Part shown: piece after piece, positions 1 through 64,000 of the stretch | Numbering within the stretch: position 1 is the stretch's first letter | Layout: each line of letters begins with the position of its first letter | NCBI RefSeq assembly: GCF_001282785.1 | Contig: NZ_CVUA01000001.1 | Span: 2,356,001-2,420,000 of the forward strand | Direction of reading: 5' to 3' | DNA: 64,000 nt | From: Halolamina sediminis | GTDB lineage: Archaea > Halobacteriota > Halobacteria > Halobacteriales > Haloferacaceae | Notes under the pieces: generated by a model | What the model was told of the DNA's origin: nothing | Database searches by the model: none | Seen by the model: the letters and a program-made list of their open reading frames with translations, nothing else | Program-made: the position numbers and the translations under genes

Positions 1-152
1 ACCTCGCCGGCGAGGCGACGATGGGCGAGCCGGTGTTCTGGGCGTCGCTTTCGGTGTCGCTCTCGCTGGGCTTTCTCGCGGCCTACCCGATCAACCTGGG
101 GCTGCTCCGGCTCGGGGTGAAGGAGGGGATGGCCGACCCCTCCGAAATGTGA
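1..152 (+). CDS. C-terminal fragment of a membrane protein, DUF4396-like
   Basis: The open frame enters from the left edge (first full codon at base 3) and ends at a TGA at 150-152, giving the last 49 residues. It contains one hydrophobic segment followed by AYPINLGLLRLGVKEGM and a short polar tail. A 'PxN..L...G.K.GM' ending is typical of DUF4396 membrane proteins. The assignment is by memory of that ending only and the rest of the gene lies outside the window. Confidence 0.55.
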   Translation, partial: LAGEATMGEPVFWASLSVSLSLGFLAAYPINLGLLRLGVKEGMADPSEM

Positions 153-219
153 CCGAGCGCGTTCGCGGAGGTGAGCATCGGTCGGTGGGCCAAAGACCCC
201 CGCGCCCCTACTCCGGACC

Positions 220-1182
220 ATGCACGACACGGAGCGGATCACGCTGGCACGGCTCCCCTCGGGCGTCGAACTGGAGACGACAGTCCACACGTACGGCGAC
301 GGCGACGGGCCGACGCTGTACGTGCAGGCGGCCCAGCACGGCCGCGAGATCAACGGGAGCGAGGTGCTCCGACGACTTCACGGTGAACTGCTCGCCCACG
401 AGGACGACTTCTCCGGCACGCTGATCGCCGTCCCCGTCGCCGACCCCATCACGTTCGACCGCGTCTCCTACACCGCGCCGGAGGCGCTGGACTCGGTGAA
501 CGCGAACATGAACCGCTGCTGGCCCGGCGACGAGGACGGCAGCCTCCACGAGCGCATGGCGGCGACACTGTGGGAGTACGCCGGCGACGCCGACGCCATC
601 GTCGACCTCCACACCGGCGGGAAGGAGATGCTGAGCCACACCGTCTACCTGAAGGGTGACGCCGAGTGCCGCGCACTCGCGGAGGCGTTCGGGCACGACC
701 TGCTGCTCGCGGAGGCCGCGGGTGAGGACGCCGACGCGGAGTGGACCGACCGGAACTTCGGCGGCAAACTCCGGGTCGCGGCCACACAGCAGGGAATCCC
801 GACGATCACGCCCGAACTCGCCCACAACACCGAACTGGTCGAGGACGCCATCGACGCCGGCGTCGCGGGGATGCTCGACACGCTCCGCCACCTCGACATG
901 CTGCCGGGAGAGTCGGCCCCGACGAACGCCACGATCGCGCGGAACCACCTCGGTCGAGTGAAGGCCGACGACTCCGGGCTGTTCCACGTCGACGGCGACG
1001 TCGAACTCGGCGACTACGTGGAGCCGGGCGACCACGTCGGCGCCGTCCACGATCCCACGAGCTACGAGGTGCTGCAGGAGGTGACCGTCGACCGCGAGGG
1101 GATCGTCTACTCGCTGGAGCGGGAGGCGACCGTGACCGCGGGGTCGACGCTGGTCGGCGTCGCGCTACTGCTGGAGGAGTAG
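220..1182 (+). CDS. Succinylglutamate desuccinylase/aspartoacylase family metallohydrolase
   Basis: A 320-residue protein of the AstE/AspA (M14-like) zinc carboxypeptidase-fold family. Visible motifs are HGREINGSE at residues 40-48 (zinc-binding His and Glu), NMNRCWPG near residue 100 (substrate-carboxylate Arg) and DLHTGG with the third zinc ligand at His131. PELAHN near residue 200 follows, with the candidate catalytic Glu. The C-terminal third is a beta-rich domain of the kind that caps the active site. These enzymes cleave an acyl-amide bond of small acylated amino acids or similar substrates; the substrate here cannot be told. The ATG at 220 is the only good start before the metal motif. 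It stands alone, 68 bases after the membrane protein. Confidence 0.85.
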   Translation: MHDTERITLARLPSGVELETTVHTYGDGDGPTLYVQAAQHGREINGSEVLRRLHGELLAHEDDFSGTLIAVPVADPITFDRVSYTAPEALDSVNANMNRCWPGDEDGSLHERMAATLWEYAGDADAIVDLHTGGKEMLSHTVYLKGDAECRALAEAFGHDLLLAEAAGEDADAEWTDRNFGGKLRVAATQQGIPTITPELAHNTELVEDAIDAGVAGMLDTLRHLDMLPGESAPTNATIARNHLGRVKADDSGLFHVDGDVELGDYVEPGDHVGAVHDPTSYEVLQEVTVDREGIVYSLEREATVTAGSTLVGVALLLEE

Positions 1183-1225
1183 CGACCGAAACCGACTTCC
1201 GGGGTTGCGAGGAATCACGGGGCAC

Positions 1226-1310
1226 GCGAGGGTGGCCGAGTCAGGACAAAGGCGGCGGGCTTAAGACCCGCTCCCGTAGGGGTCCGTGGGTTCGAATCCC
1301 TCCCCTCGCA
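1226..1310 (+). tRNA. tRNA-Leu (anticodon UAA)
   Basis: An 85-base class II tRNA. The acceptor GCGAGGG pairs with CCCTCGC, the anticodon stem GCGGG/CCCGC encloses the loop CTTAAGA (anticodon TAA), there is a long variable arm (CTCCCGTAGGGGT) and a T loop TTCGAAT. The discriminator base is A, as expected for leucine. No CCA is encoded. A copy of its 3' end lies about 120 bases downstream. Confidence 0.95.
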
Positions 1311-1345
1311 TCGTCTCCGAACGACAGTGAGGAGCGATGCGTCTC

Positions 1346-1430
1346 GGAGGGTTCGAAGCAGGGAGCGGGAGGTGAGCGAGCGGCAGCGAGCGAACGGGAG
1401 CGACCGTGGTTCGAATCCCTCCCCTCGCAT
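1346..1430 (+). repeat. Inverted then direct partial copies of the tRNA-Leu 3' end
   Basis: Bases 1408-1430 repeat 1289-1311 exactly (23 bases: the T arm and acceptor 3' side of tRNA-Leu). Between the two direct copies, 1346-1357 (GGAGGGTTCGAA) is close to an inverted copy of the T-arm region. A short T run follows at 1430. The arrangement resembles an attachment-site remnant and recurs at the other tRNA loci in this window. It is not a second tRNA, because the 5' half is missing. Confidence 0.8.
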
Positions 1431-1512
1431 TTTTCGTAGCGAACTCCGAGACCAGTCGGCCCTCGTCCCCGGCACAAAGCCTTTCAGGATCACCTAATTA
1501 GATGTAATTACG

Positions 1513-1695
1513 ATGCTCGGCAGCCTCACGCGTCCGGACTACCATCTGCTCTTCATCCCGTCCGCGCTGCTGTGTGGGATCGTTGCGGCCGTTCTCTCGC
1601 CGTTGTCGCTCAGCGCCGGCGCGGGCATCGGCTCGCTACTCGCGAGCGCTGCCGTCGTCGACGGCGTCGCACTCAATCCGCCGACTGAGAACTGA
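1513..1695 (+). CDS. Small hydrophobic membrane protein (60 aa)
   Basis: A 60-residue protein with two hydrophobic stretches (about residues 11-33 and 35-55), beginning MLGSLTRPDYHLLFIPSAL. I recognise this only as a type of small membrane protein found in haloarchaea and cannot name a function. The ATG follows the AT-rich sequence AATTAGATGTAATTACG, unlike the GC-rich surroundings, which suggests a promoter and supports the start. It is a single gene between tRNA-Leu and a convergent monooxygenase gene. Confidence 0.6.
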   Translation: MLGSLTRPDYHLLFIPSALLCGIVAAVLSPLSLSAGAGIGSLLASAAVVDGVALNPPTEN

Positions 1696-1730
1696 GCCGC
1701 TGCTTGTTGGTTGAGTCGTAGCGAAAACGG

Positions 1731-1816
1731 GCCGCGCCGCCGCGAAAAAGCGCGGCGGCGCGAGCCCGGTTGGTCCCCGCTGACGCTTCGGCCCTCCAAA
1801 GCGAAGCGTCACCTGA
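1731..1816. repeat. Two strong hairpins between convergent genes
   Basis: First, a stem of about 11 base pairs (GCGCCGCCGCG against CGCGGCGGCGC) around an A-rich loop. Then a 10 base-pair stem (TGACGCTTCG against CGAAGCGTCA) around an 11-base loop. They lie between the 3' end of the small membrane protein and the 3' end of the monooxygenase. A role in ending transcription from both sides is an inference. The layout resembles, but does not match, the double-hairpin module described elsewhere in the window. Confidence 0.5.
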
Positions 1817-1902
1817 ACCATGTGGGTGGAGAAACTTAAACCTATTCGCTACCGGAACTGCTGGCGGGCTTTCGGACGGATCGCCGACCTGTCGCGTGCT
1901 CG

Positions 1903-3258
1903 CTACCGTCGGCCCGGATGATCCGCGGGCAGCCGGGACTGGCTCTCGCTGTACAGCCGCTCTCGGAGCGTCTCGCCCTCGTACTCGGTGCGGAACAGGC
2001 CCCGCTCCTGCAGCTCCGGCACGACCTGATCCACGAAGTCGTCGAGGCTGCCCGTCCGGACCGCCTCCTTGACGTTGAACCCGTCGACGCCGATCGCCTC
2101 GTACCAGTAGACGAGTTCGTCGGCGACCTGCTCGGGCGTCCCGACGACGATCGGCGAGGTCGAACCGAGGCCGGAGAACTCCGCGACCTCCCGCACCGTC
2201 CAGTCGCGGTCCGGATCCGACTGCGTGAACGCGTTCATCGTCCCTTGGATCGCTTGGGTCTCGATGTGCTCGACCTTCTGGTCGGGATCGAGTTCGGAGA
2301 GGTCCATATCGAGGAAACCCGAGAGCAGCGCCAGCGTCGACTCCACGTCGACCGACTCCTTCAGTGCCTCGTACTTCGCTTCGGCCTCCGCCTCCGTGGG
2401 CGCGACGATCGGGACGATCCCGATGAAGAAGGCGATCGAGTCCTCGTCGCGGCCGGCGTCGGCGGCGCGGGACTGCACGTCCTCCATGTACTCCACGACG
2501 CCCTCCTCGGTCGGCTGGGAGCAGAACACCGCCTCGGCGTTGTTGGCGGCGAAGTCGCGGCCGTACTCCGAGGAGCCGGCCTGATAGATCACCGGCGTGC
2601 GCTGGGGCGACGGCTCGGACCCGTGCGGGCCGGGCACGTCGAAGAACTCCCCCTCGTGGTCGATACTGTGGACCTTCTCCGGGTCGGTGTAGCGACCGGC
2701 GTCGGCGTCCCGGACGACCGCGTCGTCCTCCCACGAGTCCTCCCAGAGCGCGTAGCAGACGTCGAGGAACTCCGCGGCGCGCTCGTAGCGGGTCTCCTTC
2801 TCCATGCGCTCGTCGAGGCCGAGGTTCGCCGCGGCGGATTCGAGGTAGGAGGTGACGACGTTGAACGCCACGCGGCCGTCGGTGAGGTGGTCGAGCGTGG
2901 AGAACTCCCGGGCAAGCTGGTAGGGGTGGTTGTAGGTGGTGGACTTGGTGATCGCGAAGCCGAGGTTCTCGGTGGCCTCGGCCATCGCCGGCACCACCAG
3001 CGCGGGGTCGTTCGACGGCGTCTGGACGGCCTTCTCGATCGCGGTCTCGCGGTCGCCGCCGTAGACGTCGTAGATGCCCCGGACGTCCGCGAAGAACACG
3101 GCGTCGAAGTTCCCGCGCTCGGCGGTTCGGGCCACGTCCGTCCAGTACTCCCGGTCGGTGTACTCGTGGGAGCGGTCGCCGTCCCGGCGCCAGGTGCCGG
3201 GCGAGACGTGCTCGACGGAGTTCATCGTAAAGAGGTTGAGGTGGAGCCGGTCGCTCAT
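1903..3258 (-). CDS. LLM-class flavin-dependent monooxygenase (NtaA/SnaA/DszA type)
   Basis: A 451-residue bacterial-luciferase-like TIM-barrel flavoprotein. The N-terminal region (LHLNLFTMNSVEHVSPGTW, then AERGNFDAVFFAD) and the mid region (ITKSTTYNHPYQLAREFSTLDHLTDGRVAFNVVTS, described here only by its key parts TYNHPY and DGR.AFNVVTS) match the NtaA/SnaA/DszA monooxygenases. Those use FMNH2 from a separate reductase to oxidise amines, sulfonates or thiophenes. The substrate is unknown. No flavin reductase is next to it. The ATG at 3258 directly precedes the family N-terminus. Confidence 0.9.
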   Translation of the reverse strand: MSDRLHLNLFTMNSVEHVSPGTWRRDGDRSHEYTDREYWTDVARTAERGNFDAVFFADVRGIYDVYGGDRETAIEKAVQTPSNDPALVVPAMAEATENLGFAITKSTTYNHPYQLAREFSTLDHLTDGRVAFNVVTSYLESAAANLGLDERMEKETRYERAAEFLDVCYALWEDSWEDDAVVRDADAGRYTDPEKVHSIDHEGEFFDVPGPHGSEPSPQRTPVIYQAGSSEYGRDFAANNAEAVFCSQPTEEGVVEYMEDVQSRAADAGRDEDSIAFFIGIVPIVAPTEAEAEAKYEALKESVDVESTLALLSGFLDMDLSELDPDQKVEHIETQAIQGTMNAFTQSDPDRDWTVREVAEFSGLGSTSPIVVGTPEQVADELVYWYEAIGVDGFNVKEAVRTGSLDDFVDQVVPELQERGLFRTEYEGETLRERLYSESQSRLPADHPGRR

Positions 3259-3436
3259 CTTGATCGGGGGGTTGGTCGTTGTGGGTTAGGAACTACCGGA
3301 TGCCGGCGAAACGGTGGGGTTTCGGGGTCGTGAGTGTTCGATCGGAGTTGTGTTCGGGAGTTCGTCGGTATTGTCGACAGCTCTCGCGACCGCGACAGCA
3401 CCTCTATCGTTGGCAACTGGAACAGCGACGACAACC

Positions 3437-3733
3437 GCAACAGCATCTCGACGCGAGACCACTTGTGACCGCAGTGCGCCGGACACACGGTCCGGCGCAG
3501 CGCCGAGTCCCCACCCCTCCCCCCGCCGGCGCCACCGTGGCGCCGGCGAGGCGTCCACCGCCACCGCACCGCGGTCACTGTCGGCGCGAAGCGTTCGCGG
3601 CTCTGTCCGCGAGCCAGCGCGAGGGACGACTGAGTGAACGCAGTGAACGAAGGAGTCAGCTGGGGAGGTCTGTGGACTGTGCGGGGCGGCGCGGTACAAG
3701 TGGCCTAGCAACGAGCTGCTGTTGCTGTCGCGG
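3437..3733. repeat. Dispersed intergenic element, copy 1
   Basis: This fills most of the gene-free stretch 3259-3812. The left end (about 3437-3472) contains CAGCATCTCG...GACCACTTGTGACCGC. The right end (about 3691-3733) is its near inverted copy, ACAAGTGG...CGAGCTGCTGTTGCTGTCGCGG. Inside are three structured parts. One is the hairpin GCGCCGGAC/GTCCGGCGC, followed by a C-rich strip. The second is a perfect 11-pair hairpin, GCCGGCGCCAC/GTGGCGCCGGC. The third is the conserved strip CTGTGGACTGTGCGGGGCGG. The sequence left of it (about 3350-3437) holds degenerate repeats of the end motif. The same layout occurs at 31.8, 37.2 and 62.3 kb. No coding potential is supported. Confidence 0.85.
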
Positions 3734-3812
3734 TCGCAGTGCTCGACGATCGAAAACGCCCCAACGGCGAGCATAACGCCACTCAAGCAAACCGAACCAC
3801 TCCCCAAACGAG

Positions 3813-5033
3813 CTAACAGGAACAGTAGTACTCCCGGTCCGTAAATTCGGTATCCAGCAACTGCGCGACTGGTGCCGGATCACTGGGCCGATACACGCCC
3901 GTCGTCAGATCCCCATCATCCTCGAAGGCGCCCGACACCAGCGACACCCAGTCCTCGGTGTCCAGCACGTCCCAGAACGTCTCCTCGGTCGCGAGCAGCG
4001 TCAGGTAATCCCGCAGATACACCCACCGCCCGTCGTCAATCTCGCCCGGCTCGAACGCCTCGTCCACGGTGTCGGCGTACGCCGCGTACGGGAGGTTCGC
4101 GCCGACCGAGACGGGCAGCGTGATCCACTTCCAGGGTCGGGTGTTGATGTCCAGCAGCACGTACTCCTCGCGGTCTCGGTCGTAGACGAACTCCGACTCG
4201 CTGATCCCGTGGTAGCCGGCGTCCTCGATCACCGAGAGCGCGCGGGTCTCGATCTCCGGGGCGTCGACGGTCTCGACCAGACAGGAGGTGCCGAACTCAA
4301 GCGGGAAGCGCACGGCGGCGTTCCCCACGACTGCGAGCGGTTCGCCCTCGGCGGGGACGTACGAGGCCAGCGACCGGTCTTTCCCGGTCGCGATGTTCAC
4401 CTTCTCCTGCAGCATCACCTCGACGCCGGCCGCGTCGGCGGCGTCGAGCACGTCGTGGAGCTCCTCGCTCGTCGCGACCTCGACGACGTTGCTGCCGATC
4501 GCCTCCTCGCCCTCACGCTTGCGGGCGGGCTTGACGACGAGCGGGAACCCCAGCGCCTCGGCGGCGGCGTCGGGGTCCGTCTCCGCGGGGAAGTACGTCT
4601 CCGGGTAGGGCACACCCAACTCCTCCGCGCGCCGGTACAGTCGCGTCTTGTCGAGCACGCTGACGTGGTTCTCCCACGGCAGGTAGACGTTCTCGACGCC
4701 GGCGTCGGCGAACCCGTGGACCCACTCGTCCATGCAGCCGAAGGCGACGACCTCGCCCGCGGCGTCCGCGATCGCGGCAAGATCCTCTGCGAACCCCCGC
4801 GGATCGTCGAGCGGGTAGCGCACTCGCCCGGCGAAATCGATCGCGTCGGAGGGGTACGCGACCCCGTCGGCCATCTGGTCGACGGCGATCACGGGTACCC
4901 CGTGGGCGTCGAGCGCGCGGGCGACGCTCAGCCCCGTGATGTGTGCGTTCGCGACCACCGCGGGCGTGCGGTCGAACTCGGCGTCGCCGACGGCGTCGAC
5001 GAGCGCGTCGGTGTCGAGGAACTGCTCGGCCAT
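3813..5033 (-). CDS. ATP-grasp family carboxylate-amine ligase
   Basis: A 406-residue protein. Residues about 20-120 form a preATP-grasp Rossmann-like domain (AVVANAHITGLSVARALDAHG). An ATP-grasp domain follows, with KTRLYRRAEELGVPYPETYF at its entry, a lysine-containing PLVVKPARKREGEEAIGSN segment and the metal-binding region YVLLDINTRPWKW near residue 330. Such enzymes join a carboxylate to an amine or thiol at the cost of ATP, for example in amino-acid or cofactor conjugation. The exact substrates are not predictable. The gene is a single unit facing the repeat region. Confidence 0.8.
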   Translation of the reverse strand: MAEQFLDTDALVDAVGDAEFDRTPAVVANAHITGLSVARALDAHGVPVIAVDQMADGVAYPSDAIDFAGRVRYPLDDPRGFAEDLAAIADAAGEVVAFGCMDEWVHGFADAGVENVYLPWENHVSVLDKTRLYRRAEELGVPYPETYFPAETDPDAAAEALGFPLVVKPARKREGEEAIGSNVVEVATSEELHDVLDAADAAGVEVMLQEKVNIATGKDRSLASYVPAEGEPLAVVGNAAVRFPLEFGTSCLVETVDAPEIETRALSVIEDAGYHGISESEFVYDRDREEYVLLDINTRPWKWITLPVSVGANLPYAAYADTVDEAFEPGEIDDGRWVYLRDYLTLLATEETFWDVLDTEDWVSLVSGAFEDDGDLTTGVYRPSDPAPVAQLLDTEFTDREYYCSC

Positions 5034-5172
5034 ACCCGCGTTTTGCCGCCGGGAGGGAAAAGCTCCGCCGAACCGGCAGTGCAGCGGCCGTTCCGGGGTC
5101 GCTCCCGCCCGCCCCGCGGCCGTACGTCTCCGGAAGGAACGCGCTTATTCGCCACAACCACCTGGGACGGGT

Positions 5173-5697
5173 ATGAGCGAGCTACCCGACAGAGCCCGGC
5201 TGGCGTTCCGCCGTCACGACGCGTTCGCGGCCGAGAGCGACGCCGAGGACCGGTTCGCCGCCACCGCGACGCCCTTCGAGGGGACCGTCGCCGCCGAACC
5301 CGGCAACGGTGGGGAGATACGGTTCGAGATCGTCGTCCGCGTCCCGATGCTGGACGAGGTGACCGAGGGCGACGTCGCCCCGGTCGTCGAGGAGGGCTGG
5401 TACGAAACGTTCGAACGCCGCCTCGACGGGATCGGCGGCGGCGTGCTCGCGGGCGACCACGAGATCGACCCGGCTGTCGAGAGTACGACCCACGAGGGGA
5501 CCCGCGTCGCAAGAGTCGAGGCGTCGTTCGCGGACATCGACCCGGCGCGCGGCGTCGACGACGCCGCCGCAGTCGTCGACTTCGTCGAGGGGACGTTCGT
5601 GCAGGGCGTGATCCCCGGCTACGACTACACCGAGCCCGTCTCGGGCATCCTGACCGAGGCGCGGCGGGCGGGCGGCAGCGACGGGATCGAGCAGTAG
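5173..5697 (+). CDS. DUF5813 family protein
   Basis: A 174-residue acidic soluble protein, MSELPDRARLAFRRHDAF at the start, with mixed alpha/beta prediction and no membrane segment. I recognise the haloarchaea-restricted DUF5813 family, whose function is not known. A TATA-like GCTTATTC lies about 26-29 bases upstream of the ATG at 5173, consistent with a leaderless transcript. It is divergent from the ATP-grasp gene. Confidence 0.75.
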   Translation: MSELPDRARLAFRRHDAFAAESDAEDRFAATATPFEGTVAAEPGNGGEIRFEIVVRVPMLDEVTEGDVAPVVEEGWYETFERRLDGIGGGVLAGDHEIDPAVESTTHEGTRVARVEASFADIDPARGVDDAAAVVDFVEGTFVQGVIPGYDYTEPVSGILTEARRAGGSDGIEQ

Positions 5698-5765
5698 GAG
5701 GCGGCGATGGCCAGCCGCCGGTGTCTCAGTAGGAGGCGGCGACGGTCAGCCGCCGGTGTCTCAGT
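5696..5765. repeat. Two tandem 35-base hairpin units
   Basis: Two near-identical 35-base units, each holding the stem GGCGGC/GCCGCC with the loop GA(C/T)GG(C/T)CA, followed by GGTGTCTCAG. The first begins inside the stop codon of the DUF5813 gene. The same hairpin core recurs three times at 6799-6906. Confidence 0.9.
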
Positions 5766-5826
5766 CGAAACCAGTCGCCAGCCGACAGCGACAACGAAAA
5801 GGTCACGCGGTACCGAGAGCCGGGTA

Positions 5827-6147
5827 ATGGCTTCGGCGCTCTCGATCGGGTTCCTGCTCGCGCTCGTCGCGGCCCACACCCTCCTCGCAGCGGTGCTCAC
5901 GCGCTACTTCCGGATCGCGCTCGACACCCGCGGGGGAGCCGCGGTGTTCACCGTCACCGGCATCCCCGTGGTGTTGCTGGGGTCGACGTACCTGTTCTCG
6001 GGGCTGCTGGAGCTCGGTCCCGATCTCGCGAGCCCCGCGATCGTCCTCACCCTGCTCGTCGCGATCCCGGTGGGGCTGGGCGCGCTCGTCGACGTGCTCT
6101 ACGTCCCGCCGCCAGAGGACGTGGAACTGCCCGAGACGTGGGAGTAG
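5827..6147 (+). CDS. Small three-helix membrane protein, unknown function
   Basis: A 106-residue protein with three hydrophobic segments (about 5-25, 38-60 and 70-92) and a short charged C-terminal tail, PPPEDVELPETWE. I cannot assign a named family with confidence; it looks like a conserved haloarchaeal integral membrane protein. It is convergent with tmk, with only 11 bases between the stop codons. The ATG at 5827 directly precedes the first membrane helix. Confidence 0.65.
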   Translation: MASALSIGFLLALVAAHTLLAAVLTRYFRIALDTRGGAAVFTVTGIPVVLLGSTYLFSGLLELGPDLASPAIVLTLLVAIPVGLGALVDVLYVPPPEDVELPETWE

Positions 6148-6158
6148 CGACCGTCTCC

Positions 6159-6752
6159 TCACTCGTGTTCGGCCAGTAGCCGATCGATCGCGTCCTCCAC
6201 CGACGCGATCACCTCCTCCGGCGACTGCGTCCCGTCGACGCGGACGAACCGCTCGGGCTCGGCGTCGATCAGGCGCTCGTAGTTCGACTCCACCTGCGCG
6301 AGGAAGGCGGCGTCCTCGAACTGGTTCGTCGAGCCGCTCCGGGCCGCCGCCGTCTCCGGATCAACGTCGATGTAGATCGTCGCGTCCGGCGGCTCGGTGA
6401 ACGCGGCGTGGATCCCCTTGATGTACTCCAGCGGGCGCTTGAGCTCGCTGCCCGAGAGCGCCGCGGCCTGATACGCGTACCGCGAGTCGGAGTAGCGGTC
6501 GGAGATCACCAGCTCGTCGTTCGCCAGCGCGGGGCGGACCGTCCGCGAGAGGTGGTCGGCGTGGTCGGCGGTGAACAGGAACAGTGTCGCCAGCGGCTCC
6601 GCATCGTCGTCGTCGATCGCACGGTTCACGGCGTCGCCGTACCACGACTCCGTGGGCTCCCGAGTGAACGTCGCCTCGGGGTGGGAGTCGTGGAGGGCCT
6701 CCCAGACGGTTGTCTTCCCGCTCCCGTCTAGTCCCTCCAGCGTAATGAGCAT
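6159..6752 (-). CDS. tmk: Thymidylate kinase
   Basis: A 197-residue P-loop kinase that phosphorylates dTMP to dTDP. Visible motifs are the Walker A sequence [10 protein letters not shown] at residues 6-15, the TREPTE substrate loop (dTMP-binding Arg), [13 protein letters not shown] (the DRY/DRYS motif) near residue 83, and [11 protein letters not shown] with the lid region after it. The length is normal for the family. A TATA-like TTAATCC sits about 25 bases before the ATG at 6752, so the transcript is probably leaderless. The divergent region to the next gene contains the tandem hairpin array. Confidence 0.92.
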
Positions 6753-6798
6753 GGACGGAGGGTGTTCGTCGCGGGATTAAGGCGCGTCGGTTCCGGGC

Positions 6799-6906
6799 AT
6801 CGAAGGCGGCGACGGCCAGCCGCCGGTCTGGAGTATCGAAGGCGGCGACGGCCAGCCGCCGGTCTGGAGTATCGAAGGCGGCGACGGCCAGCCGCCGATG
6901 GAGGGT
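6799..6906. repeat. Three tandem 36-base hairpin units
   Basis: Three head-to-tail 36-base units (6799-6834, 6835-6870, 6871-6906). The first two are identical and the last is altered at its end. Each contains GGCGGC-GACGGCCA-GCCGCC, able to form a hairpin. The array lies in the divergent control region of tmk and the NAD-binding gene and shares its core with the pair at 5696-5765. It is not CRISPR: the units abut with no unique spacers. Confidence 0.9.
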
Positions 6907-6944
6907 ATCGACATCGGCGACTGTCCGCCGCCGCTGCCGCCGCC

Positions 6945-6951
6945 ATTTAAG
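6945..6951 (+). promoter_or_regulatory. TATA box for the NAD-binding protein gene
   Basis: ATTTAAG, centred about 28 bases before the ATG at 6976, the spacing expected for a leaderless haloarchaeal gene. It supports 6976 as the true start. Confidence 0.65.
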
Positions 6952-6975
6952 TTCGTGTGCACCCAATTCGCACGT

Positions 6976-7860
6976 ATGGAGATACTCGTCGCCGGCGGTG
7001 ACGGCTTCATCGGTCGCCCGCTCTGTGCCGAACTCGCCGAGCGGGGCCACGACGTGACTGCGATGTCCCGAAGCGAGCCGGAAGAATCGCTGCCAGACGG
7101 CGTCAACCACGCGACGGGGGACGTGACCGACTACGACTCGATCGAATCCGTCGTCGACGGCCACGACGCGGTGGTGAACCTCGTGGCGCTTTCGCCGCTG
7201 TTCAGCCCCAGTGGCGGCGAGAAGAAACACTTCGCCGTCCACCTCGAAGGTACCGAGAACCTCGTCGCCGCCGCCGAGGCGGCCGGCGCCGATCGGTTCC
7301 TCCAGCAGAGCGCACTCGGCGCCGACCCCGACGGACCGACCCACTACATCCGAGCGAAGGGGCAGGCCGAGACAGTCGTTCGCGACGCCGACCTCGACTG
7401 GACGATCACTCGCCCCTCGGTGGTGTTCGGCGACGGCGGGGAGTTCGTGAAGTTCACCAAGCTGCTCGCGCCGCCGTACGTCACGCCGCTGCCCGGCGGC
7501 GGGAAGACGCGGTTCCAGCCCATCCACGTCGGCGACCTCGTCCCGATTCTCGCCGACGCCCTGCTGGAGGACAAACACGTCGGCGAGACGTACGACATCG
7601 GCGGCCCGGAGAAGCTCACGATGGCGGAAGTGGCGCGGCTGGGCCACCGCGCGGACGGTCGGGGGGTGAACGTGCTCCCGATCCCGATGTCGCTGTCGAA
7701 AATCGGGCTCTCGACACTCGACTACGTGCCGGGGTTCCCGTTCGGGAGCGATCAGTACCGCTCGCTGCAGATGGACAACACCGTCGACGACAACGACGTA
7801 TCGGCGTTCGGCGTCGGCGAGGGGGCGCTCACAACGCTCTCGTCGTACCTGAACGTCTAG
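6976..7860 (+). CDS. NAD(P)-binding protein, complex I NDUFA9-like / atypical SDR
   Basis: A 294-residue atypical short-chain dehydrogenase-like protein. The Rossmann motif GGDGFIGRPL is at residues 7-16, followed by the second-strand region TGDVTD and VVNLVALSP. There is a TRPSVVFGDG segment near residue 155 but no full YxxxK catalytic motif (HYIRAKGQAE stands in its place). This is the pattern of NDUFA9-like and NmrA-like NAD-binding proteins, which may act in electron transport or as redox sensors rather than as dehydrogenases. The role here is unknown. A 23-base duplication overlaps its stop codon. Confidence 0.8.
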   Translation: MEILVAGGDGFIGRPLCAELAERGHDVTAMSRSEPEESLPDGVNHATGDVTDYDSIESVVDGHDAVVNLVALSPLFSPSGGEKKHFAVHLEGTENLVAAAEAAGADRFLQQSALGADPDGPTHYIRAKGQAETVVRDADLDWTITRPSVVFGDGGEFVKFTKLLAPPYVTPLPGGGKTRFQPIHVGDLVPILADALLEDKHVGETYDIGGPEKLTMAEVARLGHRADGRGVNVLPIPMSLSKIGLSTLDYVPGFPFGSDQYRSLQMDNTVDDNDVSAFGVGEGALTTLSSYLNV

Positions 7861-7894
7861 CCGAGACGTCGATGAACGTCTAGCTGACACGTCG
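7850..7894. repeat. Short tandem duplication across a stop codon
   Basis: The unit TGAACGTCTAGC(C/T)GA(G/C)ACGTCGA occurs twice in tandem. The first copy carries the final codons and TAG of the NAD-binding protein; the second is after the stop. It is probably a replication slippage product. A T-rich run (TATTTTTTC, about 7910-7918) follows and could be a terminator or the TATA region of the kinase gene. Confidence 0.7.
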
Positions 7895-7946
7895 AGCGAG
7901 CGCCCCGGTATTTTTTCACCCCACCTCCCGACCCCTCGGTCGTACC

Positions 7947-9608
7947 ATGGCGTGGACTCCGGGGCTGCCGTCGCTGCTCCTGTTCAGCGTCAGCGCGCTC
8001 TCCGCGCTGCTGGCGCTGGCAGTCCGACGGAACCGGAGCGAGCGCTACGTCGGCGGGTTCGTCGCACTGGTCGCCGTCATCGGGACGTGGACGTTCAGCT
8101 ACGGCGTCCAGCTCGGGTTCGCGGCTCGCGCCGAGCAGCTCGCGTGGTGGCAGCTGACGTTCGCCGTCGCGGGGTTCATCCCCACCGTCTGGCTGCTGTT
8201 CGCGCTGCGCTACGCCGGCAAGGACGAGTGGCTCACTCGCGGCGCCCGCCTGACGATGGTGTCCGAGCCCGCCGTGTTCGCGGCGTTCGTGCTCACCAAC
8301 CCCGGACACGGCGTGATCTGGTCAGAGTTCGGTCTCGCCGCTAACGGGCTCGTCCGCGTGTTCGTGCCGGAGTTCGCGATCGGCTACTACGCCCACATCG
8401 CCTACGCCTACGCGATCATCGGCTTCGGCGTCTACCTCGTCCTCCGGACGGCGGCCCGGTCCTCGAACCTCTACCGCCGACAGGCGGCGACGCTGCTGGC
8501 CGCAGTGGTGCCGCCGATGCTCGCCAACGTCACGTTCACCGTCGGGGCCAGCCCGGTGCCCGGACTCGACCTCACGCCGTTCACGTTCGGCGCGACAGTC
8601 ACGCTGATCGGGATCTCACTGTTCCGGTTCGACCTGCTCGACCGGACGCCGATCGCCCGGGAGGCGGCGCTGGACGTGGTCGGAAACGGGCTGGTCGTCC
8701 TCGACGTCGAGGGGATGGTCGTCGACGCCGACGAGCGCGCGCGGCGAGTGCTGACCCCCGCACCCGTCGCCGGCGACCACATCTCCGCCGTCTTCCCCGA
8801 GACGGCCCTCTCCCAGCTCTCGGGGACGACCGTCGAAGGGGAGACCGAGGGGATTCGCCGGACCTACGAGGTGCGGGTCTCGTCGCTCAGGGACGCCGAG
8901 GAGACGCTCACCGGCTACGCGCTCGTGCTGCGGGACGTGACCGACCGCCGCGCGTACGAACAGCGGCTACAGGTCGCCAACCGCGTGCTCCGGCACAACC
9001 TCCGCAACGACATGAACGTCGTCCACGGCCTCGCCGAGCGGATCGAGTCGGGCGAGGCCGACGATCCGGCGGCGGTCGCGGCGCAGGTCCAGTCGAAAGT
9101 CGACGGCGTGGTCGAGACGAGCGAGAAAGTCCGGGAGATGACTCGGATCGAACCCTCCTCGGTCGAGGCGGCCGAGCCGGTCGACCTCGGGACGGTCGCC
9201 GAGGAGGTCGTCACGCGGTTCGACGCCGACCACGCGACCGTCGAGTACGACCTTCCGCGGACGCACGCGGCCGTCACCGACGAGTCCGCGCTCGCGACCG
9301 CGCTGCGGAACCTCCTCGAAAACGCCGTCGAACACAACGACGGCGACGAGCCGTGGGCGCGGCTAGGGATCGAGGAGGCCGACGGGACGGTCCGGCTCCG
9401 CGTCGACGACGACGGGCCGGGGATCCCGCCGGAGGAGCGGGAGGTGCTCAGACGCGAGGCCGAGACGCCGCTGAAACACAGCCGGGGGCTGGGGCTCTGG
9501 CTCGCCTCCTGGAGCGCCCGCGCGGCCGGCGGCGAACTCAGCATCGAGTCCACGGGGCCGGACGGGACGACAGTCCGGATCGAGTTCCCCGCCGCCGACC
9601 GGGAGTGA
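7947..9608 (+). CDS. Membrane sensor histidine kinase with 7TM-type N-terminal domain
   Basis: A 553-residue kinase. Residues 1-230 hold about seven hydrophobic segments, like the histidine-kinase N-terminal 7TM domain. A PAS-like region (about 235-340) ends in VLRDVTDRRAYEQRL. The phospho-acceptor box is VLRHNLRNDMNVVHG near residue 350. The ATPase has an N box (NLLENAVEHND), a G1 box (DDDGPGIPPEE) and GLGLWL. It probably reads a membrane or small-molecule signal and phosphorylates an unlinked response regulator. It is followed by the hydrolase gene after 44 bases, perhaps in one transcript. Confidence 0.9.
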   Translation: MAWTPGLPSLLLFSVSALSALLALAVRRNRSERYVGGFVALVAVIGTWTFSYGVQLGFAARAEQLAWWQLTFAVAGFIPTVWLLFALRYAGKDEWLTRGARLTMVSEPAVFAAFVLTNPGHGVIWSEFGLAANGLVRVFVPEFAIGYYAHIAYAYAIIGFGVYLVLRTAARSSNLYRRQAATLLAAVVPPMLANVTFTVGASPVPGLDLTPFTFGATVTLIGISLFRFDLLDRTPIAREAALDVVGNGLVVLDVEGMVVDADERARRVLTPAPVAGDHISAVFPETALSQLSGTTVEGETEGIRRTYEVRVSSLRDAEETLTGYALVLRDVTDRRAYEQRLQVANRVLRHNLRNDMNVVHGLAERIESGEADDPAAVAAQVQSKVDGVVETSEKVREMTRIEPSSVEAAEPVDLGTVAEEVVTRFDADHATVEYDLPRTHAAVTDESALATALRNLLENAVEHNDGDEPWARLGIEEADGTVRLRVDDDGPGIPPEEREVLRREAETPLKHSRGLGLWLASWSARAAGGELSIESTGPDGTTVRIEFPAADRE

Positions 9609-9652
9609 CACCGACCGCACAGCCTTTCCCCGCCGGCCGCCCACTGCCGTCC

Positions 9653-10405
9653 ATGCGCGTCACGCTGCTGGGGACGGGGAGCGCCATGCCGCTGCCCGAC
9701 CGCGTCCAGACCGGACTCCTGCTCGAACGCGACGACCGGGCGCTGCTCGTGGACTGCGGCGCCGGCGTCCTCCACCGCCTCTCGGAGTCGCCGGTGGGCT
9801 ACGAGGACGTGTCGACGGTGCTGTTGACCCACCACCATCTCGACCACGTCAGCGACCTGCTCGCGCTGCTGAAGGCGCGGTGGCTCGCCGGCGAGGAGTA
9901 CCTCGAAGTGATCGGGCCCGCGGGGACGAAGGCGCTGGTCGACGACCTGCTCTCGGTCCACGACTACCTCGAGGGGCGGGTCGACCTCTCGATCCGGGAA
10001 GTGAGCGCCGGCAGCGAGTTCGAGGCCGCCGGCTTCGAGATCGCGACCCACGAGACCGTCCACTCGATGGACTGTCTCGCCTACCGGTTCGCGAGCGAGG
10101 GGAGCGACGGCGAGTTCACGTTCGGCGCCGACGGCGAAGCAAGCGCATCGATCGCCCGCTTCGCCGCCGGCTCGGAGGTGCTGCTCCACGACTGCTCGTT
10201 CCCCGACGAGGTGGACGTGGACAACCACCCGACCCCGACGCAGTTGGGCGAGGCGCTCGCCGGGACCGACATCGACCGGCTGCTACTCACGCACCTCTAC
10301 CCCCACACCGAGGGGAAACACGACGAGATGATCGAGAGCATCGAGCGCGCCGGCTTCGACGGCGACGTGTCGGTCGCCGAGGACGGGATGCGCTTCGAAG
10401 TATGA
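9653..10405 (+). CDS. Metallo-beta-lactamase fold hydrolase, RNase Z-like
   Basis: A 250-residue protein of the RNase Z / ElaC-like branch. It shows LLGTGSAMPLPDR at residues 4-16, the zinc motif THHHLDHVSDL near residue 62 (HxHxDH), HETVHSM, LLHDCSF and a late LLTHLYPH. The GTGS...P start and THxHxDH motif fit tRNA 3'-processing enzymes or related phosphodiesterases. It lacks an obvious exosite arm and is shorter than classical RNase Z, so a general phosphodiesterase or arylsulfatase-like role is possible. The stop overlaps the next start (ATGA), so the two genes are co-translated. Confidence 0.85.
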   Translation: MRVTLLGTGSAMPLPDRVQTGLLLERDDRALLVDCGAGVLHRLSESPVGYEDVSTVLLTHHHLDHVSDLLALLKARWLAGEEYLEVIGPAGTKALVDDLLSVHDYLEGRVDLSIREVSAGSEFEAAGFEIATHETVHSMDCLAYRFASEGSDGEFTFGADGEASASIARFAAGSEVLLHDCSFPDEVDVDNHPTPTQLGEALAGTDIDRLLLTHLYPHTEGKHDEMIESIERAGFDGDVSVAEDGMRFEV

Positions 10406-11052
10406 CGATGAGGCCCGACGACGTGAGCGACGAGGACGCGTACGACCGCCTCCGTGAGGACGAGTACCTCGGCCCGATCGTCGCCGAGGTCGGCCCCGTC
10501 TCGATCGACCCCGCCGAGGACGCCTTCGAGCGCCTGATCGTCTCGATCCTCCGCCAGCAGGTGTCGATGGCGTCGGCGGCGGCGACCCGGGAGCGCCTGT
10601 TCGACGCGATCGCGGTGACCCCCGAGGGGATCCGTGCGGCCGACAACGAGATCCTGCGCGACGCCGGGCTCTCCCGGCAGAAAACACGGTACGTCAACGA
10701 GATCGCCGACGCGTTCGCCGAGGAAGGGTGGAGCCGCGACGAGTTCGCGGCGATGGGCGACGACGAGGTGCGCGAGACGCTCACCGGGATCACCGGCGTC
10801 GGCCCGTGGACCGCCGACATGTTCCTGCTGTTCGTGCTCGGCCGCCCCGACGTGTTCCCCGTGGGCGACCTCGGCGTCCGGGAGGGGCTGCAGACGCTCG
10901 TGGATCACCACGACGGGGAGCCCGAGATGACCCGCGGAGAGATGCGCGAGTTCGCGGCGCGCTGGGCGCCGGTGCGGAGCTACGCGGCGCTGTACCTCTG
11001 GCAGGTCGAGGAGGAGCTCGGGGAGCGAGCCGGCGACGTGGTCCCGGAGTGA
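10402..11052 (+). CDS. DNA-3-methyladenine glycosylase, HhH-GPD family
   Basis: A 216-residue AlkA-like base-excision glycosylase. The N-terminal helix bundle includes FERLIVSILRQQVSMASA. The helix-hairpin-helix plus Gly/Pro loop is LTGITGVGPWTADMFLLF near residue 133, and the catalytic Asp lies in DVFPVGDLGVREG. It excises alkylated purines. It lacks the large N-terminal domain of E. coli AlkA, as usual for archaeal forms. ATG 10402 overlaps the upstream TGA by 4 bases. Confidence 0.9.
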   Translation: MTMRPDDVSDEDAYDRLREDEYLGPIVAEVGPVSIDPAEDAFERLIVSILRQQVSMASAAATRERLFDAIAVTPEGIRAADNEILRDAGLSRQKTRYVNEIADAFAEEGWSRDEFAAMGDDEVRETLTGITGVGPWTADMFLLFVLGRPDVFPVGDLGVREGLQTLVDHHDGEPEMTRGEMREFAARWAPVRSYAALYLWQVEEELGERAGDVVPE

Positions 11053-11083
11053 AGGCGACCGATACCGGACGAGAGCGTGGACC

Positions 11084-11743
11084 CTAGCGATCCTGCCCGG
11101 ACGGATCGAACGACGCCCAGTCACGGGACTGCCCGGACAGACCGCGCGCACGGAGTTCGGGGCCGTCGTCACCCTCGCGGACGTCGATCCGGCCGCTACA
11201 GAACTGTGAGAGCGTCCTCACGGCCCGGTCGTCGTGGATCGCTGGGTCGATCAGCAGCACGCCGAGGCCGTCGAGCGCGTCGATGCGCCCGACGAGCGTG
11301 TGGACGAACCGCGAGACCGTCTTGAGGTCGCCGAAGGAGAGCAGCGTCGACAGCGAGAACAGCCCCGTACGGACGCGCTCGATTCCGGAGCGCTGGAACT
11401 CGCGGTGGACGTCGGAGTAGCGCATCCCGATCCCCGTCAGGTCCGAGGGGCCCGACACCGGGAGTACCCGCGCCGGCACGTCCGCGTCCTCGTCGCCGAC
11501 GCAGTCGAGGATCGCCGTGCTGTCGGTGGTGAGCTCTAGCCCCACGTGCTCACAGTCGGCGGCGATGCGCCGCGAGCGGCGGTTGGTGGTGACGACGATC
11601 GCCCCCTCGCCGGACGGGCCGGCGAGCAGGCTGAGGCCGAGTTCGCGCGCTCCCGAGTGGGCCGGGCCGGCCAACAGGATCGTCGTCCCCGGCCGGATCT
11701 GGTCGACCGGGAGCCCCGAGAACGCGTAGCCGTCGTCACTCAT
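11084..11743 (-). CDS. KaiC/RecA-superfamily ATPase-like protein with degenerate P-loop (DUF7504-like)
   Basis: A 219-residue protein starting MSDDGYAFSGLPVDQIRPGT, then TTILLAGPAHSGARELGLSLL. This last segment is in the place of a Walker A motif but lacks the GxGKT lysine. VVTTNRRSRR and GVLLIDPAIHD (Walker B-like) follow. Haloarchaea carry many such KaiC/RAD55-like proteins beside response regulators. ATP binding is doubtful given the altered P-loop. The start at 11743 was chosen over an upstream ATG because it begins the conserved fold and overlaps the upstream stop by 8 bases. Confidence 0.7.
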   Translation of the reverse strand: MSDDGYAFSGLPVDQIRPGTTILLAGPAHSGARELGLSLLAGPSGEGAIVVTTNRRSRRIAADCEHVGLELTTDSTAILDCVGDEDADVPARVLPVSGPSDLTGIGMRYSDVHREFQRSGIERVRTGLFSLSTLLSFGDLKTVSRFVHTLVGRIDALDGLGVLLIDPAIHDDRAVRTLSQFCSGRIDVREGDDGPELRARGLSGQSRDWASFDPSGQDR

Positions 11744-12620
11744 CGGCGGCCTCCGTCTCCCGTCGGTCACGACGGAGCGTCAGCTGGTCCATCGCCTCCG
11801 CGCCAAGCAGTTCGAGCAGCTCCTGCTCGCGCGTCGAGAACGCCCGCGGCTCGTCGTCGTAGATGCAGAACGTGCCGATCGCATCGCCCTCGGGCGTCCG
11901 GAGCGAGGCGCTGGCGTAGAAGCGGATGTTCGTGGCCTGCAACCCCTCGTTCTCCTCGAACCGCGGGTCCGCCCGGACGTCCTCGATCACGGTCACGTCG
12001 TCGTCGAGGATCGCGTACGTACAGACGGTGTCCTCGCGGTCCATCGGTTCGAGCGAGATGCCGTGACAGGCGAGGAAGCGCTGTTCGTGGGCGTCGATCA
12101 GCCCGACCGCGGCGGCGTCGACGCCGAACAGCTCGGTCGCGATCTCGGTGAGTCGGTCGAACGACTCGCCCAGCGCGTCCGGCTCGACGGCGTAGCGCTC
12201 CAGCGCGGCCAGTCGGGCCTCCTCGTTCTCCGGCAGCGGGTACGCCGTCTGACTCTGGAACGCGACGGCGTGCTCGACGAGGTCAAGGAGCTCCGCACGG
12301 GCCTCCGGCGCGTCCTTCGGCACGTACTCGACCACGATGTCGCCGAACGCGGCGGTGTCGATCTCCTCGATCGACACGTCGGTGAACAGGAAACAGGGGG
12401 TGTCGGGGACGGTCTCACGGATCTCCCGGGCGAGCTCCAGCCCGGTCCCGTCGGGTAGCGACTGGTCGGCCACGAGCGCGTCGAGATCGTCGCCCACCCG
12501 GTCTCTCGCGGCCGCGATCGTCGCCGCTTCCGCAACGGTGAATCCGGCGTCCTCCAGCGTCTCGGCCGTCGCCTCCCGCGAGGCGGCGTCCGAATCGACA
12601 CAGAGCAGCATACGCACCAC
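11736..12620 (-). CDS. Receiver-GAF signalling protein
   Basis: A 294-residue protein. Residues 1-125 form a CheY-like receiver (MLLCVDSD with acidic pocket, VADQSLPDGTG with the phospho-acceptor Asp, FLFTD, YVPKD with the conserved Lys). Residues about 140-285 form a GAF domain (FGVDAAAVGLIDAHEQRFLA, then DDVTVIEDVRADPRF, FYASASLRTPEG, IGTFCIYDDEPR). There is no output kinase or DNA-binding domain, so it likely passes a signal to a partner. The overlapping downstream KaiC-like gene is the natural candidate. Confidence 0.88.
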   Translation of the reverse strand: MVRMLLCVDSDAASREATAETLEDAGFTVAEAATIAAARDRVGDDLDALVADQSLPDGTGLELAREIRETVPDTPCFLFTDVSIEEIDTAAFGDIVVEYVPKDAPEARAELLDLVEHAVAFQSQTAYPLPENEEARLAALERYAVEPDALGESFDRLTEIATELFGVDAAAVGLIDAHEQRFLACHGISLEPMDREDTVCTYAILDDDVTVIEDVRADPRFEENEGLQATNIRFYASASLRTPEGDAIGTFCIYDDEPRAFSTREQELLELLGAEAMDQLTLRRDRRETEAADE

Positions 12621-12653
12621 TCAGGGGGGTGGGGTTAGGAAACTGATGATCGA

Positions 12654-13229
12654 TCAAGCGGGCGTCCGCTCGGCGATATCGACGAGAACCTCGTCCAGCG
12701 CGCCGACCAGGTCCCGGTCGCGCGGCCCGTCGGTCCAGGTCCGGCGGTACGTCACCGTTCGGTTCTCGAACGTCACGCCGACGAGCAGATCGGGGTCCGG
12801 GTCGCTGTCGGCCGCTCCCTGATTCTCGAACGCGTCGTCGAAGGCCTCGCTGGCCTCCCAGTCGAGCCACGTCGGCTCGGCGTCGTCGCCCAGCAGCGCG
12901 ATCGCCCGGTTAGCGGCCAGCCAGTCGGCGGCCTGTTCGGCCGCGACATCGGTATCCCCGGACAGGAGCAGGAGGTCGGCGTTGTCGGTCGTGCTTACCG
13001 TCGGGACCTCCTCGTGGAGCGTGAGATCGACGCCGTCGGCGACGTACGTCAGCGTCTGGTGGAGTTCGTCGAAGACGAGTTCCTCGGAGGTGTTGCCGGG
13101 GGTCGGAAGGCTCGAACAGCCGGCGACGGCGGCCGTGACGGTGGCGCTGATGGCGGCGAGAGCGCGGCGGCGGGGGAGGGAGTCGTGCTGTATGGGGCGC
13201 GGTTCGTTCGGGGCAGATAAAGGCGTCAC
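12654..13229 (-). CDS. Twin-arginine lipoprotein, unknown function
   Basis: A 191-residue protein starting at a GTG. An n-region of about 20 residues leads to LPRRRALAAISATVTAAVAGC, read as a Tat signal with a lipobox Cys at about residue 38. The mature part is acidic, without a recognised domain, and likely sits on the outer face of the membrane. No in-frame ATG exists near the signal, so GTG 13229 is the only reasonable start. That codon lies inside a perfect 10-base inverted repeat (see 13227-13254). Confidence 0.65.
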   Translation of the reverse strand: MTPLSAPNEPRPIQHDSLPRRRALAAISATVTAAVAGCSSLPTPGNTSEELVFDELHQTLTYVADGVDLTLHEEVPTVSTTDNADLLLLSGDTDVAAEQAADWLAANRAIALLGDDAEPTWLDWEASEAFDDAFENQGAADSDPDPDLLVGVTFENRTVTYRRTWTDGPRDRDLVGALDEVLVDIAERTPA

Positions 13230-13254
13230 TCAAACGCAAAGAGCCGTTTGAGTG
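13227..13254. promoter_or_regulatory. 10-base perfect inverted repeat over a start codon
   Basis: CACTCAAACG and CGTTTGAGTG are separated by 8 bases. The left arm contains the GTG start of the lipoprotein gene (minus strand). It could be an operator, a hairpin affecting translation, or the boundary of the adjacent island. Function is inferred only. Confidence 0.5.
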
Positions 13255-13257
13255 TCA

Positions 13258-13390
13258 GCGTGGCACGAAATCGGCGGAGTCGAACCGCGGGAACTTCGCT
13301 ATCGCTCGTTCTCTGGGTTCAGAATCTGCCAGCCGAACAGTTCGGTCTCTCGCCGTCGTTTGGAGCAGTCGGATTGGCCCTAGCGGGGAC
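13258..13390. repeat. Degenerate tRNA-end cassette (distal attachment-site remnant)
   Basis: This stretch aligns by eye with 17881-18000, the 3' flank of the CAU tRNA. Both have GGCGGA..TGAACC-like, then an inverted copy ending ATC(T/C)GCCAGCCGAACAGTTCG, then CTCTCGC, then GGCCCT(A/G)GCGG. About 21-22 bases around CCAGCCGAACAGTTCG are almost identical. It marks the far end of the relic island. The rest of the gap to 13492 shows no gene. Confidence 0.65.
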
Positions 13391-13492
13391 AATCCAGAAT
13401 CTTCGGGGGAGTCAGCCATACGCTCCACGGCAATACGGGTTCTCACGAGCCTGCGTAGATCACCCGATATTCCGGCTTCAGGGTAACAACCC

Positions 13493-13567
13493 ATGTCCGA
13501 CGCTCTCGAACCCCTCGATCCGCGAACTGCGAAGGAAATGTATCTCGATCTCTGGTCTATGTATTGA
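13493..13567 (+). pseudogene. N-terminal stub of a tyrosine-type integrase
   Basis: An ATG opens a 24-codon frame reading MSDALEPLDPRTAKEMYLDL before a TGA. This closely resembles the first residues of haloarchaeal phage/plasmid integrases (SAM-like N-terminal domain). The rest of the gene is gone and the stub runs into the 3' end of the opposing kinase gene. It supports past integration next to the tRNA-derived repeat. Confidence 0.6.
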
Positions 13568-16070
13568 ATGGTAGTTGAAGCGTAACCACACTCCCGGTGG
13601 GTTCAGCGTCGTTGAATCGGATATCGCCATCTATTCGAGACACGATCCGCTTGACGAGCCACAGCCCCATCCCGCTACTGTGTGTCAACGAACCGATGTC
13701 TGTTTCCCCTGAAATCACGCTTCGTTCTTCCGGTGGGATTCCCGGTCCGTTATCTGTAACGTGGAGTTCAACGACCGTCTCGTGCTTCGTTGCCGTTACC
13801 CCCACTTTTGCTGGGCCGTCGCCGGTATGGACGATCGCGTTCTCGACGAGTTCTTCGATAGCCCGTTGTAACTCTGGAATCGATAGGAGCTGTACGTCCG
13901 CCGGGACGTCGACTGTAATCTCTGCGGCCGGATGCTCCGCCGTTACACGTTCGACAGCGGAACCCACGACGTCGGCGAGGTTGAGGTGTATTGGATCCGA
14001 CTGGTTTGAGAGGATTTCAACGATCTCGCGCTGCTTATCCGTCTGTTCGAGGAGACGACCGGCCACTCTTTCGATCGTCGTGGCTACCTCAACCACTTCA
14101 CCCGAACCCTGGGCTTGAAGCATCTCCGCGTGGCCCAGAATCACGTTCAGTTCGTTGTGAAGGGTATGCCGTAGCATCCGATCGAGGGACACAATATGTT
14201 GTTCCCGCTCGATCTGATCGGTCAGATCACGCATCGTCGCAACGATCCCCTCAACGTGGCCAGTGTCGCCTTCGAGTGGGTAATATCGGATGTCAAACGT
14301 CCTGTCTGCTCGTTCCGGCCGTGGTCGCGTCATCCGGTACTGGACAATCTCGCCGTTGAACGCTCGCTCCAGGTAAGGTTCGACCGTTTCGTAGGTATCC
14401 GGACCGATTCCGTCGTCGAGCATCAGTTCGGTCAGCGACTCGGTGTCGAGGTCGTGGAAGTCGCGGTATGCCTCGTTGGCAAAGAGGTAGTGTTTTTCTT
14501 CGTCTATTGCGGCGATTAACTCCTTGGCACCTTCAACCGCGGATTCGTACTGTCGAAGCCGGAACTCCCGCTCCTTACGGTCAGTGATGTCCTGCTGGAT
14601 GGCGACGTACGCTTCGATTTCTCCGTCGTCGTCAGTCAATGGGGCGATCGTCTGGTGGGCATAGTACACGTCACCTGATTTCCGGCGGTCCTGGATCTCT
14701 TCCTCCCAAACGTTTCCGCTGGCGATGGTCGCCCACAACCGGTCGTAGTACTCGTCGGACATCTCGCCGGAGTGGAGAACGTGCGGCGTCTGGCCGACGA
14801 CCTCGTCGCTGTCGTAGCCGGTGACCCGTTCGAAGGCCGGATTCACGTACGTGATGGTCCCGTCCGGAGCAGTCATATAGATCGCGTGGCCGGCCGATTC
14901 GACCGCTCGCTGGAACCGACGAAGCATCTGCTGGTACTCGACGCGTTCGGTCACGTCCTCTTGGAACCCGACGTAGTGTGTGACCTCACGCATATCGTCG
15001 GTAACCGGGGCAATCGTCACGCGGTTCCAGAACTCCGTGCCGTCCTTGCGGTAGTTCCGCAGTTCCACGGTCACGGGTTCTTCGGCGTCGAGGGCCTCAC
15101 GCATCTCGGCGACTGGGCGAGGGTCGGTGTTCTCACCTTGGAGGAATCGACAGTTCCGATCGAGTGCCTCTTCTTGCCGATAGCCAGTCAGTTCAGAGAA
15201 CTTGTCGTTCGCGTAGATGACCGGATTGTCCGGTTCGGTGGCGTCAGCTATCGTGATGCCGACGGGCGCTTCGTCGATGGCCCGATTCGTGAGGCGCAGT
15301 TCCCGCTTTCGTTCTCGACGGTCGCTAACATCCCGGAGAACGAGGATGACCGCCGGTACTTCCGTCCACGTTACCTTGACTGCGGTAATCTCAACCGGGG
15401 TATGTATCCCGTTCGCAGCGATGAGCTTCCCGTTACGGTGGTCGAGAGTTCGAGAGCCTGACTGTACTGCATCAAGGAGATCACTGATTGGAGTGCCGTC
15501 GTCTGAGAGGAGAACGTCCGCTACGGAGTCGTTCGATATCTGGCTCCGGTCGCCATCGTAAATTTCGGTTACGCCAGTATCGTTGAGATACGCTATCTCA
15601 CCGTCTCGAACGATTCCAACGATGTCGTGTGCAGCGTTGAGGAGTGTTTTCGCTCGTCCTTCCGTATCGACGGTGTCACGCTGGTTGCGGTAGTATCTGA
15701 CTGCACCGGTGATGAGCGTCGCAAGGCGATCCCACTGTTTTTCGTGACGTTCCTTGATGAGATAGTCGGTGACCCCGGCCGAGATGGCGCGACTGGCGAC
15801 CCCTTCACTCCCCTCGCTCGTGAATAGGATGAATGGAAGTGTCGGAGCTTGGGCACGCACGGCTTCAAGGAACGCGACGCCATCCGTGTCCGGAAGGTCG
15901 TGATCGCTGATTACGCAATCGACCTGCGTCTCTCTGTCCAACACGTCGATCGCCTCCCCGACCGACGTTGCGGAGACGACCTGAATATCGCCGTGCTCCG
16001 GAAGCACGCGTTCACAGGCGGCGGTGAATTCCTTGTCAGCCGTGACTGTCAGGACGCTAATTGGGTCCAC
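13557..16070 (-). CDS. Hybrid receiver / multi-PAS / histidine kinase with a LOV-type PAS
   Basis: An 837-residue protein with a GTG start at 16070. The domain order is: CheY-like receiver, 1-125 (ISDHDLPDTDG, FTSEGS, LIKER); PAS 1, about 140-255; PAS 2, about 260-380; PAS 3, about 385-505; PAS 4, about 510-630; kinase, about 635-837. The kinase H box is MLRHTLHNELNVILGH, the N box LVENAIVHTGD and the G box DNGPGIPPEE with GMGLWL. PAS 2 contains RNCRFLQGENTD, the flavin-cysteine core of LOV blue-light sensors. The coding sequence is visibly richer in A and T than its neighbours and lies inside the relic island, so it was probably acquired. No response regulator is adjacent. Confidence 0.9.
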   Translation of the reverse strand: MDPISVLTVTADKEFTAACERVLPEHGDIQVVSATSVGEAIDVLDRETQVDCVISDHDLPDTDGVAFLEAVRAQAPTLPFILFTSEGSEGVASRAISAGVTDYLIKERHEKQWDRLATLITGAVRYYRNQRDTVDTEGRAKTLLNAAHDIVGIVRDGEIAYLNDTGVTEIYDGDRSQISNDSVADVLLSDDGTPISDLLDAVQSGSRTLDHRNGKLIAANGIHTPVEITAVKVTWTEVPAVILVLRDVSDRRERKRELRLTNRAIDEAPVGITIADATEPDNPVIYANDKFSELTGYRQEEALDRNCRFLQGENTDPRPVAEMREALDAEEPVTVELRNYRKDGTEFWNRVTIAPVTDDMREVTHYVGFQEDVTERVEYQQMLRRFQRAVESAGHAIYMTAPDGTITYVNPAFERVTGYDSDEVVGQTPHVLHSGEMSDEYYDRLWATIASGNVWEEEIQDRRKSGDVYYAHQTIAPLTDDDGEIEAYVAIQQDITDRKEREFRLRQYESAVEGAKELIAAIDEEKHYLFANEAYRDFHDLDTESLTELMLDDGIGPDTYETVEPYLERAFNGEIVQYRMTRPRPERADRTFDIRYYPLEGDTGHVEGIVATMRDLTDQIEREQHIVSLDRMLRHTLHNELNVILGHAEMLQAQGSGEVVEVATTIERVAGRLLEQTDKQREIVEILSNQSDPIHLNLADVVGSAVERVTAEHPAAEITVDVPADVQLLSIPELQRAIEELVENAIVHTGDGPAKVGVTATKHETVVELHVTDNGPGIPPEERSVISGETDIGSLTHSSGMGLWLVKRIVSRIDGDIRFNDAEPTGSVVTLQLPFNT

Positions 16071-16242
16071 CGTTCTAGGTACTAACTAGTCCCTGTCTCT
16101 CAATCAATGTGGCTATCCTCTGTCTGGGATATTTGAGCGTGTCATAGAAACATTTTCACGAAATTTGCTTCCTCGATATTCGGCTGAATCACCCGATCAT
16201 TAACTGTGCCTATCGGTGCCAAACGTGGGAATTCACGCGCAT

Positions 16243-16353
16243 TTAGATGATATCGAAGTACTGGAGACCAGCGATTAGCAGGATGGAACCAACTAGTACG
16301 AGTTTCATTACCCAAGACGGGACGTCTTTTCGAATTCTGAAAGCCCAGTCCAT
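16243..16353 (-). CDS. 36-residue single-helix membrane peptide
   Basis: ATG at 16353, stop at 16243-16245. The peptide begins MDWAFRIRKDVPSW and continues into one strongly hydrophobic helix, VMKLVLVGSILLIAGLQYF, ending in DII. The positive n-side and single helix suggest a membrane-anchored micropeptide. A strong AT-rich TATA (rc TTATAATAA, about 16375-16384) lies about 26 bases upstream, exactly right for a leaderless transcript. The rest of 16071-16453 is AT-rich with no other gene visible. Confidence 0.6.
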   Translation of the reverse strand: MDWAFRIRKDVPSWVMKLVLVGSILLIAGLQYFDII

Positions 16354-16374
16354 ACGGACGAATAGTGTGCCCGA

Positions 16375-16384
16375 TTATTATAAG
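16375..16384 (-). promoter_or_regulatory. TATA box for the 36-residue peptide
   Basis: On the minus strand this reads CTTATAATAA, centred about 26 bases before the ATG at 16353. It is the most A/T-rich promoter-like element in the region. Confidence 0.55.
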
Positions 16385-16453
16385 TGAGGCACCAATAACA
16401 CGTATATTCGAACTGAACGCCGTATAGAAACCCTCTACTTAGCGATTCGAGTA

Positions 16454-17780
16454 CTAGTCCCAGTCAACTACCCCACCCGACGCGTCTTCGGCGCTTTGAG
16501 GGTGGGGCTTGTCCGTGAGCTCGGCCTCGAACCCGTCCGGGCGGGCGGTGAATCCGCCACTCGGCGTCACAGTTCCAGACTTTAGGGCAAGCTGGCTGTT
16601 GCCCGTCCGCCGAGACGACTGTTGGCCCCGACGGACATACCGCATCCCGACGTTCTTCGCCGTCGCAAAGTCGCTACGCGATTTTGCTGCCCGCCGGACG
16701 TAGTCCGGCGACCGCGTTGTAGTCCGCGTTCGCCGCCGACTCGCATTTCACACATCGGAAGTCGTTGCGAGTCGGGCGATTCTCGTCTGGCGTGAAGCCG
16801 CACTCGGCGCACCGTTTCGACGTGTACGCCGAACCCACTTGCTTCACCGAGATACCTTCCGCTTCAGCTTTGTACTCCACTTGTTCATACAGCGTTCGGA
16901 ACGCCCACGTGTGCCCCCACGACGCGTCTGTTCGGTCGCGGATATGGGTCAAGTCCTCGAACGCGATCACCTCGCACTCGTACCTGAGTGCTTCGTCCAC
17001 GATGGCGTTCGACGCGCGGTGAAGCACGTCACGGACGTAGCGAAGCTCACGGCCACTCGACTGTTTGAGCGTCCGGTGGGCACTTCGCGTCCCGGTCTGT
17101 TGGAGTCCGGCGCGCACCTTCTCGAACTCACGGAGGTCGTGGGCCAACTCCCGCCCGCTGAAGAAGTAGGCAGTGCTGGTGACGGCGAGGTTTTCGATAC
17201 CGAGATCAACCCCAAGGACCGTTCCGTTCTCGGTGGTGTTTCCTTCGGTTTCGGTCGTGTGACAGCGGAAAGCGATGTGTAGGAAGTAGTCGCCGTCACG
17301 GGCGGTGAGCGTGCTTTCTGTGACGCTCCACTCGTCCGACTCGAGGTACTGCCGTTGGTAGCCATCGTCGGCGTCAGGGAGAGCAAGTTCACACCACGCG
17401 GTTCTCTGTGGTGGAGAGCGACACCGTATCGTCATCGAACAGCGTCATGGTTCGGGTGTCGTACTTCACCGTGGGAGCGGTGAAGGTGGGCTTGCTGACC
17501 TTCTTACCGTTTGACCGGCGTTCGACACAGCCAGTAATGGCTTCGGCAGCTTGGTGGGGTAGCGAGAACCGCGTGCTGACTACCGAGGCCGGTGTGTTCG
17601 CGCACGTCGTCGTAGGCGAGGGGCTGTACGTCGCTTTTGGCGTTGCACTTGCCCCACGCCATGTCCGTGGCGATTTGGCAACCACGCTTCCACTCGGAAA
17701 TAGTGTCTTCGAGCAACTCGCGTTACTCGCTGTCTACCGAGAGGCGGGTGATTGCCGTCCGACGCACGTAGTCGTCCGAA
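16454..17780 (-). pseudogene. tnpB: Degenerate IS200/IS605-type tnpB (RNA-guided nuclease, inactive)
   Basis: Conserved haloarchaeal TnpB pieces appear in order but in different frames. DDYVRRTAITRLSVDSE ends in a stop near 17735. LEDTISEWKRGCQIATDMAW follows. AAEAITGCVERRSNGKKVSK is shifted, and so is CELALPDADDGYQRQYL onward. The long 3' part includes VLGVDLGIENLAV (RuvC D), VIAFEDLTHI (RuvC E), RCAECGF and CVKCES (zinc ribbon) and ANADYNA (RuvC D). After this a 51-base double-hairpin insert interrupts the frame, and the C-terminus RYVRRGQQSSRRTGN...GGVVDWD resumes. At least two frameshifts, one nonsense codon and one insertion make it non-functional. No tnpA partner is present. Confidence 0.88.
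16662..16712. mobile_element. Double-hairpin module inserted in tnpB
   Basis: 51 bases on the plus strand: GTCGCAAAGTCGC-TAC-GCGATTTTG (stem A with one mismatch), centre CTGCC, then CGCCGGAC-GTA-GTCCGGCG (stem B) and the end CGAC. Removing it (plus one G) restores the TnpB reading ...NADYNA-AKNVG.. seen in family members, so it is an insertion with little or no target duplication. Confidence 0.8.
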
Positions 17781-17880
17781 CGAGATCGGCCGTGAGAAAC
17801 CACGGTGAAATAGATAAAACAGCGTTAGAAGGACTGAAGGCGGCAATTCCGCTGACTAACAATCATCCAGAATTTGGATA

Positions 17881-17985
17881 GGCCCTGGCGGATTTGAACC
17901 ACGGTCGTTCCGCTCCGCTTCACTCCCTGGTACAAATCCGCCAGCCGAACAGTTCGACCTCTCGCTATCGCTCGGGGCACCCACG
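17881..17985. repeat. Direct and inverted partial copies of the CAU tRNA 3' end
   Basis: 17881-17900 repeats the 3' end of the adjacent tRNA (as in 17990-18009). 17929-17944 (GGTACAAATCCGCCAG) is an inverted copy that can pair with it (12-15 bases). This gives a direct-inverted-direct cassette downstream of the tRNA and the near boundary of the relic island. The stretch 17781-17880 has no gene. Confidence 0.8.
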
Positions 17986-18061
17986 TGGGCCCTGGCGGAT
18001 TTGAACCACCGATCGCCCGGTTATGAGCCGGGGGCTGTAAACCAGACTGAGCTAAGGGCCC
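17986..18061 (-). tRNA. tRNA with anticodon CAU (Met elongator or Ile2)
   Basis: 76 bases. The acceptor GGGCCCT pairs with AGGGCCC, the discriminator is A, the anticodon stem is CCCGG/CCGGG with loop CTCATAA (CAT), and the T loop is TTCAAAT. The CAU anticodon could be elongator methionine or isoleucine-2 (modified C34). The GGGCCC acceptor is compatible with either, so I leave it open. It lacks the initiator-type start. Confidence 0.9.
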
Positions 18062-18110
18062 GTAGACGAACAGCCGGACGGCTCACCCTTGAGACTACCG
18101 AAAGAAGCGA

Positions 18111-18183
18111 CGCCGTCGCCAGGGCTCGAACCTGGGACAACCACGTTAACAGCGTGGTGCTCTACCAGCTGAGCTACGACGGC
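18111..18183 (-). tRNA. tRNA-Asn (anticodon GUU)
   Basis: 73 bases. The acceptor GCCGTCG pairs with CGACGGC, the discriminator is G, the D arm has AGCTGGTAG, the anticodon stem is CCACG/CGTGG with loop CTGTTAA (GTT), and the T loop is TTCGAGC. It lies 49 bases upstream of the CAU tRNA on the same strand, so the two may be co-transcribed. Confidence 0.95.
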
Positions 18184-18279
18184 TCACTTCTTCGTACCGT
18201 GGTTTCACACAAATGGGTTTCGTTTCCCCCCGGCGGACCGACCGACACGGTTTCCTCCCGCGCCGCGGAACCGTTGCCC

Positions 18280-19728
18280 ATGACCGACGACGCTCTCGAC
18301 GCCGTGCTCGACCGCGTGAGCGAGCGCGTCACGCCCGACGCCGACGAGCGCGAGCGCCTACGTGCGGTCGCCACGGAGCTCACCGCCCGCGCCGAGGCGG
18401 CGATCGAGGAGCTTCCCGTCGACGGCGACGTGACACAGGTGGGCTCCAGCGCCCGCTCGACGTGGCTCGCTGGCGACCGCGATATCGACCTGTTCGTCCG
18501 CTTCCCCACCGAGATCGACCGCGAAGAGCTCGAACGCTGCGGGCTGGACGTTGGCCACGCCGTCCTCCCCGACGGCCACGAGGAGTACGCCGAACACCCC
18601 TACGTGAAGGGGGAGTACGAGGGGTTCGACGTGGATCTAGTACCGTGTTACGCCGTCGACTCGGCGACCGAGATCCGCTCGGCGGTCGACCGAACGCCGT
18701 TCCACGACGCCTTCCTCCAAGCGAGATACACCCCCGAACTCGCCGAGGCCGCCAGGCTTCTGAAACGGTTCATGAAGGGCGTCGGCGTCTACGGTAGCGA
18801 CCTCCGAACCGAGGGGTTCTCGGGCTACCTCGTCGAACTGCTCGTGCTCGAATACGGCGGGTTCCGACCGCTGGTCGAGGCCGCCGCCGAGTGGCACCCG
18901 CCCGTTCGGTTCGACCTCCGGGGCGACGGCGGCCGACCGGGCACCGCCGACCCCGATGGCGACGGCGGGACTGCCGAGGTCCCGCCCGACGTGGCCGAGG
19001 CCGCGGAGTTCGACGATCCCCTCGTCGTGATCGACCCCACGGACCCGGACCGCAACGTCGCCGCCGTGCTCTCGGCCGCGAACCTCGCACGGTTCCAGCA
19101 CTACTGCCGCGAACTGCTCGACGACCCGCGGGAGTCGCTGTTCTTTCCTGAACCGACCGAGTCGATCGACCCTGATAGCGTGCGCGAGCACCTCGACCGG
19201 CGTGGGAGCCACGTGGTCGCCGTCGTCTTCGACACGCCCGACGTGGTCGAGGATCAGCTCTACCCCCAACTCCGGCGATCGCTCGGCGGCGTCGCCGACG
19301 AGCTCGACCGCCGGGGGTTCGACACGCTGCGGGCGACGACGTTCGCGAACGGGGTCGGCGAGTCGGCCTCGGGGACGTCGGTGCTGTTCGTCGAAACCGG
19401 CGTCGGCGAACTCCCGGCGGTCGAGCGCCACGAGGGGCCGCCCGTCCACGTCGGCGAGCACGCCGGGTCGTTCTACGACGCCTACGCCGACGACGAGTCG
19501 ACGTACGGCCCGTTTGTCGACGGCGATCGCTACGTGGTCGAACGCGAGCGCGAGCACCGGACGCCCGAGGCGCTGCTCCGGAGCGACACGCTGTTCGACG
19601 TGGCGCTCGGCACCCACGTCGAGACGGCGCTCGGGGAGTCGTACGAGGTCCTCGTCGGCGACGAGACGGCGACGCTGGCCGAGGAGTTCGGGGAGGCGCT
19701 TCGGGCGTACTTCGAGCCGGCGGTCTAA
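18280..19728 (+). CDS. cca: CCA-adding tRNA nucleotidyltransferase (archaeal class I)
   Basis: A 482-residue enzyme that adds CCA to tRNA 3' ends, needed here because the tRNA genes do not encode CCA. The nucleotidyltransferase signature VGSSARSTWLAGDRDIDLF is near residue 50 (GS...R and the DxD catalytic aspartates), with the third Asp in FDVDLVPCY. RTPFHDAFLQ, LLKRFMKGVGVYGSDLRTEG (the tRNA-binding region) and the body and tail domains follow. The start at 18280 was chosen because the upstream frame runs through tRNA sequence. Confidence 0.93.
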   Translation: MTDDALDAVLDRVSERVTPDADERERLRAVATELTARAEAAIEELPVDGDVTQVGSSARSTWLAGDRDIDLFVRFPTEIDREELERCGLDVGHAVLPDGHEEYAEHPYVKGEYEGFDVDLVPCYAVDSATEIRSAVDRTPFHDAFLQARYTPELAEAARLLKRFMKGVGVYGSDLRTEGFSGYLVELLVLEYGGFRPLVEAAAEWHPPVRFDLRGDGGRPGTADPDGDGGTAEVPPDVAEAAEFDDPLVVIDPTDPDRNVAAVLSAANLARFQHYCRELLDDPRESLFFPEPTESIDPDSVREHLDRRGSHVVAVVFDTPDVVEDQLYPQLRRSLGGVADELDRRGFDTLRATTFANGVGESASGTSVLFVETGVGELPAVERHEGPPVHVGEHAGSFYDAYADDESTYGPFVDGDRYVVEREREHRTPEALLRSDTLFDVALGTHVETALGESYEVLVGDETATLAEEFGEALRAYFEPAV

Positions 19729-19734
19729 CCGGAC

Positions 19735-20745
19735 TCAGAGGTCGTGGATCTCGCGAATTCGCTCGACGAGTTCGACGACCTCCTCGGTCGGGTCGTCGTC
19801 CTCCGGGATCGGTTCGCGGCCGTCGAACGTCTCGTGAACGACGCCGACGCTCTCCGAGAGCGTGTCGAGCCCGTAGCCGCCCTCTAGGACGAACGCCAGC
19901 GCGGCGCCGACCTCCTCGCTCAGTTCGCGGATCGCGTCGGTGAACTGGGCGTACCCCTCCGTCGAGACGCGCATCCGTGAGATCGGGTCGTGGCGGTGGG
20001 CGTCGAAGCCGGCAGAGACCAGTACCAGACCGGGGTCGAAGCGCTCGATCGCGGGCGCGATCGCCCGCTCGAACACGTGGCGGTACTCCGCGTCGCCACA
20101 GCCCGCCGAGAGGGGCGCGTTCAGCGTCGTCCCCTCGCCGGCGCCCTCGCCGGTGTCCTCGATCGCGCCGGTGCCGGGGTAGAGCCCCTCTTCGTGGGTC
20201 GAGGTGTAGAACACGTCCGGGTCGTCGGCGCAGATCTCTTCGGTCCCGTTGCCGTGGTGGACGTCCCAGTCCCAGATCGCCACGCTGTCGACGTCTGTCT
20301 CTGGGTCGTCGATCACCGTGCGGGCGGCGACGGCGGCGTTGTTGAAGAAGCAGAACCCCATCGCCTCGTCGGACTCGGCGTGGTGGCCCGGCGGCCGGCC
20401 GATCGCGAAGGGAGTGTCACGGCCGTTGGCGCCGTCGATGGCCGCCCGGGCGGCCCAGATCGCCAGCCCCGCGGACTTGCGTGCCACGTCGTACGTGTCC
20501 TCGCCGGCGACGGTGTCGGGGTCCCACTCGCCGCCGCCGTCCTCACAGAACTCCCGGACGGCCGCGACGTGCTCGGGGTCGTGAGCACGCTCGATGTCGA
20601 CCGGGTCGGCGGCGGGTGCGTCGACGTACTCGACGCAGTGGCGGTCCTTGAGCGCCTCCCGGATCGCCCGCATTCGGTCCGGCGACTCCGGATGTCGGGG
20701 GCCGGTATCGTGGTCGAGACACCGGTCCGAGTAGCCGAACTGCAT
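19735..20745 (-). CDS. Histone deacetylase family protein
   Basis: A 336-residue zinc-dependent deacylase of the HDAC/AcuC/acetylpolyamine amidohydrolase superfamily. It shows RPPGHHAESDEAMGFC with the catalytic His pair near residue 125, WDWDVHHGNGTEE with zinc Asp and His near 168, SAGFDAHRHDP with zinc Asp near 255, and EGGYGL. It removes acyl groups from lysine side chains or polyamines. Its start overlaps the stop of the histone gene by one base (TAATG), so the two are translationally coupled. Confidence 0.92.
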   Translation of the reverse strand: MQFGYSDRCLDHDTGPRHPESPDRMRAIREALKDRHCVEYVDAPAADPVDIERAHDPEHVAAVREFCEDGGGEWDPDTVAGEDTYDVARKSAGLAIWAARAAIDGANGRDTPFAIGRPPGHHAESDEAMGFCFFNNAAVAARTVIDDPETDVDSVAIWDWDVHHGNGTEEICADDPDVFYTSTHEEGLYPGTGAIEDTGEGAGEGTTLNAPLSAGCGDAEYRHVFERAIAPAIERFDPGLVLVSAGFDAHRHDPISRMRVSTEGYAQFTDAIRELSEEVGAALAFVLEGGYGLDTLSESVGVVHETFDGREPIPEDDDPTEEVVELVERIREIHDL

Positions 20746-21176
20746 TACTCGAACAGGGAGAAGTACGTCTCGATGTCCTCGGCCTGTACGGTTCGGCGGT
20801 CGGCGTGGCGGGCGAGCTTGGCGGCCGCGCGGGCGACGTTGTCGGCGTAGTCCTCCAGAATGTCCGCCAGCGCGATGCGAGCCTCCATCGACACCCGATA
20901 GCGGTCGTCGATTCGCAGGCGGGCGATCCGGTCGACGGGCGCGACGGGCAGGTCGACGGCGTCACGCTCGACGATCTGCTCGACGCCGAAGTCCTCGGCC
21001 ATGAGGGTCTTCCGGCCGTCCTCGGTCGCTCGCTCGGCGGCCCCAACGGCGAGTTCGGCGCCGCGGTCCTGGACGTGCGCCGCGAGTTTCTCGGCCGCGT
21101 CCGCGCTCACCCGGAGCCCGTCCGCGTTGCGCCGGATGATGGCGTCGACGGGGGCGAACGGCAGCTCGACGGTCAT
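20745..21176 (-). CDS. Archaeal histone, fused histone-fold doublet
   Basis: A 143-residue protein with two histone folds in tandem, as in haloarchaeal HstA/HpyA-type histones. Fold 1 spans about 1-68 (LPFAPVDAIIRRNADGLRVS, AEDFGVEQI) and fold 2 about 76-143 (LPVAPVDRIARLRIDDRYRVS, AEDIETYFSLFE). It makes a pseudo-dimer in one chain that binds DNA or acts as a regulator. The start at 21176 was chosen because it begins the first fold. It forms an overlapping pair with the deacetylase gene. Confidence 0.93.
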   Translation of the reverse strand: MTVELPFAPVDAIIRRNADGLRVSADAAEKLAAHVQDRGAELAVGAAERATEDGRKTLMAEDFGVEQIVERDAVDLPVAPVDRIARLRIDDRYRVSMEARIALADILEDYADNVARAAAKLARHADRRTVQAEDIETYFSLFE

Positions 21177-21340
21177 ACTCACACCCCGGGCGTGGCGCGT
21201 AAAACGCTTCCCCTCCGCTCTGAGGGCGTCACGGCGACGCGACGACCGGCGCGTCGAGGGCGGGCATCGTCGAGACGAGGTAGTCGCTCGGCCCTCTGAC
21301 GACACGCTCTGTCACAGCCGATCTCCGCGCGGAGCCTTCG

Positions 21341-21552
21341 CTGTCGCTTGTCGTCGTTCGGCGAAAACGTCCGGACGGAGTCCACGCGAGCGCGGGCACG
21401 TCCGGTCGTGACTGAACGAAGTGAAGAAACGTCCGGACGGAGATTTGAACGCGAGAGACTCGCTGTGCTCGTCTCTCTGGCTCAAATCTCCGCGACAGCC
21501 GTTTCGCTTCACGGACTCCTCGCTGTCGCTCGTCGTCGTTGTTCAGCGAAAA
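21341..21552. repeat. Multiple partial copies of the tRNA-Arg 3' end
   Basis: Downstream of tRNA-Arg (minus strand) there are direct partial copies at 21429-21450 (22 bases) and 21367-21380 (14 bases). An inverted copy (GGCTCAAATCTCC, ending about 21492) can pair with 21441-21450. The flank CGCTGTCGCT(T/C)GTCGTCGTT before two of the copies is itself duplicated. The rest of 21177-21552 shows no gene. Confidence 0.8.
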
Positions 21553-21625
21553 CGTCCGGACGGAGATTTGAACTCCGGTCCCTGGCTCCGCAAGCCAAGA
21601 GGATAGTCCACTACCCTACCCGGAC
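21553..21625 (-). tRNA. tRNA-Arg (anticodon GCG)
   Basis: 73 bases. The acceptor GTCCGGG pairs with TCCGGAC (one G-U pair), the discriminator is G, the anticodon stem is TTGGC/GCCAG with loop TTGCGGA (GCG), and the T stem CGGAG/CTCCG has loop TTCAAAT. It reads CGC codons, which are common in this genome. Confidence 0.93.
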
Positions 21626-21748
21626 TCATATCGATAAACGCCCGACCCGCATAAGTCGGTTCCGGTTCCCAGTCGGCGTGGGGGCGAGGAACAAAGGAGA
21701 TTTTGTCCGTACCGCGTCCTTATGCAACGAGGTCCCGTTTGGGGAGGT

Positions 21749-22312
21749 ATGGAACGCAGAACGTTCCTCGCTGGCACCGTCGCGGCGCTGAGCGCGGTCG
21801 CCGGCTGTGTCGGCGAGCCGCCTGAGACGCCCGACAACGGGACGGAACCGACCGACACCGAAGAAGGAACGGACAGCGAGCCGCCGGAGACCGACACGCC
21901 GGAAGACGGGACTCCGGAGGACACCGATACGCCGACGGAGACGCCGGCTGGGGCGTCGACGGCGATCGTCTCCCGATCGCTCGAACAGCAGGGGGACTGT
22001 GACTCCCCCGGGAACGTGAGCATCGCCACCGAGGGGACCACCGTCACCGTCGAGGGCTGTATCACCGGCCGGAACGGCTGCATGTACCCCGCGCTGGCGG
22101 CGGCGAGCTACGACGCCGCGGCCGACGAGCTCACGGTCCGCGTGACGACCGAGGACGAGTCCGGTCCCGACGAATCCTGCACGCAAGCGCTCGTCCAGCG
22201 CGGCTACGTGGTGACCGTCGAGTTCGACGGTTCCCTGCCTGGGACGACGACGGTGATCCACGACAGTATGGACGAGGAGCAGCAGGTCGCCCAGTCCGAG
22301 ACCGACGGCTGA
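21749..22312 (+). CDS. Twin-arginine lipoprotein, unknown function
   Basis: A 187-residue protein. The Tat signal MERRTFLAGTVAALSAVAGC puts the lipid-anchored Cys at residue 20. A Thr/Glu/Pro-rich linker (about 25-70) and a compact C-terminal domain of about 115 residues with four more cysteines follow (GDC.S near 92, EGC near 111, NGC near 117, ESC near 155). These may form disulfides outside the cell. A TATA-like CCTTATG at about 21717-21723 lies about 28 bases before 21749, favouring this start over the ATG at 21722. Confidence 0.75.
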   Translation: MERRTFLAGTVAALSAVAGCVGEPPETPDNGTEPTDTEEGTDSEPPETDTPEDGTPEDTDTPTETPAGASTAIVSRSLEQQGDCDSPGNVSIATEGTTVTVEGCITGRNGCMYPALAAASYDAAADELTVRVTTEDESGPDESCTQALVQRGYVVTVEFDGSLPGTTTVIHDSMDEEQQVAQSETDG

Positions 22313-22381
22313 GGGCCACGCAGCCGTGGATGGAATCGCCGTCGACCGCAGGACTAAACGCCAGGCTCCCGAACGGGCGGT

Positions 22382-23053
22382 ATGGGCATCTTCGACTCGA
22401 TCAAGTCCGTGCTGGGCACCCGGGCGGAGGCCGACGCCTCGAGCGCGGCCGACCCCGATGCGCTGTTCGGCATGAGCACCGCCTACGTCACGATGGAGGC
22501 CGAACTCGGCTACGAGTCCGCCGACGCCGCCGCGCTCTGTTTCTCCGAGGTCGACAGCACCGCCTTCACCGATGCCGTCGACGAGGTCGAGGCGATCCTC
22601 CGGGCGGGCGAGACCGAGACCGGCACCGAGTTCCGCCGCCGCAACGACGACCACGGCTACCGCTGGGTGATTCTCGAGGACGACGACCCGGAGGATCTCG
22701 TGACGAGCGTCCACTTCGCGGCCGACGAGTTCGTCGAACAGGGGTTCGGCTCGCGGCTGCTCGCCGCCGTGTTCGGCTTCCAGAAGATCGACAGTGAAAC
22801 CACCGAGTCCGGGGGGAGCACGGGCGACCGCGGCGCGAGCGCGAGCCGCGCCAGCACCGACCGGGCGTACTGGATCTACTCGTTCCGCCGGGGCGCCTAC
22901 TACCCGTTCTGCCCCAGTGGCGACCACGACCGCAACACGAAAGCGGAGTTCAAGCTCCGGTCCGTGCTGGACGGCGAGCTCGAGATCGAGGACGACGAAT
23001 CCTATTGGCACCCACTCTGGCCGGACGCCACCGGCGGCCACCCCTGGGAGTGA
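22382..23053 (+). CDS. pspAB: PspA-associated protein PspAB
   Basis: A 223-residue soluble protein starting MGIFDSIKSVLGTRAEADAS, with DALFGMSTAYVTMEAELGY, a central alpha/beta part and a C-terminal FRRGAYYPFCPSG...R...KLR block. I recognise the PspAB family, found in haloarchaea and named for linkage to phage-shock PspA proteins; no pspA is in this window. The biochemical role is unknown. The next gene starts 2 bases after the stop, so they form an operon. Confidence 0.75.
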   Translation: MGIFDSIKSVLGTRAEADASSAADPDALFGMSTAYVTMEAELGYESADAAALCFSEVDSTAFTDAVDEVEAILRAGETETGTEFRRRNDDHGYRWVILEDDDPEDLVTSVHFAADEFVEQGFGSRLLAAVFGFQKIDSETTESGGSTGDRGASASRASTDRAYWIYSFRRGAYYPFCPSGDHDRNTKAEFKLRSVLDGELEIEDDESYWHPLWPDATGGHPWE

Positions 23054-23055
23054 CG

Positions 23056-23406
23056 ATGTCCGACGAGCCCGCGGTGTACGACCACTACCGGCTGACCGAG
23101 GGAGCGGACGCCGGCGCCGCCTTCCGCGTCGTCGGCGTCGACGAGAAGAGAGTTACCTTGCTCCGGGTCACCGACACTGACGGTAACCGCGCGGCGACGG
23201 GTGACCTGCGTCACGTCGCGCACGATCGACTCGGCCCTGCGTTCGCGCCCGCGAACAACCCCGATCCACGCTTCGAGACGCCGGACTACCTCGCCGGCCT
23301 GCTGCTCGTCGGCGGCATTGCGCTCGCGGCTCACCCCGCCGGCGACCGGGTCGGGGGCGCGATCCTCGCGGCCGGCGGCGGCTACCTCCTCTGGCGCCGA
23401 CACTGA
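23056..23406 (+). CDS. Small membrane protein downstream of pspAB
   Basis: A 116-residue protein. The first 80 residues are soluble and beta-rich (YRLTEGADAGAAFRVVGVDE, VTLLRVTDTDG). The last 35 are hydrophobic and form one or two helices, ending in WRRH. No named domain was recognised. The 2-base gap from pspAB suggests a shared membrane-stress role, which is inference from position only. Confidence 0.6.
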   Translation: MSDEPAVYDHYRLTEGADAGAAFRVVGVDEKRVTLLRVTDTDGNRAATGDLRHVAHDRLGPAFAPANNPDPRFETPDYLAGLLLVGGIALAAHPAGDRVGGAILAAGGGYLLWRRH

Positions 23407-23498
23407 CGCCGCGTCATCCGTTTTTAGCCTTCGCTTGCCGCGGGAGCGCTCCCGCCGTTCGGCCCGCGGTTTCACTTCCACTCTGCTGTTAACGAGGG

Positions 23499-23505
23499 TT
23501 TATCC
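23499..23505 (+). promoter_or_regulatory. TATA box of radA
   Basis: TTTATCC centred about 27 bases before the ATG at 23529, consistent with a leaderless transcript. Confidence 0.6.
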
Positions 23506-23528
23506 CGGGTGACGCACAACGACAGAGT

Positions 23529-24560
23529 ATGGCAGAAGACGACCTCGAAAGTCTCCCCGGCGTCGGCCCCGCAACCGCAGACAAGCTCACCGACGCGGGC
23601 TTCGACAGTTTCCAGAGCATCGCCGTCGCGAGCCCCGGCGAACTGTCCAACTCCGCGGACGTGGGCGATTCGACGGCGTCGGACGTGATCAACGCGGCGC
23701 GTGAGGCCGCCGACGTCGGCGGCTTCGAGACCGGCGCAACTGTACTGGAGCGCCGTGAACGAATCGGGAAGCTCTCTTGGCAGATCGACGAGGTGGACGA
23801 GCTACTCGGCGGCGGGATCGAGACCCAGTCCATCACCGAAGTGTACGGCGAGTTCGGCTCCGGGAAGTCACAGGTCACCCACCAGATGTCCGTCAACGTC
23901 CAGCTCTCGAAGGAGAACGGGGGGCTCGACGGCGGCGCGATCTTCATCGACACCGAGGACACGTTCCGCCCCGAGCGGATCGACGACATGATCCGGGGGC
24001 TCGACGACGAGATCATCGCCGAGGAGCTCGAACGCCGCGAGATCGAGGGCGAGCCCGGCGACGAGGAGGCGATGGAGCAGCTACTCGAGTCGTTCCTCGA
24101 CAACATCCACGTCGCGAAGGCGTTCAACGCCAACCACCAGATGCTGCTGGCGGAGAAGGCGCTCGAACTCGCGAAAGAGCACGAGGAGGACGACTGGCCG
24201 GTCCGGCTGCTCTGTGTCGACTCCCTGACCGCCCACTTCCGTGCGGAGTACGTCGGCCGCGGCGAGCTCGCCGAGCGCCAGCAGAAGCTCAACAAACACC
24301 TCCACGAACTCGACAAGGTCGGCAACCTCCACAACGTCGCCGTTCTCGTCACGAACCAGGTCGCCTCCAACCCCGACTCCTACTTCGGCGACCCGACCCA
24401 GCCGATCGGCGGGAACATCCTCGGCCACAAGTCCACGTTCCGGATGTACCTCCGCAAGTCGAAAGGTGACAAGCGGATCGTCCGCCTGGTTGACGCGCCC
24501 AACCTCGCCGACGGCGAGGCTGTCATGCGCGTACAGGACGGCGGGCTGAAGCCCGAGTAA
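23529..24560 (+). CDS. radA: DNA repair and recombination recombinase RadA
   Basis: A 343-residue archaeal RecA/Rad51 orthologue that forms filaments on single-stranded DNA and drives strand exchange. The N-terminal helix-hairpin-helix domain ([16 protein letters not shown]) is at residues 8-23. The ATPase core follows with Walker [10 protein letters not shown] near residue 110, [12 protein letters not shown], Walker [13 protein letters not shown], and the DNA-binding loops L1 ([19 protein letters not shown]) and L2 ([18 protein letters not shown]). No intein is present. The length is normal. Confidence 0.97.
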
Positions 24561-24582
24561 GCGCGCAGCGGAGCCCCGGTTT

Positions 24583-24810
24583 TCACTCCTCGGCGTCGTG
24601 ACGCGGCAGCGCGTCGACGTCGGTCGCCCTCGCGTCCCGGTCGTCGGGCAGGCGTTCGATACAGTCAAAACAGAGGAAGAACTCGGCGCCATCGGCCAAC
24701 TCCAGATCCATCCCCTGCGTGGGACCGTCGTTGCTGAACGACCAGAAGTCGCCGATACCGCCGCCGATACGGACCCGTCGATTGCAGCCGTCACAGCGCT
24801 GGGTGGCCAT
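24583..24810 (-). CDS. Small zinc-ribbon-like protein (DUF7561-type)
   Basis: A 75-residue protein starting MATQRCDGCNRRVRIGGGIG, with a second cysteine pair in FFLCFDCIERL. This gives a C..C...C..C metal site. It matches a small haloarchaeal zinc-finger family that I recall as DUF7561; its function is unknown. The start at 24810 was chosen over an upstream in-frame ATG (24858) because the conserved part begins there. It is convergent with radA. Confidence 0.7.
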   Translation of the reverse strand: MATQRCDGCNRRVRIGGGIGDFWSFSNDGPTQGMDLELADGAEFFLCFDCIERLPDDRDARATDVDALPRHDAEE

Positions 24811-24918
24811 CGGCGGCAGTTCGAGGGCGAGGCGGTTAGGCACTGCGGCGGCGGACAACGCCCAGAATCGCCGGCGCCACGGCTGTTCGGTCGGGCTGCC
24901 GGAGAAGGAGAGTTCGGA

Positions 24919-25092
24919 TCAGTCGTCTTTGATCTCCTCGAACTGGTCGAGCAGCGCCTCCGCGGATTCACCGGAGTCGTAGCTGACGGTTCCGCTGAAC
25001 TCCTCTTCGGCTTCCGCGAACTCGGTGTCCGCTTGGGAAGTCAGCTGCTCGCGGCGTTCGTGCTCTCCTTCATCATAGGCACCGAATGACAT
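24919..25092 (-). CDS. DUF5786 family small acidic protein (57 aa)
   Basis: ATG at 25092 to TGA at 24919. The protein begins MSFGAYDEGEHERREQL and ends SAEALLDQFEEIKDD. The MxFGxYDE start and LLDxxxEIKDD end are the signature of DUF5786, a small haloarchaeal family of unknown function. It is highly acidic with no cysteines. It lies divergent from the DUF5784 gene, with an AT-rich stretch (about 25093-25130) between them. Confidence 0.75.
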   Translation of the reverse strand: MSFGAYDEGEHERREQLTSQADTEFAEAEEEFSGTVSYDSGESAEALLDQFEEIKDD

Positions 25093-25217
25093 GACAACTA
25101 CTCACTTTGTGGGTAGGTAGCATATACGTGTCGGTTACTTTCACCCGGATCGCCGTGACAGACGACTCTCCCGGCACGCCTCGAAACCTGTAAACCCCCA
25201 CATCACCGAGTGAAACC

Positions 25218-26234
25218 GTGGCAAAGCCGCTTCGGTTCCGATACGCTCCCGGGTCGTGGTCCGAGGCGCGCGTTCGCGACGAGTTGCTCCAGGCGCTGCA
25301 GGCCAACATCGGGGCGGAGATGGGAGGCCCGTGGTACAGCTCGCCGGACGGCGTCGACGCCGTCCGGTTCGAGATGGACAACGGCGACATCGCGCTGTTC
25401 TGCTGGGACGGCGACGCCGGCTACTGGCTGGGCAACACTGAGACGCCGTCGGCGCTCTGGCGTACCGACAAGGTTGGGTTCGAGGAGGTCCCCTACCCGA
25501 TCCGGCGGTGGGCCGAGCGGGAGCTGCTCGCCCAGCTCACCGAGGAGTCGCCGTGGCTCGAAGAGTACCCGCACCTGTCGTGGTTCTTCCTCCCGGTGTT
25601 CCTCTCGAAGGACGGCCGGGAGACCACCCGGGAGTTCTTCCACGACCACGCCGCGGGCTTTCCCGACGCCGATCGGGACGAGGCGCTGTCGTTCTACGAG
25701 GAGCTACTCTCCTCGGGCGCGCTCGACGAGTACCGCGAGACGATGGCGGGCAAGCTGGGGACCTCCGAGACGATGGATCTCACCCGGATGTCGGCGACGA
25801 TGGGGGAGTTCAACGCCGCCGCGGTCCTGCTGGAGGCCGGCTACGACGTGACCCCCGAGGCGGCAGTGACGACCGGGCACTCGATCGACTACCGCGCCAG
25901 CCGCGACGGCGACGCCGAGGCGTCGCTGGTCGAGGTGACGCGACCACTTCCGCCGAAACACCGCGCCGCGGGCTCGCCGGTAACCGCGATCCGGGAGACC
26001 GCCGAGACCAAATCCTCCGGCCAGCTCGAGGAGCACGGCGGCGGCGTCACGCTGTTCGTCGACTGCTCCTCGTTCCCGGACGACGACTGGCTCGCGATCG
26101 CCGGCGAGCGGCCCGAGGTGCGTCACCGGCCGGCGGTCGTGTTCCGCGCCCGGCCCTCGGGCCGCATCGAGGCCTACCGGAAAGGCGGGCTCCCGCTGGA
26201 TCTCGGCGACGCCGTCGAGTGGGTCGACGACTGA
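25218..26234 (+). CDS. DUF5784 family protein
   Basis: A 338-residue soluble acidic protein starting at GTG: MAKPLRFRYAPGSWSEARVR. It contains GGPWYSSPDGVDAVRFEMDNG, an internal helical region (residues 130-190) and a nuclease-like-looking C-terminal half (AAVLLEAGYDVTPEA, SLVEVTRPLPPKHR, then TLFVDCSSF). I recognise DUF5784. The arrangement of acidic residues, E and a lysine in the C-terminal half hints at a restriction-endonuclease-like fold, but this is speculation. It is followed 40 bases later by the PHP gene. Confidence 0.72.
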   Translation: MAKPLRFRYAPGSWSEARVRDELLQALQANIGAEMGGPWYSSPDGVDAVRFEMDNGDIALFCWDGDAGYWLGNTETPSALWRTDKVGFEEVPYPIRRWAERELLAQLTEESPWLEEYPHLSWFFLPVFLSKDGRETTREFFHDHAAGFPDADRDEALSFYEELLSSGALDEYRETMAGKLGTSETMDLTRMSATMGEFNAAAVLLEAGYDVTPEAAVTTGHSIDYRASRDGDAEASLVEVTRPLPPKHRAAGSPVTAIRETAETKSSGQLEEHGGGVTLFVDCSSFPDDDWLAIAGERPEVRHRPAVVFRARPSGRIEAYRKGGLPLDLGDAVEWVDD

Positions 26235-26274
26235 CACCGCAAGCGGTTTCTCCCGCGGCCGACAGTTTCCGGCA

Positions 26275-27099
26275 ATGAGCGTCGTCGCCGACCTCCACAC
26301 CCACACCACTGTCTCCGACGGCACCTTCTCGCTCGACGGGCTGGTCGAGACCGCCCGTTCCGAGGGGCTCGACGCCGTCGCCGTCACCGACCACGACCGC
26401 TACCATCCCGATCTCTCGGCTCCCGTCGAACGCCGCGGCGACCTGCTCGTCGTCCGGGGGATCGAGCTCCGCGTCGAGACCGACCACGAGCGCGTCGACC
26501 TGCTGGGGTACGGCCTCGAACCCACCGACGCGCTGACCGCGGAGGTCGAACGGCTCCAGCAGGATCGCGTCGACCGCGGGCGGAAGATCGTCGAGAACGT
26601 CGAGGCTGAACTGGGCGTCGATCTCGGCATCGACCCCCACCCGGGGCTGGGGCGGCCCCACATCGCCCGCGCGGTCGTCGAGAGCGACGCCGACTACGAC
26701 GCCGTCGGCGACGTGTTCGACGACCTGATCGGCGACGACTGCTCGTGTTACGTCGCCCGGACCGTCCCCGACTTCGGGACGGGCCGGGAACTACTCGAAG
26801 ACGCCTGCGCGTTCGTCGGGCTCGCCCACCCGCTGCGCTACGACGACCCCGAGGCCGCGCTGGAACTGACGGCCGACCTCGACGCTGTCGAGCGCTACTA
26901 CCCGTACGATCGTCCGGTATCGCCCGACGACGCCGCGGCGCTCGACCCCCGACCCGTCGAGGCTGCCATCGCCGACTACGACCTGCTCGCGACCGGTGGC
27001 ACCGACGCCCACGAGCAGGAGTTGGCCGTCGACGGCCTCCCGCAGGCTGCGTGGGAGCGCGTCCGCGAGCGCCTGCCCGAGCCGGTCGAACTCGCTTGA
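26275..27099 (+). CDS. PHP-domain metal-dependent phosphoesterase
   Basis: A 274-residue protein of the PHP family. It shows ADLHTHTTVSDGTF at residues 5-18 (metal His pair), VAVTDHDRYH near 40, GIELRVETDHERVDLLG, GLAHPLRY and a C-terminal GGTDAHE motif. Related enzymes hydrolyse 3',5'-nucleoside bisphosphates or short RNA 5' ends (RNase AM type). The exact substrate is not determinable here. It reads in the same direction as the DedA gene, which has its own TATA box. Confidence 0.88.
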   Translation: MSVVADLHTHTTVSDGTFSLDGLVETARSEGLDAVAVTDHDRYHPDLSAPVERRGDLLVVRGIELRVETDHERVDLLGYGLEPTDALTAEVERLQQDRVDRGRKIVENVEAELGVDLGIDPHPGLGRPHIARAVVESDADYDAVGDVFDDLIGDDCSCYVARTVPDFGTGRELLEDACAFVGLAHPLRYDDPEAALELTADLDAVERYYPYDRPVSPDDAAALDPRPVEAAIADYDLLATGGTDAHEQELAVDGLPQAAWERVRERLPEPVELA

Positions 27100-27122
27100 A
27101 CCCCCTACTGGCGAGAGTAACT

Positions 27123-27130
27123 GATTTATC
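27123..27130 (+). promoter_or_regulatory. TATA box of the DedA-family gene
   Basis: GATTTATC lies about 26 bases before GTG 27153. It supports that GTG as a leaderless start rather than the ATG at 27177. Confidence 0.6.
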
Positions 27131-27152
27131 CGCGACCCCGGTAACGGCGGCC

Positions 27153-27674
27153 GTGAACGAGGGGATCGTCGCCGAGATGCCGGGGTGGCTGCAGTCGCTG
27201 CTGACCTCGGAGTGGGCGTACGTCGTCCTGTTCGGGGTGTTCGTCCTCGAAGGGGCGATGCTGATGTACTTCGTCCCCAGCGAACTCCTCGTCCCGGGGT
27301 CGCTGGCGCTGCTGGGCCACGGCCCGGACGAACTCCTTCCCCTGCTCGGCGTCGCCGTCCTCGGCGCCACGGTCGGGCAGGTCGTGCTGTTTACCGTCGC
27401 TCGACGGGCCGGCCGGGAGTACCTCCTGCAGAACAGATGGTTCCGCGTGAGCGAGGGGACGCTGACCCGCTTCGACGGCTGGTTCGAGCGCTGGGGCGGC
27501 TACGCGGTCGCCGGCAGCAACGCGATGCTGTTCACCCGCGGGATGTTGACGGTGCCGGCGGGGCTGGCGTCGATGGACCGCAGGCGGTTCGTCGCGCTCT
27601 CGGCACTGGGGACGCTCGTGTTCGAGTCCGCGCTCGCGGCGCTGTACGTGTTCGGCGTCGACGTGCTTTGGTGA
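27153..27674 (+). CDS. DedA/SNARE-associated (VTT) family membrane protein
   Basis: A 173-residue membrane protein with about four to five hydrophobic segments. The re-entrant motif MYFVPSELLVPGSLALLGHG and the later WGGYAVAGSNAMLFTRGMLTVPAGLASM (F..R..P..AG pattern) are the DedA hallmarks. Members act as lipid scramblases or transporters and in membrane homeostasis. It is slightly shorter than bacterial DedA. The GTG start is chosen from the TATA spacing. Confidence 0.85.
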   Translation: MNEGIVAEMPGWLQSLLTSEWAYVVLFGVFVLEGAMLMYFVPSELLVPGSLALLGHGPDELLPLLGVAVLGATVGQVVLFTVARRAGREYLLQNRWFRVSEGTLTRFDGWFERWGGYAVAGSNAMLFTRGMLTVPAGLASMDRRRFVALSALGTLVFESALAALYVFGVDVLW

Positions 27675-27675
27675 G

Positions 27676-27840
27676 CTACTCCGCGCGGTCGATCTCGGTC
27701 CGCTCCCGCAGCGCTTCGAGCCCCTCGTCGTCGGCCAACTCCTCGACGCGCTCCTGGAAGTGCTCCTCGCAGAGACCAACCTTGATCCCGTCCGTTTCCG
27801 CGGCGTAGACGGCATCGTCGTCGCAGTAGTGACACTTCAT
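27676..27840 (-). CDS. DUF6757 family small zinc-finger protein (54 aa)
   Basis: ATG at 27840, TAG at 27676. It begins MKCHYCDDDAVYAAETDG, then KVGLCEEHFQERVEEL. The CxxC...CxxH pattern should bind one zinc. I recognise this as DUF6757, a small haloarchaeal family without known function. It is convergent with the DedA gene, with one base between their stops. Confidence 0.78.
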   Translation of the reverse strand: MKCHYCDDDAVYAAETDGIKVGLCEEHFQERVEELADDEGLEALRERTEIDRAE

Positions 27841-27932
27841 ACGTGAACTGCTAGGCGGTCCAGTCGGTTAAAAACGCGGGTCGCGGCCGGGCGGAACGAC
27901 GCGGTTTTGCCGCCGGAGACGCTGTTCTCGGC

Positions 27933-28937
27933 ATGGAGCAGATCCCTCGCCCCGGCCGCGACGACGCCCGCCGTCCGCGGCGCCTGCGGGCCGACGGCGT
28001 CCGGTCGCTCGTCTCGGAGACCAGCCTCGACGCGACAGACCTGATCGCACCCGTGTTCGTCGACGCGACGACCGACGAACGCGTCCCGATCGAGTCGATG
28101 CCCGGCCACGAGCGCGTCCCCGTCGACGACGCCGTCGCCCGTGTCGAGGAGGTGCTGGAAACGGGCGTCGAGGCGGTGATGGTGTTCGGCATCCCGGAGT
28201 TCAAGGACGGCCGCGGCACCCGCGCCTACGCCGAGAACGGCGTCGTCCAGCGCGCCGTCCGGGAGATCACCGAGGAGACGGACGCCTACGTCATCACGGA
28301 CGTCTGTCTCTGTGAGTACACCGACCACGGCCACTGCGGGGTCGTTGAGGGCGACGCCGAGGAGGACCCACACCTGACCGTCCGGAACGACGAGAGCGTC
28401 GAACTGCTCGCCGAGACTGCGGTCTCCCACGCCGAGGCGGGCGCGGACATGGTCGCCCCCTCCGCCAGCCTCGACGGAATGGTGGGTGCGATCCGTGAGG
28501 GGCTCGACGACGCGGGGTTCCGGAACCTCCCGATCATGTCCTACGCCGCGAAGTACGAGTCCGCGTTCTACGGCCCGTTCCGCGACGCCGCCGACGGCGC
28601 GCCAGCCTTCGGCGACCGCCGACACTACCAGATGGACCCCGGCAACGCGCGGGAGGCCCGCCGCGAGGTCGAACTCGACGTGGAGGAGGGGGCGGACGTC
28701 CTGATGGTCAAGCCCGCGCTGCCGTACCTTGACGTGGTCACGGACGTGCGCCGCGAGCACGACCACCCCGTGGCGGCGTACAACGTCTCCGGCGAGTACG
28801 CGATGCTGCACGCCGCCGCCGAAAAGGGGTGGCTCGATCTGGACGCCGTGGCTCAGGAGTCGCTGCTGTCGATCAAGCGCGCCGGTGCGGACCTGATCCT
28901 CACGTACTTCGCCGAGGACGTGGCGGAGTCGCTCTGA
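27933..28937 (+). CDS. hemB: Delta-aminolevulinic acid dehydratase (porphobilinogen synthase)
   Basis: A 334-residue TIM-barrel enzyme that joins two 5-aminolevulinate molecules to porphobilinogen in haem and cobalamin synthesis. Visible are the zinc cysteine cluster [14 protein letters not shown] near residue 125, the first Schiff-base lysine in [18 protein letters not shown] near 200, and [12 protein letters not shown] with the second lysine near 255. The length is normal. Other hem genes are not in this window. Confidence 0.96.
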
Positions 28938-29000
28938 GTCGGTGGAGCGTGTAGACTGCGACGTTTCTCGCTCACTGTTCGAGAGTCGACGGCGGAGCGC

Positions 29001-29342
29001 TCACGCGAGCGTGTCGCCGAGCACGATCAACACCGCGAGGCTCCACAGGAACACCCCGAGCCCGTAGAGCAGGAGGGTGAGCCGGAGCGGGACCGCAGTA
29101 CTCGGGTGGGGTAACAGCCCCGCCTCGTCGAACTCCGCCTCGCCGTCGTCCGAGTTTTCGGCGCCGCCGAGGCTCGTCGTCCCGGCGGTGCCACCGTTGA
29201 GAACGGCCACGAGCAGGCCGACCGCGGCCAACACGAGGATAAACGCGAGCGAGTGCGTCGCGAAATACACCGTCCCGACCGTGAGCAGGCCGAGGAGACC
29301 GGTGTAGAGCAGGACTGGTTTCCAGAGGGAACGGAGGGCCAT
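29001..29342 (-). CDS. Small four-helix membrane protein, unknown function
   Basis: A 113-residue protein with hydrophobic segments at about residues 8-25, 29-48 and 84-110. They are separated by an acidic linker (GGAENSDDGEAEFDEAGLLP). No family was recognised; the layout is common among haloarchaeal membrane proteins of unknown function. It is convergent with hemB. Confidence 0.6.
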   Translation of the reverse strand: MALRSLWKPVLLYTGLLGLLTVGTVYFATHSLAFILVLAAVGLLVAVLNGGTAGTTSLGGAENSDDGEAEFDEAGLLPHPSTAVPLRLTLLLYGLGVFLWSLAVLIVLGDTLA

Positions 29343-29635
29343 GAGGACTGTCGTCGGAGCGAACGCAGAAATCCTTTCCGTCGGAGCGGTGGCTCACGTG
29401 GAGTGTCGCTGTCTGCGCGGCTGTTCGGCGTTTTTCGGGTTTTGCCTCGCTCGCGTTCCGAGGGGGTTTGCCGTGCGGTCGCTTCGCTCCCTCACGGTTT
29501 CCAGCGTCGCTGCTCGCGGGTCGTTACACTCCCCGCTCGCTTCTCGAGGTGGTTTGCCGTCGCGCCGAAGGCGCGACGTTTTCCCACCTCGCTTCCGAAC
29601 CAAACGGTTTTGCGTCACCGCGTGGACTCCCACCC
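29343..29635. repeat. Divergent region with nested hairpins
   Basis: 293 bases without a gene. It contains CGCTCGCGTTCCGAGG-type sequence shared with the repeats at 32361-32428 and 34513-34577. It also has an outer stem, CGAGGTGG/CCACCTCG, enclosing the perfect hairpin GTCGCGCC-GAA-GGCGCGAC (about 29548-29593). It separates the minus-strand membrane protein from the plus-strand stress protein. Confidence 0.6.
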
Positions 29636-30043
29636 ATGGAGCCGTTCGACCGCGTACTCGTCGCCGTCGACGGGAGCGAGGAGTCGACCCGGGCCGTCGA
29701 GTACGCCGTGGCGGTCGCCGACACGTACGACGCCGCGGTCCACGTCGTCTACGTACTCGGCGAGAGCGTCGCCGACAACTACGAGTCGGAGGGGTACGCC
29801 GAGACCGCCGAGGAGCTCGCCGCCGAACGCGGCGTCGAGATCGAGGCCTCGACGGTCTCGGGGTTCTCGAAGAACCGTCTCAGCCAACACCCCGGCAGCG
29901 TCGTCCTCGACACCGCCGAGGAGGTCGGGGCGGACTTTCTCGTCGTTCCGCGGGAGCCACAGACCGGTACCCGCGCAGCCGTCCTGGAGAAAACGGCGGA
30001 GTACGTGCTTCGCTACGCGAGTCAGCCGGTGCTCTCGGTCTGA
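29636..30043 (+). CDS. Universal stress protein family
   Basis: A 135-residue single-domain USP starting MEPFDRVLVAVDGSEESTRA. It has GVEIEAST in the middle but lacks the clear ATP-binding G-2x-G-9x-G(S/T) end: VVPREPQTGTRAAVLEKTAEYVLR replaces it. It may therefore belong to the non-ATP-binding subgroup. Its last 22 bases overlap the convergent acetyltransferase gene. Confidence 0.85.
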   Translation: MEPFDRVLVAVDGSEESTRAVEYAVAVADTYDAAVHVVYVLGESVADNYESEGYAETAEELAAERGVEIEASTVSGFSKNRLSQHPGSVVLDTAEEVGADFLVVPREPQTGTRAAVLEKTAEYVLRYASQPVLSV

Positions 30044-30585
30044 GCGTCGAGCCGGATCGCCATCTCCAACTCGAAGCTCTCGGCGTCGGTCGTCTCGAAC
30101 CCGATCTTCTCGTACAGCCCGACAGCGGCGCGGTTCCAGCGCTCGACAGTGAGCCACACTTTCGTGATCCCCTGCTCGGCGCCGTAGCCCAGCGCCGTCT
30201 CGATCAGCGCGGTGCCGATCCCCGCCCCTTGGTGGGACTGGAGCACGAAGATCGCGAGCTCGTACGGCGACTCCGTCCCGTTCTCGGGCACCAGCGTCAC
30301 GTGGCCGACCACGTCGTCGCCGTCGAGCGCGAACACGTTGTAGCAGCCTCCGTCGAGGATGCGGTCGAGCCAGTCCTCCAGCTGTGAGGGGCGACTCGGG
30401 GGGATCCCCTGTGCCCGGTCGGCCGGGTCGAACGCCTCGTACATCGCCCGCAGCGCCTCGCGGTCGCTCTCGCTGCCGTCGTCGGCACGGAGCCGGATCT
30501 GTCGGCCGTCCGCGTCCTCGACTGTTCGGGGCGGCGTCGGGAGCTCCCCGACGGCGTCGTCGGGGTAGCGCTGTGGTCCGGTCAT
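30022..30585 (-). CDS. GNAT family N-acetyltransferase
   Basis: A 187-residue acetyl-CoA-dependent transferase. It has a proline-rich lead (residues 1-25), IRLRADDGSESDREALRAMY, then VVGHVTLVP. The acetyl-CoA loop FVLQSHQGAGIGTALIETAL is near residue 115 (Q..G.G). VWLTVERWNRAAVGLYEKIGFE is the usual C-terminal signature. The target is unknown. It starts 2 bases after the stop of the USP gene, so the two form an operon. Confidence 0.9.
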   Translation of the reverse strand: MTGPQRYPDDAVGELPTPPRTVEDADGRQIRLRADDGSESDREALRAMYEAFDPADRAQGIPPSRPSQLEDWLDRILDGGCYNVFALDGDDVVGHVTLVPENGTESPYELAIFVLQSHQGAGIGTALIETALGYGAEQGITKVWLTVERWNRAAVGLYEKIGFETTDAESFELEMAIRLDAQTESTG

Positions 30586-30587
30586 GC

Positions 30588-30956
30588 TCAGCGGACCAGC
30601 CTGACCGTCGTGTGGGCGTTCAGCAGGACGAACTCCGCGATGCTGCCGACGTTGATCTTCCCCATCGGGCTGGTCTGGCCGCCGCCCAGCGCGATCTCGT
30701 CGAACCCCTCGCGCTCGGCCATATCGACCAGTTCGCTCCCCGGGTCGCCGTCGACCTGTCGGATCTCCGCGTCGATGCCGGCGGTGTCGAGCTCCTCGCG
30801 TGCTCGCTCGGCGACCGCGTCGCGCGAACGGGGCGACCGAGGGTTCTCGACGATCGCGATCGTGAGCTCGTCGTCGACCGCCGCCGCGCGCTCGACCACG
30901 CGCTCCAGCGCCCGGATCGAGTCGTCGCTCCCGCCGATACCGAGCAGCACCTTCAT
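30588..30956 (-). CDS. Universal stress protein family
   Basis: A 122-residue USP starting MKVLLGIGGSDDSIRALERV, then LTIAIVENPRSP, VDGDPGSELVDMAEREG and the C-terminal GGGQTSPMGKINVGSIAEFV. The G..S..GKI.VGS motif is the ATP-binding type. The start at 30956 is preferred over an ATG 27 bases upstream because it begins the fold. It is upstream partner of the acetyltransferase gene. Confidence 0.88.
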   Translation of the reverse strand: MKVLLGIGGSDDSIRALERVVERAAAVDDELTIAIVENPRSPRSRDAVAERAREELDTAGIDAEIRQVDGDPGSELVDMAEREGFDEIALGGGQTSPMGKINVGSIAEFVLLNAHTTVRLVR

Positions 30957-31052
30957 GCTCGGCCGCATGATCGCTCGGCTCATAAACCCCGCGGGCCGGA
31001 TCGACCGGCCGCGGTGGACAGCCCTATGTCCGTGGCTGTGTCAGGTGTGGGC

Positions 31053-31736
31053 ATGAGCGACGATCCGATGCCGCCGGGGACGGAGGCCGACGGCGACGAC
31101 GCGACCGACCGGGAGTTCGAGGCGAAGCGGGAGACGACGGCCGATTCCGCCGAGAACGGGGCCGGCGACGAGAGCCCGACGACCTCCCGCGACGTGGAGC
31201 TCCCGGAGGACGTGCCCGAGGACGTGGCCGAGTACGAGCGCTTCACCAAGATGGACCGCGCGGACTACGACCGCGTCAACGAGTTCCTGCGCGATCGGAC
31301 GTACATTACCGCCCGCGAGTGGGCGATCGCCCGGCTCTGTGCGGACTTCCGGACCGAGACCGGCGTCGAGATGACCAAGATCGGCGAGAACCTCCCGCGG
31401 CTGGTGCCCTTTATGACCGACACGTACACCCCGCAGGCGGTGAATCAGGCCCGCGCCTCCTTCGAGGAGAAGGTGACCAAGGCGGGTGCGACGTTCCTCT
31501 ACGGCGCGATGTCGGGCTTTTACACCGCCGAGGAGCTCGACGAGACGATGTACGAGGTGACCGAGATCGCGAAGTTCCTGCTGGAGGTCGAGGGGGTGGA
31601 TCTCTCCGTCGAGGAGGAACTGGAGGCAGAAGACGAGATCTCGCGGGTGATGCGTGAGGTGCGGGAGGCGTCGGCGGAGGTGCGCGGCGAGGAGGTGAAG
31701 TGCCCGGAGTGCGGGCACGTTCACGAGACGGAGTAG
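31053..31736 (+). CDS. DUF5806 family protein
   Basis: A 227-residue acidic protein. The first 50 residues are disordered and Asp/Glu-rich. The conserved core follows (YERFTKMDRADYDRVNEFL, ARLCADFRTETGVEMTKIGENLPRLVPFM, TFLYGAMSGFYTAEEL). It ends in a CPECGHVHE zinc-knuckle-like tail. I recognise DUF5806; its function is unknown. ATG 31053 begins the family-like MSDD start; another in-frame ATG is at 31026. It ends just before repeat copy 2. Confidence 0.75.
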   Translation: MSDDPMPPGTEADGDDATDREFEAKRETTADSAENGAGDESPTTSRDVELPEDVPEDVAEYERFTKMDRADYDRVNEFLRDRTYITAREWAIARLCADFRTETGVEMTKIGENLPRLVPFMTDTYTPQAVNQARASFEEKVTKAGATFLYGAMSGFYTAEELDETMYEVTEIAKFLLEVEGVDLSVEEELEAEDEISRVMREVREASAEVRGEEVKCPECGHVHETE

Positions 31737-31905
31737 GGGTTAGTGGTGCCCAGGCACCCTATTTCGGAGGCAACATCTCGGTCGTTGGTAACTGAGACAG
31801 CACCCGCGACAGCAACAGCATCTCGATGCTAGACCACTTGTGACTGCAGGGTGCCGGGCACGAGGCCCGGCACAGTCCCGAGTCCCCACCCCTCCCCCCG
31901 CGAGC

Positions 31906-31962
31906 GTCGACGAGAATCGAAGATTCTCGGCTGCCAACCAGAACGCTTCGCGTTCTGGTGAC
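31906..31962. mobile_element. Double-hairpin module inside element copy 2
   Basis: 57 bases: GTCGA-CGAGAATC-GAA-GATTCTCG, centre GCTGCCAA, CCAGAACGC-TTC-GCGTTCTGG, end TGAC. Both stems are perfect with 3-base loops. Confidence 0.85.
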
Positions 31963-32034
31963 GCCGACCGTTGGCGCTCGCGAGGCGTCCACCACCACCG
32001 CACCGCGGTCGCTGTCGGCGCGCGACGTGAGCAG

Positions 32035-32090
32035 GGCGAGACCTTCGGTCTCGCTGGCAGTGCGGGCGACGCGTGGGTCGCCCGCACGAC
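32035..32090. mobile_element. Second, more divergent double-hairpin module in copy 2
   Basis: Stem GGCGAGACC-TTC-GGTCTCGC(T), centre TGGCAG, then stem TGCGGGCGAC/GTCGCCCGCA around GCGTGG, ending CGAC. It has the same plan as the other modules but a longer second loop. The other element copies have a different single hairpin at this spot. Confidence 0.6.
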
Positions 32091-32360
32091 GCCTCCGTGG
32101 GCGAACGAGCGCGCGAGGTCCTCGCGAGTGAACCGAGCGAGGGCACGAGAGAGCTTGCTCTCTCGGAGGACGAGCGAACGGACGTGAGCGACCGAGTCGG
32201 CTGGGGAGAGCTGTGGGCTGTGCGGGGCGGTGCGGTCACAAGTTGCCCTGCTCACTCCGCGGTGACGTTCGCGATTGTAGTCGTCGACGACACCCGGAAA
32301 CAGCAACCTCTCCTCTCACCTATTCGCCAAACCCGTCCGCTCGCGGTTCACTCCGCTCAC

Positions 32361-32428
32361 CGCTCGCGTTCCGAGGTCGGTTTTCCGCTCGCTCCCGATC
32401 GTCGCTCGCGTTGTCCCGACCTCGCTAC
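32361..32428. repeat. Hairpin repeat at the 3' end of the aminopeptidase gene
   Basis: Read on the minus strand it starts at the stop codon (TAG) with CGAGGTCGG, runs through AACGCGAGCGACG and AGCGAGCGG, and closes with CCGACCTCG then GAACGCGAGCG. The CGAGGTCGG/CCGACCTCG arms form a 9-pair stem. A closely similar copy begins at the stop of the convergent gnd gene (34513-34577). Confidence 0.75.
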
Positions 32429-33513
32429 TCCCACTGGAACGTCCCGTTACGCTGCACCACCTCGCCGTCCACCTCCATCCGCGAGTCCTCGCTCATGTCG
32501 GTGATCATGTCGACGTGGACCGCCGAGTCGTTCGCCTCGTCCTCGCTGCCCTCGGGGAAGTTCGACTCGTAGGCCCGCCCGAGCGCCAGATGCACCGTAT
32601 CGCCCATCTTCTCGTCGAAGAGGATGCTGTCGGTGAAGCGGTCGATGCCGCGGTTCATCCCGATCCCGAGTTCGCCGAGCCGCCTCGCGCCCTCGTCGGT
32701 GTCGAGCACCTCCGCGATCGCGTCCTCGTTCTGCTCGGCCGCGAAGTCGACGACCTCGCCGTCCTCGAAGGTGAGGTGGACGTTCCGCACGCGCTGGCTG
32801 TTGATCGTCATCGGCACGTCGAAGAACACCTCACCTTCAGTGGCGTGGGGCGCGGTGAACACCTCGCCGGAGGGGAGGTTGTGGGAATCGTACGCGACGC
32901 TCGCCGCGGAGTTCACTGCGGTCCGCTCCTCGATCGACATCGTGAGATCCGTATCCTCCTTGACGATTCGGACTTCGCTCCCGTCGTCCAGCAGCGCCTT
33001 CATCTTCGCCATCTCGTCGGCGAGCTCCTCCCAGTCACGCAGGACGGCGTCGTAGACGAACTGCTGGTACTCCGCGTAGCTCATGCCGGCCTGCTGGGCC
33101 AGCGCGCGGGTGGGGTGAACCGTCGACACCCAGTCGGTGTCCATCCGCGCCTCGCGGATTCCCTGCCGGGCCCGGCCCTTGGCCTGTCGCTTCTCCGCGG
33201 GCACGTCGGCGCCCTCGGTCGTGTTCCGGCCGCCGCCGAGGCGGAGCACCGCGTCGGCGTGCTCGTACAGCGCCCGCTCGTACTCGGGGTCCTCGTCGAA
33301 CTCGCCGCTGTGGGCCCGCGTGTACGCCCGATCCACCTCGTCGGAGCCGTACAGCGTGACGACGTTCGCGTCGCGCTCGCCGAGCTCCTCGGCGACCGCG
33401 ACGGCGAGCTCGTGGGCCCCCTCGGCGACGGAGAGCACCACGTCGTCGCCCGCCTCGATCCGGGCGCTCCAGTCGACCAGCGTCCTCGCGTGCTCGCGGA
33501 CTCGTTCGTCCAT
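32425..33513 (-). CDS. M29-family aminopeptidase (thermophilic metallopeptidase type)
   Basis: A 362-residue metallopeptidase that removes N-terminal amino acids. MDERVREHARTLVDWSARI leads the first lobe. The metal and active-site half includes NLPSGEVFTAPHATEGEVFF (with the key Glu), ELGIGMNRGIDRFTDSILFDEKMGDTVHLALGRAY and DSAVHVDMITDM (late His and Asp ligands). The length is a little below bacterial AmpS/AmpT (about 410). The start at 33513 was chosen because upstream in-frame sequence is not conserved and contains the probable promoter. It is divergent from gnd. Confidence 0.9.
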   Translation of the reverse strand: MDERVREHARTLVDWSARIEAGDDVVLSVAEGAHELAVAVAEELGERDANVVTLYGSDEVDRAYTRAHSGEFDEDPEYERALYEHADAVLRLGGGRNTTEGADVPAEKRQAKGRARQGIREARMDTDWVSTVHPTRALAQQAGMSYAEYQQFVYDAVLRDWEELADEMAKMKALLDDGSEVRIVKEDTDLTMSIEERTAVNSAASVAYDSHNLPSGEVFTAPHATEGEVFFDVPMTINSQRVRNVHLTFEDGEVVDFAAEQNEDAIAEVLDTDEGARRLGELGIGMNRGIDRFTDSILFDEKMGDTVHLALGRAYESNFPEGSEDEANDSAVHVDMITDMSEDSRMEVDGEVVQRNGTFQWE

Positions 33514-33616
33514 GGCGGGAGGTCGGCCCGGGAGCGCAAAATACCCGTGGGACGCCGGCGACCCCCGCGGCGCTCGGGACCGCAACGGCTACACGCGTTC
33601 CCTCACAGCCTCCGGT

Positions 33617-34516
33617 ATGGAACTGGGCGTCATCGGACTCGGACGGATGGGACAGATCGTCGTCGACCGGGCTCTCGACGCGGGCCACGACGTGGTGGCG
33701 TTCGACCTGAGCGCGGAGGCGACCGCCGAGGCCGCCGAGGCGGGCGCGACCGCCGCCGACAGCGTTGCGGACCTCTGTGACCGACTGGGCGCGGAGAAAC
33801 GGATCTGGCTGATGGTGCCGGCGGGCGACCCCGTCGACGCCACGCTCGCGGATCTGGAGCCCCACGTCGGGGAGGACGACGTGATCGTCGACGGCGGGAA
33901 CTCCCACTTCGAGGCGTCGGTCCGCCGCGCGGAGGAGGTCGACGCTGCCTACCTCGACTGCGGCACCTCCGGCGGCCCCGCGGGCGCACACCTCGGCTTC
34001 TCGCTGATGATCGGCGGGCCCGAGTGGGCGTACGAGGCGATGGTGCCCGTCTTCGACGCCGTCGCGACCGGGAACGCCGGCCACGACCACATGGGTCCCT
34101 CGGGGTCGGGCCACTACGTGAAGATGATCCACAACGGCGTCGAGTACGCGCTGATGCAGGCCTACGGCGAGGGGTTCGAACTGCTCGCGAACGGGCGCTA
34201 CGACCTCGACCTCGAAGCCGTCGCGCGAACGTGGAACAACGGCGCCGTGATCCGCTCGTGGCTGCTCGAACTCTGCGAGGAGGCGTTCCGCGAGGAGGGG
34301 AACGATCTCGGCGACGTCGCCGACCACGTCGCCGGCGGCTCGACGGGGACCTGGACGGTCCAGGAGGCGCTGGAGCAGGAGACACCGGTGCCGCTGATCT
34401 ATCAGGCGCTGGCCGAGCGGTTCGGCTCGCGGGCGCCCGAGGAGGGACGGTTCTCCCGGCGGCTGGCGAACCGGCTGCGCTACGGGTTCGGGCGGCACGA
34501 CGTGAAGCGAGAGTAG
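33617..34516 (+). CDS. gnd: 6-phosphogluconate dehydrogenase (decarboxylating), short form
   Basis: A 299-residue enzyme that oxidises 6-phosphogluconate to ribulose 5-phosphate. The Rossmann motif GVIGLGRMGQIVVDRAL is at residues 4-20. MVPAGDPVD, VIVDGGNSHFEAS near 95, the substrate signature DCGTSGGPAGA and SGHYVKMIHNGVEYALMQAY with the catalytic Lys near 175 follow. This is the short YqeC/GndA type typical of haloarchaea, lacking the long C-terminal helix domain. A hairpin repeat starts at its stop codon. Confidence 0.93.
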   Translation: MELGVIGLGRMGQIVVDRALDAGHDVVAFDLSAEATAEAAEAGATAADSVADLCDRLGAEKRIWLMVPAGDPVDATLADLEPHVGEDDVIVDGGNSHFEASVRRAEEVDAAYLDCGTSGGPAGAHLGFSLMIGGPEWAYEAMVPVFDAVATGNAGHDHMGPSGSGHYVKMIHNGVEYALMQAYGEGFELLANGRYDLDLEAVARTWNNGAVIRSWLLELCEEAFREEGNDLGDVADHVAGGSTGTWTVQEALEQETPVPLIYQALAERFGSRAPEEGRFSRRLANRLRYGFGRHDVKRE

Positions 34517-34577
34517 CGAGGCGGGAAAACGCGAGCGACGGAGGAGCGAGCGGGAAACCGACCTCGGAACGCGAGCG
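34513..34577. repeat. Hairpin repeat at the 3' end of gnd
   Basis: An inverted relative of 32361-32428: AGTAGCGAGG at the gnd stop, AAAACGCGAGCGACG, GGAGCGAGCGG, AAACCGACCTCGGAACGCGAGCG. By eye about 85-90 percent matches the other copy. The two copies bracket the aminopeptidase-gnd pair in opposite orientation. A weaker third stretch of the same kind follows to about 34632. Confidence 0.7.
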
Positions 34578-34633
34578 GGGAGCGAACGCGACCCGCGAGC
34601 AATGAGCGAGGTCGGAGAAAACGCGAGCCAGCC

Positions 34634-34790
34634 GTCGTTCGTCAGTACGGTATCGGGCCGACAGCTTGTTCGCGAGAGCCGCCGCTCAGGGTCGTTGAAC
34701 GACGGGGTAGGCCAACGGGAGAACCCCCGTGGAGACCACGAGGGCGAAAGGCCCCCGCTGTCCGTGCCGTCACCTCTACTCCCCGCCGGC
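34634..34790. other. Unexplained stretch with several strong hairpins
   Basis: This lies between gnd and the ABC permease in a gap of about 325 bases. It contains GTCGTT-G-AACGAC, CGTGG-AGA-CCACG and GGGC-GAAA-GGCCC, closely packed and surrounded by C/G strips. It lacks the conserved cores of SRP RNA, RNase P RNA and 5S RNA. It may be an unrecognised structured RNA or the end of a vanished insertion sequence. Strand is not decided. Confidence 0.3.
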
Positions 34791-34841
34791 GACGGAAAAC
34801 ACCTCCGACATCTCCGTTTGACAGGGTCGGTAGCGGGCCCG

Positions 34842-35735
34842 CTACAGGTCGGCGTCCCGGAACCAGACGATCCCCACCGCGAGCGGGATCGCCAGCCAGA
34901 GCAGCATCGCGAGCAGGACGACAGCGTCGGAGAACACCGGCGAGAGTTCGGGGCCGAGCGCCCGTGCGGCCTGCTGGTTCGGGATCATCCCCAGCAGCAG
35001 GCTGAACATCCGGATGCGGGCCTCCAGATCACTCATGAACAGGCTGTCGACCAGCGACTTGTACGCTTGAATCGGGTTGAGGATCTTCATCGCGAGCCGG
35101 AGCTGGAACTGCTGGGGCGTCGAGAGGCCGAACAGCTCCGTCGCCGCGCGGTTGACGCCGGTGACGAAGAAGTTCCAGAGGAACCAGAACGTCGCGAACA
35201 GCCCGCCAGCGCCGACCAGCGCCTGCTGGTTCGTGTTTGCGGCCGCGGAGACGCCGACGGCGATGCCGACGAACACGACCCCCAGCAGCGCGGTCAGCAG
35301 CGCGAACTCGACGTAGACGAGGATGTCCAGCCCCGACGCCGCCGGCAGCAGCGCGAGCAGCGCGACGAAGAAGCCGATCAACACCGGCAGGCTGACGACC
35401 GCACTGCGGCCGAGGAACTTCCCGAGCACCACGTCGTCACGCGAGTGGGGCAGCGAGAGCAGTAGCTTGATCGTGCCCGACTCCTGCTCGCGGGTGATCG
35501 AGCCGTAGGCGACGACGAGCGCCGTCAGCGGGATCAGGATCGCGGTCCCCTGCTTGAGGTAGAACAGGAAGCCCCGGAGGATCGCCGCCGATTCCTGCTG
35601 GCTGCCCCCGCCGACGTAGAGCCGCCCGATCGCGGCGCCGGCGAACACGAGGATCGACAGCGCCGACAGCACCCAGAGCCACCGGGAGCGCACCGCATCG
35701 CGGAAGTCCTTCCGGGCGACGGCCTCCCAGCTCAT
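34842..35735 (-). CDS. ABC transporter permease (NosY/ABC-2 type)
   Basis: A 297-residue membrane protein with about six hydrophobic helices. It begins MSWEAVARKDFRDAVRSRWLW, the usual cytosolic lead of ABC-2 permeases. YGSITREQESGTIKLLLSLP and GKFLGRSAV follow, which form the coupling region. The start overlaps the ATPase stop by 4 bases (ATGA), so the pair forms one exporter. The substrate is unknown; similar pairs export copper-related factors, antibiotics or lipids. Confidence 0.9.
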   Translation of the reverse strand: MSWEAVARKDFRDAVRSRWLWVLSALSILVFAGAAIGRLYVGGGSQQESAAILRGFLFYLKQGTAILIPLTALVVAYGSITREQESGTIKLLLSLPHSRDDVVLGKFLGRSAVVSLPVLIGFFVALLALLPAASGLDILVYVEFALLTALLGVVFVGIAVGVSAAANTNQQALVGAGGLFATFWFLWNFFVTGVNRAATELFGLSTPQQFQLRLAMKILNPIQAYKSLVDSLFMSDLEARIRMFSLLLGMIPNQQAARALGPELSPVFSDAVVLLAMLLWLAIPLAVGIVWFRDADL

Positions 35736-36676
35736 GACCCCACCTCCTCGGCCGCCCCACCATCGTCGGGTGTATCACCCTCGGTGTACGCGAGGAACAG
35801 GTCCTCGAGCGACGACTCGCGGGTCGAGAAGTCCTCGACGGCGACGCCGGCATCCTCGAGCGCGCCGATGACCGCGGTTTTGGCTTCGGGATCGCACTGG
35901 ACCGTCACGGTCGCGCCGTCGGTCGAGGCGGCGTCGACGCCGTCGAGCGCGCGCACCGCGTCGAGATCGTCGTCCGCCACGCCGCTCGCAGTGATCTCTA
36001 GCGTCGCGCCGGTGCCGACCGCCTCGCGCAGCCCCTCGACGGAGTCCTTGGCGACGAGCTCCCCCTTGCGGAGGATCCCCACGCTGTCACAGACCGCTTC
36101 CACCTGCCCGAGCACGTGGCTGGAGAAGAACACCGTCGCGCCGCGCTCGGCTTCCTCGCGGACGATATCGCGCATCTCCTTCGCCCCCGCGGGGTCGAGC
36201 CCGGAGGAGGGCTCGTCGAGGATCAGTAGGTCGGGGTCGCCCACCAGCGCCATCCCAAGCGCGAGGCGCTGGGCCATCCCCTTCGAGTAGCCGCCGGCCT
36301 TGCGGTCGCCGTCGCCGGCGAGGCCGACGCGATCGAGCACGGCGTCCGGGTCGGCGTCGGCGTCCTTGGACTCGATCGCGAACTCCAGATGTTCGCGCCC
36401 CGTGAGGCGCTCGTACACGGAGAACCCCTCCGGGAGCACGCCCGTACGGTCCCGGACCGCGACGCTGTCGCGCTGGGGATCCATTCCGAGCACTTCCACC
36501 CGCCCCGCGGTGGGGCGGACGAAGTCGAGCAGGACGTTGATCGTCGTCGACTTCCCGGCCCCGTTCGGACCGAGGAAGCCGAACACCTCGCCCTCCTCCA
36601 CCGTCAGATCGAGCCCGTCGACGGCGGTCACGTCGCCGAACCGTTTCGTCACCCCGTCGAGTTCGATGGCAGCCAT
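35732..36676 (-). CDS. ABC transporter ATP-binding protein
   Basis: A 314-residue ATPase. The Walker A motif GPNGAGKST is near residue 37, the Q-loop region lies around TGVLPEGFSVYERLTGREHLEF, the signature YSKGMAQRLALGMAL is near 134, the Walker B motif LLILDEPSSGLDP follows, and the H loop is in FFSSHVL. The C-terminal 90 residues form an extra domain (LEITASGVADDDLDAV) usual for ABC-2 exporters. The start at 36676 precedes the family N-terminus. It is the first gene of the two-gene exporter operon. Confidence 0.94.
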   Translation of the reverse strand: MAAIELDGVTKRFGDVTAVDGLDLTVEEGEVFGFLGPNGAGKSTTINVLLDFVRPTAGRVEVLGMDPQRDSVAVRDRTGVLPEGFSVYERLTGREHLEFAIESKDADADPDAVLDRVGLAGDGDRKAGGYSKGMAQRLALGMALVGDPDLLILDEPSSGLDPAGAKEMRDIVREEAERGATVFFSSHVLGQVEAVCDSVGILRKGELVAKDSVEGLREAVGTGATLEITASGVADDDLDAVRALDGVDAASTDGATVTVQCDPEAKTAVIGALEDAGVAVEDFSTRESSLEDLFLAYTEGDTPDDGGAAEEVGS

Positions 36677-36806
36677 GGGCCGGCTTGCCCCGGTTCCCGA
36701 TAAAGGGTTTCGGCCCGTGCGAAGAGAAACTGGTGAGCGCAGACACGACCGCGGCGTTCTCCGTGAGAGCGGCCCGGCGGCCGCTTCGGTCACGGGCCGC
36801 GGTCGG

Positions 36807-37064
36807 TTACAGCACGTCGTCGGGATCGTGTGCCGCCGCGACACGCTCGGCTTCGGCCGCGTACCGCTCGGCGGTCTCGGCGTCGTCGATCGGATCCAGC
36901 CGGTCGTCCTCGACGTCGACGGCGGCGGTCGGCCCGTCGCGGGTCGCGAGGCGGTCCAGCGCGGCCTGTCTGGTGAACGCCCGCTCGCCGTCCGGCGTGG
37001 CGTAGGTCATCGTCACCGTGTTGCGGCTGTCGACGTCGCGGTCGACCAGCCAGACGCGAGTCAT
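36807..37064 (-). CDS. Conserved haloarchaeal small protein (85 aa)
   Basis: An 85-residue acidic protein starting MTRVWLVDRDVDSRNTVTMT, with YATPDGERAFTRQAALDRLA and an acidic helix ending AAHDPDDVL. I have the impression of a widespread haloarchaeal family with a beta-strand lead and a helical tail, but no function is known to me. It is upstream of and co-directional with the ABC operon, at 130 bases. Confidence 0.6.
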   Translation of the reverse strand: MTRVWLVDRDVDSRNTVTMTYATPDGERAFTRQAALDRLATRDGPTAAVDVEDDRLDPIDDAETAERYAAEAERVAAAHDPDDVL

Positions 37065-37170
37065 GGGGCGAGGTTGTGGTGGGGGCGGCTTGTAGTCGGC
37101 GGTCGGGTACTGGGTGGCCTCCCTCGCGACACCGCTGCACCGTTCGAGGCACCAGAAGAGTCCCGTTCAC

Positions 37171-37400
37171 GCGTGAAGGTGTGGTTGCGGTGGAAGCGTC
37201 GCCGCCAACGCGCGAGCGAGTGAAACGAGCGAGCGCCGGCGGCGACGGGGAGGTGCGGGGACTCGGCACTGCGCCGTAGACGAGAGCCTCCGGCTCTCGT
37301 TTGCCAATCAGAAATCTCCGATTTCTGATGACGGACCTCGTGTCCGGCGCACCGCGGTTACAAGTGGTCGACGAACGAGATGCTGTCGCGGTTGCCGTCT
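37171..37400. repeat. Dispersed intergenic element, copy 3 (truncated, opposite orientation)
   Basis: The gene-free stretch 37065-37529 holds a copy in reverse orientation. On the minus strand it reads CGCGACAGCATCTCG..GACCACTTGTAACCGCGG, then GTGCGCCGGACACGAGGTCC. This is interrupted by the module at 37276-37332 and resumes GGCGCAGTGCCGAGTCCCC. A GTCGCCGCC/GGCGGCGAC stem and CTTCCACCGCAACCAC follow. The right half of the element is missing. Beyond 37400, degenerate repeats of ACTGAGAC..CGACAGC-type sequence continue toward uvrC. Confidence 0.8.
37276..37332. mobile_element. Double-hairpin module cleanly inserted in element copy 3
   Basis: 57 bases: GTAGACGAGAGCC-TCC-GGCTCTCGT, centre TTGCCAA, TCAGAAATC-TCC-GATTTCTGA, end TGAC. 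It splits the element hairpin between GGTCC and GGCGC (minus strand). Copy 1 has GGTCCGGCGC uninterrupted, so the empty site is known and no target duplication is seen. Confidence 0.88.
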
Positions 37401-37529
37401 CAGTAGGCAAAATCGTGGTGTTGTCGGGGTCTCAGTAGCCAACGATCGAGGCGCTGTTGCAGTCGCGATCCTGTACACCGACGGCCGAGGGCGTCACGCT
37501 CAAACGCGCCGACACCCTACCCCGGATAG

Positions 37530-39377
37530 ATGGACGCGAGCGAGGTCCGAGCGCGCGCCGGCGACCTCCCTCGGGAGCCGGGCGTCTACCAGTTCCTCGA
37601 ACGCGGCGACGACGCCGACACGGTTCTCTACGTCGGCAAGGCCGTCGACATCCGCGACCGCGTGCGCTCCTACGCGGACCACCGAGGCGGCGAAGCCGCC
37701 TCGAGCCGCGCGAACGGCGAAGCCGTGAGCGGACCGCGGAGCGACCGCATCCGGAAGATGGTCGGGCGCGCCGACGCGATCGACACCGCGGTCACGGACA
37801 CCGAGACCCAGGCCCTCCTACTGGAGGCGAACCTGATCAAGCGCCACCAGCCGCGGTACAACGTCCGGCTGAAGGACGACAAGTCCTACCCGCTGGTCCA
37901 GCTCACCAACCACGAGTACCCCCGAATCGAGATCACCCGCGACCCCGACGACGCAGCGACCGTTTTCGGTCCCTACACCCGGAAGGACGAGGTCGAGACG
38001 GTCGTGAAGGCGATCCGGGAGACGTACGGGCTGCGGGGCTGTTCGGACCACAAGTTCCGCAACCGCGACCGGCCCTGCCTCGACCACGAGATGGGGCTCT
38101 GCTCGGCGCCCTGCGTCGACGCGATCGGCGCGGAAAGCTACGCGGAGGACGTGTCGAGCGCGATCCGCTTCTTCGAGGGCGAAACCGGGATCCTCGCCGA
38201 CCCGCTGCGGCGGGAGATGGAGCAGGCCGCCCAAGCGGAGGAGTTCGAGCGTGCCGCCAACGCCCGGGATCGCCTCGAAACGGTCGAGGCGTTCCACGGC
38301 GAGGGCGGCGAGGCGGTCTCCTCGCCCGGAAGCCGTCGGGAACTCGACGTGCTCGCGGCGGTCGTCGAGGGCGGCGACGCGACTGTCGCGCGGCTCCACG
38401 CCGACGCCGGCCAGCTCGTCGACCGCTCGCGACACCGCCTCGACGCGCCCGAGGGCGAGGACCGCGTCGCGAGCCTGCTGTCGGCGTTCCTGACGCAGTA
38501 CTACGCCGAACGGGAACTGCCCGACGCGATCCTGCTCTCCGAGCGGCCGGACGACGAGGACGTGCTCGGCTGGCTCGAGAGCGCGGGCGTCGACGTGTCG
38601 GTGCCCGGCGCGGGCCGTGAGGGGAAGCTCGTCGAGTTGGCGCTCAAGAACGCCCGCAGCGGCGTCGGCGGCGCGGACGACCCCGTGGGCGCGCTCGGGC
38701 AGGCGCTCGACATTCCCCGCCCGGAGCGCATCGAGGGGTTCGACGTGAGCCACGCCCAGGGGAAGGCGGTCGTCGGCAGCGACGTGTGTTTCGTCGACGG
38801 CAGCGCCGAGAACTCCGACTACCGCCGGAAGAAGCTGCCCGAACGCAACGACGACTACGCCAACATGCGCGAACTGGTGCGCTGGCGGGCCGAACGCGCC
38901 GTCGACGGGCGGGACGACCGGCCCGACCCGGACCTGCTGCTGATCGACGGCGGCGAGGGACAGTTGGGCGCCGCGATGGACGCGCTCGACGAGGTGGGCT
39001 GGGAGGTGCCCTGTATCGCGCTGGCGAAGTCAGAGGAGTTGGTGGTCACGCCCGACGGCGTCGCCGAGCGAAGCTCGGCTGCCAGTCAGGCGTCGCCTGA
39101 CAACGTCGAGCGGTTCGACGACGACGCGTCCCACCTCCACCTGCTCCAGCGCGTCCGCGACGAGGCCCACCGCTTCGCGGTCCAGTACCACCAGAGCGTG
39201 CGCGACGAGGTGGCGACGGCGCTCGACGAAGTCGAGGGCGTCGGCCCCGAGACGCGCAGACGGCTGCTCCGCCGGTTCGGCTCGATCGACGCGATCCGCG
39301 ATGCCGGCGAGCCGGCGCTTCTGGACGTGGAGGGCGTCGGGCCGACGACCGCCGAGCGGATCGACCGGCGGCTGTAA
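37530..39377 (+). CDS. uvrC: Excinuclease ABC subunit C, with two palindrome-encoded inserts
   Basis: A 615-residue nucleotide-excision-repair nuclease. The GIY-YIG domain is at about 10-100 ([29 protein letters not shown]), followed by [23 protein letters not shown] (shown as key parts), [21 protein letters not shown] with the Cys cluster, and a UVR motif near 230-260. The RNase H-like nuclease half has [18 protein letters not shown] and [15 protein letters not shown]-terminal helix-hairpin-helix pair follows. Two segments absent from usual UvrC are [18 protein letters not shown] (about residues 50-67) and [14 protein letters not shown] (511-524). Both are encoded by paired hairpins. The frame stays open, so the protein is probably functional. 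Confidence 0.95.
37681..37734. mobile_element. Probable double-hairpin insert in uvrC (first)
   Basis: GAGGCGGC-GAA-GCCGCCTC, an 11-base spacer, then ACGGC-GAA-GCCGT. It adds about 18 codons between SYAD and PRSDRI, which adjoin in typical UvrC. The centre differs from the GGCTGCCAA consensus, so membership in the module family is less certain than for 39060. Confidence 0.55.
39060..39101. mobile_element. Double-hairpin module in frame in uvrC (second)
   Basis: 42 bases, exactly 14 codons and aligned to the codon frame: GTCG-CCGAGC-GAA-GCTCGG, centre CTGCCA, GTCAGGC-GTC-GCCTGAC. It encodes [14 protein letters not shown]. The ends and centre match the other modules. Confidence 0.8.
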
Positions 39378-39479
39378 AAATCTCGTTTCACTTTCCAGTA
39401 CCTATTTGCCGGCCGGCATCGAACCGCCGTTCGTTCGCCGCCCTCCGCCCTCCATGGCGAGTTTCGGCGTACGTCAACC

Positions 39480-40760
39480 ATGAAACGAGTCATACTCGTC
39501 ACGTTACTCGTCGCGCTGGCCGGCGTGCCAGCCGCGGCGGCAGTCGCACCGATCGACGGCGCGACCGACGCACCGGCCCCCGCAGTCAACGACGCCGTCT
39601 CCACCGAGCAGAGTGACGACGGCGACGGGAACTACACGCGGCTCTACGTCGACGCCCGGGAGAGCTACCTCGACCTCAAGCCCGGTGAGAGCGACACGTT
39701 CACCGTCGTCGTCGAGAACGGCGAGGACGAGTCGGTCGACGTGAACCCCCACCTGTTCACGTCGCCGACCGACCGCAACCCGATCAAGGAGTCGTGGATC
39801 GAGATCGACGGCCCCGACAGCATCGACGCTGGCGAGGAAGTCGAGTACGAAGTGAGCGTCTCCGTCCCCGAGGACGCCGAGATCGCGCGCTACTCCGGCG
39901 CGATCGCGTTCACCGACCAGACCGTCTCGACGGCCGGCCGGCCCGACCGCCCGGTCCACGCGGCCCACACGAGCGTCACCGTCTGGAAGGAGCCGACCGT
40001 GCAGATCCTCTCGGAGACGTACATCCACACGCAGGTCGAGGCTGGCGACTCGATCAGCAAGCAGATCGTGATCGAGAACACCGGCGACGAGTCGGTGCCG
40101 CTGAGCCCCGAGCGCGCCGAGCAGCGCGGCCGCTGCTACGGCACCCACTGCCCGCAGCAGGTCGACCAGTCCTGGATCGACGTCGACGCGCCGAGCCAGA
40201 TCGCACCCGGTGAGACCGCGACCGTGACGGTCACGATCTCGCCGGACGCCGACGCCGAGCGCGGGCGCTACGACACCTCGCTCGACCTGGGGCTGCAGGA
40301 CCCCAACCGCCGCGACGACAACAACTACTGGCAGGAGGTCAGCCTGAGCTTCGTCGTCTGGGAGCAGCCCGAGGAGGCCTACGAGGCCGAGTTCGACGTT
40401 TCCGAGCGGACCGACAACGTCACGCTGACGCTCAACCCCCAGAACCGCCGCACCGCCGAGAACGCCGAGGCCGCGAGCTTCGACGTGACGTTCGTCTCAC
40501 CTGACGGCGAGCGAATCGAGGCCGAGCGCGTGGAGGTGAGCCAGAGCGGCTACGTCGACCTCGGCTCCTCGCCCCAGCGCGGCGCCTCGCAGGACGGTCC
40601 CTACGCCACCAACGGCGGGCAGACCGAGTTCGTCTACGAGCTCGAGGAGCCGGCCGCCGGCGAGTGGACCGCCGAGATCATGCCCGACAACACGATGGGG
40701 TTCCAGTACGAGATCACCCAGAACGAGTCCGACGACGAACTGGACGAGTCGGACGAGTAA
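39480..40760 (+). CDS. Secreted acidic protein with Ig-like (NEW3/COG1470-type) repeats
   Basis: A 426-residue protein. A Sec-type signal peptide spans 1-22 (MKRVILVTLLVALAGVPAAA). Two similar beta-sandwich-like segments follow (about 55-165, YLDLKPGESDTFTVVVENG; about 175-285, SISKQIVIENTGDESVP). They resemble alpha-galactosidase-associated/COG1470 Ig-like domains. A third beta region follows and the tail is very acidic. It has no C-terminal membrane anchor or sorting motif, so it is probably exported or surface-associated. Its role is unknown. Confidence 0.75.
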   Translation: MKRVILVTLLVALAGVPAAAAVAPIDGATDAPAPAVNDAVSTEQSDDGDGNYTRLYVDARESYLDLKPGESDTFTVVVENGEDESVDVNPHLFTSPTDRNPIKESWIEIDGPDSIDAGEEVEYEVSVSVPEDAEIARYSGAIAFTDQTVSTAGRPDRPVHAAHTSVTVWKEPTVQILSETYIHTQVEAGDSISKQIVIENTGDESVPLSPERAEQRGRCYGTHCPQQVDQSWIDVDAPSQIAPGETATVTVTISPDADAERGRYDTSLDLGLQDPNRRDDNNYWQEVSLSFVVWEQPEEAYEAEFDVSERTDNVTLTLNPQNRRTAENAEAASFDVTFVSPDGERIEAERVEVSQSGYVDLGSSPQRGASQDGPYATNGGQTEFVYELEEPAAGEWTAEIMPDNTMGFQYEITQNESDDELDESDE

Positions 40761-40856
40761 CCCCGCGTACTCTCCCATTTTTCGCGTACTGCGGCCGGCT
40801 AGCGCCGCGTGTCACCACCGCCGACCTCTCCCCGCGGTGGCCCGAACGTCCGGGCG

Positions 40857-41861
40857 ATGCAATCGGAGATGACCGCACACGTCATCGAGGAGTACGGCGA
40901 CCCCGACGTCTTCACCGAGACCGAACGACCGATCCCCGAGCCCGACCCCGGCGAGATCCGTGTCGGGGTCGTCGCCTCGAGCGTCAACCCCGTCGACTAC
41001 AAGATCCGTGCGGGCCACATCCCCGACTTCGCCCCGGAGTTCCCGGCGACGCTGGGCTGTGACGTCGCCGGCGTCGTCGACGCGGTCGGCGAGGGCGTCG
41101 ACCGCTTCGAGGCCGGCGACGAGGTGTACGGGATGCCCGGCGGCGCCGGCCGGCAGGGCGGGCTCGCCGACTACGTCGTCGGCCACGCGGGCACGTTCGC
41201 CGACGCGCCGGAGTCGATCCCGCTCGCCGACGCCGCGGCGCTGCCGGTCGTCGCGCTCACGGCGTGGGAGATGCTGACCGACAAGAGCGACGTGGGGATC
41301 GACGACGACGTGCTCGTCTACGGCGCCAGCGGCGGCGTCGGCCACATCGGCGTACAGGTCGCCCGCTGGCTCGGCGCGAACGTGACCGCGACGGGATCGA
41401 CCGCCGAGAAGCGTGACCTCGCGCTGGAACTCGGCGCCGATGGGGCCGTCGACTACACCGAGACCGAGCCCGCCGAGTACGTCGTGCAGTACGCCGACGG
41501 CGCCGGCTTCGACACCGTGTTCGACCCCGTCGGCGACGACCACCTCGCGACCGCGTTCGAGGCGGTCCGGCCGTTCGGGAGCGTCGTCACCACCGAGTCC
41601 AGCGCCGCCGAGAAGCTCTCGCTCGCGCCGATGCACGAGAACTCCCTCGAACTCGGCGTCGTGTTGGTGATCCTGCCGGTACTGCTCGGCGAGAGAGAGG
41701 AGCGTGTCGGCGACGAACTCGACGAGATCGCGTCACTGGTCGACGACGGCGCGATTACGCCCCACGTCGACGAACGGTTCACGTTCGACGAGGTGGCCGA
41801 CGCGCACGCGCTGGCCGAGTCCGGCGAGTTCGTCGGGAAGCTACTGCTCGAAAACGAGTGA
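40857..41861 (+). CDS. Zinc-independent quinone oxidoreductase, MDR superfamily
   Basis: A 334-residue NADPH-dependent reductase of the QOR branch. It shows EYGDPDVFTETERPIPEPDPG, SVNPVDYKIRAGH, LGCDVAGVVDAVGEGVDRFEAGDEVYG and the Rossmann motif VYGASGGVGHIGVQVARWLGANV (shown as key part GASGGVG) near residue 150. No catalytic or structural zinc cysteines are visible. It reduces quinones or enones. ATG 40857 is annotated; ATG 40869 (MTAHVIEEYG) is an equally good start. A T-rich run at about 40778 probably ends the upstream transcript. Confidence 0.9.
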   Translation: MQSEMTAHVIEEYGDPDVFTETERPIPEPDPGEIRVGVVASSVNPVDYKIRAGHIPDFAPEFPATLGCDVAGVVDAVGEGVDRFEAGDEVYGMPGGAGRQGGLADYVVGHAGTFADAPESIPLADAAALPVVALTAWEMLTDKSDVGIDDDVLVYGASGGVGHIGVQVARWLGANVTATGSTAEKRDLALELGADGAVDYTETEPAEYVVQYADGAGFDTVFDPVGDDHLATAFEAVRPFGSVVTTESSAAEKLSLAPMHENSLELGVVLVILPVLLGEREERVGDELDEIASLVDDGAITPHVDERFTFDEVADAHALAESGEFVGKLLLENE

Positions 41862-41865
41862 CGCG

Positions 41866-42324
41866 TCAGTCGCTCCGTTCGACGTCGAGCCGGTACTCCG
41901 CGACCGCGCGGGTCGCTTCGCCGCTGGCCGGGTAGAGCAGCTCGACCGTCCAGCGCCCGCCCGCGCCGAGCCGGTCGGTACTGGCTTCACTCTCTTCGAG
42001 CAGCGTCCCGTCGGCGTCGAGAAACCGAGCGACGGCAGTAACCCCGACCGCAGCCGACTCGCCCACGTTCTCGATCGTGGTCTCGACCGCGACGAGTTCG
42101 TTCTCGCTCCCTTCGTTCGACCGCGAGAGCGTGTGCTCGACGACGGCGAGCGAGCTGCTCTCGGGCGTCTGGATCGTCGACGGCGTCGGCGTGGGGCTGG
42201 CGGTCGGTGAGTCGGTGGGCGTATTGGTGGATGGGTCGCTCCCGTCGCCGAGGCCGGAGCAGCCGGCCAGCCCGGCGGCGGTGGTCAGGAGGGCGGTGCG
42301 CGCGAGGAGGGCACGGCGGCGCAT
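41866..42324 (-). CDS. Lipoprotein with FxLYD-like domain
   Basis: A 152-residue protein. MRRRALLARTALLTTAAGLAGC is a Tat-like signal with lipobox Cys at residue 22, followed by a Thr/Pro/Ser linker (30-55). The folded part LAVVEHTLSRSNEGSENELVAVETTIENVG...ARFLDADGTLLEES matches the FxLYD / DUF3426-type beta-sandwich pattern of surface proteins. Its function is unknown. Its stop lies 4 bases from the end of the convergent reductase gene. Confidence 0.75.
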   Translation of the reverse strand: MRRRALLARTALLTTAAGLAGCSGLGDGSDPSTNTPTDSPTASPTPTPSTIQTPESSSLAVVEHTLSRSNEGSENELVAVETTIENVGESAAVGVTAVARFLDADGTLLEESEASTDRLGAGGRWTVELLYPASGEATRAVAEYRLDVERSD

Positions 42325-42360
42325 ACCGATCGCTGGAGGCCCCGAACCATATCTTCTGTG

Positions 42361-43257
42361 CTACGCTCGGAGCAGCCACGCGGCGACGAGCAGCCACGGC
42401 AGCGCGGCCAGCACGCCCACCGGCGTCGGTCCGAGCAGCGTGTTCGGCTGGCCGGCGACGAACAGCACGGCGACGCTCGCGATCGCGTTGATCGCGCCGT
42501 GGCCGATGCTCGCGGGCCAGACGCTCCCCTCCCGAACCGTGAGCGCGGCGAGGAACGTGCCGGCGCCGACGGTGAACGCGAGGAAGGCGAGCATTCCGGT
42601 CCACGGGAACCCGGGGTAGTCGAAGCCGTAGTTGTACCCCATCGCGAGCAGCGGCCAGTGCCAGACGCCCCAGACGACCCCCGAAACGACGACTGCGCGG
42701 CGGTACCCCAGCGGCGCGAGCTTCGGCAGCAGGTACGCCCGCCAGCCGAACTCCTCGCCGAACGCGAACAGGGCGTTGATGATCGGTGCGATCGTGAGCG
42801 CACTGCCGATCTGGATCGCGACCAGGAGCCACGGGTCCATCCCGACGCCCATGCTCGCCACCTGCTCGCGGAACGCAGCCATCGTCGGGTCGAACTGCCC
42901 GGGGAAGACGGCGAAGTAGAACGCGGCGCCGACGACAGTCAGCGCCGCGGGCGCCAGCCACGCGGCGGCGTAGGTCCACATCGTCCCCTCGAACTCCGGG
43001 CGCAGCCGGTGGCGGTCCCAGCCCTCGCCGGTCGCGAGCCGCGCAGCGACGTTCCCCACCGCGGGACCGAACATGTAGGCGGACGGGAGCAGCACCGTCG
43101 CGAGCGTGATCCCCTGGGTGATCTCGGGGCTGTTCCGGAAGCCGCCGGTGAGCCAGATCGCGAGTCCCGTCGCCCAGGAGACGCCGAACGCGACCGCGAG
43201 GAACACGCCGATCCGGCGGCGTTCGAGCGTCTCGGGCGCGTCGAGTCGGCCGTCCAT
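42361..43257 (-). CDS. CPBP-family intramembrane metalloprotease (CAAX-type)
   Basis: A 298-residue membrane protein with about eight helices. The Abi/CPBP motifs are FGEEFGWRAYLLPKLAPLG (EExxxR) near residue 170, VVWGVWHWPLLAMGYNYG (FxxxH-like) near 195, and SIGHGAINA near 262. These proteases cleave near C-terminal prenyl motifs in eukaryotes; in archaea the substrates are unknown and roles in membrane protein processing or bacteriocin immunity are suggested. It is a single gene. Confidence 0.88.
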   Translation of the reverse strand: MDGRLDAPETLERRRIGVFLAVAFGVSWATGLAIWLTGGFRNSPEITQGITLATVLLPSAYMFGPAVGNVAARLATGEGWDRHRLRPEFEGTMWTYAAAWLAPAALTVVGAAFYFAVFPGQFDPTMAAFREQVASMGVGMDPWLLVAIQIGSALTIAPIINALFAFGEEFGWRAYLLPKLAPLGYRRAVVVSGVVWGVWHWPLLAMGYNYGFDYPGFPWTGMLAFLAFTVGAGTFLAALTVREGSVWPASIGHGAINAIASVAVLFVAGQPNTLLGPTPVGVLAALPWLLVAAWLLRA

Positions 43258-43314
43258 AGCCGGCGTATCGGCGTGGGGGAAGAAAAATCGTGGTCGTTGC
43301 GTCGACCGCGGCAG

Positions 43315-44229
43315 CTACTCGATCTTCGCGTACTGGTCGCGGAGCTTCTCGGCGGCGTCGTCCATCAGACCGCTCTCGTAGTCGGAGAGATCCCACTCGA
43401 CGACCTCCTCGACGCCGTTTTCGCCGAGTTTGATCGGGACGCCGAAGGCGGTGTCCTCGTAGCCGTACTCGCCGTCGAGGACGATGCTGCCCGGCAGCAC
43501 CTCGCCGGTGTCGCGGATGACCGCCTCGGCCATGTGGGCCACGCCCGTCGCGGGCCCCCATTCAGTCGCACCTTTGCGCTCGATCACGTCCATCGCGGAC
43601 TGCTGGAGGTCGGCGAAGATCTCCTCGCGTTCGTCGGACGTGAACTCCGGATCGCGGCCATCGACGCGCACCTTCGAGAACACGGGCACCTGCGCGTCGC
43701 CGTGCTCGCCGAGGATCGTCGCCTCGACGTTGCCCACCTGGGTGTCGAAGCGCTCGGAGAGCACGTAACGGAACCGCGCGGAGTCGAGCCGGCCGCCGAA
43801 GCCGATCACCTTCGAGCGGTCGCGGTCGCCCGTTTCGTAGAGGTGGCGGTTCAGCAGGTCGACGGGGTTGGAGGTGGTGATGGTGACGAAGTCGTCGTTG
43901 TGCTCGGCGATCGAGCTGCCGATGTCGTCCATGATCGGCGCGTTGTCGCCCGCGAGGTCGATACGGGTCTGGCCGGGCTCCCGCGGGATACCGGCGGTGA
44001 TGATCACCACGTCCGAGCCGGCGGTGTCCGCGTAACCGCCCTGCCGGACGGTGGTGTTCGAGTCGTAGGCGACGCCGTGGTTGGCGTCGGCGGCCTGCCC
44101 GACGGTGACGTCCTCCTGCTCGGGGATGTCGACGTAGACGAGCTCGTCGACCACGTCCCGGAGCGCGAGGTTGTACCCGGCGGCCGCACCGACGGTCCCT
44201 GCCGCACCGACTACGCTGACTTTCGTCAT
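43315..44229 (-). CDS. mdh: Malate dehydrogenase (LDH-like haloarchaeal type)
   Basis: A 304-residue enzyme that interconverts malate and oxaloacetate with NAD. It shows the Rossmann motif [20 protein letters not shown] at residues 4-23, [33 protein letters not shown] with substrate Arg residues near 90, [26 protein letters not shown] with Asp and Arg, and the catalytic His in [14 protein letters not shown] near 175. It is strongly acidic, as in the known tetrameric haloarchaeal enzyme. A TATA-like TTTAATCC lies about 27 bases upstream. Confidence 0.96.
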
Positions 44230-44252
44230 GACGTAGGGGTTGGGCCAGTTCG

Positions 44253-44261
44253 GGATTAAAC
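44253..44261 (-). promoter_or_regulatory. TATA box of mdh
   Basis: On the minus strand GTTTAATCC, about 27 bases before ATG 44229, consistent with leaderless expression. Confidence 0.6.
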
Positions 44262-44284
44262 GCACCGATGGCGGCGGCCGGGCG

Positions 44285-44851
44285 CTACCCCAGCACGGCC
44301 TCGGGCCCGTCCCACTCGCGTTCGAGCAGGCCGTAGTGGACGGCGTCGACGTGCTCGCCGTCGAGGAACCACGCCTCGCGGGCGGCACCCTCCTCCGTGA
44401 ACCCCAAGCGCTCACAGAGTCGCCGTGAGGCGTCGTTGCCCCCCGCGACGGTCGCCGAGACGCGGTGGAGTCGGTGGGCGCAGAACCCGTAGTCGAGCAG
44501 GTGGGCGCCGGCGTCGAGCGCGTAGCCGTTCCCCCACGCGTCGGGGTGGAGCCAGACGCCGAAGTTGGCGTAGCCGTCTGGCTGCTGGATCGGCGCGAGG
44601 CTGACCGAGCCGACTGGCTCGCCCCCAAAGTCCCCGGATTTCGGCACCACGAGCAGTTCGACCCCGTCGTCGTCGTTCGGCAGCGGCCAGCGGTCCTCGC
44701 GGTAGCTCGCCTCGTCGATCGGCGTCCGGAACCGCGTGACGTGACGCCGGACTTGCGGGTGGTTTTTGGCTTCGACGAGGAGCGGAATGTCGTCCTCGTC
44801 GGGCGGTCGGAGTTCGATGCGGTCGCCGTCGATGAACGTCGCGTGTGACAT
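44285..44851 (-). CDS. GNAT family acetyltransferase, RimJ/RimL-like
   Basis: A 188-residue transferase. It shows [21 protein letters not shown] at the start, [24 protein letters not shown] and the acetyl-CoA loop region [21 protein letters not shown] (G.G pattern). [27 protein letters not shown] and [21 protein letters not shown] follow. The last is the RimJ/L-type ending. The target may be a protein N-terminus or a small molecule. The start at 44851 was chosen because the long upstream in-frame extension is antisense to the regulator gene. Confidence 0.9.
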
Positions 44852-45112
44852 CGGTGTGTGATCGATCAGTGTTGCGAGCGGTACGTCGGCGGCGCCGGCT
44901 ATCGCGAACGGGGGAAGCCGACACGGGCGATGGCGTCGGGCATGTCCGTCGGGTGATGGCGGGGACGGTATAGCGCTTCGGGAGGCCTGCCACGGTCTCT
45001 CACGAGGGGAGCGGCGGCGCGATGCCGAACGGTTATCCCCGTCGGTGAGGTAGCTCTCTCGACATGCTCCGGACGCGAAACCGTCGACCGACCGCCCACA
45101 CCCCGCCACAGG

Positions 45113-47959
45113 ATGCCGAGCGCTGACAGCATCCTCCACCGCTGTCACCTGCTGCTCGTGGGTGACACGCCGTGGGTCACGGGGTTCGCCGACGAGCTTC
45201 GCCGGCGAACGAGCGCGACCGTCACCGTCGAGTCGGGCGCCGCGGCGGCGCTGGATCGCTTCCGACGTGCCGAGGTCGACTGCGTCCTCAGCGCCCAGCG
45301 GCTGGCCGACGGCAGCGGCGTCGAACTGCTCGCCACGATTCAGGAGGAGGCGCCCGCGTTCCCGCTGGTTCTCGGCGCCCGCGACGGCTCCGAACGACTG
45401 GCCAGCGACGCGATCGCCGCGGGCGTCACCGACTACGTCCCGATCGAGGGGGCGGACGAGGCGACGTGGGAGACGCTGTTCGAGCGGCTCGAACGGGCGC
45501 TCTGGTCGGCGCGACACACCGCCACCCAGCGCGACCGCGCCAGACAGTTCGAGGCCGTCTTTCAGGACTCCAGAACGGCGACGTGGGTGCTCGACGTGGA
45601 CGGGGAGCTGCTCCGGGTGAACCGCACGGCCAGAGGGATGACCGACGCGTCGGTCGAGCAGATCGTCGGCGAGCCGTTCTGGACGCTGCCGTACTGGGAC
45701 GACACGACGGCGCGGGACGTTCGACAGCTCGTCGAGCGCGGCGCCGACGGTGTGACGAGCGACGTGGTCGTCGGCGACCCGACGGCGTCGGCGCCCACGG
45801 TCGTCGAGCTCTCGGTCCACCCCGTCGAGGACGAGCGCGGGCGGGTCGTCTCGCTGGTCGTCGAGGGGCTGGACGTCTCCGAGCGGGTCCGGCTGGAACG
45901 GGACCTCCGCCGCTCCGAGAAGCTCCACCGGGCGACGCTGAAGTACATGACCGACACGGTGTTGCTCACCGACGACGACGGCGAGTACCAGTACGTCTGC
46001 CCGAACGTCCACTTCATCTTCGGCTACACCGCCGAGGAGATCCGGAGCGACCACCCCATCGAGGAGCTGCTCGGCGACGAGCTGTTCGATCGCGAGGAGC
46101 TGGCCGCCGAGGGCGTGCTCAAGAACATCGAGTGTACGGTGACCGACAAGGCCGGCCGGGAGCACACGCTGCTCGTCAACGTCCGGGAGGTGTCGATCCA
46201 GGACGGCCGCATCCTCTACACCTGCCGGGACATCACGACCCGGAAGCAGCGCGAGCGGGCGCTCACCACCCTCCAAGGGACGGCCCGGGCGTTCCTCTAC
46301 GCCGAGACCGCCGCGGAGATCACCCGCAACGTCGTCGACGACACGCCGGACGTCCTCGGCGTCGACGCCGGCGCAGTCTACCTGTTCGACGCCGAGGAGA
46401 ACGCGCTCCGGCCGGAGAGCTGGTCAAAGGCGTTCGAGCGGCGCCACGGCCCGACCTCGACGGTGCCGGTCGACGCCGACAGCCCCGTCAGCCGTTCGTT
46501 CGTCCGTGAGGAGACGCTGCGGTTCGAGGACGTTCACGACGCCCCGGGCTTCGACGACCCGGCGAGCGAGCTCCGGCAGGCGGCGTTCGTCCCGCTGGGC
46601 GACCACGGCGTGCTCGTCGTGGGGTCGGGGGAGATCAGCGCGTTCGACGGGATCACGGTCGAGCTCGTGGACCTGCTGGCGGCGACCGCGGAGGCGGCGC
46701 TGGATCGCGTCGAGCGGGAGTCCCGGCTGCGCCGGCAGGAGCGGGAACTCCAGCAGCGCAACAGCCGGCTCGCCCAGCTGAACCGGATCAACGAGACGAT
46801 CCGCGGGATCGACCAGGCGCTCGTGCGTTCGGAGACCCGCGAGGAGATCGAACGCGGCGTCTGTGAGCGACTCGCCGCCGACGACCGCTTTCGGTTCGCG
46901 TGGATCGGGGCGGTCGACGACAGCGGCGACACTGTCGAGCCACGAAGCTGGGCCGGCGACGGCCAGGAGTACCTCGACAGTCGGTCGTTCCCGGTGAGTA
47001 CCGAGGAGGTCGAGCCGGCCGGCCGCGCGGCCGCGACGGGCGAGCTCGCGGGCGTCGACGACGTGGCCGGCGACCTGCGTCAGCCCTGGCGCAAGGACGC
47101 CCTCGCCCGGGAGTTCCGGTCCTGTCTGAGCGTGCCGCTGCGGTACAACGACCTCTCCTACGGCGTGTTGACCGTCTACGCCGACGAGCGCGGCGCGTTC
47201 GACGGGATGACCCGGTCGGTCGTGGCCGAACTCGGCGAGACGGTCGCTTCGGCGATCAGTGCGACCGAGCGCAAGAACGCGCTGTTGAGCCCCTCCCGGA
47301 CCCGGCTCCAGTTCGCAGTCGACGACCCGAACTTCGTGCTCTCCCAGCTGGCGCGGCGGGCCGACTGTACGCTCACCTATCGCGGCGGGGTCAGGCAGAC
47401 GATGGAGGGCAACGACGTGTTCGTCGCCGTCGAGAACGGCGACGCCGACGCGGTCGAAGCCGCCGCCGCGGAGCTAGTCGCCGTCTCGGGAGTCAAGCGG
47501 ATCACCAGCGAGGGGGCACGGAGCGTGCTCCGACTGCGGTTCGCCGAGCAGTTCCTCGCGCTCGAACTCGCCGACCACGGCGCGGTGTTCCACAGCGCGA
47601 CCGCGACACCCACGGGGACGACGCTCACCGTCGACGTGCCCGAGAACGTCGACGTCCGGTCGGTGTCCTCGCTGATCGCCGCCGAACTCGACGGCGTCGA
47701 GCTCCGATCGAAACGGACGCTCGACGACGCCGCCGACCCCTACGCCGAGTTCCTCGACCGGCTGACCGAACGCCAGTTCGAGGTGCTCCAGACCGCGTAC
47801 TACAGCGGCTACTTCGAGTCGCCGCGAGGGAGCTCCGGCGAGGCCGTCGCCGAGACGTTGAGTATTTCCCCGCAGGCGTTCTACCGGCACGTTAGAACGG
47901 TCCAGCGAAAACTGTTCGACACGCTGTTCGACGACGCCACCCATGGAGGTGATTCATAG
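45113..47959 (+). CDS. Bat-type sensory regulator (receiver-PAS-PAS-GAF-GAF-HTH)
   Basis: A 948-residue protein related to the bacterio-opsin activator. The domain order is: receiver-like, 10-125 (DCVLSAQRLADGSGVEL, where the phospho-acceptor Asp position reads Ala/Gln, so it is probably not phosphorylated); PAS, about 140-265; PAS, about 270-385; GAF, about 390-535; GAF, about 555-710; Bat-specific domain, about 725-880; and C-terminal HTH_10 (RLTERQFEVLQTAYYSGYFE, ETLSISPQAFYRHVRTVQRK). It probably binds DNA in response to redox, light or small molecules. The cysteine-bearing LOV core is not present in its PAS domains. The gene ends beside two ATAGTAAACG repeats. Confidence 0.9.
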   Translation: MPSADSILHRCHLLLVGDTPWVTGFADELRRRTSATVTVESGAAAALDRFRRAEVDCVLSAQRLADGSGVELLATIQEEAPAFPLVLGARDGSERLASDAIAAGVTDYVPIEGADEATWETLFERLERALWSARHTATQRDRARQFEAVFQDSRTATWVLDVDGELLRVNRTARGMTDASVEQIVGEPFWTLPYWDDTTARDVRQLVERGADGVTSDVVVGDPTASAPTVVELSVHPVEDERGRVVSLVVEGLDVSERVRLERDLRRSEKLHRATLKYMTDTVLLTDDDGEYQYVCPNVHFIFGYTAEEIRSDHPIEELLGDELFDREELAAEGVLKNIECTVTDKAGREHTLLVNVREVSIQDGRILYTCRDITTRKQRERALTTLQGTARAFLYAETAAEITRNVVDDTPDVLGVDAGAVYLFDAEENALRPESWSKAFERRHGPTSTVPVDADSPVSRSFVREETLRFEDVHDAPGFDDPASELRQAAFVPLGDHGVLVVGSGEISAFDGITVELVDLLAATAEAALDRVERESRLRRQERELQQRNSRLAQLNRINETIRGIDQALVRSETREEIERGVCERLAADDRFRFAWIGAVDDSGDTVEPRSWAGDGQEYLDSRSFPVSTEEVEPAGRAAATGELAGVDDVAGDLRQPWRKDALAREFRSCLSVPLRYNDLSYGVLTVYADERGAFDGMTRSVVAELGETVASAISATERKNALLSPSRTRLQFAVDDPNFVLSQLARRADCTLTYRGGVRQTMEGNDVFVAVENGDADAVEAAAAELVAVSGVKRITSEGARSVLRLRFAEQFLALELADHGAVFHSATATPTGTTLTVDVPENVDVRSVSSLIAAELDGVELRSKRTLDDAADPYAEFLDRLTERQFEVLQTAYYSGYFESPRGSSGEAVAETLSISPQAFYRHVRTVQRKLFDTLFDDATHGGDS

Positions 47960-47996
47960 TAAACGACGACAGGGAATCGACATTGAATAGTAAACG
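47956..47996. promoter_or_regulatory. Two direct ATAGTAAACG repeats
   Basis: 47956-47965 and 47987-47996 are identical 10-mers 31 bases apart (about three helical turns), in the gap between the Bat-type gene and the zinc-ribbon gene. The same-face spacing fits a regulator-binding site. This is inference. Confidence 0.4.
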
Positions 47997-48063
47997 GCCA
48001 GACTCTGGCGGGTCGAGGCCGTCGGTCTGGACGGAGCGGCGGACGAACGCCCTCTGACCACCC

Positions 48064-48201
48064 ATGACCGACGACACCCGCGACGAACCGATCCCGTACG
48101 AGTGTTTCTCGTGTGGGAACATCGTTCGGACCGACAGCCAGCCACTCACCTGCCCCGACTGCGGCGGGGAGATGCGTAACCGACGAACCAGACTCGAGTA
48201 A
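48064..48201 (+). CDS. Rubrerythrin-like zinc-ribbon small protein (45 aa)
   Basis: ATG 48064 to TAA 48201. It begins [19 protein letters not shown] and has a second pair in [13 protein letters not shown]. The two CxxC knuckles form a rubredoxin/zinc-ribbon-like site. This short 'rubrerythrin-like domain' family is common in haloarchaea, and its function is unclear. The glutamate dehydrogenase start codon lies 2 bases downstream, so the two are probably co-transcribed. Confidence 0.75.
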
Positions 48202-48203
48202 CA

Positions 48204-49493
48204 GTGAGCTCTACGACAGAGGAGACGACGGACGGGGAGAGTAGCACCGAACACGAGTCCGCGCTGGAGACGGCGAAGCGCCAACTCCACAGCGCGGCCA
48301 AGCACGTCGATGTCGACGAGAACGTGATCGAGCGGCTGAAACACCCGAAGAAGGTCCACGAGGTGACCGTACCGATCGAGCGCGACGACGGCTCCGTCGA
48401 CGTGTTCACGGGCTACCGCGCCCAGCACGACAGCGTCCGCGGCCCGCACAAGGGCGGGCTGCGCTACCACCCCGAGGTGACCCGCGACGAGTGTGTCGGG
48501 CTCGGGATGTGGATGACGTGGAAGTGTGCGGTGATGGATCTCCCCTTCGGCGGCGCGAAAGGCGGGATCGCGGTCAACCCCAAGGAGCTGAGCGAGGCCG
48601 AGAACGAGCGCCTCACCCGCCGGTTCGCGGAGGAGCTGCGCGACGCCATCGGCCCGAAGAAGGACATCCCCGCGCCCGACATGGGCACCGGCCCCCAGAC
48701 GATGGCGTGGCTGATGGACGCCTACTCGATGCAGGAGGGCGAGACGACGCCGGGCGTCGTCACGGGGAAGCCGCCGGTCGTCGGCGGCAGCGAAGGTCGC
48801 GACGAGGCGCCGGGCCGGAGCGTCGCGATCGTCGCCCGCGAGGCAGCCGACTACTACGACATGCCGCTGTCGGACACCTCGGTCGCGATCCAGGGGTACG
48901 GCAGCGTCGGCGCCAACGCGGCACGCCTGCTCGACGAGTGGGGCGCGAACGTCGTCGCCGTCAGCGACGTGAACGGCGGGATCTACGACCCCAACGGGCT
49001 CGACACTAGTTCGATCCCCAGCCACCACGAGGAGCCGGAAGCGGTGCTCAGCCACCCCGCCCCCGAGAAAGTGAGCAACGACGAGCTGCTCGAACTCGAC
49101 GCGGACGTGCTGATTCCCGCCGCCATCGGCAACGTCATTACCGCCGAAAACGCCGACGACGTGCAGGCCGACGTGGTCGTCGAGGGCGCCAACGGCCCGA
49201 CGACCAGCACGGCCGACGAGATCCTCGAAGAGCGGGGGATTCCCGTGATCCCGGACATCCTCGCGAACGCCGGCGGGGTGACGGTGAGCTACTTCGAGTG
49301 GCTGCAGGACATCAACCGCCGCGCGTGGTCGCTCGACCGCGTCCACCGCGAACTCGAATCCGAGATGGTCGAGGCGTGGGAGACGGTGCGCGACCGGCGC
49401 GAAGAACACGACGTGAGCTGGCGCGACGCCGCCTACGTGGTCGCGCTCACGCGGGTCGCCGAGGCCCACGATAGCCGCGGGCTCTGGCCGTAA
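48204..49493 (+). CDS. gdh: Glu/Leu/Phe/Val family dehydrogenase (glutamate dehydrogenase)
   Basis: A 429-residue hexameric-type dehydrogenase starting at GTG. The dimerisation/substrate domain has [16 protein letters not shown] near residue 75 and [21 protein letters not shown] (shown as key part PFGGAKGG) with the catalytic Lys. [17 protein letters not shown] follows with the catalytic Asp. The Rossmann domain has [17 protein letters not shown] near 232, and [10 protein letters not shown] comes later. It interconverts glutamate and 2-oxoglutarate plus ammonia, linking carbon and nitrogen metabolism; cofactor preference is not determined. Confidence 0.94.
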
Positions 49494-49518
49494 CTCTCGG
49501 AAAACGACCGACCGACGG

Positions 49519-50199
49519 TCACATATTGCCGCCTTCCTCGTACGGCTGGACGACGACGAACCCGTTCTCGCCGGTGAACTCCATCTGCATCGACTCGCCG
49601 GACTGCTGGCCGATCTCGATCAGCTTGTTCGTCCCGATCGACGGCGAGAGGTTCGAACTCCACGCGACAGTGGCGTCGGGGTCGGTGGTGACCGGCGGCG
49701 ACATCACCAGCGGATCGCCGTGGGTCGAGATCGCCACGTCGCCGGGGCCGGTGAGGTAGACGTTCGTCAGCCCGCCGGCGGCGGCGCCGGAGAGGCTGCC
49801 GATCGTCCCGATCTCGTAGTCGACCTGCTCCTCGAACGCGAGCACGTCGGTGCCGTTGACCGAGATCGACTCGTCGGCGTCGAGCGAGAGGACCTGCACC
49901 TTCTTGCCCTGATCCGCGAGGTACAGCGAGCCGCTGCCTTCCGCCTCCATCACGGGCGTTCCCTCGTCGGTGACCGCGTCCTTGACGATACCGGTCAGCC
50001 CGCCCTCCGCGGAGGACTTCCCGGTGAACGTCAGATCGCCGGTGTAGGCGACCATCGTACCGACTTTCACCGTGACGAGCCCGTCGACCGGGATCTTCAG
50101 CAGTCGGTTGTTCTCCTTCTGAAAGCCGCTCGCGTCGCTGTCAGAGCCGGTCGCTTCGCTGTCAGGGCCGTTGGCATCGATGAACTGCTCCAGTTGCAT
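49519..50199 (-). CDS. AIM24 family protein
   Basis: A 226-residue beta-rich protein of the AIM24/TIGR00266 family. It shows NNRLLKIPVDGLVTVKVGTMVAYTGDLTF (key parts VKVGTMVAY and GDLTF), EGSGSLYLADQGKKVQVLSL, LTNVYLTGPGDVAISTHG and a Gly-rich GSLSGAAAGG loop. In mitochondria AIM24 affects inner-membrane structure; prokaryotic roles are unclear. The start at 50199 was chosen as the ATG closest to the conserved part (MQLEQFIDANG). Confidence 0.85.
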   Translation of the reverse strand: MQLEQFIDANGPDSEATGSDSDASGFQKENNRLLKIPVDGLVTVKVGTMVAYTGDLTFTGKSSAEGGLTGIVKDAVTDEGTPVMEAEGSGSLYLADQGKKVQVLSLDADESISVNGTDVLAFEEQVDYEIGTIGSLSGAAAGGLTNVYLTGPGDVAISTHGDPLVMSPPVTTDPDATVAWSSNLSPSIGTNKLIEIGQQSGESMQMEFTGENGFVVVQPYEEGGNM

Positions 50200-50282
50200 G
50201 GGGACGCCCGAGATTGTGTCGGCATTCGTGAAAAACCCCGGGCGTCCAGAACCACTAACCGCCGGCCACACGACCTCCGGGT

Positions 50283-50834
50283 ATGGAGCAACTGTTCGCC
50301 CCCTGGCGGATCGACTGGGTGGAGCGCGATCCCGAGGACGACGAGATCGACGGCTGCCCGTTCTGCGTGCTGCCCGAGCGTGACGCCGACCGCGAGAGCC
50401 GAATCGTCGCCCGTAGCGAGCACTCGTTCGTGATCCTCAACAACGCTCCCTACGCCCCGGGCCACGTGATGGTCATCCCCGATCGGCACACCGGGGAGTG
50501 GGCCGACCTCCCAGACGCCGAACTGCTCGATCACGCGAAGCTGAAAGTCGCCGCCATCGACGCGCTGGAGGCGGCGTTCGGGCCGGACGGCGTCAACGCT
50601 GGCGAGAACCTCGGCGGCGACGCCGCGGGCGGCTCGATCGACGACCATCTCCACACCCACCTGATCCCGCGCTGGAGCGGCGACACGAACTTCATGCCGA
50701 TCGTCTCGGACACGAAGGTGATCGTCGAGGCGCTGGAAGCGAGCTACGACAAGCTCCACGAGGCGTTCGCGGCGTTACCCGAGGCCGTCGACGATCCCGA
50801 AAAAACGGACGCGGTCGAACTGCGGTTCGACTAG
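50283..50834 (+). CDS. HIT family nucleotide hydrolase/transferase
   Basis: A 183-residue histidine-triad protein. MEQLFAPWRIDWVE leads to a CPFC zinc pair near residue 26, FVILNNAPYAPGHVMVIPDRH and the catalytic triad HLHTHLIPRWSGDTNF near residue 122. The fold and APWR start match ApaH/Fhit-like HIT enzymes (AP4A phosphorylase/hydrolase branch). They cleave nucleotide phosphoanhydride or phosphoramidate bonds. Its last 4 bases overlap the convergent transporter gene. Confidence 0.92.
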   Translation: MEQLFAPWRIDWVERDPEDDEIDGCPFCVLPERDADRESRIVARSEHSFVILNNAPYAPGHVMVIPDRHTGEWADLPDAELLDHAKLKVAAIDALEAAFGPDGVNAGENLGGDAAGGSIDDHLHTHLIPRWSGDTNFMPIVSDTKVIVEALEASYDKLHEAFAALPEAVDDPEKTDAVELRFD

Positions 50835-52174
50835 AGGAACGGCAGCCCCGGCGACGCGTAGATCGAGGTGACGCCGAGGTACAGCGTGACGAACACGCCG
50901 ACGAACACGACCGTCCGCAGCCACCAGATCCAGAGGCGGGCGACGCTCGCGTCGGCGCTACTGCCCTGCTTGATCTCGTCGACGGCTTCCGGCCCGTACA
51001 CCCAGCCGACGAACATCACGCCCAGCAGCACCGAGGCGGGCAACAGGACGCTGTACGCCAGCGTGTCGAACCAGCCCAGCCACGCGGTGTCCCACGCCGC
51101 GAGCGTCCCGAGCAGGAACAGCGCGCCGCCGAAGCCGAACGCGGTCGCCTTCCGATCCCACTCGTACTTGTCGACGCAGTAGGAGGTGACGACTTCGAGC
51201 AGGCTGATCGCGGAGGACAGCGCCGCGATCAGCACCACGAAGAAGAACAGCGCGCCGACGGCCCGGCCCGCCATCCCGAGGTTCGCGAACGCCTGTGCGA
51301 CCGAGACGAACAGCGCCCCGGGGCCCCCACCGGCAGCCCCCTCCGGCACTGTCCCGAACTGGACGAACAGCAGCGGGATCACGACCAGCCCCGCCAGCAC
51401 GCCGATCGCGGTGTTGAGGCCGACGACGAGCCCGCCGTCGGCGGGCAGGCTCTCGTCCTCGTCGATGTAGGAGGCGTAGGTGATCATCGCGCCCATCCCC
51501 AGCGACAGCGAGAAGAACGCCTGACTCACCGCGAAGGGGATCACCGAGCCGAGGTTGTTCGCGAGGTAGTCCAGGTCCGGCGAGAGGTAGTAGCCGTAGG
51601 CGGGGCCGCTCCCGTCGAGGGTGACCGCGTAGACGGCGAGCCCGATCAGCATCACGACCACCGAGGGAACCATCAGCTTCGTCGCCTTCTCGATCCCGTC
51701 CTCGACGCCGAACGCGACGATCCCCGCCGTCAGCGCCATGAACAGGCCGTGGAACGCGATCGCCTCCCAGCCGACGGAGACCGCGCCGAAGTACGCCCCC
51801 GCGCCGCCGAAGTAGCCGCCGGTCAGGCTCCCGATCACGTACCGGATCACCCAGCCGCCGACGACGCTGTAGTACGACAGGATCCACAGCCCCGTGAACA
51901 GCCCCAGCCCGCCGACGATGGTCCACGCTGGGTGGTCGAGCCGGTCGAACGCCTCGATCGCGTTGAGCTTCGCCCGGCGGCCGATCGCGAACTCGCCGAG
52001 GATCGTCGGCAGCCCGATCAGCGCGGCGGCGAGCAGGTACACCAGCACGAACGCCGCGCCGCCGTTCTCCGCGGTCTTGAACGGGAACTGCCAGATGTTC
52101 CCCAGCCCGACCGCACTCCCGACCGCCGCGAGGATGAACCCCGCACGCGTCGTCCACGTCTCTCGTTGTGCCAT
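50831..52174 (-). CDS. Sodium-dependent transporter, NSS (SNF) family
   Basis: A 447-residue LeuT-fold symporter with about eleven helices. It starts MAQRETWTTRAGFILAAVGS and the sodium/substrate motif AVGLGNIWQFPFKTAENGGAAF (key part GNIWQFPF) is at about 20-40. AFFSLSLGMGAMITYASY is near residue 215 and the ISLLEVVTSY helix follows. It imports amino acids or similar solutes with sodium, which suits a high-salt habitat; the substrate is unknown. ATG 52174 directly precedes the family N-terminus. Confidence 0.92.
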   Translation of the reverse strand: MAQRETWTTRAGFILAAVGSAVGLGNIWQFPFKTAENGGAAFVLVYLLAAALIGLPTILGEFAIGRRAKLNAIEAFDRLDHPAWTIVGGLGLFTGLWILSYYSVVGGWVIRYVIGSLTGGYFGGAGAYFGAVSVGWEAIAFHGLFMALTAGIVAFGVEDGIEKATKLMVPSVVVMLIGLAVYAVTLDGSGPAYGYYLSPDLDYLANNLGSVIPFAVSQAFFSLSLGMGAMITYASYIDEDESLPADGGLVVGLNTAIGVLAGLVVIPLLFVQFGTVPEGAAGGGPGALFVSVAQAFANLGMAGRAVGALFFFVVLIAALSSAISLLEVVTSYCVDKYEWDRKATAFGFGGALFLLGTLAAWDTAWLGWFDTLAYSVLLPASVLLGVMFVGWVYGPEAVDEIKQGSSADASVARLWIWWLRTVVFVGVFVTLYLGVTSIYASPGLPFL

Positions 52175-52305
52175 GTGTCCAACCCGCGGGCATCTCGAAG
52201 AAGTTTCTGTCGGTATGCACCGGAACAAACATCAAGAGTCGAACAGATGTCCAAGTCGGCGGCGACCGCTCAAGTCAAGTACCGCCGCGCCCCGAATCTG
52301 GCCGC

Positions 52306-53214
52306 ATGGAGCGTAAGGGGGCAGTCCGCCGCGTCGGCGTCGTCGTGCTCGTCGCCAACCTCGCACTGGCGCTGCTGAAGACGGGGGTCTGGCTGGAGAC
52401 CGGGAGCCTCGCGCTCGTCAGCGAGGCGGTCAACAGCGCCTCCGACGCCATCTACAGCGCGGTCGTCGTCGCCGGCCTCTACCTCACCACCCAGCCGCCA
52501 GACTTCGAACACCCCCACGGCCACGAGCGGATCGAGCCGTTCGTCGCGCTGTTCGTCGCCGCGGGGGTGCTCGCCGCCGGGATCGGCGTGGCCTACTCCG
52601 GGGCTACCTCATTGCTCGCTGGCTCCTACTCGGCCGTCTCACCGCTGCCGGCGGTCGTGCTCGGCGTCGGCGCCGTCGCGAAGTACGGGCTGTATCACTA
52701 CTGTCTGCGCGCCGGCGAGAGCCACCAGTCGCCCGCGCTGGTCGCGACGGCGAAGGACAACCGCACCGACGTGTTGACCGCGCTCGCGGCGCTTGCCGGC
52801 GCGGGCGGTGCCGCGGTCGGCTACCCCGTGCTCGACCCGATCGCCGCGCTGGTGGTCGCCGTCGGCATCCTGCTGACCGGCGTCGACATCGTCCGGGACA
52901 ACGTCGGCTACCTCGTCGGCGCCGCGCCGCCGGAGGATCTCAGACAGGCGATCGTCGACGCCGCGCTCGCCCACCCCGAGGTGCAGGGCGCCCACGACGT
53001 GGTGGCCCACTACGTCGGCCCGGAGGTCGACGTGAGCCTCCACATCGAGGTGGAGGGCGACATGACCGTCCGGGAGGCCCACGATATCGAGACGGAGGTG
53101 ATCCAGTCGATCCGCGACCTCGCCGAGGTCGACGACGCGTTCGTCCACGTCGACCCCAAGGAGCTGGGCGAGTGGAAGGAGGACGACCGCTGGCGCGACG
53201 AACGCGTCGGCTGA
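52306..53214 (+). CDS. Cation diffusion facilitator family transporter
   Basis: A 302-residue CDF/ZnT-type exporter with six helices (about 10-200) and a cytosolic ferredoxin-like domain (about 205-290). It shows LVSEAVNSASDAIYSAVV with metal-site Asp in helix 2, DFEHPHGHERIEPFVAL in loop 2-3, and AKDNRTDVLTALAAL with the second metal-site Asp in helix 5. EVDVSLHIEVEGDMTVREAHDIE is the C-terminal domain signature. It exports Zn, Mn, Fe or Co in exchange for protons. Confidence 0.93.
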   Translation: MERKGAVRRVGVVVLVANLALALLKTGVWLETGSLALVSEAVNSASDAIYSAVVVAGLYLTTQPPDFEHPHGHERIEPFVALFVAAGVLAAGIGVAYSGATSLLAGSYSAVSPLPAVVLGVGAVAKYGLYHYCLRAGESHQSPALVATAKDNRTDVLTALAALAGAGGAAVGYPVLDPIAALVVAVGILLTGVDIVRDNVGYLVGAAPPEDLRQAIVDAALAHPEVQGAHDVVAHYVGPEVDVSLHIEVEGDMTVREAHDIETEVIQSIRDLAEVDDAFVHVDPKELGEWKEDDRWRDERVG

Positions 53215-53254
53215 CCGGGCGAGCGCTTATTCGGCTCCGCGCCCCAGCACCGCC

Positions 53255-54667
53255 ATGGCTGGCTACGAGACCGGGTTTCGCGACCTGACCGAGGAGGTCC
53301 GGGACCGCGACCTACCGGTCGAGGGCAACGTGCCGGCGTGGCTCGACGGCTCGCTCTACCGGAACGGCCCCGCACGCTGGACCGTCGGCGACGCCGAAGC
53401 GGACCACTGGTTCGACGGGCTCGCCCACCTCACCAAGTTCGCGTTCGACGGCGGCGCGGTGCGGTACACCAACCGTTTCCCGCGGACCGACGCCTACCGC
53501 GCCGCCGTCGAGGACGGCAGCTTCGCCGGGCAGTTCTCCTCGACCGACGGCTACCTCTCCCGCGTGAAGTCGATGCTCGCCGGCGATTCGACCGACAACG
53601 CCAACGTTCACGTCGCCCGGATCGGCGGCGAACTCGTCGCGCTGACGGAGACGCCGAACTGGCTCCGGATCGACCCCGAGACGCTGGAGCGCCGGGGAAC
53701 GCTCGACTACGACGACGACCTGACCACCCACCACGTCACCGCCCACCTCCGGCAGGACCCCGACAGCGGCGCCAACTGGGGCTACTTCACCAGGTTCGGC
53801 CGCCGGAACGAGTACGTCCTCTTCCGCATCCCCGAGGGTACCACGCGCCGCGAGCGGGTGGGGAGCGTCCGCGTCGAGAAGCCGGCGTACATGCACAGCT
53901 TCGCGCTCACGGCCGACCACGCGGTGCTGGTCGAGCCGCCGCTGGTCACCCACCCCACGAAGTTCCTGCTCCCCGGCGCGGGCGGCTTCATCGACAACTA
54001 CGACTGGGAGCCGTCACGCGGGACACGCTTCCTGCTCTTCGGGCGCGACTCCGGCGAACTGGTCCGGGAGACGACGGTTCCGGCGTTTTTCACGTTCCAC
54101 ACCGCCAACGCGTTCGAACGCGAACGCAACGACGCGGCCGAGCTCGTCGTCGACCTCGTGGCGTACGACGACGACAGCGCGGTGACGGACCTCTCGATGA
54201 ACGCACTCCGGGGCGGCGGCGCCGGCTTCCCCTCGGGCGAACTCCGCCGCTACCGGCTCCCGCTCGACGGCGAGGAACCGGCCCACGAATCGCTCGCCGA
54301 CGGGGTGGAGATGCCGCGGTTCTCCCCCGAGCGCCACACCCGCGAGTACGAGCACGTGTTCGCGCAGTCGACGGAGATGGACGGCGGCAACGCGCTCGTC
54401 CGTGTGGACGTGGGCGGCGACGGCGGAGGCGAGCGGGGCGTTGCCCGTCGCTGGGAAGAGTCGGGGATCTTCTCGGGCGAACCGATCTTCGTTCCCCATC
54501 CCGAAGGAGACGCGGAGGCCGACGGCGTCGTGCTCTCGCTCTGCCTCGATACCGAGGCCGAACGGTCCGTACTGGTGGTGCTCGACGGCGACCTAACCGA
54601 ACTCGCGCGGGCGCCGCTGCCCCACGCCGTCCCCTTTGGCTTCCACGGGGAGTACTTCCGGGACTGA
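53255..54667 (+). CDS. Carotenoid oxygenase family protein
   Basis: A 470-residue seven-bladed propeller iron enzyme. All four iron-binding histidines are visible: HHVTAHLRQ near residue 155-159, YMHSFALT near 213, FFTFHTANAF near 285 and PFGFHGEYF near the C-terminus. SLYRNGPARWTVGD and DHWFDGLAHLTKF match the family start. It cleaves carotenoid double bonds with O2, perhaps supplying retinal for rhodopsins, though Brp/Blh is the usual haloarchaeal route. A TATA-like CTTATTC lies about 27 bases upstream of 53255. Confidence 0.92.
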   Translation: MAGYETGFRDLTEEVRDRDLPVEGNVPAWLDGSLYRNGPARWTVGDAEADHWFDGLAHLTKFAFDGGAVRYTNRFPRTDAYRAAVEDGSFAGQFSSTDGYLSRVKSMLAGDSTDNANVHVARIGGELVALTETPNWLRIDPETLERRGTLDYDDDLTTHHVTAHLRQDPDSGANWGYFTRFGRRNEYVLFRIPEGTTRRERVGSVRVEKPAYMHSFALTADHAVLVEPPLVTHPTKFLLPGAGGFIDNYDWEPSRGTRFLLFGRDSGELVRETTVPAFFTFHTANAFERERNDAAELVVDLVAYDDDSAVTDLSMNALRGGGAGFPSGELRRYRLPLDGEEPAHESLADGVEMPRFSPERHTREYEHVFAQSTEMDGGNALVRVDVGGDGGGERGVARRWEESGIFSGEPIFVPHPEGDAEADGVVLSLCLDTEAERSVLVVLDGDLTELARAPLPHAVPFGFHGEYFRD

Positions 54668-54681
54668 CGGCGGGGCGCCGG

Positions 54682-55587
54682 TCAGGTCGGCGTCGACGCC
54701 CCCTCCACGGTGATCTCCCGCTCGGCGTCGACGTGGCCCTCGACCCGGAGCGTGACCGGGCCGTCCTCACCGGTCGTGTACTCGGTGTCGATCGAGAGCG
54801 ACGCCGTCACCGTCTCGCCGGCGTCGGCGGACCGCTCGATCAGGTGGGACTCGTCGTCGTCGGCGATCAGTTCCGTCGGCCAGTAGACTGCGGCGAGGAA
54901 CCGCCCGGCCGTATCGCTGGTGTTGGTGACGGACAGTTCCAGTTCCAGCGGGTCGCCCTGCTGGATCGAGTCCGGCACCGAGAGCGAGTCGAGGTCGAAC
55001 GACGGCGCCGACGCCGCGAGCGTCTCGCGAGCGTCGTCGGGCAGATCCCACTCGCCCGACTCGCCGCCGCGTTCGAGGACGATCCGCGGGTCGTCGGCGT
55101 CGAGCGGCGAGTCGAGCTCGAACGCGACGTAGCGCGGGCCGTCGCCGCCAGTGAGTTCGGGGCTGCCGACGATCCCGCCCTCGTGGCCGGCGACGGCGAA
55201 GTTCTGGGCGCCTTCCTCGCCCGGGTCGGCCGCCGCCCACGACTCGCCGCCGGCGTCGAGCGAGAACTGGTCCATCTCCAGTTCGGCGTCGCTCCGGACC
55301 GACGCGACGACGAACTGCTTCCTCTCGGGGGCGACGACGCCGCCGGAGCCCATGATCGACTCGTAGGTCACCGCCTTCTCGGCGACGACGTCGAACACGG
55401 CGACGGTTGCGCCGCCGACAGTCCGATCGGCCGCCGCCGGCGGCGGCACCTCGGTATCGGACGGGGACCCCTTCGGTTCGGTCGGCGAGTCGGTGTTCCC
55501 CGGCGAATCACCGATACAGCCGGCGGTCACGAGCGCCGCGGTGAGGCCGAGGCTCCCCGCGAGGAACTCTCGTCTGTTGGAGGGCAT
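54682..55587 (-). CDS. Twin-arginine lipoprotein with beta-sandwich domains
   Basis: A 301-residue protein. MPSNRREFLAGSLGLTAALVTAGC is a Tat signal with lipobox Cys at residue 24, followed by a Pro/Ser/Thr linker. Two beta-rich segments follow (about 58-170 starting VGGATVAVFDVVAEKAVTYE; about 195-295 containing DPLELELSVTNTSDTAGRF). The second is like a CARDB/DUF11 adhesion-type domain. Its role on the cell surface is unknown. It is convergent with the carotenoid oxygenase gene. Confidence 0.78.
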   Translation of the reverse strand: MPSNRREFLAGSLGLTAALVTAGCIGDSPGNTDSPTEPKGSPSDTEVPPPAAADRTVGGATVAVFDVVAEKAVTYESIMGSGGVVAPERKQFVVASVRSDAELEMDQFSLDAGGESWAAADPGEEGAQNFAVAGHEGGIVGSPELTGGDGPRYVAFELDSPLDADDPRIVLERGGESGEWDLPDDARETLAASAPSFDLDSLSVPDSIQQGDPLELELSVTNTSDTAGRFLAAVYWPTELIADDDESHLIERSADAGETVTASLSIDTEYTTGEDGPVTLRVEGHVDAEREITVEGASTPT

Positions 55588-55659
55588 CGCCCGAAAATCG
55601 GGGCGGCGACGGTAACAAGCCTTGTGGGGGACGGCACGGCGGAGCGGATCGTGGCGGCC

Positions 55660-56910
55660 TCAGACCGGTGTCCCGAACGCGTACACCGTCTGGTGGCTGT
55701 CGACCTCGACCTCCGCGAAGTCGCCGGGTTCGAGGCCGTGCTCGCTCGCGTTCTGGACGACGATCTGCCGGTAGGCGGAGTCGCGGCACTTCACCGAGTC
55801 GCCCGTGCCCTCCTCGACGACCAGCACCTCGCGGGTGGTGCCGACGAGCTCCTCGTACGCCTCGGCGACGACGTCCCGCTTGAGCTCGCTCATCGCCTTC
55901 GAGCGGTCCTTCTTCGTCTGCCCGCCGAGCCCCTTCATGTCGGCGGCGTCGGTCCCCGGCCGCTTGGAGAAGCGCGTGACGTTGACCTTCTCCGGCCGCA
56001 CCTCGCGGAACAGCGCCATCGACTGCTCGTGGTCGGCCTCGGTCTCGGTCGGGAAGCCGACGATGAAGTCCGTCGAGAGCGTCCAGTGGTCGAGCGCCCC
56101 GTCGAACGTCTCGACGATGTCGACGAACTTCTCGACGCGGTGCTGGCGTCGCATCTCCGCCAGTACCTCGTCACTGCCGGACTGCACCGGCGCGTGGAGG
56201 AAGTCGTACAGCTTCTCGTTCTCGGCGTACACCTCGGCCAGCTCCTCGCGGATCCCGTGGACGCCGCCGGGGTTGGCCATCCCGACCCGGACCCGGAACT
56301 CGCCGTCGATGTCGCAGATGCGGTCGAGCAGTTCGGGCAGCTTGCGCTCGCCCTCGTCCCAGCCGTAGACGCCGGTGTCCTGCCCCGTGACGCGCAGCTC
56401 CTTCGCGCCGGCGTGGACCAGCGCGCGGGCCTTCTCGACGTTCTCCTCGACGCTGGGGGAGTCGATCCGGCCGGTGGCCTGCTTGGTGATGCAGTACGAG
56501 CAGTTGCTCATGCAGCCCCGGGCGATGGGGAGGATGCCGACGACGCCGTCGAGCACGGGTTCGGTACCCGGCCCGGGCGTCGGACACTCGCCGTTGGTGA
56601 CGGCCTCGGGCACGTCGTCCCAGTGGAGCACCTGCGCGTCGAGGTCGGCCTGCTCGAACTCCTCGCTCTGGGCCAGCGCCATGCAGCCGGTGACGATCAG
56701 GTCGGCGGTCTGCTCGTCGAGCTCCTGGGCCCGGCGGAGCATGTTCCGCTCGGTCTTCTCGACGACCGTACAGGAGTTGAGGATCGACACGTCCGCCTCT
56801 TTAGGCCCGTCCACCCGGTAGTGGCCGGCGTCGCGCAGCGCGCTCTCGATTGACCGACTCTCACCCCGGTTCGACGTACAGCCGTACGTCTCGATGTGGT
56901 AACGGGCCAT
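55660..56910 (-). CDS. tRNA (t6A37) methylthiotransferase, archaeal MtaB/CDKAL1 type
   Basis: A 416-residue radical-SAM enzyme. The UPF0004 domain (1-100) has three Fe-S cysteines in YGCTSNRGES, LNSCTVVEKTE and VTGCMALAQ. The radical SAM domain (about 125-350) has ARGCMSNCSYCITKQATGRI with the CxxxCxxC cluster. A TRAM domain comes at the C-terminus (CRDSAYRQIVVQ...GDFAEVEVD). It converts t6A37 to ms2t6A in tRNAs reading ANN codons. The CMSNCSYC form and length fit the archaeal e-MtaB subfamily. Confidence 0.93.
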   Translation of the reverse strand: MARYHIETYGCTSNRGESRSIESALRDAGHYRVDGPKEADVSILNSCTVVEKTERNMLRRAQELDEQTADLIVTGCMALAQSEEFEQADLDAQVLHWDDVPEAVTNGECPTPGPGTEPVLDGVVGILPIARGCMSNCSYCITKQATGRIDSPSVEENVEKARALVHAGAKELRVTGQDTGVYGWDEGERKLPELLDRICDIDGEFRVRVGMANPGGVHGIREELAEVYAENEKLYDFLHAPVQSGSDEVLAEMRRQHRVEKFVDIVETFDGALDHWTLSTDFIVGFPTETEADHEQSMALFREVRPEKVNVTRFSKRPGTDAADMKGLGGQTKKDRSKAMSELKRDVVAEAYEELVGTTREVLVVEEGTGDSVKCRDSAYRQIVVQNASEHGLEPGDFAEVEVDSHQTVYAFGTPV

Positions 56911-57032
56911 CCTGTCGGAACTGGGCGAGCGGCGCGCAAAAGCCCGACGGTTCCGTGCCCGTTCGACAGCGAGTCGCGACCGGGGAGCGAAGGGAGTACT
57001 TTCTTGCGCGTGGCCGCGGAATTGCGGGAGTG

Positions 57033-58214
57033 ATGCCCTCCAGACGCGCGTTCCTCGCAGCGATCGGTACCGGCGTCGCCGGCGGCCTCGCCGGCTGTCT
57101 CGACGGAGGCAGCGGCGACACCCCCTCGCCCGGCAGCGACGAGAGCACCGAGTGGCCCGTCCGGAACTACGACCGCTACGGTAGAGCGTTCGTTCCCGAC
57201 GCCGCCGTCCCCCGGTCGGAGCCGAACGAGCGCTTCAGCACGCCCCTCGACGGGACCCCACGTGAGCGCCCGGTCGTCGCCGGCGGACGGGTGTTCCAGC
57301 CCACCTGGGCCGGGATCGAGGCGCTCGACGCCGAGAGCGGCGAGAAACTGTGGACCTACCCCGAGGAAAACGACGAGGTCGCCAGCTTCTACCCGTCGCC
57401 GGCGGTCCACGGCGGGACCGCGTACGTGGGAACCGAGTCCGGCCTCGTCGCCGTCGACGCCGAAAACGGCGAGGAGCAGTGGCGGGTCGAGACCGACGGG
57501 CAAGTCACGGCGTCGCCGGTCCCCGGTCCAGAGTGGGAGGCGCTGTACGCCGGCACCGACCGCGGGGAGGTGTTCCGGGTCGGCCCGGGCGGCGACATCG
57601 CGTGGCGGGCCTCGGTGTACGGCGAAGTGACCCATCTGGTGTCGACACAGGTGGCCGGCGTCACCGCGGCCACCAGCGGCGGTGAGCTGTTCACCCTCTA
57701 CGACGGCCGCGGGCTCTGGCGGCAGAAGGTGCCCGGGAAGGTGACCGCCGTCGCCGGGCGGTCCGGCAACGACCTGTTCGTCGCGACGTTCGGCGGCGGC
57801 GTCCTCTGTCTCCGGACGGCCGCCCACGCGGGGAGAGTCGCGTGGCACGCCGAGAACGGCCCGGTCGCCGACGGGTCGCTCGTGCTCGCCGACGGCGCGG
57901 TGTTCGGCGGTGACCTCTCGGGCGTCGACCGGATCGACGCCGACGACGGGAGCCGCGGCTGGGAGCTCGGCGACGACACCTACTCCGTCGCGGCGGCGGG
58001 GGACACGCTGTACACCGGCGCCGACGGCGCGGTCGTCGCACGGCCGCTTTCAGGCGGTTCCGGCGTCGGCGCCGCCCGAGTGAACACGACGCGCTTCCGG
58101 TACGGTATCGGCGAGGAGACCTCGGCGATGGGGGTGACGCCGGCCGACGGCGCGCTGTTCGCCGGCGTGAGCGACAGAGGGGACGGCGAGGAGCGGCTGG
58201 TCGCGTTGGAGTAA
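57033..58214 (+). CDS. PQQ-like beta-propeller lipoprotein
   Basis: A 393-residue protein. MPSRRAFLAAIGTGVAGGLAGC is a Tat signal with the lipobox Cys at 22. A repeated propeller follows, with about six blades carrying the W-type repeat signature (GIEALDAESGEKLWTY, GLVAVDAENGEEQWRV, GGVLCLRTAAHAGRVAWHA, GVDRIDADDGSRGWELG). It resembles BamB/PQQ-like proteins; no quinone-binding enzyme signature is visible, so a surface scaffold or binding role is more likely than dehydrogenase activity. The start at 57033 directly precedes the twin-arginine motif. Confidence 0.85.
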   Translation: MPSRRAFLAAIGTGVAGGLAGCLDGGSGDTPSPGSDESTEWPVRNYDRYGRAFVPDAAVPRSEPNERFSTPLDGTPRERPVVAGGRVFQPTWAGIEALDAESGEKLWTYPEENDEVASFYPSPAVHGGTAYVGTESGLVAVDAENGEEQWRVETDGQVTASPVPGPEWEALYAGTDRGEVFRVGPGGDIAWRASVYGEVTHLVSTQVAGVTAATSGGELFTLYDGRGLWRQKVPGKVTAVAGRSGNDLFVATFGGGVLCLRTAAHAGRVAWHAENGPVADGSLVLADGAVFGGDLSGVDRIDADDGSRGWELGDDTYSVAAAGDTLYTGADGAVVARPLSGGSGVGAARVNTTRFRYGIGEETSAMGVTPADGALFAGVSDRGDGEERLVALE

Positions 58215-58228
58215 GGAAGGCGGAGAGT

Positions 58229-58400
58229 CGTCGGCCGCGAGCGAACGAAGTGAGCGAGCGGGCCGAGGAGGCCCCGAACGGGGCCGACGACGGCTTTTGT
58301 CGCCAGAAATCTCCGATTTCTGGCTGCTAACCAGAAGCCGGAGGCTTCTGGTGATGGCCGAGCTTTTGCAAGGGCCCTCCGGGGCCCGCAGCAAAAGGTC
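58229..58400. repeat. Hairpin-rich block holding a double-hairpin module
   Basis: GTCGTCGGCC...GGCCGACGAC forms a long outer stem around GAGCGAACGAAGTGAGCGAGCG. The module at 58299-58355 follows, then GGGCCC-TCC-GGGGCCC-type arms. It separates the propeller lipoprotein gene from deoC (convergent) and may also end transcription. Confidence 0.7.
58299..58355. mobile_element. Double-hairpin module between propeller gene and deoC
   Basis: 57 bases: GTCG-CCAGAAATC-TCC-GATTTCTGG, centre CTGCTAA, CCAGAAGCC-GGA-GGCTTCTGG, end TGAT. Both stems are perfect. The GAAATC arm is shared with the modules at 37276 and 62407. Confidence 0.85.
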
Positions 58401-58403
58401 GAA

Positions 58404-59039
58404 CTACTCGCGCGCGCCCTCGACGATCTCGACGCCCGAGCTCGCGCCGATACGCTCGGCGCCGGCGTCGAACATCGCCATCGCCTCGTCGTAGCTCCCG
58501 ACGCCGCCGGAGGCTTTGACGGGGAGGTACTCGCTCATCAGTTCCACGTCCGCCACCTCGGCGCCGCCGTCGGCAAAGCCCGTCGAGGTTTTCACCATGT
58601 CGGCGCCCGCGGCCTCGGCGGCCTCGCAGGCGGCGTGTTTCTCGTCGTCGCCGAGCAGCGCCGTCTCGATGATCACCTTCACCGGCAGCGGCGTAGCGGC
58701 GACGACCTCGGCTAGTTCGTCCGCGACGGCGTCGGTCTCGCCCGCCCGCAGCCGGCCGACGTTGATCACCACGTCGAGCTCGTCGGCGCCGTCGCCGTCG
58801 GCGACGACCGCCTCCTCGCGCTTGGCGGCCGGCGCGTTCTGTCCGTGGGGGAAGCCGATCACCGTCGCCAGCGTCACGTCGGGCGCGTACTCCGCGGCCT
58901 CGGCCACGTAACACGGCGGGATACAGGCGTTCATGCCGTACTCGGCGGCCTCGTCGAGGACGCGCTTCGTGTCGGGCCACGTCGTCTCGGGGCCGAGCAC
59001 CGTGTGGTCGATCCGGGGGGCGAGTTCGTCTCGGTCCAT
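58404..59039 (-). CDS. deoC: Deoxyribose-phosphate aldolase
   Basis: A 211-residue class I aldolase splitting 2-deoxyribose 5-phosphate into glyceraldehyde 3-phosphate and acetaldehyde. It shows [12 protein letters not shown] at residues 9-20, [21 protein letters not shown] with the catalytic Asp, the Schiff-base Lys in [13 protein letters not shown] near residue 150, and [15 protein letters not shown] with the second Lys. The start at 59039 begins the family N-terminus ([13 protein letters not shown]). It is near a nucleoside phosphorylase gene, consistent with deoxynucleoside breakdown. Confidence 0.95.
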
Positions 59040-59132
59040 GGCCCCTACTGTGTGGGCTGCGGTGAAAAACACCGCCGCTCCGCGGCGACGCGCTCCGTAA
59101 GCCTTTCCGCCTCACCGCTCCCCCCGGGAACC

Positions 59133-59936
59133 ATGGTACTCCCCGCCGGCTTCGCGCTGCCGCCGCTGCCGTACCTGCTCGGGCTGCTGCTCGCCGGCGG
59201 CGCCGTCGCCGTCGGCCTGCGCCGCCGCGACCCGCCGGTGTCGGGCCGGCTCGTGCTCGCGCTCGTGCCGTGGATGCTCGCGGGCGCGTGGCTCCACGTG
59301 CTCGACGTGGTCGGCGCCGTCCCGGACGCGGTCGCTCCCCTGTTCGGAACGCCCGCGGCGTACGTCACGACCGCCGTGCTCGCCGGCGCGGTCTGGCTCG
59401 CGATCGAGGCGGACGACGGGAACGAACGCCCCTTCGCCGCCGCCGGCACCGGCCTCGCCCTGATCGCGCTCGTCGTCGGCTTCCGCTGGGGGTTCGACGA
59501 GGGGACGGTCGGCGTCGTCTGGCCGGCGATCGCGGCCGTCTTCGGCGTCGCCGTCGGGGTCGGCGTCTGGGTCGGCCTGCGCCGCGTCTCCCCGTCCATC
59601 GGCGACGCGGGCGTCGCGGGCGCGCTGGCGATCGTCGCCCACAGCCTCGATGGCATCTCGACCGCGATCGGGATCGACGTGCTCGACGCGACCGAGCGCA
59701 CGCCGCTCTCGCGGATGGTGATCGAGTTCGGCGCCGCCCTCCCGACCGCCGACCTGTTCGGGAGCGCGTGGCTGTTCGTGCTGGTGAAGCTCGCCCTCGG
59801 CGCGGGGGTGACCGCGCTGCTGGCGGAGTCGGTCCGGGAAGCGCCCCGCGAGGGCCGACTGCTGCTCGCGTTCGTCGCCGCCGTCGGGCTCGGCCCCGGC
59901 GCGCACAACCTCCTGCTGTTCTCGGTCACGGGCTGA
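59133..59936 (+). CDS. DUF63 family membrane protein
   Basis: A 267-residue membrane protein with about seven to eight hydrophobic helices. It carries features I associate with archaeal DUF63: an early helix pair with LRRRDPPVSGRL, IVAHSLDGISTAIGIDVLD near residue 170 and a late FVAAVGLGPGAHNLLLF. The function is unknown; the conserved polar residues in helices (H, D, N) suggest transport or an intramembrane enzyme. It is upstream of the nucleoside phosphorylase gene by 55 bases in the same direction. Confidence 0.85.
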   Translation: MVLPAGFALPPLPYLLGLLLAGGAVAVGLRRRDPPVSGRLVLALVPWMLAGAWLHVLDVVGAVPDAVAPLFGTPAAYVTTAVLAGAVWLAIEADDGNERPFAAAGTGLALIALVVGFRWGFDEGTVGVVWPAIAAVFGVAVGVGVWVGLRRVSPSIGDAGVAGALAIVAHSLDGISTAIGIDVLDATERTPLSRMVIEFGAALPTADLFGSAWLFVLVKLALGAGVTALLAESVREAPREGRLLLAFVAAVGLGPGAHNLLLFSVTG

Positions 59937-59991
59937 TCCGGCGCCCGGCCGGACCGCGGCGCTTTTGCCCTCGCCGCCGGCAACCGCGAGT

Positions 59992-60717
59992 ATGGCCAAA
60001 CAGCCCCACCTGCTCGTCGGCGACGGCGACGTGAACGAGATCGCGCTCATCCCGGGCGACCCGGGCCGTGTCGACCGCATCGCCGCCCAGTGTGAGAACG
60101 TCGAGGAGGTGTCACAGAACCGCGAGTACAAGGTCGTCAACGCCGAGTACGAGGGGACCGAGCTGACGATCTGCTCGACCGGGATCGGCTGTCCCTCCGC
60201 CGCCATCGCGATCGAGGAACTGCACAACGTCGGCGTCGAGACCGTCCTCCGAGTCGGAACGACCGGCGCGCTGCAAGAGGACATCGAGATCGGCGACATG
60301 GTCGTCGCCACCGGCGCCGCCAAGGAGGAGGGGACGAGCAAGCGATACGAGTCCGCGACCTACCCCGCAACCCCGGACTACGACGTGCTCTCGAACCTCG
60401 TCGACGCCTCGGAGGCCAACGACGAGGACGTCCACGTCGGCCCGATCGTCTCCGACGACGCCTTCTACAACGAGAGCGACGAGTTCGTCGAGGACTGGGA
60501 GGAAGCGGGGCTGCTCTGTATCGAGATGGAGGCCGCCGCGGTGTTCTCGCTGGCGCGGCGCCGCGGGATGGCCGCGGGCGCGATCTGTACGGTCGACGGC
60601 AACCTCGTGAAGGGGACCCAGAAAGGCGAGACCGAAGCGGACGAACTGCCGGAGAAAGCCAAGAACAACGTCGAGCGCGCCATCGGGATCGCGCTCGACG
60701 CCGTCGCCGCGCTCTGA
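59992..60717 (+). CDS. Nucleoside phosphorylase (uridine phosphorylase-like)
   Basis: A 241-residue NP-I family enzyme. It shows ALIPGDPGRVDRIAAQ near residue 17 (phosphate-binding GDP.R), VCSTGIGCPSAAIAIEEL-type region (TICSTGIGCPSAAIAIEEL) and VETVLRVGTTGALQEDIEIGD (key part RVGTTGAL). CIEMEAAAVFSLARRRG near residue 180 binds ribose through Glu-Met-Glu. It releases the base from uridine or another nucleoside with phosphate. The HPP-USP gene starts directly after its stop (TGAATG). Confidence 0.92.
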   Translation: MAKQPHLLVGDGDVNEIALIPGDPGRVDRIAAQCENVEEVSQNREYKVVNAEYEGTELTICSTGIGCPSAAIAIEELHNVGVETVLRVGTTGALQEDIEIGDMVVATGAAKEEGTSKRYESATYPATPDYDVLSNLVDASEANDEDVHVGPIVSDDAFYNESDEFVEDWEEAGLLCIEMEAAAVFSLARRRGMAAGAICTVDGNLVKGTQKGETEADELPEKAKNNVERAIGIALDAVAAL

Positions 60718-62190
60718 ATGGGCCTCCGGGAGCGGCTCCGCGCGATCGGTCGGCGCTGTCGGTCCGTCGAGCGCCGCGAAGTCGCCGAGTTCCGGCGCTG
60801 GGTGGAGAACACCGACAACCTCGTCCGCCTCTCGGTGCTGGTGTTCGTCCCGCTACTGATCGCGCTGGTGACGCTGCTCTCGAACGCGGTCGCGGCGCTG
60901 CCGTATCTCCTCTTCCCGCCGCTGGCCTCCGGGGCGTACACGCTGTTCATCCGCCCCGAGAGCCGCTACGCCTCGCCGCGACGCTTCGTCGGCGGGATCA
61001 CCGCGGGCGCGGTCTGTGGCTGGATCGCGTTCGTGGCCGCCGAACGGCTGCTCCCGGGCGCCCCGGGCGGGACCGTCCCGCCGATCGCCGCGGCCAGCGC
61101 GATCGCGCTCACCGCGATCGTGACGTGGGTCCTCGACGTGGAGGAGCCGTCGGCGTTCTCCTCGGCGCTGCTGGTGTTGGTCGTCGATATGGGTGCCGGG
61201 ACAGTCGTGCTCCGGCCGCTATCGCTGTTCGTGCTCGAACTCTCCCCGCGCTCGGCGTACGTCGTCAGCGTCCTGCTCTCGACGGCGCTGGTGGCCGGCG
61301 CCTTCGTCATCTGGGACAAAACGTTCTACGAGCGCCGGGCGACGTACCTCTACGGCACGACCCACGGCGACGACCACGTGCTCGTCCCGACCCGCGGCGA
61401 GAACGACGCCGAGACCGCGACGATGGCGGCCCGGATCGCCGCCGACCACGACGCCGGCAAGGTGGTGCTGCTCGACGTGCTCGACGGGGTCGACGCGGAC
61501 GTGCTGGCCGCCCACCGCGGCGAGGGCGACCCCGAATCGGTCGACGAGGCCGATGCCGAGCGCGTCCGGGCGGCCGCCGAACGGCTCGACGGGATGGCCG
61601 AGCGCCTGCGAAGGGCCTACGGCGTCCCGTGTGAGGTGATCGTCGCCAGCGGCGACCCCGCGGCGACGGTGCTCGACACCGCCGAGCGCGCCAACTGCGA
61701 CCTCGTGATCACCCCCTACGAGACCGAGGAGGGTGGGCTCTCGCCGTACGTCCGGCGGGTGCTCTCCGGGCCCGTCGACGCGATCGTCCACCGCTCGACC
61801 GGGACGACGGACTGGCGGCGGGTGATGGTGCCGATCGCCCGGCCCGGCGACACCGCCCACGCGATGGTCGACTTCGCGAGCCGGCTGGCGGGCGACGACG
61901 GCCGGGTCAGCGTCTGTACCTGCATCGATACGAACGGCTCGCGGCGGGGCGCCGAGCACCGTCTCGCGAACGTCGTCGAGGCGTTCGACGGGCCCGTCGA
62001 GACCCGGGTCGCGCGGGCGGAGATCACGACGTACATCGAGGAGAACGCCGGCGCGTACGATCTGGTGATGCTCGGCTCCTCCGGCGAGCGCTCGACGGCC
62101 TCGCGGCTGATCTCGCCGCCGACGTTCAAGCGGTTGCAGACGATCGACTGCGACGTGGCGGTGGTGGATCGGGGCGACGCTGGGCGATGA
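60718..62190 (+). CDS. HPP-type membrane protein fused to two universal stress domains
   Basis: A 490-residue protein. The N-terminal soluble lead (1-35) is followed by about six helices (38-200) with the HPP-family-like segment LPYLLFPPLASGAYTLFIRPES near residue 62 (key part FPPLASGAY). Two cytosolic USP-like domains come next, about 220-355 (DHVLVPTRGENDAETATMAA, CDLVITPYE) and about 360-488 (RRVMVPIARPGDTAHAM, DLVMLGSSGERS). This resembles nitrite-transporter-like HPP proteins with regulatory nucleotide-binding tails. It starts immediately after the phosphorylase stop, so it is in the same operon. Confidence 0.8.
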   Translation: MGLRERLRAIGRRCRSVERREVAEFRRWVENTDNLVRLSVLVFVPLLIALVTLLSNAVAALPYLLFPPLASGAYTLFIRPESRYASPRRFVGGITAGAVCGWIAFVAAERLLPGAPGGTVPPIAAASAIALTAIVTWVLDVEEPSAFSSALLVLVVDMGAGTVVLRPLSLFVLELSPRSAYVVSVLLSTALVAGAFVIWDKTFYERRATYLYGTTHGDDHVLVPTRGENDAETATMAARIAADHDAGKVVLLDVLDGVDADVLAAHRGEGDPESVDEADAERVRAAAERLDGMAERLRRAYGVPCEVIVASGDPAATVLDTAERANCDLVITPYETEEGGLSPYVRRVLSGPVDAIVHRSTGTTDWRRVMVPIARPGDTAHAMVDFASRLAGDDGRVSVCTCIDTNGSRRGAEHRLANVVEAFDGPVETRVARAEITTYIEENAGAYDLVMLGSSGERSTASRLISPPTFKRLQTIDCDVAVVDRGDAGR

Positions 62191-62239
62191 TTCGTGGTTA
62201 TCGATAGATCGGACGGTGACGTTCTCGTGAGTCTGGACA

Positions 62240-62665
62240 ACTGAAACGGCGACAGCGACAGTAGCTCGATCTTCGGGAACTGCAACAGCAACCGCGACAG
62301 TAACAGCAGCTCGATCGTTGGCAACTTGCGACCGCAGTGCGCCGGGCCTCGTGCCCGGCGCAGCAGCGAGTCCCCACCCCTTTCCCCGCGGCCGGCGACG
62401 ATCACCGTCATCAGAAATCGGAGATTTCTGATTGGCAGACGAGAGCTTTGCTCTCGTCGACGGCCGCGAGGCGTCCACCGCGACCGCACCGCGGTCGCTG
62501 TCGGCGCGAAGCAGGAGCGCCCCTTGTGGGCGCGACCGGCGCGAGGGACGACCGACTGAACGTAGTGAAGGAGGGAGTCGGCTGGGGAGGTCTGTGGGCT
62601 GTGCGGGGCGGTGCGGTCACAAGTGGTCGACGAACGAGCTGCTGTTGCTGTCGCGGTCGTCGACC
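62240..62665. repeat. Dispersed intergenic element, copy 4 (most complete)
   Basis: This fills most of 62191-62757. The left part carries two to three degenerate repeats (GACAACTGAAACGGCGACAG..., CTGCAACAGCAACCGCGACAG...). The hairpin GCGCCGGGC/GCCCGGCGC follows, then the C-rich strip. A GCGGCCG/CGGCCGC stem holds the module at 62407-62461. After it come GAGGCGTCCACCGCGACC.., a small GCGCCC/GGGCGC hairpin, CTGTGGGCTGTGCGGGGCGG and the right end ACAAGTGGTCGACGAACGAGCTGCTGTTGCTGTCGCGG. No gene is visible; 62666-62757 holds nothing else recognised. Confidence 0.85.
62407..62461. mobile_element. Double-hairpin module inside element copy 4
   Basis: 55 bases: GTCATCAGAAATC-GGA-GATTTCTGA, centre TTGGCAG, ACGAGAGC-TTT-GCTCTCGT, end CGAC. 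Its first 31 bases equal those of the 37276-37332 module read on the minus strand, while the second loop differs. Confidence 0.88.
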
Positions 62666-62757
62666 CCGTCAGCTATGACGTTCCAGAAATCAGCCGGAAG
62701 CACGCCCACTACCCCGATCCACTTTTTGTTTCGAACATCGACCGCCCCTACGAACCA

Positions 62758-63906
62758 CTACTCCTCGCCCAACAGATCGCTCGCTTCGCGCTCGCTGTCG
62801 CCGCGGCCCATCGCCGCCTCGACGAGCAGGTGGCCGCCGATCACGGCCGGACTGATCACGGTGTCCGCGCCGGCACGTTTGAGCTTGCTCACGTTCTCCC
62901 GGGCGGTCACGCCGACCGCGATGTGGATCTCGGGGTTGAGCTCCCGGGCGGTGAGAATCGAGAGCGCGTCGTTAGCGTCGTTGTTCGTGGCGGCGATGAC
63001 GGCCCGCGCCCGGTCGATCCCGGCGTTCTTGAGCGGCTCCTCGTCGCTGGGGTCGGCCGTCAACACGTGCACGTCGTGGTTGGTGAGCCGCCGCGTCACC
63101 GTCTCGTCCTCCGTGATGACGACGAACTTCGCCTGGTCTTCCAGTTCTTCGAGGATCGGTTCCGTCAGGTCGCCGTAGCCGAGAACCAGCACGTGGTTCT
63201 CGAACGTGTCGAGTTGTTGTTCGGTCATGCGTCCGAGTGCGGCGGAGAGTCGGGCCTCGATCATCGGCGTCAGCACGACACCGAGCGCGACCGCGAAGGA
63301 GGCCACCGAGAGCAGGATCGCCGACATGGCGAACAGCCGCGCCTGCTCGGTCTGGGCGTAGATGTCGCCGTACCCCACGGTGCTGCCGGTGACCAGCGTG
63401 TAGTAGAACGCGTCGGTGAGGCTGTCGACGCCGTGGAACTCGTCTCTGAACGCGTAGGTGCCGGCCGTGCCGTACGCCTGGGCGGCCACCAGCGAGCCGG
63501 TCGCGGCGAGCTGGGTGGTCGTCAGGTCGAGTTCGTTGTCGAACGTCCGACGGTTGAGCGCGACGACGGGCAGCGCGATCAGCGACAGCGCCACCAGCGG
63601 GTAGGAGTACTCGCTAGCCTGCAACAGCCCCTGGGCGGCCGTGATCGGCAGCATCACGACCGTCAGGTACCAGCCAAGCCGATAGCGGCTCCGGAGCATG
63701 AACGCCCCGGCCAGCGTGAGAAACCCCGTCACTGCGCCCGTAAACCCCACCGTCTGCCGAACTATCGGCGGGATGTACGGCGCCAGCGGGCCGGTGACCG
63801 TCGTCGTCGAGATGTTGACGATCCCCGTCCCCACCGACAGCGCGGCGACGGCGAACGTCAACAGGATGGAGGCGCGCACGCCCAGCCAGTCCCGATCCCA
63901 CTGCAT
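62758..63906 (-). CDS. Potassium channel with TrkA-N (RCK) domain
   Basis: A 382-residue protein with about six membrane helices (about 10-225), a pore loop with the potassium selectivity filter TGSTVGYGDIYAQ near residue 185, and a cytosolic NAD-binding RCK domain starting VLVLGYGDLTEPILEELE near 245. ADPSDEEPLKNAGIDRARAVIAATNND (key part ARAVIAATNND) follows. It conducts K+ under control of a nucleotide or ligand, relevant to the high internal K+ of haloarchaea. The start at 63906 begins MQWDRDWLG; an upstream in-frame ATG at 63933 is less likely. Confidence 0.92.
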   Translation of the reverse strand: MQWDRDWLGVRASILLTFAVAALSVGTGIVNISTTTVTGPLAPYIPPIVRQTVGFTGAVTGFLTLAGAFMLRSRYRLGWYLTVVMLPITAAQGLLQASEYSYPLVALSLIALPVVALNRRTFDNELDLTTTQLAATGSLVAAQAYGTAGTYAFRDEFHGVDSLTDAFYYTLVTGSTVGYGDIYAQTEQARLFAMSAILLSVASFAVALGVVLTPMIEARLSAALGRMTEQQLDTFENHVLVLGYGDLTEPILEELEDQAKFVVITEDETVTRRLTNHDVHVLTADPSDEEPLKNAGIDRARAVIAATNNDANDALSILTARELNPEIHIAVGVTARENVSKLKRAGADTVISPAVIGGHLLVEAAMGRGDSEREASDLLGEE

Positions 63907-63968
63907 ACGTGAGGGGTGACGAAGCGGGCACATAAATGACAGCCGATCCGGCCGCCGCCGGTACGTCT

Positions 63969-64000
63969 ATGTCTCCCCCACCGCTGGCTGTGCGTATGGC
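63969..64000 (+). other. Possible start of a further gene, cut by the window edge
   Basis: An ATG at 63969 (MSPPPLAVRM...) and another in the same frame at 63996 precede the window end. Which, if either, is a start cannot be decided. Confidence 0.25.

Follow-up and report, generated by a model that had tools for sequence, protein, structure and literature searches.

Introduction

The closest known counterparts of the sequence studied here are the CGTC-tagged REP sequences of bacteria, which include dRS3 of Neisseria and RPE-4 and RPE-6 of Rickettsia (Di Nocera et al. 2013, PMC3733652). According to the accessible text of that paper, these repeats have a stem of 8-9 bp, a loop of 4-5, A-T as their first two pairs and a 3-base tail that mostly reads CCA, and head-to-head dimers predominate. 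In the same text, the mover of CGTC-type palindromic repeats is stated as open and the word archaea occurs in the reference list only. Rickettsia palindromic elements (RPE), about 150 bases long (accessible part of PMC10969869), interrupt many conserved protein genes while keeping the frame.

In haloarchaea, two kinds of non-coding elements are described in the accessible part of PMC3119063. The SMR-A, small mobile repeats of Haloquadratum, are about 110 bases long, with prominent inverted terminal repeats and commonly more than 95% identity within a type, and they attack the palindromes of IS605-type elements without target duplication. The PATEs carry near-terminal palindromes related to IS605, and they include terminal-only forms of 52 bases. 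A further group consists of the GTAG-tagged REP/REPIN doublets associated with RAYT genes, which are thought to need an enzyme in trans. For Archaea, only the IS200-type subclass 1.1 is reported in the accessible part of PMC6006769. No report of palindromic doublets inside haloarchaeal genes, or of haloarchaeal REP-like elements, was found in the literature searched by titles and abstract openings, a search that left subscription papers mostly outside.

Results

A 57-base module in a hairpin of a repeated element

The window, i.e. the whole stretch of 64,000 nucleotides that was analysed, is part of the 2.84 Mb single-contig genome of Halolamina sediminis. An earlier note on this DNA had proposed that a 57-base insert splits a hairpin in one of four copies of a repeated element. 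The relevant features of the window are the following.

37271-37275, forward strand: GCGCC, left arm of the interrupted host hairpin (sequence, own-genome copies, ortholog alignment)
37276-37332, forward strand: 57-base module with two hairpins, GTAG...TGAC, in the 5' arm of the element hairpin (sequence; covariance model R1, 82.8 bits; ortholog alignment)
37280-37300, forward strand: hairpin 1 of the module, ACGAGAGCC TCC GGCTCTCGT (sequence, alignment of copies)
37301-37306, forward strand: TTGCCA spacer separating the two hairpins (sequence, alignment of copies)
37307-37329, forward strand: hairpin 2 of the module, ATCAGAAATC TCC GATTTCTGAT, then GAC, which with the next G is CGTC on the opposite strand (sequence, alignment of copies)
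37333-37350, forward strand: GGACCTCGTGTCCGGCGC, remainder of the interrupted host hairpin (sequence, own-genome copies, ortholog alignment)
31906-31962, forward strand: 57-base sister module, in the other hairpin of element copy 2 (model search of own genome)
62407-62461, reverse strand: 55-base sister module, in the other hairpin of element copy 4 (model search of own genome)
58299-58355, forward strand: divergent sister module that starts GTCGCCAGAAATC, with left flank ctttt (model search of own genome)

The sequence itself, the empty copies of the same genome and the ortholog of a sister species all bear out the split GCGCC^GGACCTCGTGTCCGGCGC. The joined hairpin was likewise recovered in copy 1 (from 3386) and copy 4 (from 62249). 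That these two copies are uninterrupted holds for this hairpin; copies 2 and 4 contain modules in a different hairpin of the element.

The host element lies at 3386-3740, 31761-32236, 37183-37471 and 62249-62659 of the window, and is composed of several covarying hairpins and units of 37-39 bases of the CAAGTGG type. Elsewhere in the genome, at 2699821-2700161, about 8 copies of these units follow one another in tandem next to the element. The divergent module at 58299-58355 shares its right flank, its ctttt left flank and its GTCGCCAGAAATC start with two other loci (L109 and L110); these modules are perhaps a separate subfamily or a piece of another element.

Filled and empty copies of the site

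The own genome was searched for the right half of the host hairpin, whose insertion site is hereafter called site A, with the reversed pattern as a control. The right half was found at 49 places and the reversed pattern at none. Nine of the 49 places were unreadable; among the 40 readable copies, 33 were empty (31 by the rule of the script and 2 copies with mutated arms judged by eye) and 7 were filled. Since empty sites are the rule, precise loss of the module, which the earlier note had left as a possibility beside insertion, is unlikely.

A plain 57-base insertion was present in three of the seven filled copies, namely the window copy and those at 697448 and 521572 of the genome. Three others contained compound inserts of several whole hairpins. 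The last one, at 308427, combined a left flank from another hairpin with the right flank of the site A hairpin. This module (L096, 308427-308484), flanked on the left by one element hairpin and on the right by another, looks as if two modules had recombined with deletion of the stretch between them. In two compound inserts (L006 at 2354419 and L007 at 2765413), an extra hairpin pair lies between the two hairpins of a module, i.e. modules are nested in modules.

In the 40 readable copies, no insert was sized between zero and one whole module. The earlier note had stated that partial or graded inserts would argue for slow growth of a hairpin; none was seen. That a structured RNA arm grows or shrinks in place, by slow hairpin growth or template switching, is suggested by hairpin tips that vary as paired blocks and by the three compound inserts. 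This explanation is nevertheless highly improbable: site A has nothing or whole modules, the 57-base unit is found in unrelated genes with exact empty orthologs, and no Rfam family reaches threshold at the locus. A discrete insertion is supported instead, because site A is all-or-whole, because the inserts in dapA and aroE measure exactly 57 bases and because abutting copies have a period of 57 (see below).

The orthologous locus in sister species

The genes that flank the window module, including uvrC, were present in all six other species of the genus examined. In one of them (G003), the element occupies the orthologous place upstream of uvrC (80 bases at 95%) and is devoid of the module; in the other five, the element was not matched at that place. 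When the window was aligned at single-base resolution with the G003 ortholog and two empty copies of the own genome, the gap spanned exactly 57 columns. As G003 has the element without the module at the same place, the element probably arrived first and the module afterwards.

Inside uvrC, at 37680-37733 of the window, a different palindromic doublet of 54 bases is found in frame. This doublet is also present in another species (G005), with its loop inverted relative to the own genome, and absent from five other species, which suggests that in-frame hairpin inserts belong to more than one family.

Structure and ends of the module family

The alignment of 24 copies gave two hairpins of the form CGTY-ACGAGA..TCTCGT-(spacer)-CAGAA..TTCTG-RKGACG, with standard pairs in 97.3% of 473 cells. 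Both-side changes, mostly at inner stem pairs, were counted in 40 cells against a shuffled mean of 10.2, the structure being drawn from the same alignment on which it was tested. Within this alignment, the two hairpins are shown to be maintained by compensatory changes. The stem has nine pairs plus a closing C-G, so that the loop is 3 or 5 depending on the definition. The first stem pair is standard in 17 of 23 cases, and the second is T-A in 17 of 23 and C-G in 6 of 23. The commonest spacer gives the tail TGG(C). All 24 aligned copies are head-to-head pairs, a figure to be read with the fact that the search model itself selects for pairs.

A set of 268 copies was then studied (50 from the own genome, 60 from the genus, 78 from other genera and 80 from named genomes), with shared ancestry uncorrected. 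The unit measures 45-59 bases in 266 of them, mostly 55-57: 57 bases in 142, 55 in 68 and 56 in 35. The left end consists of GT followed by variable bases and, with the preceding C, mostly reads CGTT, less often CGTC. At the right end, most copies have TGAC or GGAC and then a G; TGACG, GGACG or CGACG, i.e. CGTC on the opposite strand, was found in 235 of 268. The ends GTAG...TGAC given by the earlier note are therefore true of this copy and represent a single instance, the GTAG start (AG at bases 3-4) occurring in at most 5 of 268.

These figures bear on two known systems. Like the SMR-A of the accessible part of PMC3119063, which target palindromes of other mobile elements without duplication, the module sits in element hairpins. 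Its short and diverse units, often placed in genes, set it apart from the described SMR-A, with their length of about 110 bases, terminal inverted repeats and high identity, and make it improbable that the module is one of them. The REP/REPIN doublets resemble the module in being palindromic pairs, but the module is as a rule without their GTAG tag.

Insertion site and target duplication

The base at -1 is C in 247 of 268 copies and that at -3 is G in 200 of 268, so that the site is mostly GNC^G. Where two copies abut, they have the boundary base in common and a period of 57 (731364/731421 in G005; 138252/138309 on contig C4 of G003), and three modules in a row with periods of 57-58 were observed in another genome (G045, contig C49). 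Because the ends read C|GT...GAC|G, an insert of 57 bases that duplicates nothing and one of 55 bases that duplicates CG give the identical string. The absence of target duplication claimed in the earlier note thus fits the data without being established.

In the own genus, the folding of joined flanks exceeds that of the null (z -1.15 vs -0.15), and elsewhere it does so only weakly (p 0.046); pairs across the joined-flank junction were not raised in the own genus (p 0.999) or elsewhere (p 0.95). By these two tests, a general preference for palindromic targets was discarded as unsupported outside the own genus.

In-frame copies in conserved genes

A strict coding test was applied (at least 15 codons on each side, at least 150 residues, codon-position GC bias), which 24 of the 268 copies passed. 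In 22 of these 24, the module is in sense orientation and phase 0; the chance of at least 22 of 24 falling in one frame of four is 9e-12. The two others (L180 and L054) are antisense and lie outside the set checked with Pfam. All 24 have a length that is a multiple of three, vs 132 of the remaining 244, a contrast that the test itself favours since a frame-shifted gene would fail it. Three further candidates (L197, L061, L087), whose length is not a multiple of three, were judged spurious: the start lies 0-7 codons from the module and they fail the stricter test.

The modules in genes are 45, 51 or 57 bases long and add 15-19 residues; the inserted peptides resemble VDESRRLSSANQNASRSGD. Pfam was searched with 20 proteins (19 of 29 coding candidates, and DapF), and each of the 20 matched a family above cut-off: GHMP kinase, glycosyl hydrolase 3, aldehyde dehydrogenase, DNA polymerase D large subunit, sodium-solute symporter, shikimate dehydrogenase, three S9 peptidases, DUF58, arginine deiminase family, FtsJ methyltransferase with TRAM, two glyoxalases, DUF2797, NIF3, ABC transporter, MFS, diaminopimelate epimerase and one TnpB. 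In the latter (L143, TNB domain match, outside the 24 passing copies), the module is antisense.

Empty orthologs were available for dapA and aroE. The insert in dapA is exactly 57 bases when compared with five empty sisters, and G003 carries a module at the same codon (L219). In aroE, the module was found in G003 only, where it is again exactly 57 bases, all six sisters being empty. A solved DapA from another organism has a 19-residue gap at the place of the insert, and a solved DNA polymerase D large subunit is also gapped at its insert. For dapF, which carries a 51-base module (L115) outside the 24 passing copies, no exact empty site could be drawn because the length of the region varies between species. 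DapA and DapF each gave one match in the own genome, so the copy that bears the module appears to be the sole copy in each case.

Association with tnpB and candidate movers

Of the 158 modules from outside the genus set, 17 are inside tnpB-like genes and a further 34 are no more than 500 bases away from one, vs 9% of random positions in named loci. In the own genome, one module of 50 is inside tnpB and none is near; in the genus, none of 60 is inside and one is near. Together with the two hairpins near the ends and the lack of a clear duplication, the association outside the genus set speaks for a remnant of an IS200/IS605 or IS1341 element that was trimmed to its termini and is moved by a resident TnpA, like the 52-base terminal-only PATEs of Haloquadratum described in the accessible part of PMC3119063. 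However, the modules near tnpB occur in either orientation, chiefly 5' of it, and their distance from it varies; this has the look of insertion into those elements rather than of their ends. Modules also occur in genomes without a Y1 transposase, and almost none is near tnpB in the own genus. We consider such a remnant unlikely on balance.

At five loci (L127, L128, L129, L136, L157), an antisense module occupies seemingly the same C-terminal place in TnpB proteins of different haloarchaeal genera, a set that includes plasmids of DL31, Halocatena and Halorientalis. As the place looks the same across genera, part of the spread is probably due to hitch-hiking.

A search of nine module-carrying genomes for Y1_Tnp, the sole family searched, revealed no linked transposase gene. 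In the own genome, the Y1_Tnp matches come down to two damaged genes in three pieces, and two of the nine genomes (G018 and G056) carry modules and have no Y1_Tnp at E 1e-5. An IS200-type TnpA is a possible, if doubtful, candidate for the mover.

Distribution

The covariance model gave 99 matches in the own genome, collapsed to 50 places, and detected modules in all seven genomes of the genus. They were also detected in 22 of 24 selected genomes of other genera; 19 of these 24 had a prior DNA-search match, so that they are not a random sample. With stricter filters, 19 of 148 genomes drawn from the phylum matched, all labelled own, same family or same order. A degenerate pattern run over 84,980 species genomes gave at least 118 stretches, and among the matches listed (80) all were haloarchaeal by title. 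Eleven of 72,556 plasmid records matched, all haloarchaeal. Phage records gave no match to the module and viral contigs none to its degenerate pattern; among viral contigs with a TnpB, a scan revealed one relative. In the Rfam search, only tRNAs reached the gathering score in the window, the module locus having sub-threshold chance matches only. Judged from its sequences, the family is a dispersed non-coding unit of haloarchaea, located in intergenic elements, in or beside tnpB, and in frame inside conserved genes.

Discussion

The 57 bases are very probably a copy of a haloarchaeal palindromic doublet that is non-coding and mobile. The module behaves as a real, discrete unit, and its apparent mobility is deduced from filled and empty sites. 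The unit consists of two facing hairpins with the tags outside (CGTY-hairpin-TGCCA-hairpin-GACG), and was inserted in one piece between C and G, most often at GNC^G, with either no duplication or a 2-base CG duplication; orthologous sites with and without it agree base by base. Because of the two hairpins, the outside tags and this absence or shortness of the duplication, an enzyme that recognises hairpins may copy the module in trans; its substrate would most simply be single-stranded DNA, as for the IS200/IS605 and REP transposases. Insertions in genes would survive only if the frame is kept and a hydrophilic loop is added, and since only such frame-keeping inserts would survive, the phase pattern may reflect mainly selection after insertion.

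On sequence grounds, a haloarchaeal variant of the CGTC-REP and RPE type is the best description of the module. With the CGTC-REP it has in common short CGTC-tagged hairpins and copies inside other palindromes and inside genes. The copies aligned here are head-to-head dimers with the tags outside, the form that predominates in the CGTC-REP; these have no linked transposase gene, and the Y1_Tnp search revealed none for the module. It differs from them by its archaeal host, a left tag that is mostly CGTT, a TGG(C) tail in place of CCA, a fixed short spacer and a tie to tnpB outside the own genus. Like the RPE, it sits in frame within many conserved protein genes, but its intragenic copies are shorter and nearly always in the same phase and sense. 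With SMR-A and PATEs it shares a haloarchaeal host, a non-coding nature, insertion with no clear target duplication and nesting in the palindromes of other elements; the in-frame gene inserts seen here are undescribed in the accessible part of PMC3119063.

A broader reading, which we hold in even balance, is that of a haloarchaeal counterpart of the RPE. The hairpin pair would be at once a mobile DNA unit and a ready-made frame of 15-19 codons, seeding loop peptides class-wide into core enzymes such as DapA, AroE, the DNA polymerase D large subunit and an FtsJ-type methyltransferase; its mover would be something other than a RAYT, and perhaps other than a Y1 transposase.

Haloferax volcanii is a tractable laboratory haloarchaeal host. 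Haloarchaeal filled and empty sites defined at base resolution, with about 50 places in this genome, make the question of the mover testable. In addition, the in-frame copies show such decoration of genes outside bacteria and, in apparently single-copy biosynthetic genes, they form a natural record of loops that tolerate an added peptide.

Follow-up and report, generated by a model that had tools for sequence, protein, structure and literature searches.

The stretch analyzed here (the window, 64,000 nucleotides of the Halolamina sediminis genome) contains a uvrC gene whose product matched the UvrC family model NF011262 with a score of 1002.6 bits (Table 1). A sequence-only reading of this DNA had described a palindromic module of 42 nucleotides, or 14 codons, read in frame within the gene. 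The assignment to UvrC and the reading frame both stood, but the length did not, as comparison with the DNA of Halolamina pelagica and H. salifodinae defined an insert of 45 nucleotides. In the uvrC frame the insert reads GTC GCCGAGCGAAGCTCGGC TGCCA GTCAGGCGTCGCCTGAC AAC, that is, two perfect 7-bp hairpins with TGCCA between them, and its exact boundaries can shift by a few bases, as GTC and GAC are repeated on either side. The 39-mer core has one exact occurrence in the window (0 of 100 shuffles). As a single strand the insert folds into its two hairpins (DNA energies), with z-scores of -3.7 (DNA) and -3.9 (RNA) and none of 200 shuffled sequences equally stable. The same gene has a second insert in the part encoding the GIY-YIG domain; it contains a 9-bp hairpin of a palindrome type unlike that of the element studied here and is missing from every relative compared, the congener G002 included.

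Table 1. Features of the uvrC locus, related elements in the window, and genes carrying copies of the repeat (positions are those of the window).
Feature	Position	Strand	Evidence
uvrC host gene, 615 aa	37530..39377	+	ORF; NF011262/TIGR00194 above cut-off
In-frame palindromic insert in uvrC, 45 nt, 15 aa, residues 511-525	39060..39104	+	Gap in 32/33 haloarchaeal UvrC; empty sites L060, L061; covariance model R1, 32.1 bits
5' CGTC tag, foot of hairpin 1	39059..39062	+	Sequence; tag counts over 85 elements
Hairpin 1, GCCGAGC-GAA-GCTCGGC	39063..39079	+	Hairpin scan; single-strand folding
Linker TGCCA, conserved	39080..39084	+	Recurs in family copies
Hairpin 2, GTCAGGC-GTC-GCCTGAC	39085..39101	+	Hairpin scan; single-strand folding
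3' tag AACG (CGTT on opposite strand; most copies GACG)	39102..39105	+	Sequence; tag counts
Second uvrC insert, residues 51-68, hairpin CGAGGCGGCGAAGCCGCCTCG at 37683-37703	37680..37733	+	Unique to own genome among compared relatives
Intergenic member, 57 nt, within larger mosaic repeat	31906..31962	+	R1, E 7.9e-21
Probable member, other stems, linker TGCCA on minus strand	32036..32087	-	Hairpin scan only; not reported by R1
Intergenic member 5' of uvrC, 57 nt	37276..37332	+	R1, E 2.3e-20
Intergenic member, linker TGCTA	58299..58355	+	R1, E 1.8e-19
Intergenic member, inverted relative to surrounding mosaic repeat	62407..62461	-	R1, E 9.7e-20
Related mosaic intergenic repeat; module absent, natural empty site at about 3526-3530	3386..3740	+	
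Gene copies, own genome: uvrC, dapA, VOC-family gene, two S9 peptidases, MFS transporter, dapF, yfcE, agl23-like gene, GNAT gene			
Gene copies, other genomes (1): hydantoinase, tyrosyl/tryptophanyl-type tRNA synthetase (tyrosyl by eye), oligopeptide ABC ATPase, M20 peptidase			
Gene copies, other genomes (2): ArsA-type ATPase, amidohydrolase, rhodanese, DJ-1 family, sodium-solute symporter (two tandem copies)			
Gene copies, other genomes (3): ABC exporter, GH3 glycosidase, molybdopterin oxidoreductase, Sir2			

When the UvrC proteins of 33 haloarchaeal loci were aligned, 32 of them had nothing corresponding to residues 511-525. This is the gap that the sequence-only reading had anticipated, and since that reading would have taken a homologous segment in most haloarchaeal UvrC proteins as the sign of a normal loop, the reading as an insertion survives the comparison. 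In H. pelagica and H. salifodinae, the nearest named relatives (92% and 91% identical in the alignment), nothing fills the gap; the H. pelagica protein, for instance, continues across the site as TPDG-VERFDDD, and for each species the DNA differs by 45 nt. The UvrC of Haloarcula pellucida (L089) has an unrelated 18-residue insert at the site, around its residue 488, in which inverted repeats are weak. By contrast, the uvrC of congener G002 contains all 45 bases of the insert unchanged, despite flanks that are 90.0% identical (78.7% at third codon positions). The probability of an identical 45-mer under simple drift is ~0.009, and the identity within diverged flanks implies that the insert is older than the split of the two lineages or was exchanged between them; constraint, gene conversion or recent transfer are possible causes.

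The sequence-only reading had also proposed a surface loop as the location of the insert, and the AlphaFold2 model placed it in a low-confidence loop (pLDDT < 50, residues 510-523) between a strand (504-506) and a helix (534-558); the second uvrC extension likewise had pLDDT values below 50. Solved UvrC nuclease domains (PDB homologues) also vary at this place. In the reading that we favor, the RNase H-like nuclease domain tolerates the insert, which lengthens one of its variable loops. It is feasible that the insert has instead been domesticated, with the 15-residue loop functional in UvrC or the peptide kept as useful in high salt, as might be suggested by the conservation of 45 of 45 bases in G002 against 79% at third codon positions elsewhere and by the recurrence of the peptide type in many proteins. 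We regard this as unlikely, as most relatives have no uvrC insert, the proteins that host the peptide are unrelated, and the loop is predicted to be disordered.

The sequence-only reading had called the insert a module, and the window provides grounds for that word. A BLAST search of the H. sediminis genome found two close copies of the insert, both in other genes, and a paired-hairpin scan of the window identified four more double hairpins of like design (R1 E-values of 1e-19 to 1e-21, Table 1) and a probable fifth. A covariance model (R1) was built from the four intergenic window copies, such a model being needed because the stems vary and exact patterns miss most copies. In the genome of 2.84 Mb, R1 gave at least 102 matches at E<=1 with both strands counted, representing at least ~60 sites; this is a lower bound, as scores cover only 150 of the 733 candidates, and the matches listed did not include the uvrC copy. 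Lower bounds apply to all the counts given here, the copies having come from searches and single stretches.

Members of the family are 45-59 nt long and share the architecture CGTC-[hairpin]-TGCCA-[hairpin]-GACG, with stems of 7-10 bp and the consensus (C)GTC-GMCGAG..CTCGKC-TGCCA-RYCAG..CTGRY-GAC(G). Hairpin 1 mostly starts with a G-C pair and hairpin 2 with A-T or G-C. The linker offers a CCA end to one hairpin and reads TGGCA, as seen from its own strand, for the other. An exact CGTC tag was present at 94 of 170 ends, and CGTT (25), CATC (14) and TGTC (12) are each one base off. Across 126 aligned R1 matches (111 distinct), 95.8% of stem positions formed standard pairs, and two-sided changes occurred in 22 of 23 stem pairs, in 563 cells vs 182 +/- 18 in shuffles, a figure that is inflated by an alignment fitted to the structure and by the entry of some copies on both strands, although slid controls were still far lower. 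One-sided changes within the two stems amounted to about two dozen cells, and changes to G-U were very few. Judged from the aligned copies, this scarcity of one-sided and G-U changes would not be expected of RNA helices and fits a palindrome that is maintained on both strands of DNA.

R1 matches were found in all seven genomes of the genus (7 to 94 each) and some in most other Haloferacaceae, and many further genera contain single copies with the same tags and linker. Among named species, a member adjoins uvrC in Halorubrum halophilum and H. coriense, and a weakly matching one does so in H. trapanicum. Two genomes of other families, G045 and G053, had unusually many matches (47 and 59, respectively). 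When genomes were sampled across the phylum, R1 matched 12 of the 15 from Halobacteriales vs 3 of the 85 others; the latter three have a low GC content, and their double hairpins are different and AT-rich. About a dozen such AT-rich double hairpins, weakly matched by the model, were seen in four stretches (L263-L266) of two low-GC genomes outside the Halobacteriales (G084 and G101). Viral contigs searched with two patterns gave no match.

Examination of ten genomes identified 28 copies of the element within coding genes, all with a length divisible by three and all in one codon phase; the host genes (Table 1) are backed by family models. An automatic coding call, which considered codon-position GC and ORF length only, was applied to 85 elements and classed 21 as coding, of which 21 were in phase 0 and had a length of 3n, whereas 39 of the 64 non-coding elements were of such a length. 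The final count of 28 was reached by dropping one of these 21, L143, whose ORF had no Pfam match, and adding eight copies by inspection. Under the length distribution of the non-coding elements, the probability that 21 of 21 copies would be 3n is ~3e-5 (~0.007 for the ten copies of the H. sediminis genome alone), to be read with the sample being skewed to the 45-nt form, as a hairpin-1 pattern found some of the members. The copies within genes encode a short hydrophilic peptide of the type DERSSSASQTQSDD, located in a loop.

Congeners provided empty sites for the copies in dapA, dapF, the MFS transporter gene, yfcE and uvrC. The dapA gene is filled at the same point in H. sediminis (L013) and in G003 (L187) and empty in five other congeners, and the loop of hairpin 2 is inverted between the two filled copies (GAA against TTC). 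The empty sites are flanked by GTC/GAC on both sides with no clear target duplication; a fixed 9-bp duplication, which we considered for uvrC, yfcE and dapA, was dropped because the sites were inconsistent. These observations bear on whether the uvrC insert might be an ordinary, lineage-specific loop extension with no link to mobile elements. The insert does sit in a loop, and other haloarchaeal UvrC proteins carry unrelated loop extensions without strong palindromes; we rejected the proposition that all loop inserts of haloarchaeal UvrC are palindromes, as most are not. However, the same double hairpin and peptide occur in more than 20 unrelated genes and ~50 non-coding sites, and the covarying stems and clean empty sites contradict an ordinary extension, a reading that we consider refuted by the dispersed copies and retain as barely credible.

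That the copies in genes are in frame may have a simple explanation. In the coding sequences examined, CGTC had its GTC in codon phase in 532 of 612 instances, as did GACGTC in 38 of 40. Based on this composition, entry at CGTC/GTC would place an element in phase 0 in roughly 87% of cases with no special device, and frameshifting insertions would presumably be removed by selection. In-frame placement would thus require no device of its own, because CGTC is already phased in most instances in GC-rich haloarchaeal genes and frameshifts would be lost. In the copies examined, frame 1 was free of stops on both strands, so that orientation matters less, as in a DJ-1 family gene (L228) which we had considered as a counterexample: the element there has the opposite orientation in the gene, yet is still in phase 0.

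Outside genes, 17 of 33 intergenic or mixed copies matched the flanks of one mosaic repeat in a crude motif test, six of them sharing one orientation and 11 having the opposite one. This larger repeat, which has palindromes of its own and often hosts the module in either orientation, was seen in the window at 31771-32260, 62250-62670, 3386-3740 and in part of 37247-37404, and may be a PATE-like element; the related repeat at 3386-3740 lacks the module and thereby offers a natural empty site. There were also tandem arrays of two or three modules with GAC-GTK junctions (L022 1501-1657, L048 1539-1712, L045, L051 and L142), and one such string lies in frame inside the sodium-solute symporter gene.

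That many copies are intergenic and that their RNA folds stably raises the question of whether the family is an RNA element, such as a terminator, an mRNA stability hairpin or a small RNA, selected for its RNA structure; many REPs have been suggested to act as RNA (Di Nocera 2013, PMC3733652). Several results make this very unlikely. An Rfam search of the window at the gathering threshold returned four tRNAs only and no family for the module. The stems change on both sides with G-U intermediates almost absent, the module occurs in both orientations at one mosaic-repeat site as well as within coding genes, and the orthologous dapA copies of two species differ by an inverted loop.

Based on these data, the uvrC insert is very probably a copy of a non-autonomous, REP/RPE-like mobile palindrome of haloarchaea with a target preference for CGTC/GTC. 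The unit consists of two DNA hairpins that are arranged tail-to-tail via TGCCA and carry CGTC-type tags at their outer feet; its insertions lie at GTC/CGTC or beside it, both in genes and, in either orientation, in intergenic repeats. Movement may involve a single-stranded or fold-back DNA step with proteins acting in trans, for which possible candidates are IS200/IS605-type Y1 enzymes encoded on other replicons (since lost or unsampled) or host template switching; another possible route is fold-back with template switching while DNA is replicated or repaired. The inverted dapA loop and the lack of G-T mispairs suit fold-back and template switching, but also suit independent insertion. No direct movement of a copy was seen in the sequences compared.

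With regard to an enzyme, the H. sediminis genome has no intact Y1 transposase, only three partial Y1_Tnp matches of which one has an internal stop, and congeners G001 and G002 gave no Y1_Tnp match. A dedicated transposase was also sought by a Y1_Tnp search of 60 relatives and was rejected, as matches were unlinked to copy number within the genus. It is conceivable, at somewhat less than even chances, that the element is an insertion cargo or an end fragment of IS200/IS605-type transposons (the PATE/SMR class), whose Y1 transposase mobilizes it. An R1-like element lies at most ~250 bp from three of the best 10 Y1 loci (L172, L175 and L177), although those genomes have few copies. At L172, L177/L248 and L250, from other haloarchaeal families, a double hairpin is located ~130-140 bp from an IS200/IS605-type tnpA next to a conserved GCTGTATCCCC motif, L250 having been retrieved because of its R1 match. 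In Haloquadratum, SMR-A repeats insert into palindromes close to the termini of PATEs and IS605-type elements (PMC3119063). Against this, copies are present in G001, G002 and G053, where Y1 gave no match, no R1 match was located near the Y1 loci sampled from H. sediminis, G003, G004, G005 and G006, and none of the Halolamina elements tested flanks a Y1 gene.

The sequence-only reading had likened the insert to the Rickettsia palindromic elements, and the likeness holds in that both are palindromic repeats found between genes and, in frame, inside genes for unrelated proteins. The comparison can be refined, however, as the architecture of the haloarchaeal element is closest to the head-to-head dimer of the CGTC-tagged REPs, a class that includes RPE-4 and RPE-6, rather than to RPE-1, which is longer (PMC3733652) than the 45-59 nt found here in an archaeal host. 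The CGTC-tagged REPs have the tag, stems of 8-9 bp starting with A-T pairs and CCA tails, mostly form head-to-head dimers with the tags outside, lack a dedicated transposase and are described from five bacterial phyla only; R. conorii CGTC-1/-4 are identical with RPE-6/-4, and Neisseria dRS3 also falls in the class (PMC3733652). Like the haloarchaeal element, they form dimers in which CGTC marks the outer foot of both hairpins, their unpaired tails are short and changes in the stems compensate one another, they have intragenic copies, and no dedicated transposase is flanked by the repeats. In contrast, their stems start with A-T where the haloarchaeal hairpin 1 mostly has G-C, their loops are of 4-5 nt rather than mostly 3 nt, and their hosts are bacterial. 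The likeness to CGTC-tagged REPs and RPEs is one of architecture and behavior rather than of compared sequence.

Two other systems are of relevance. The Haloquadratum SMR-A, PATE and IS605-type elements similarly include short haloarchaeal repeats without a transposase that enter palindromes of other repeats (Dyall-Smith et al. 2011, PMC3119063). SMR-A differs in being ~110 bp with terminal inverted repeats, as opposed to 45-59 nt with two internal hairpins, and the main text of PMC3119063 describes no in-frame spread across genes. REPIN/RAYT systems share dispersed inverted pairs of short palindromes and a transposase in trans (PMC3116915), but have a GTAG tag and a RAYT gene, whereas the haloarchaeal tag is CGTC and the H. 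sediminis genome has no intact Y1_Tnp. RepRanger (PMC12306157) covers intergenic palindromes only, and haloarchaea are absent from its text. As the sequence-only reading had noted, the phenomenon appears not to be established in haloarchaea: we found no description of in-frame palindromic repeats in these organisms in the open-access literature, subscription papers and preprints being outside the search.

We see an even chance that haloarchaea carry a counterpart of the RPEs, that is, a transposase-free, order-wide CGTC-tagged double palindrome, with frame 1 open on both strands, that adds one type of hydrophilic peptide to conserved proteins, such that part of the diversity of protein loops would derive from a selfish DNA repeat. 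The in-frame copies bring the archaea into the range of protein-invading palindromic repeats, which have been described in bacteria including Rickettsia, and they provide a clear set of filled and empty sites in culturable relatives as well as a simple, testable account of in-frame inserts based on a phased target and selection. Odd loops in haloarchaeal UvrC, DapA, DapF and tyrosyl-tRNA synthetase may be copies of the element and not adaptations. In bacteria, intragenic copies of CGTC-tagged REPs occur in uvrA, uvrB and other repair genes (PMC3733652); UvrABC genes are thus hit there too, and whether repair proteins are favored hosts can be tested in a second domain.
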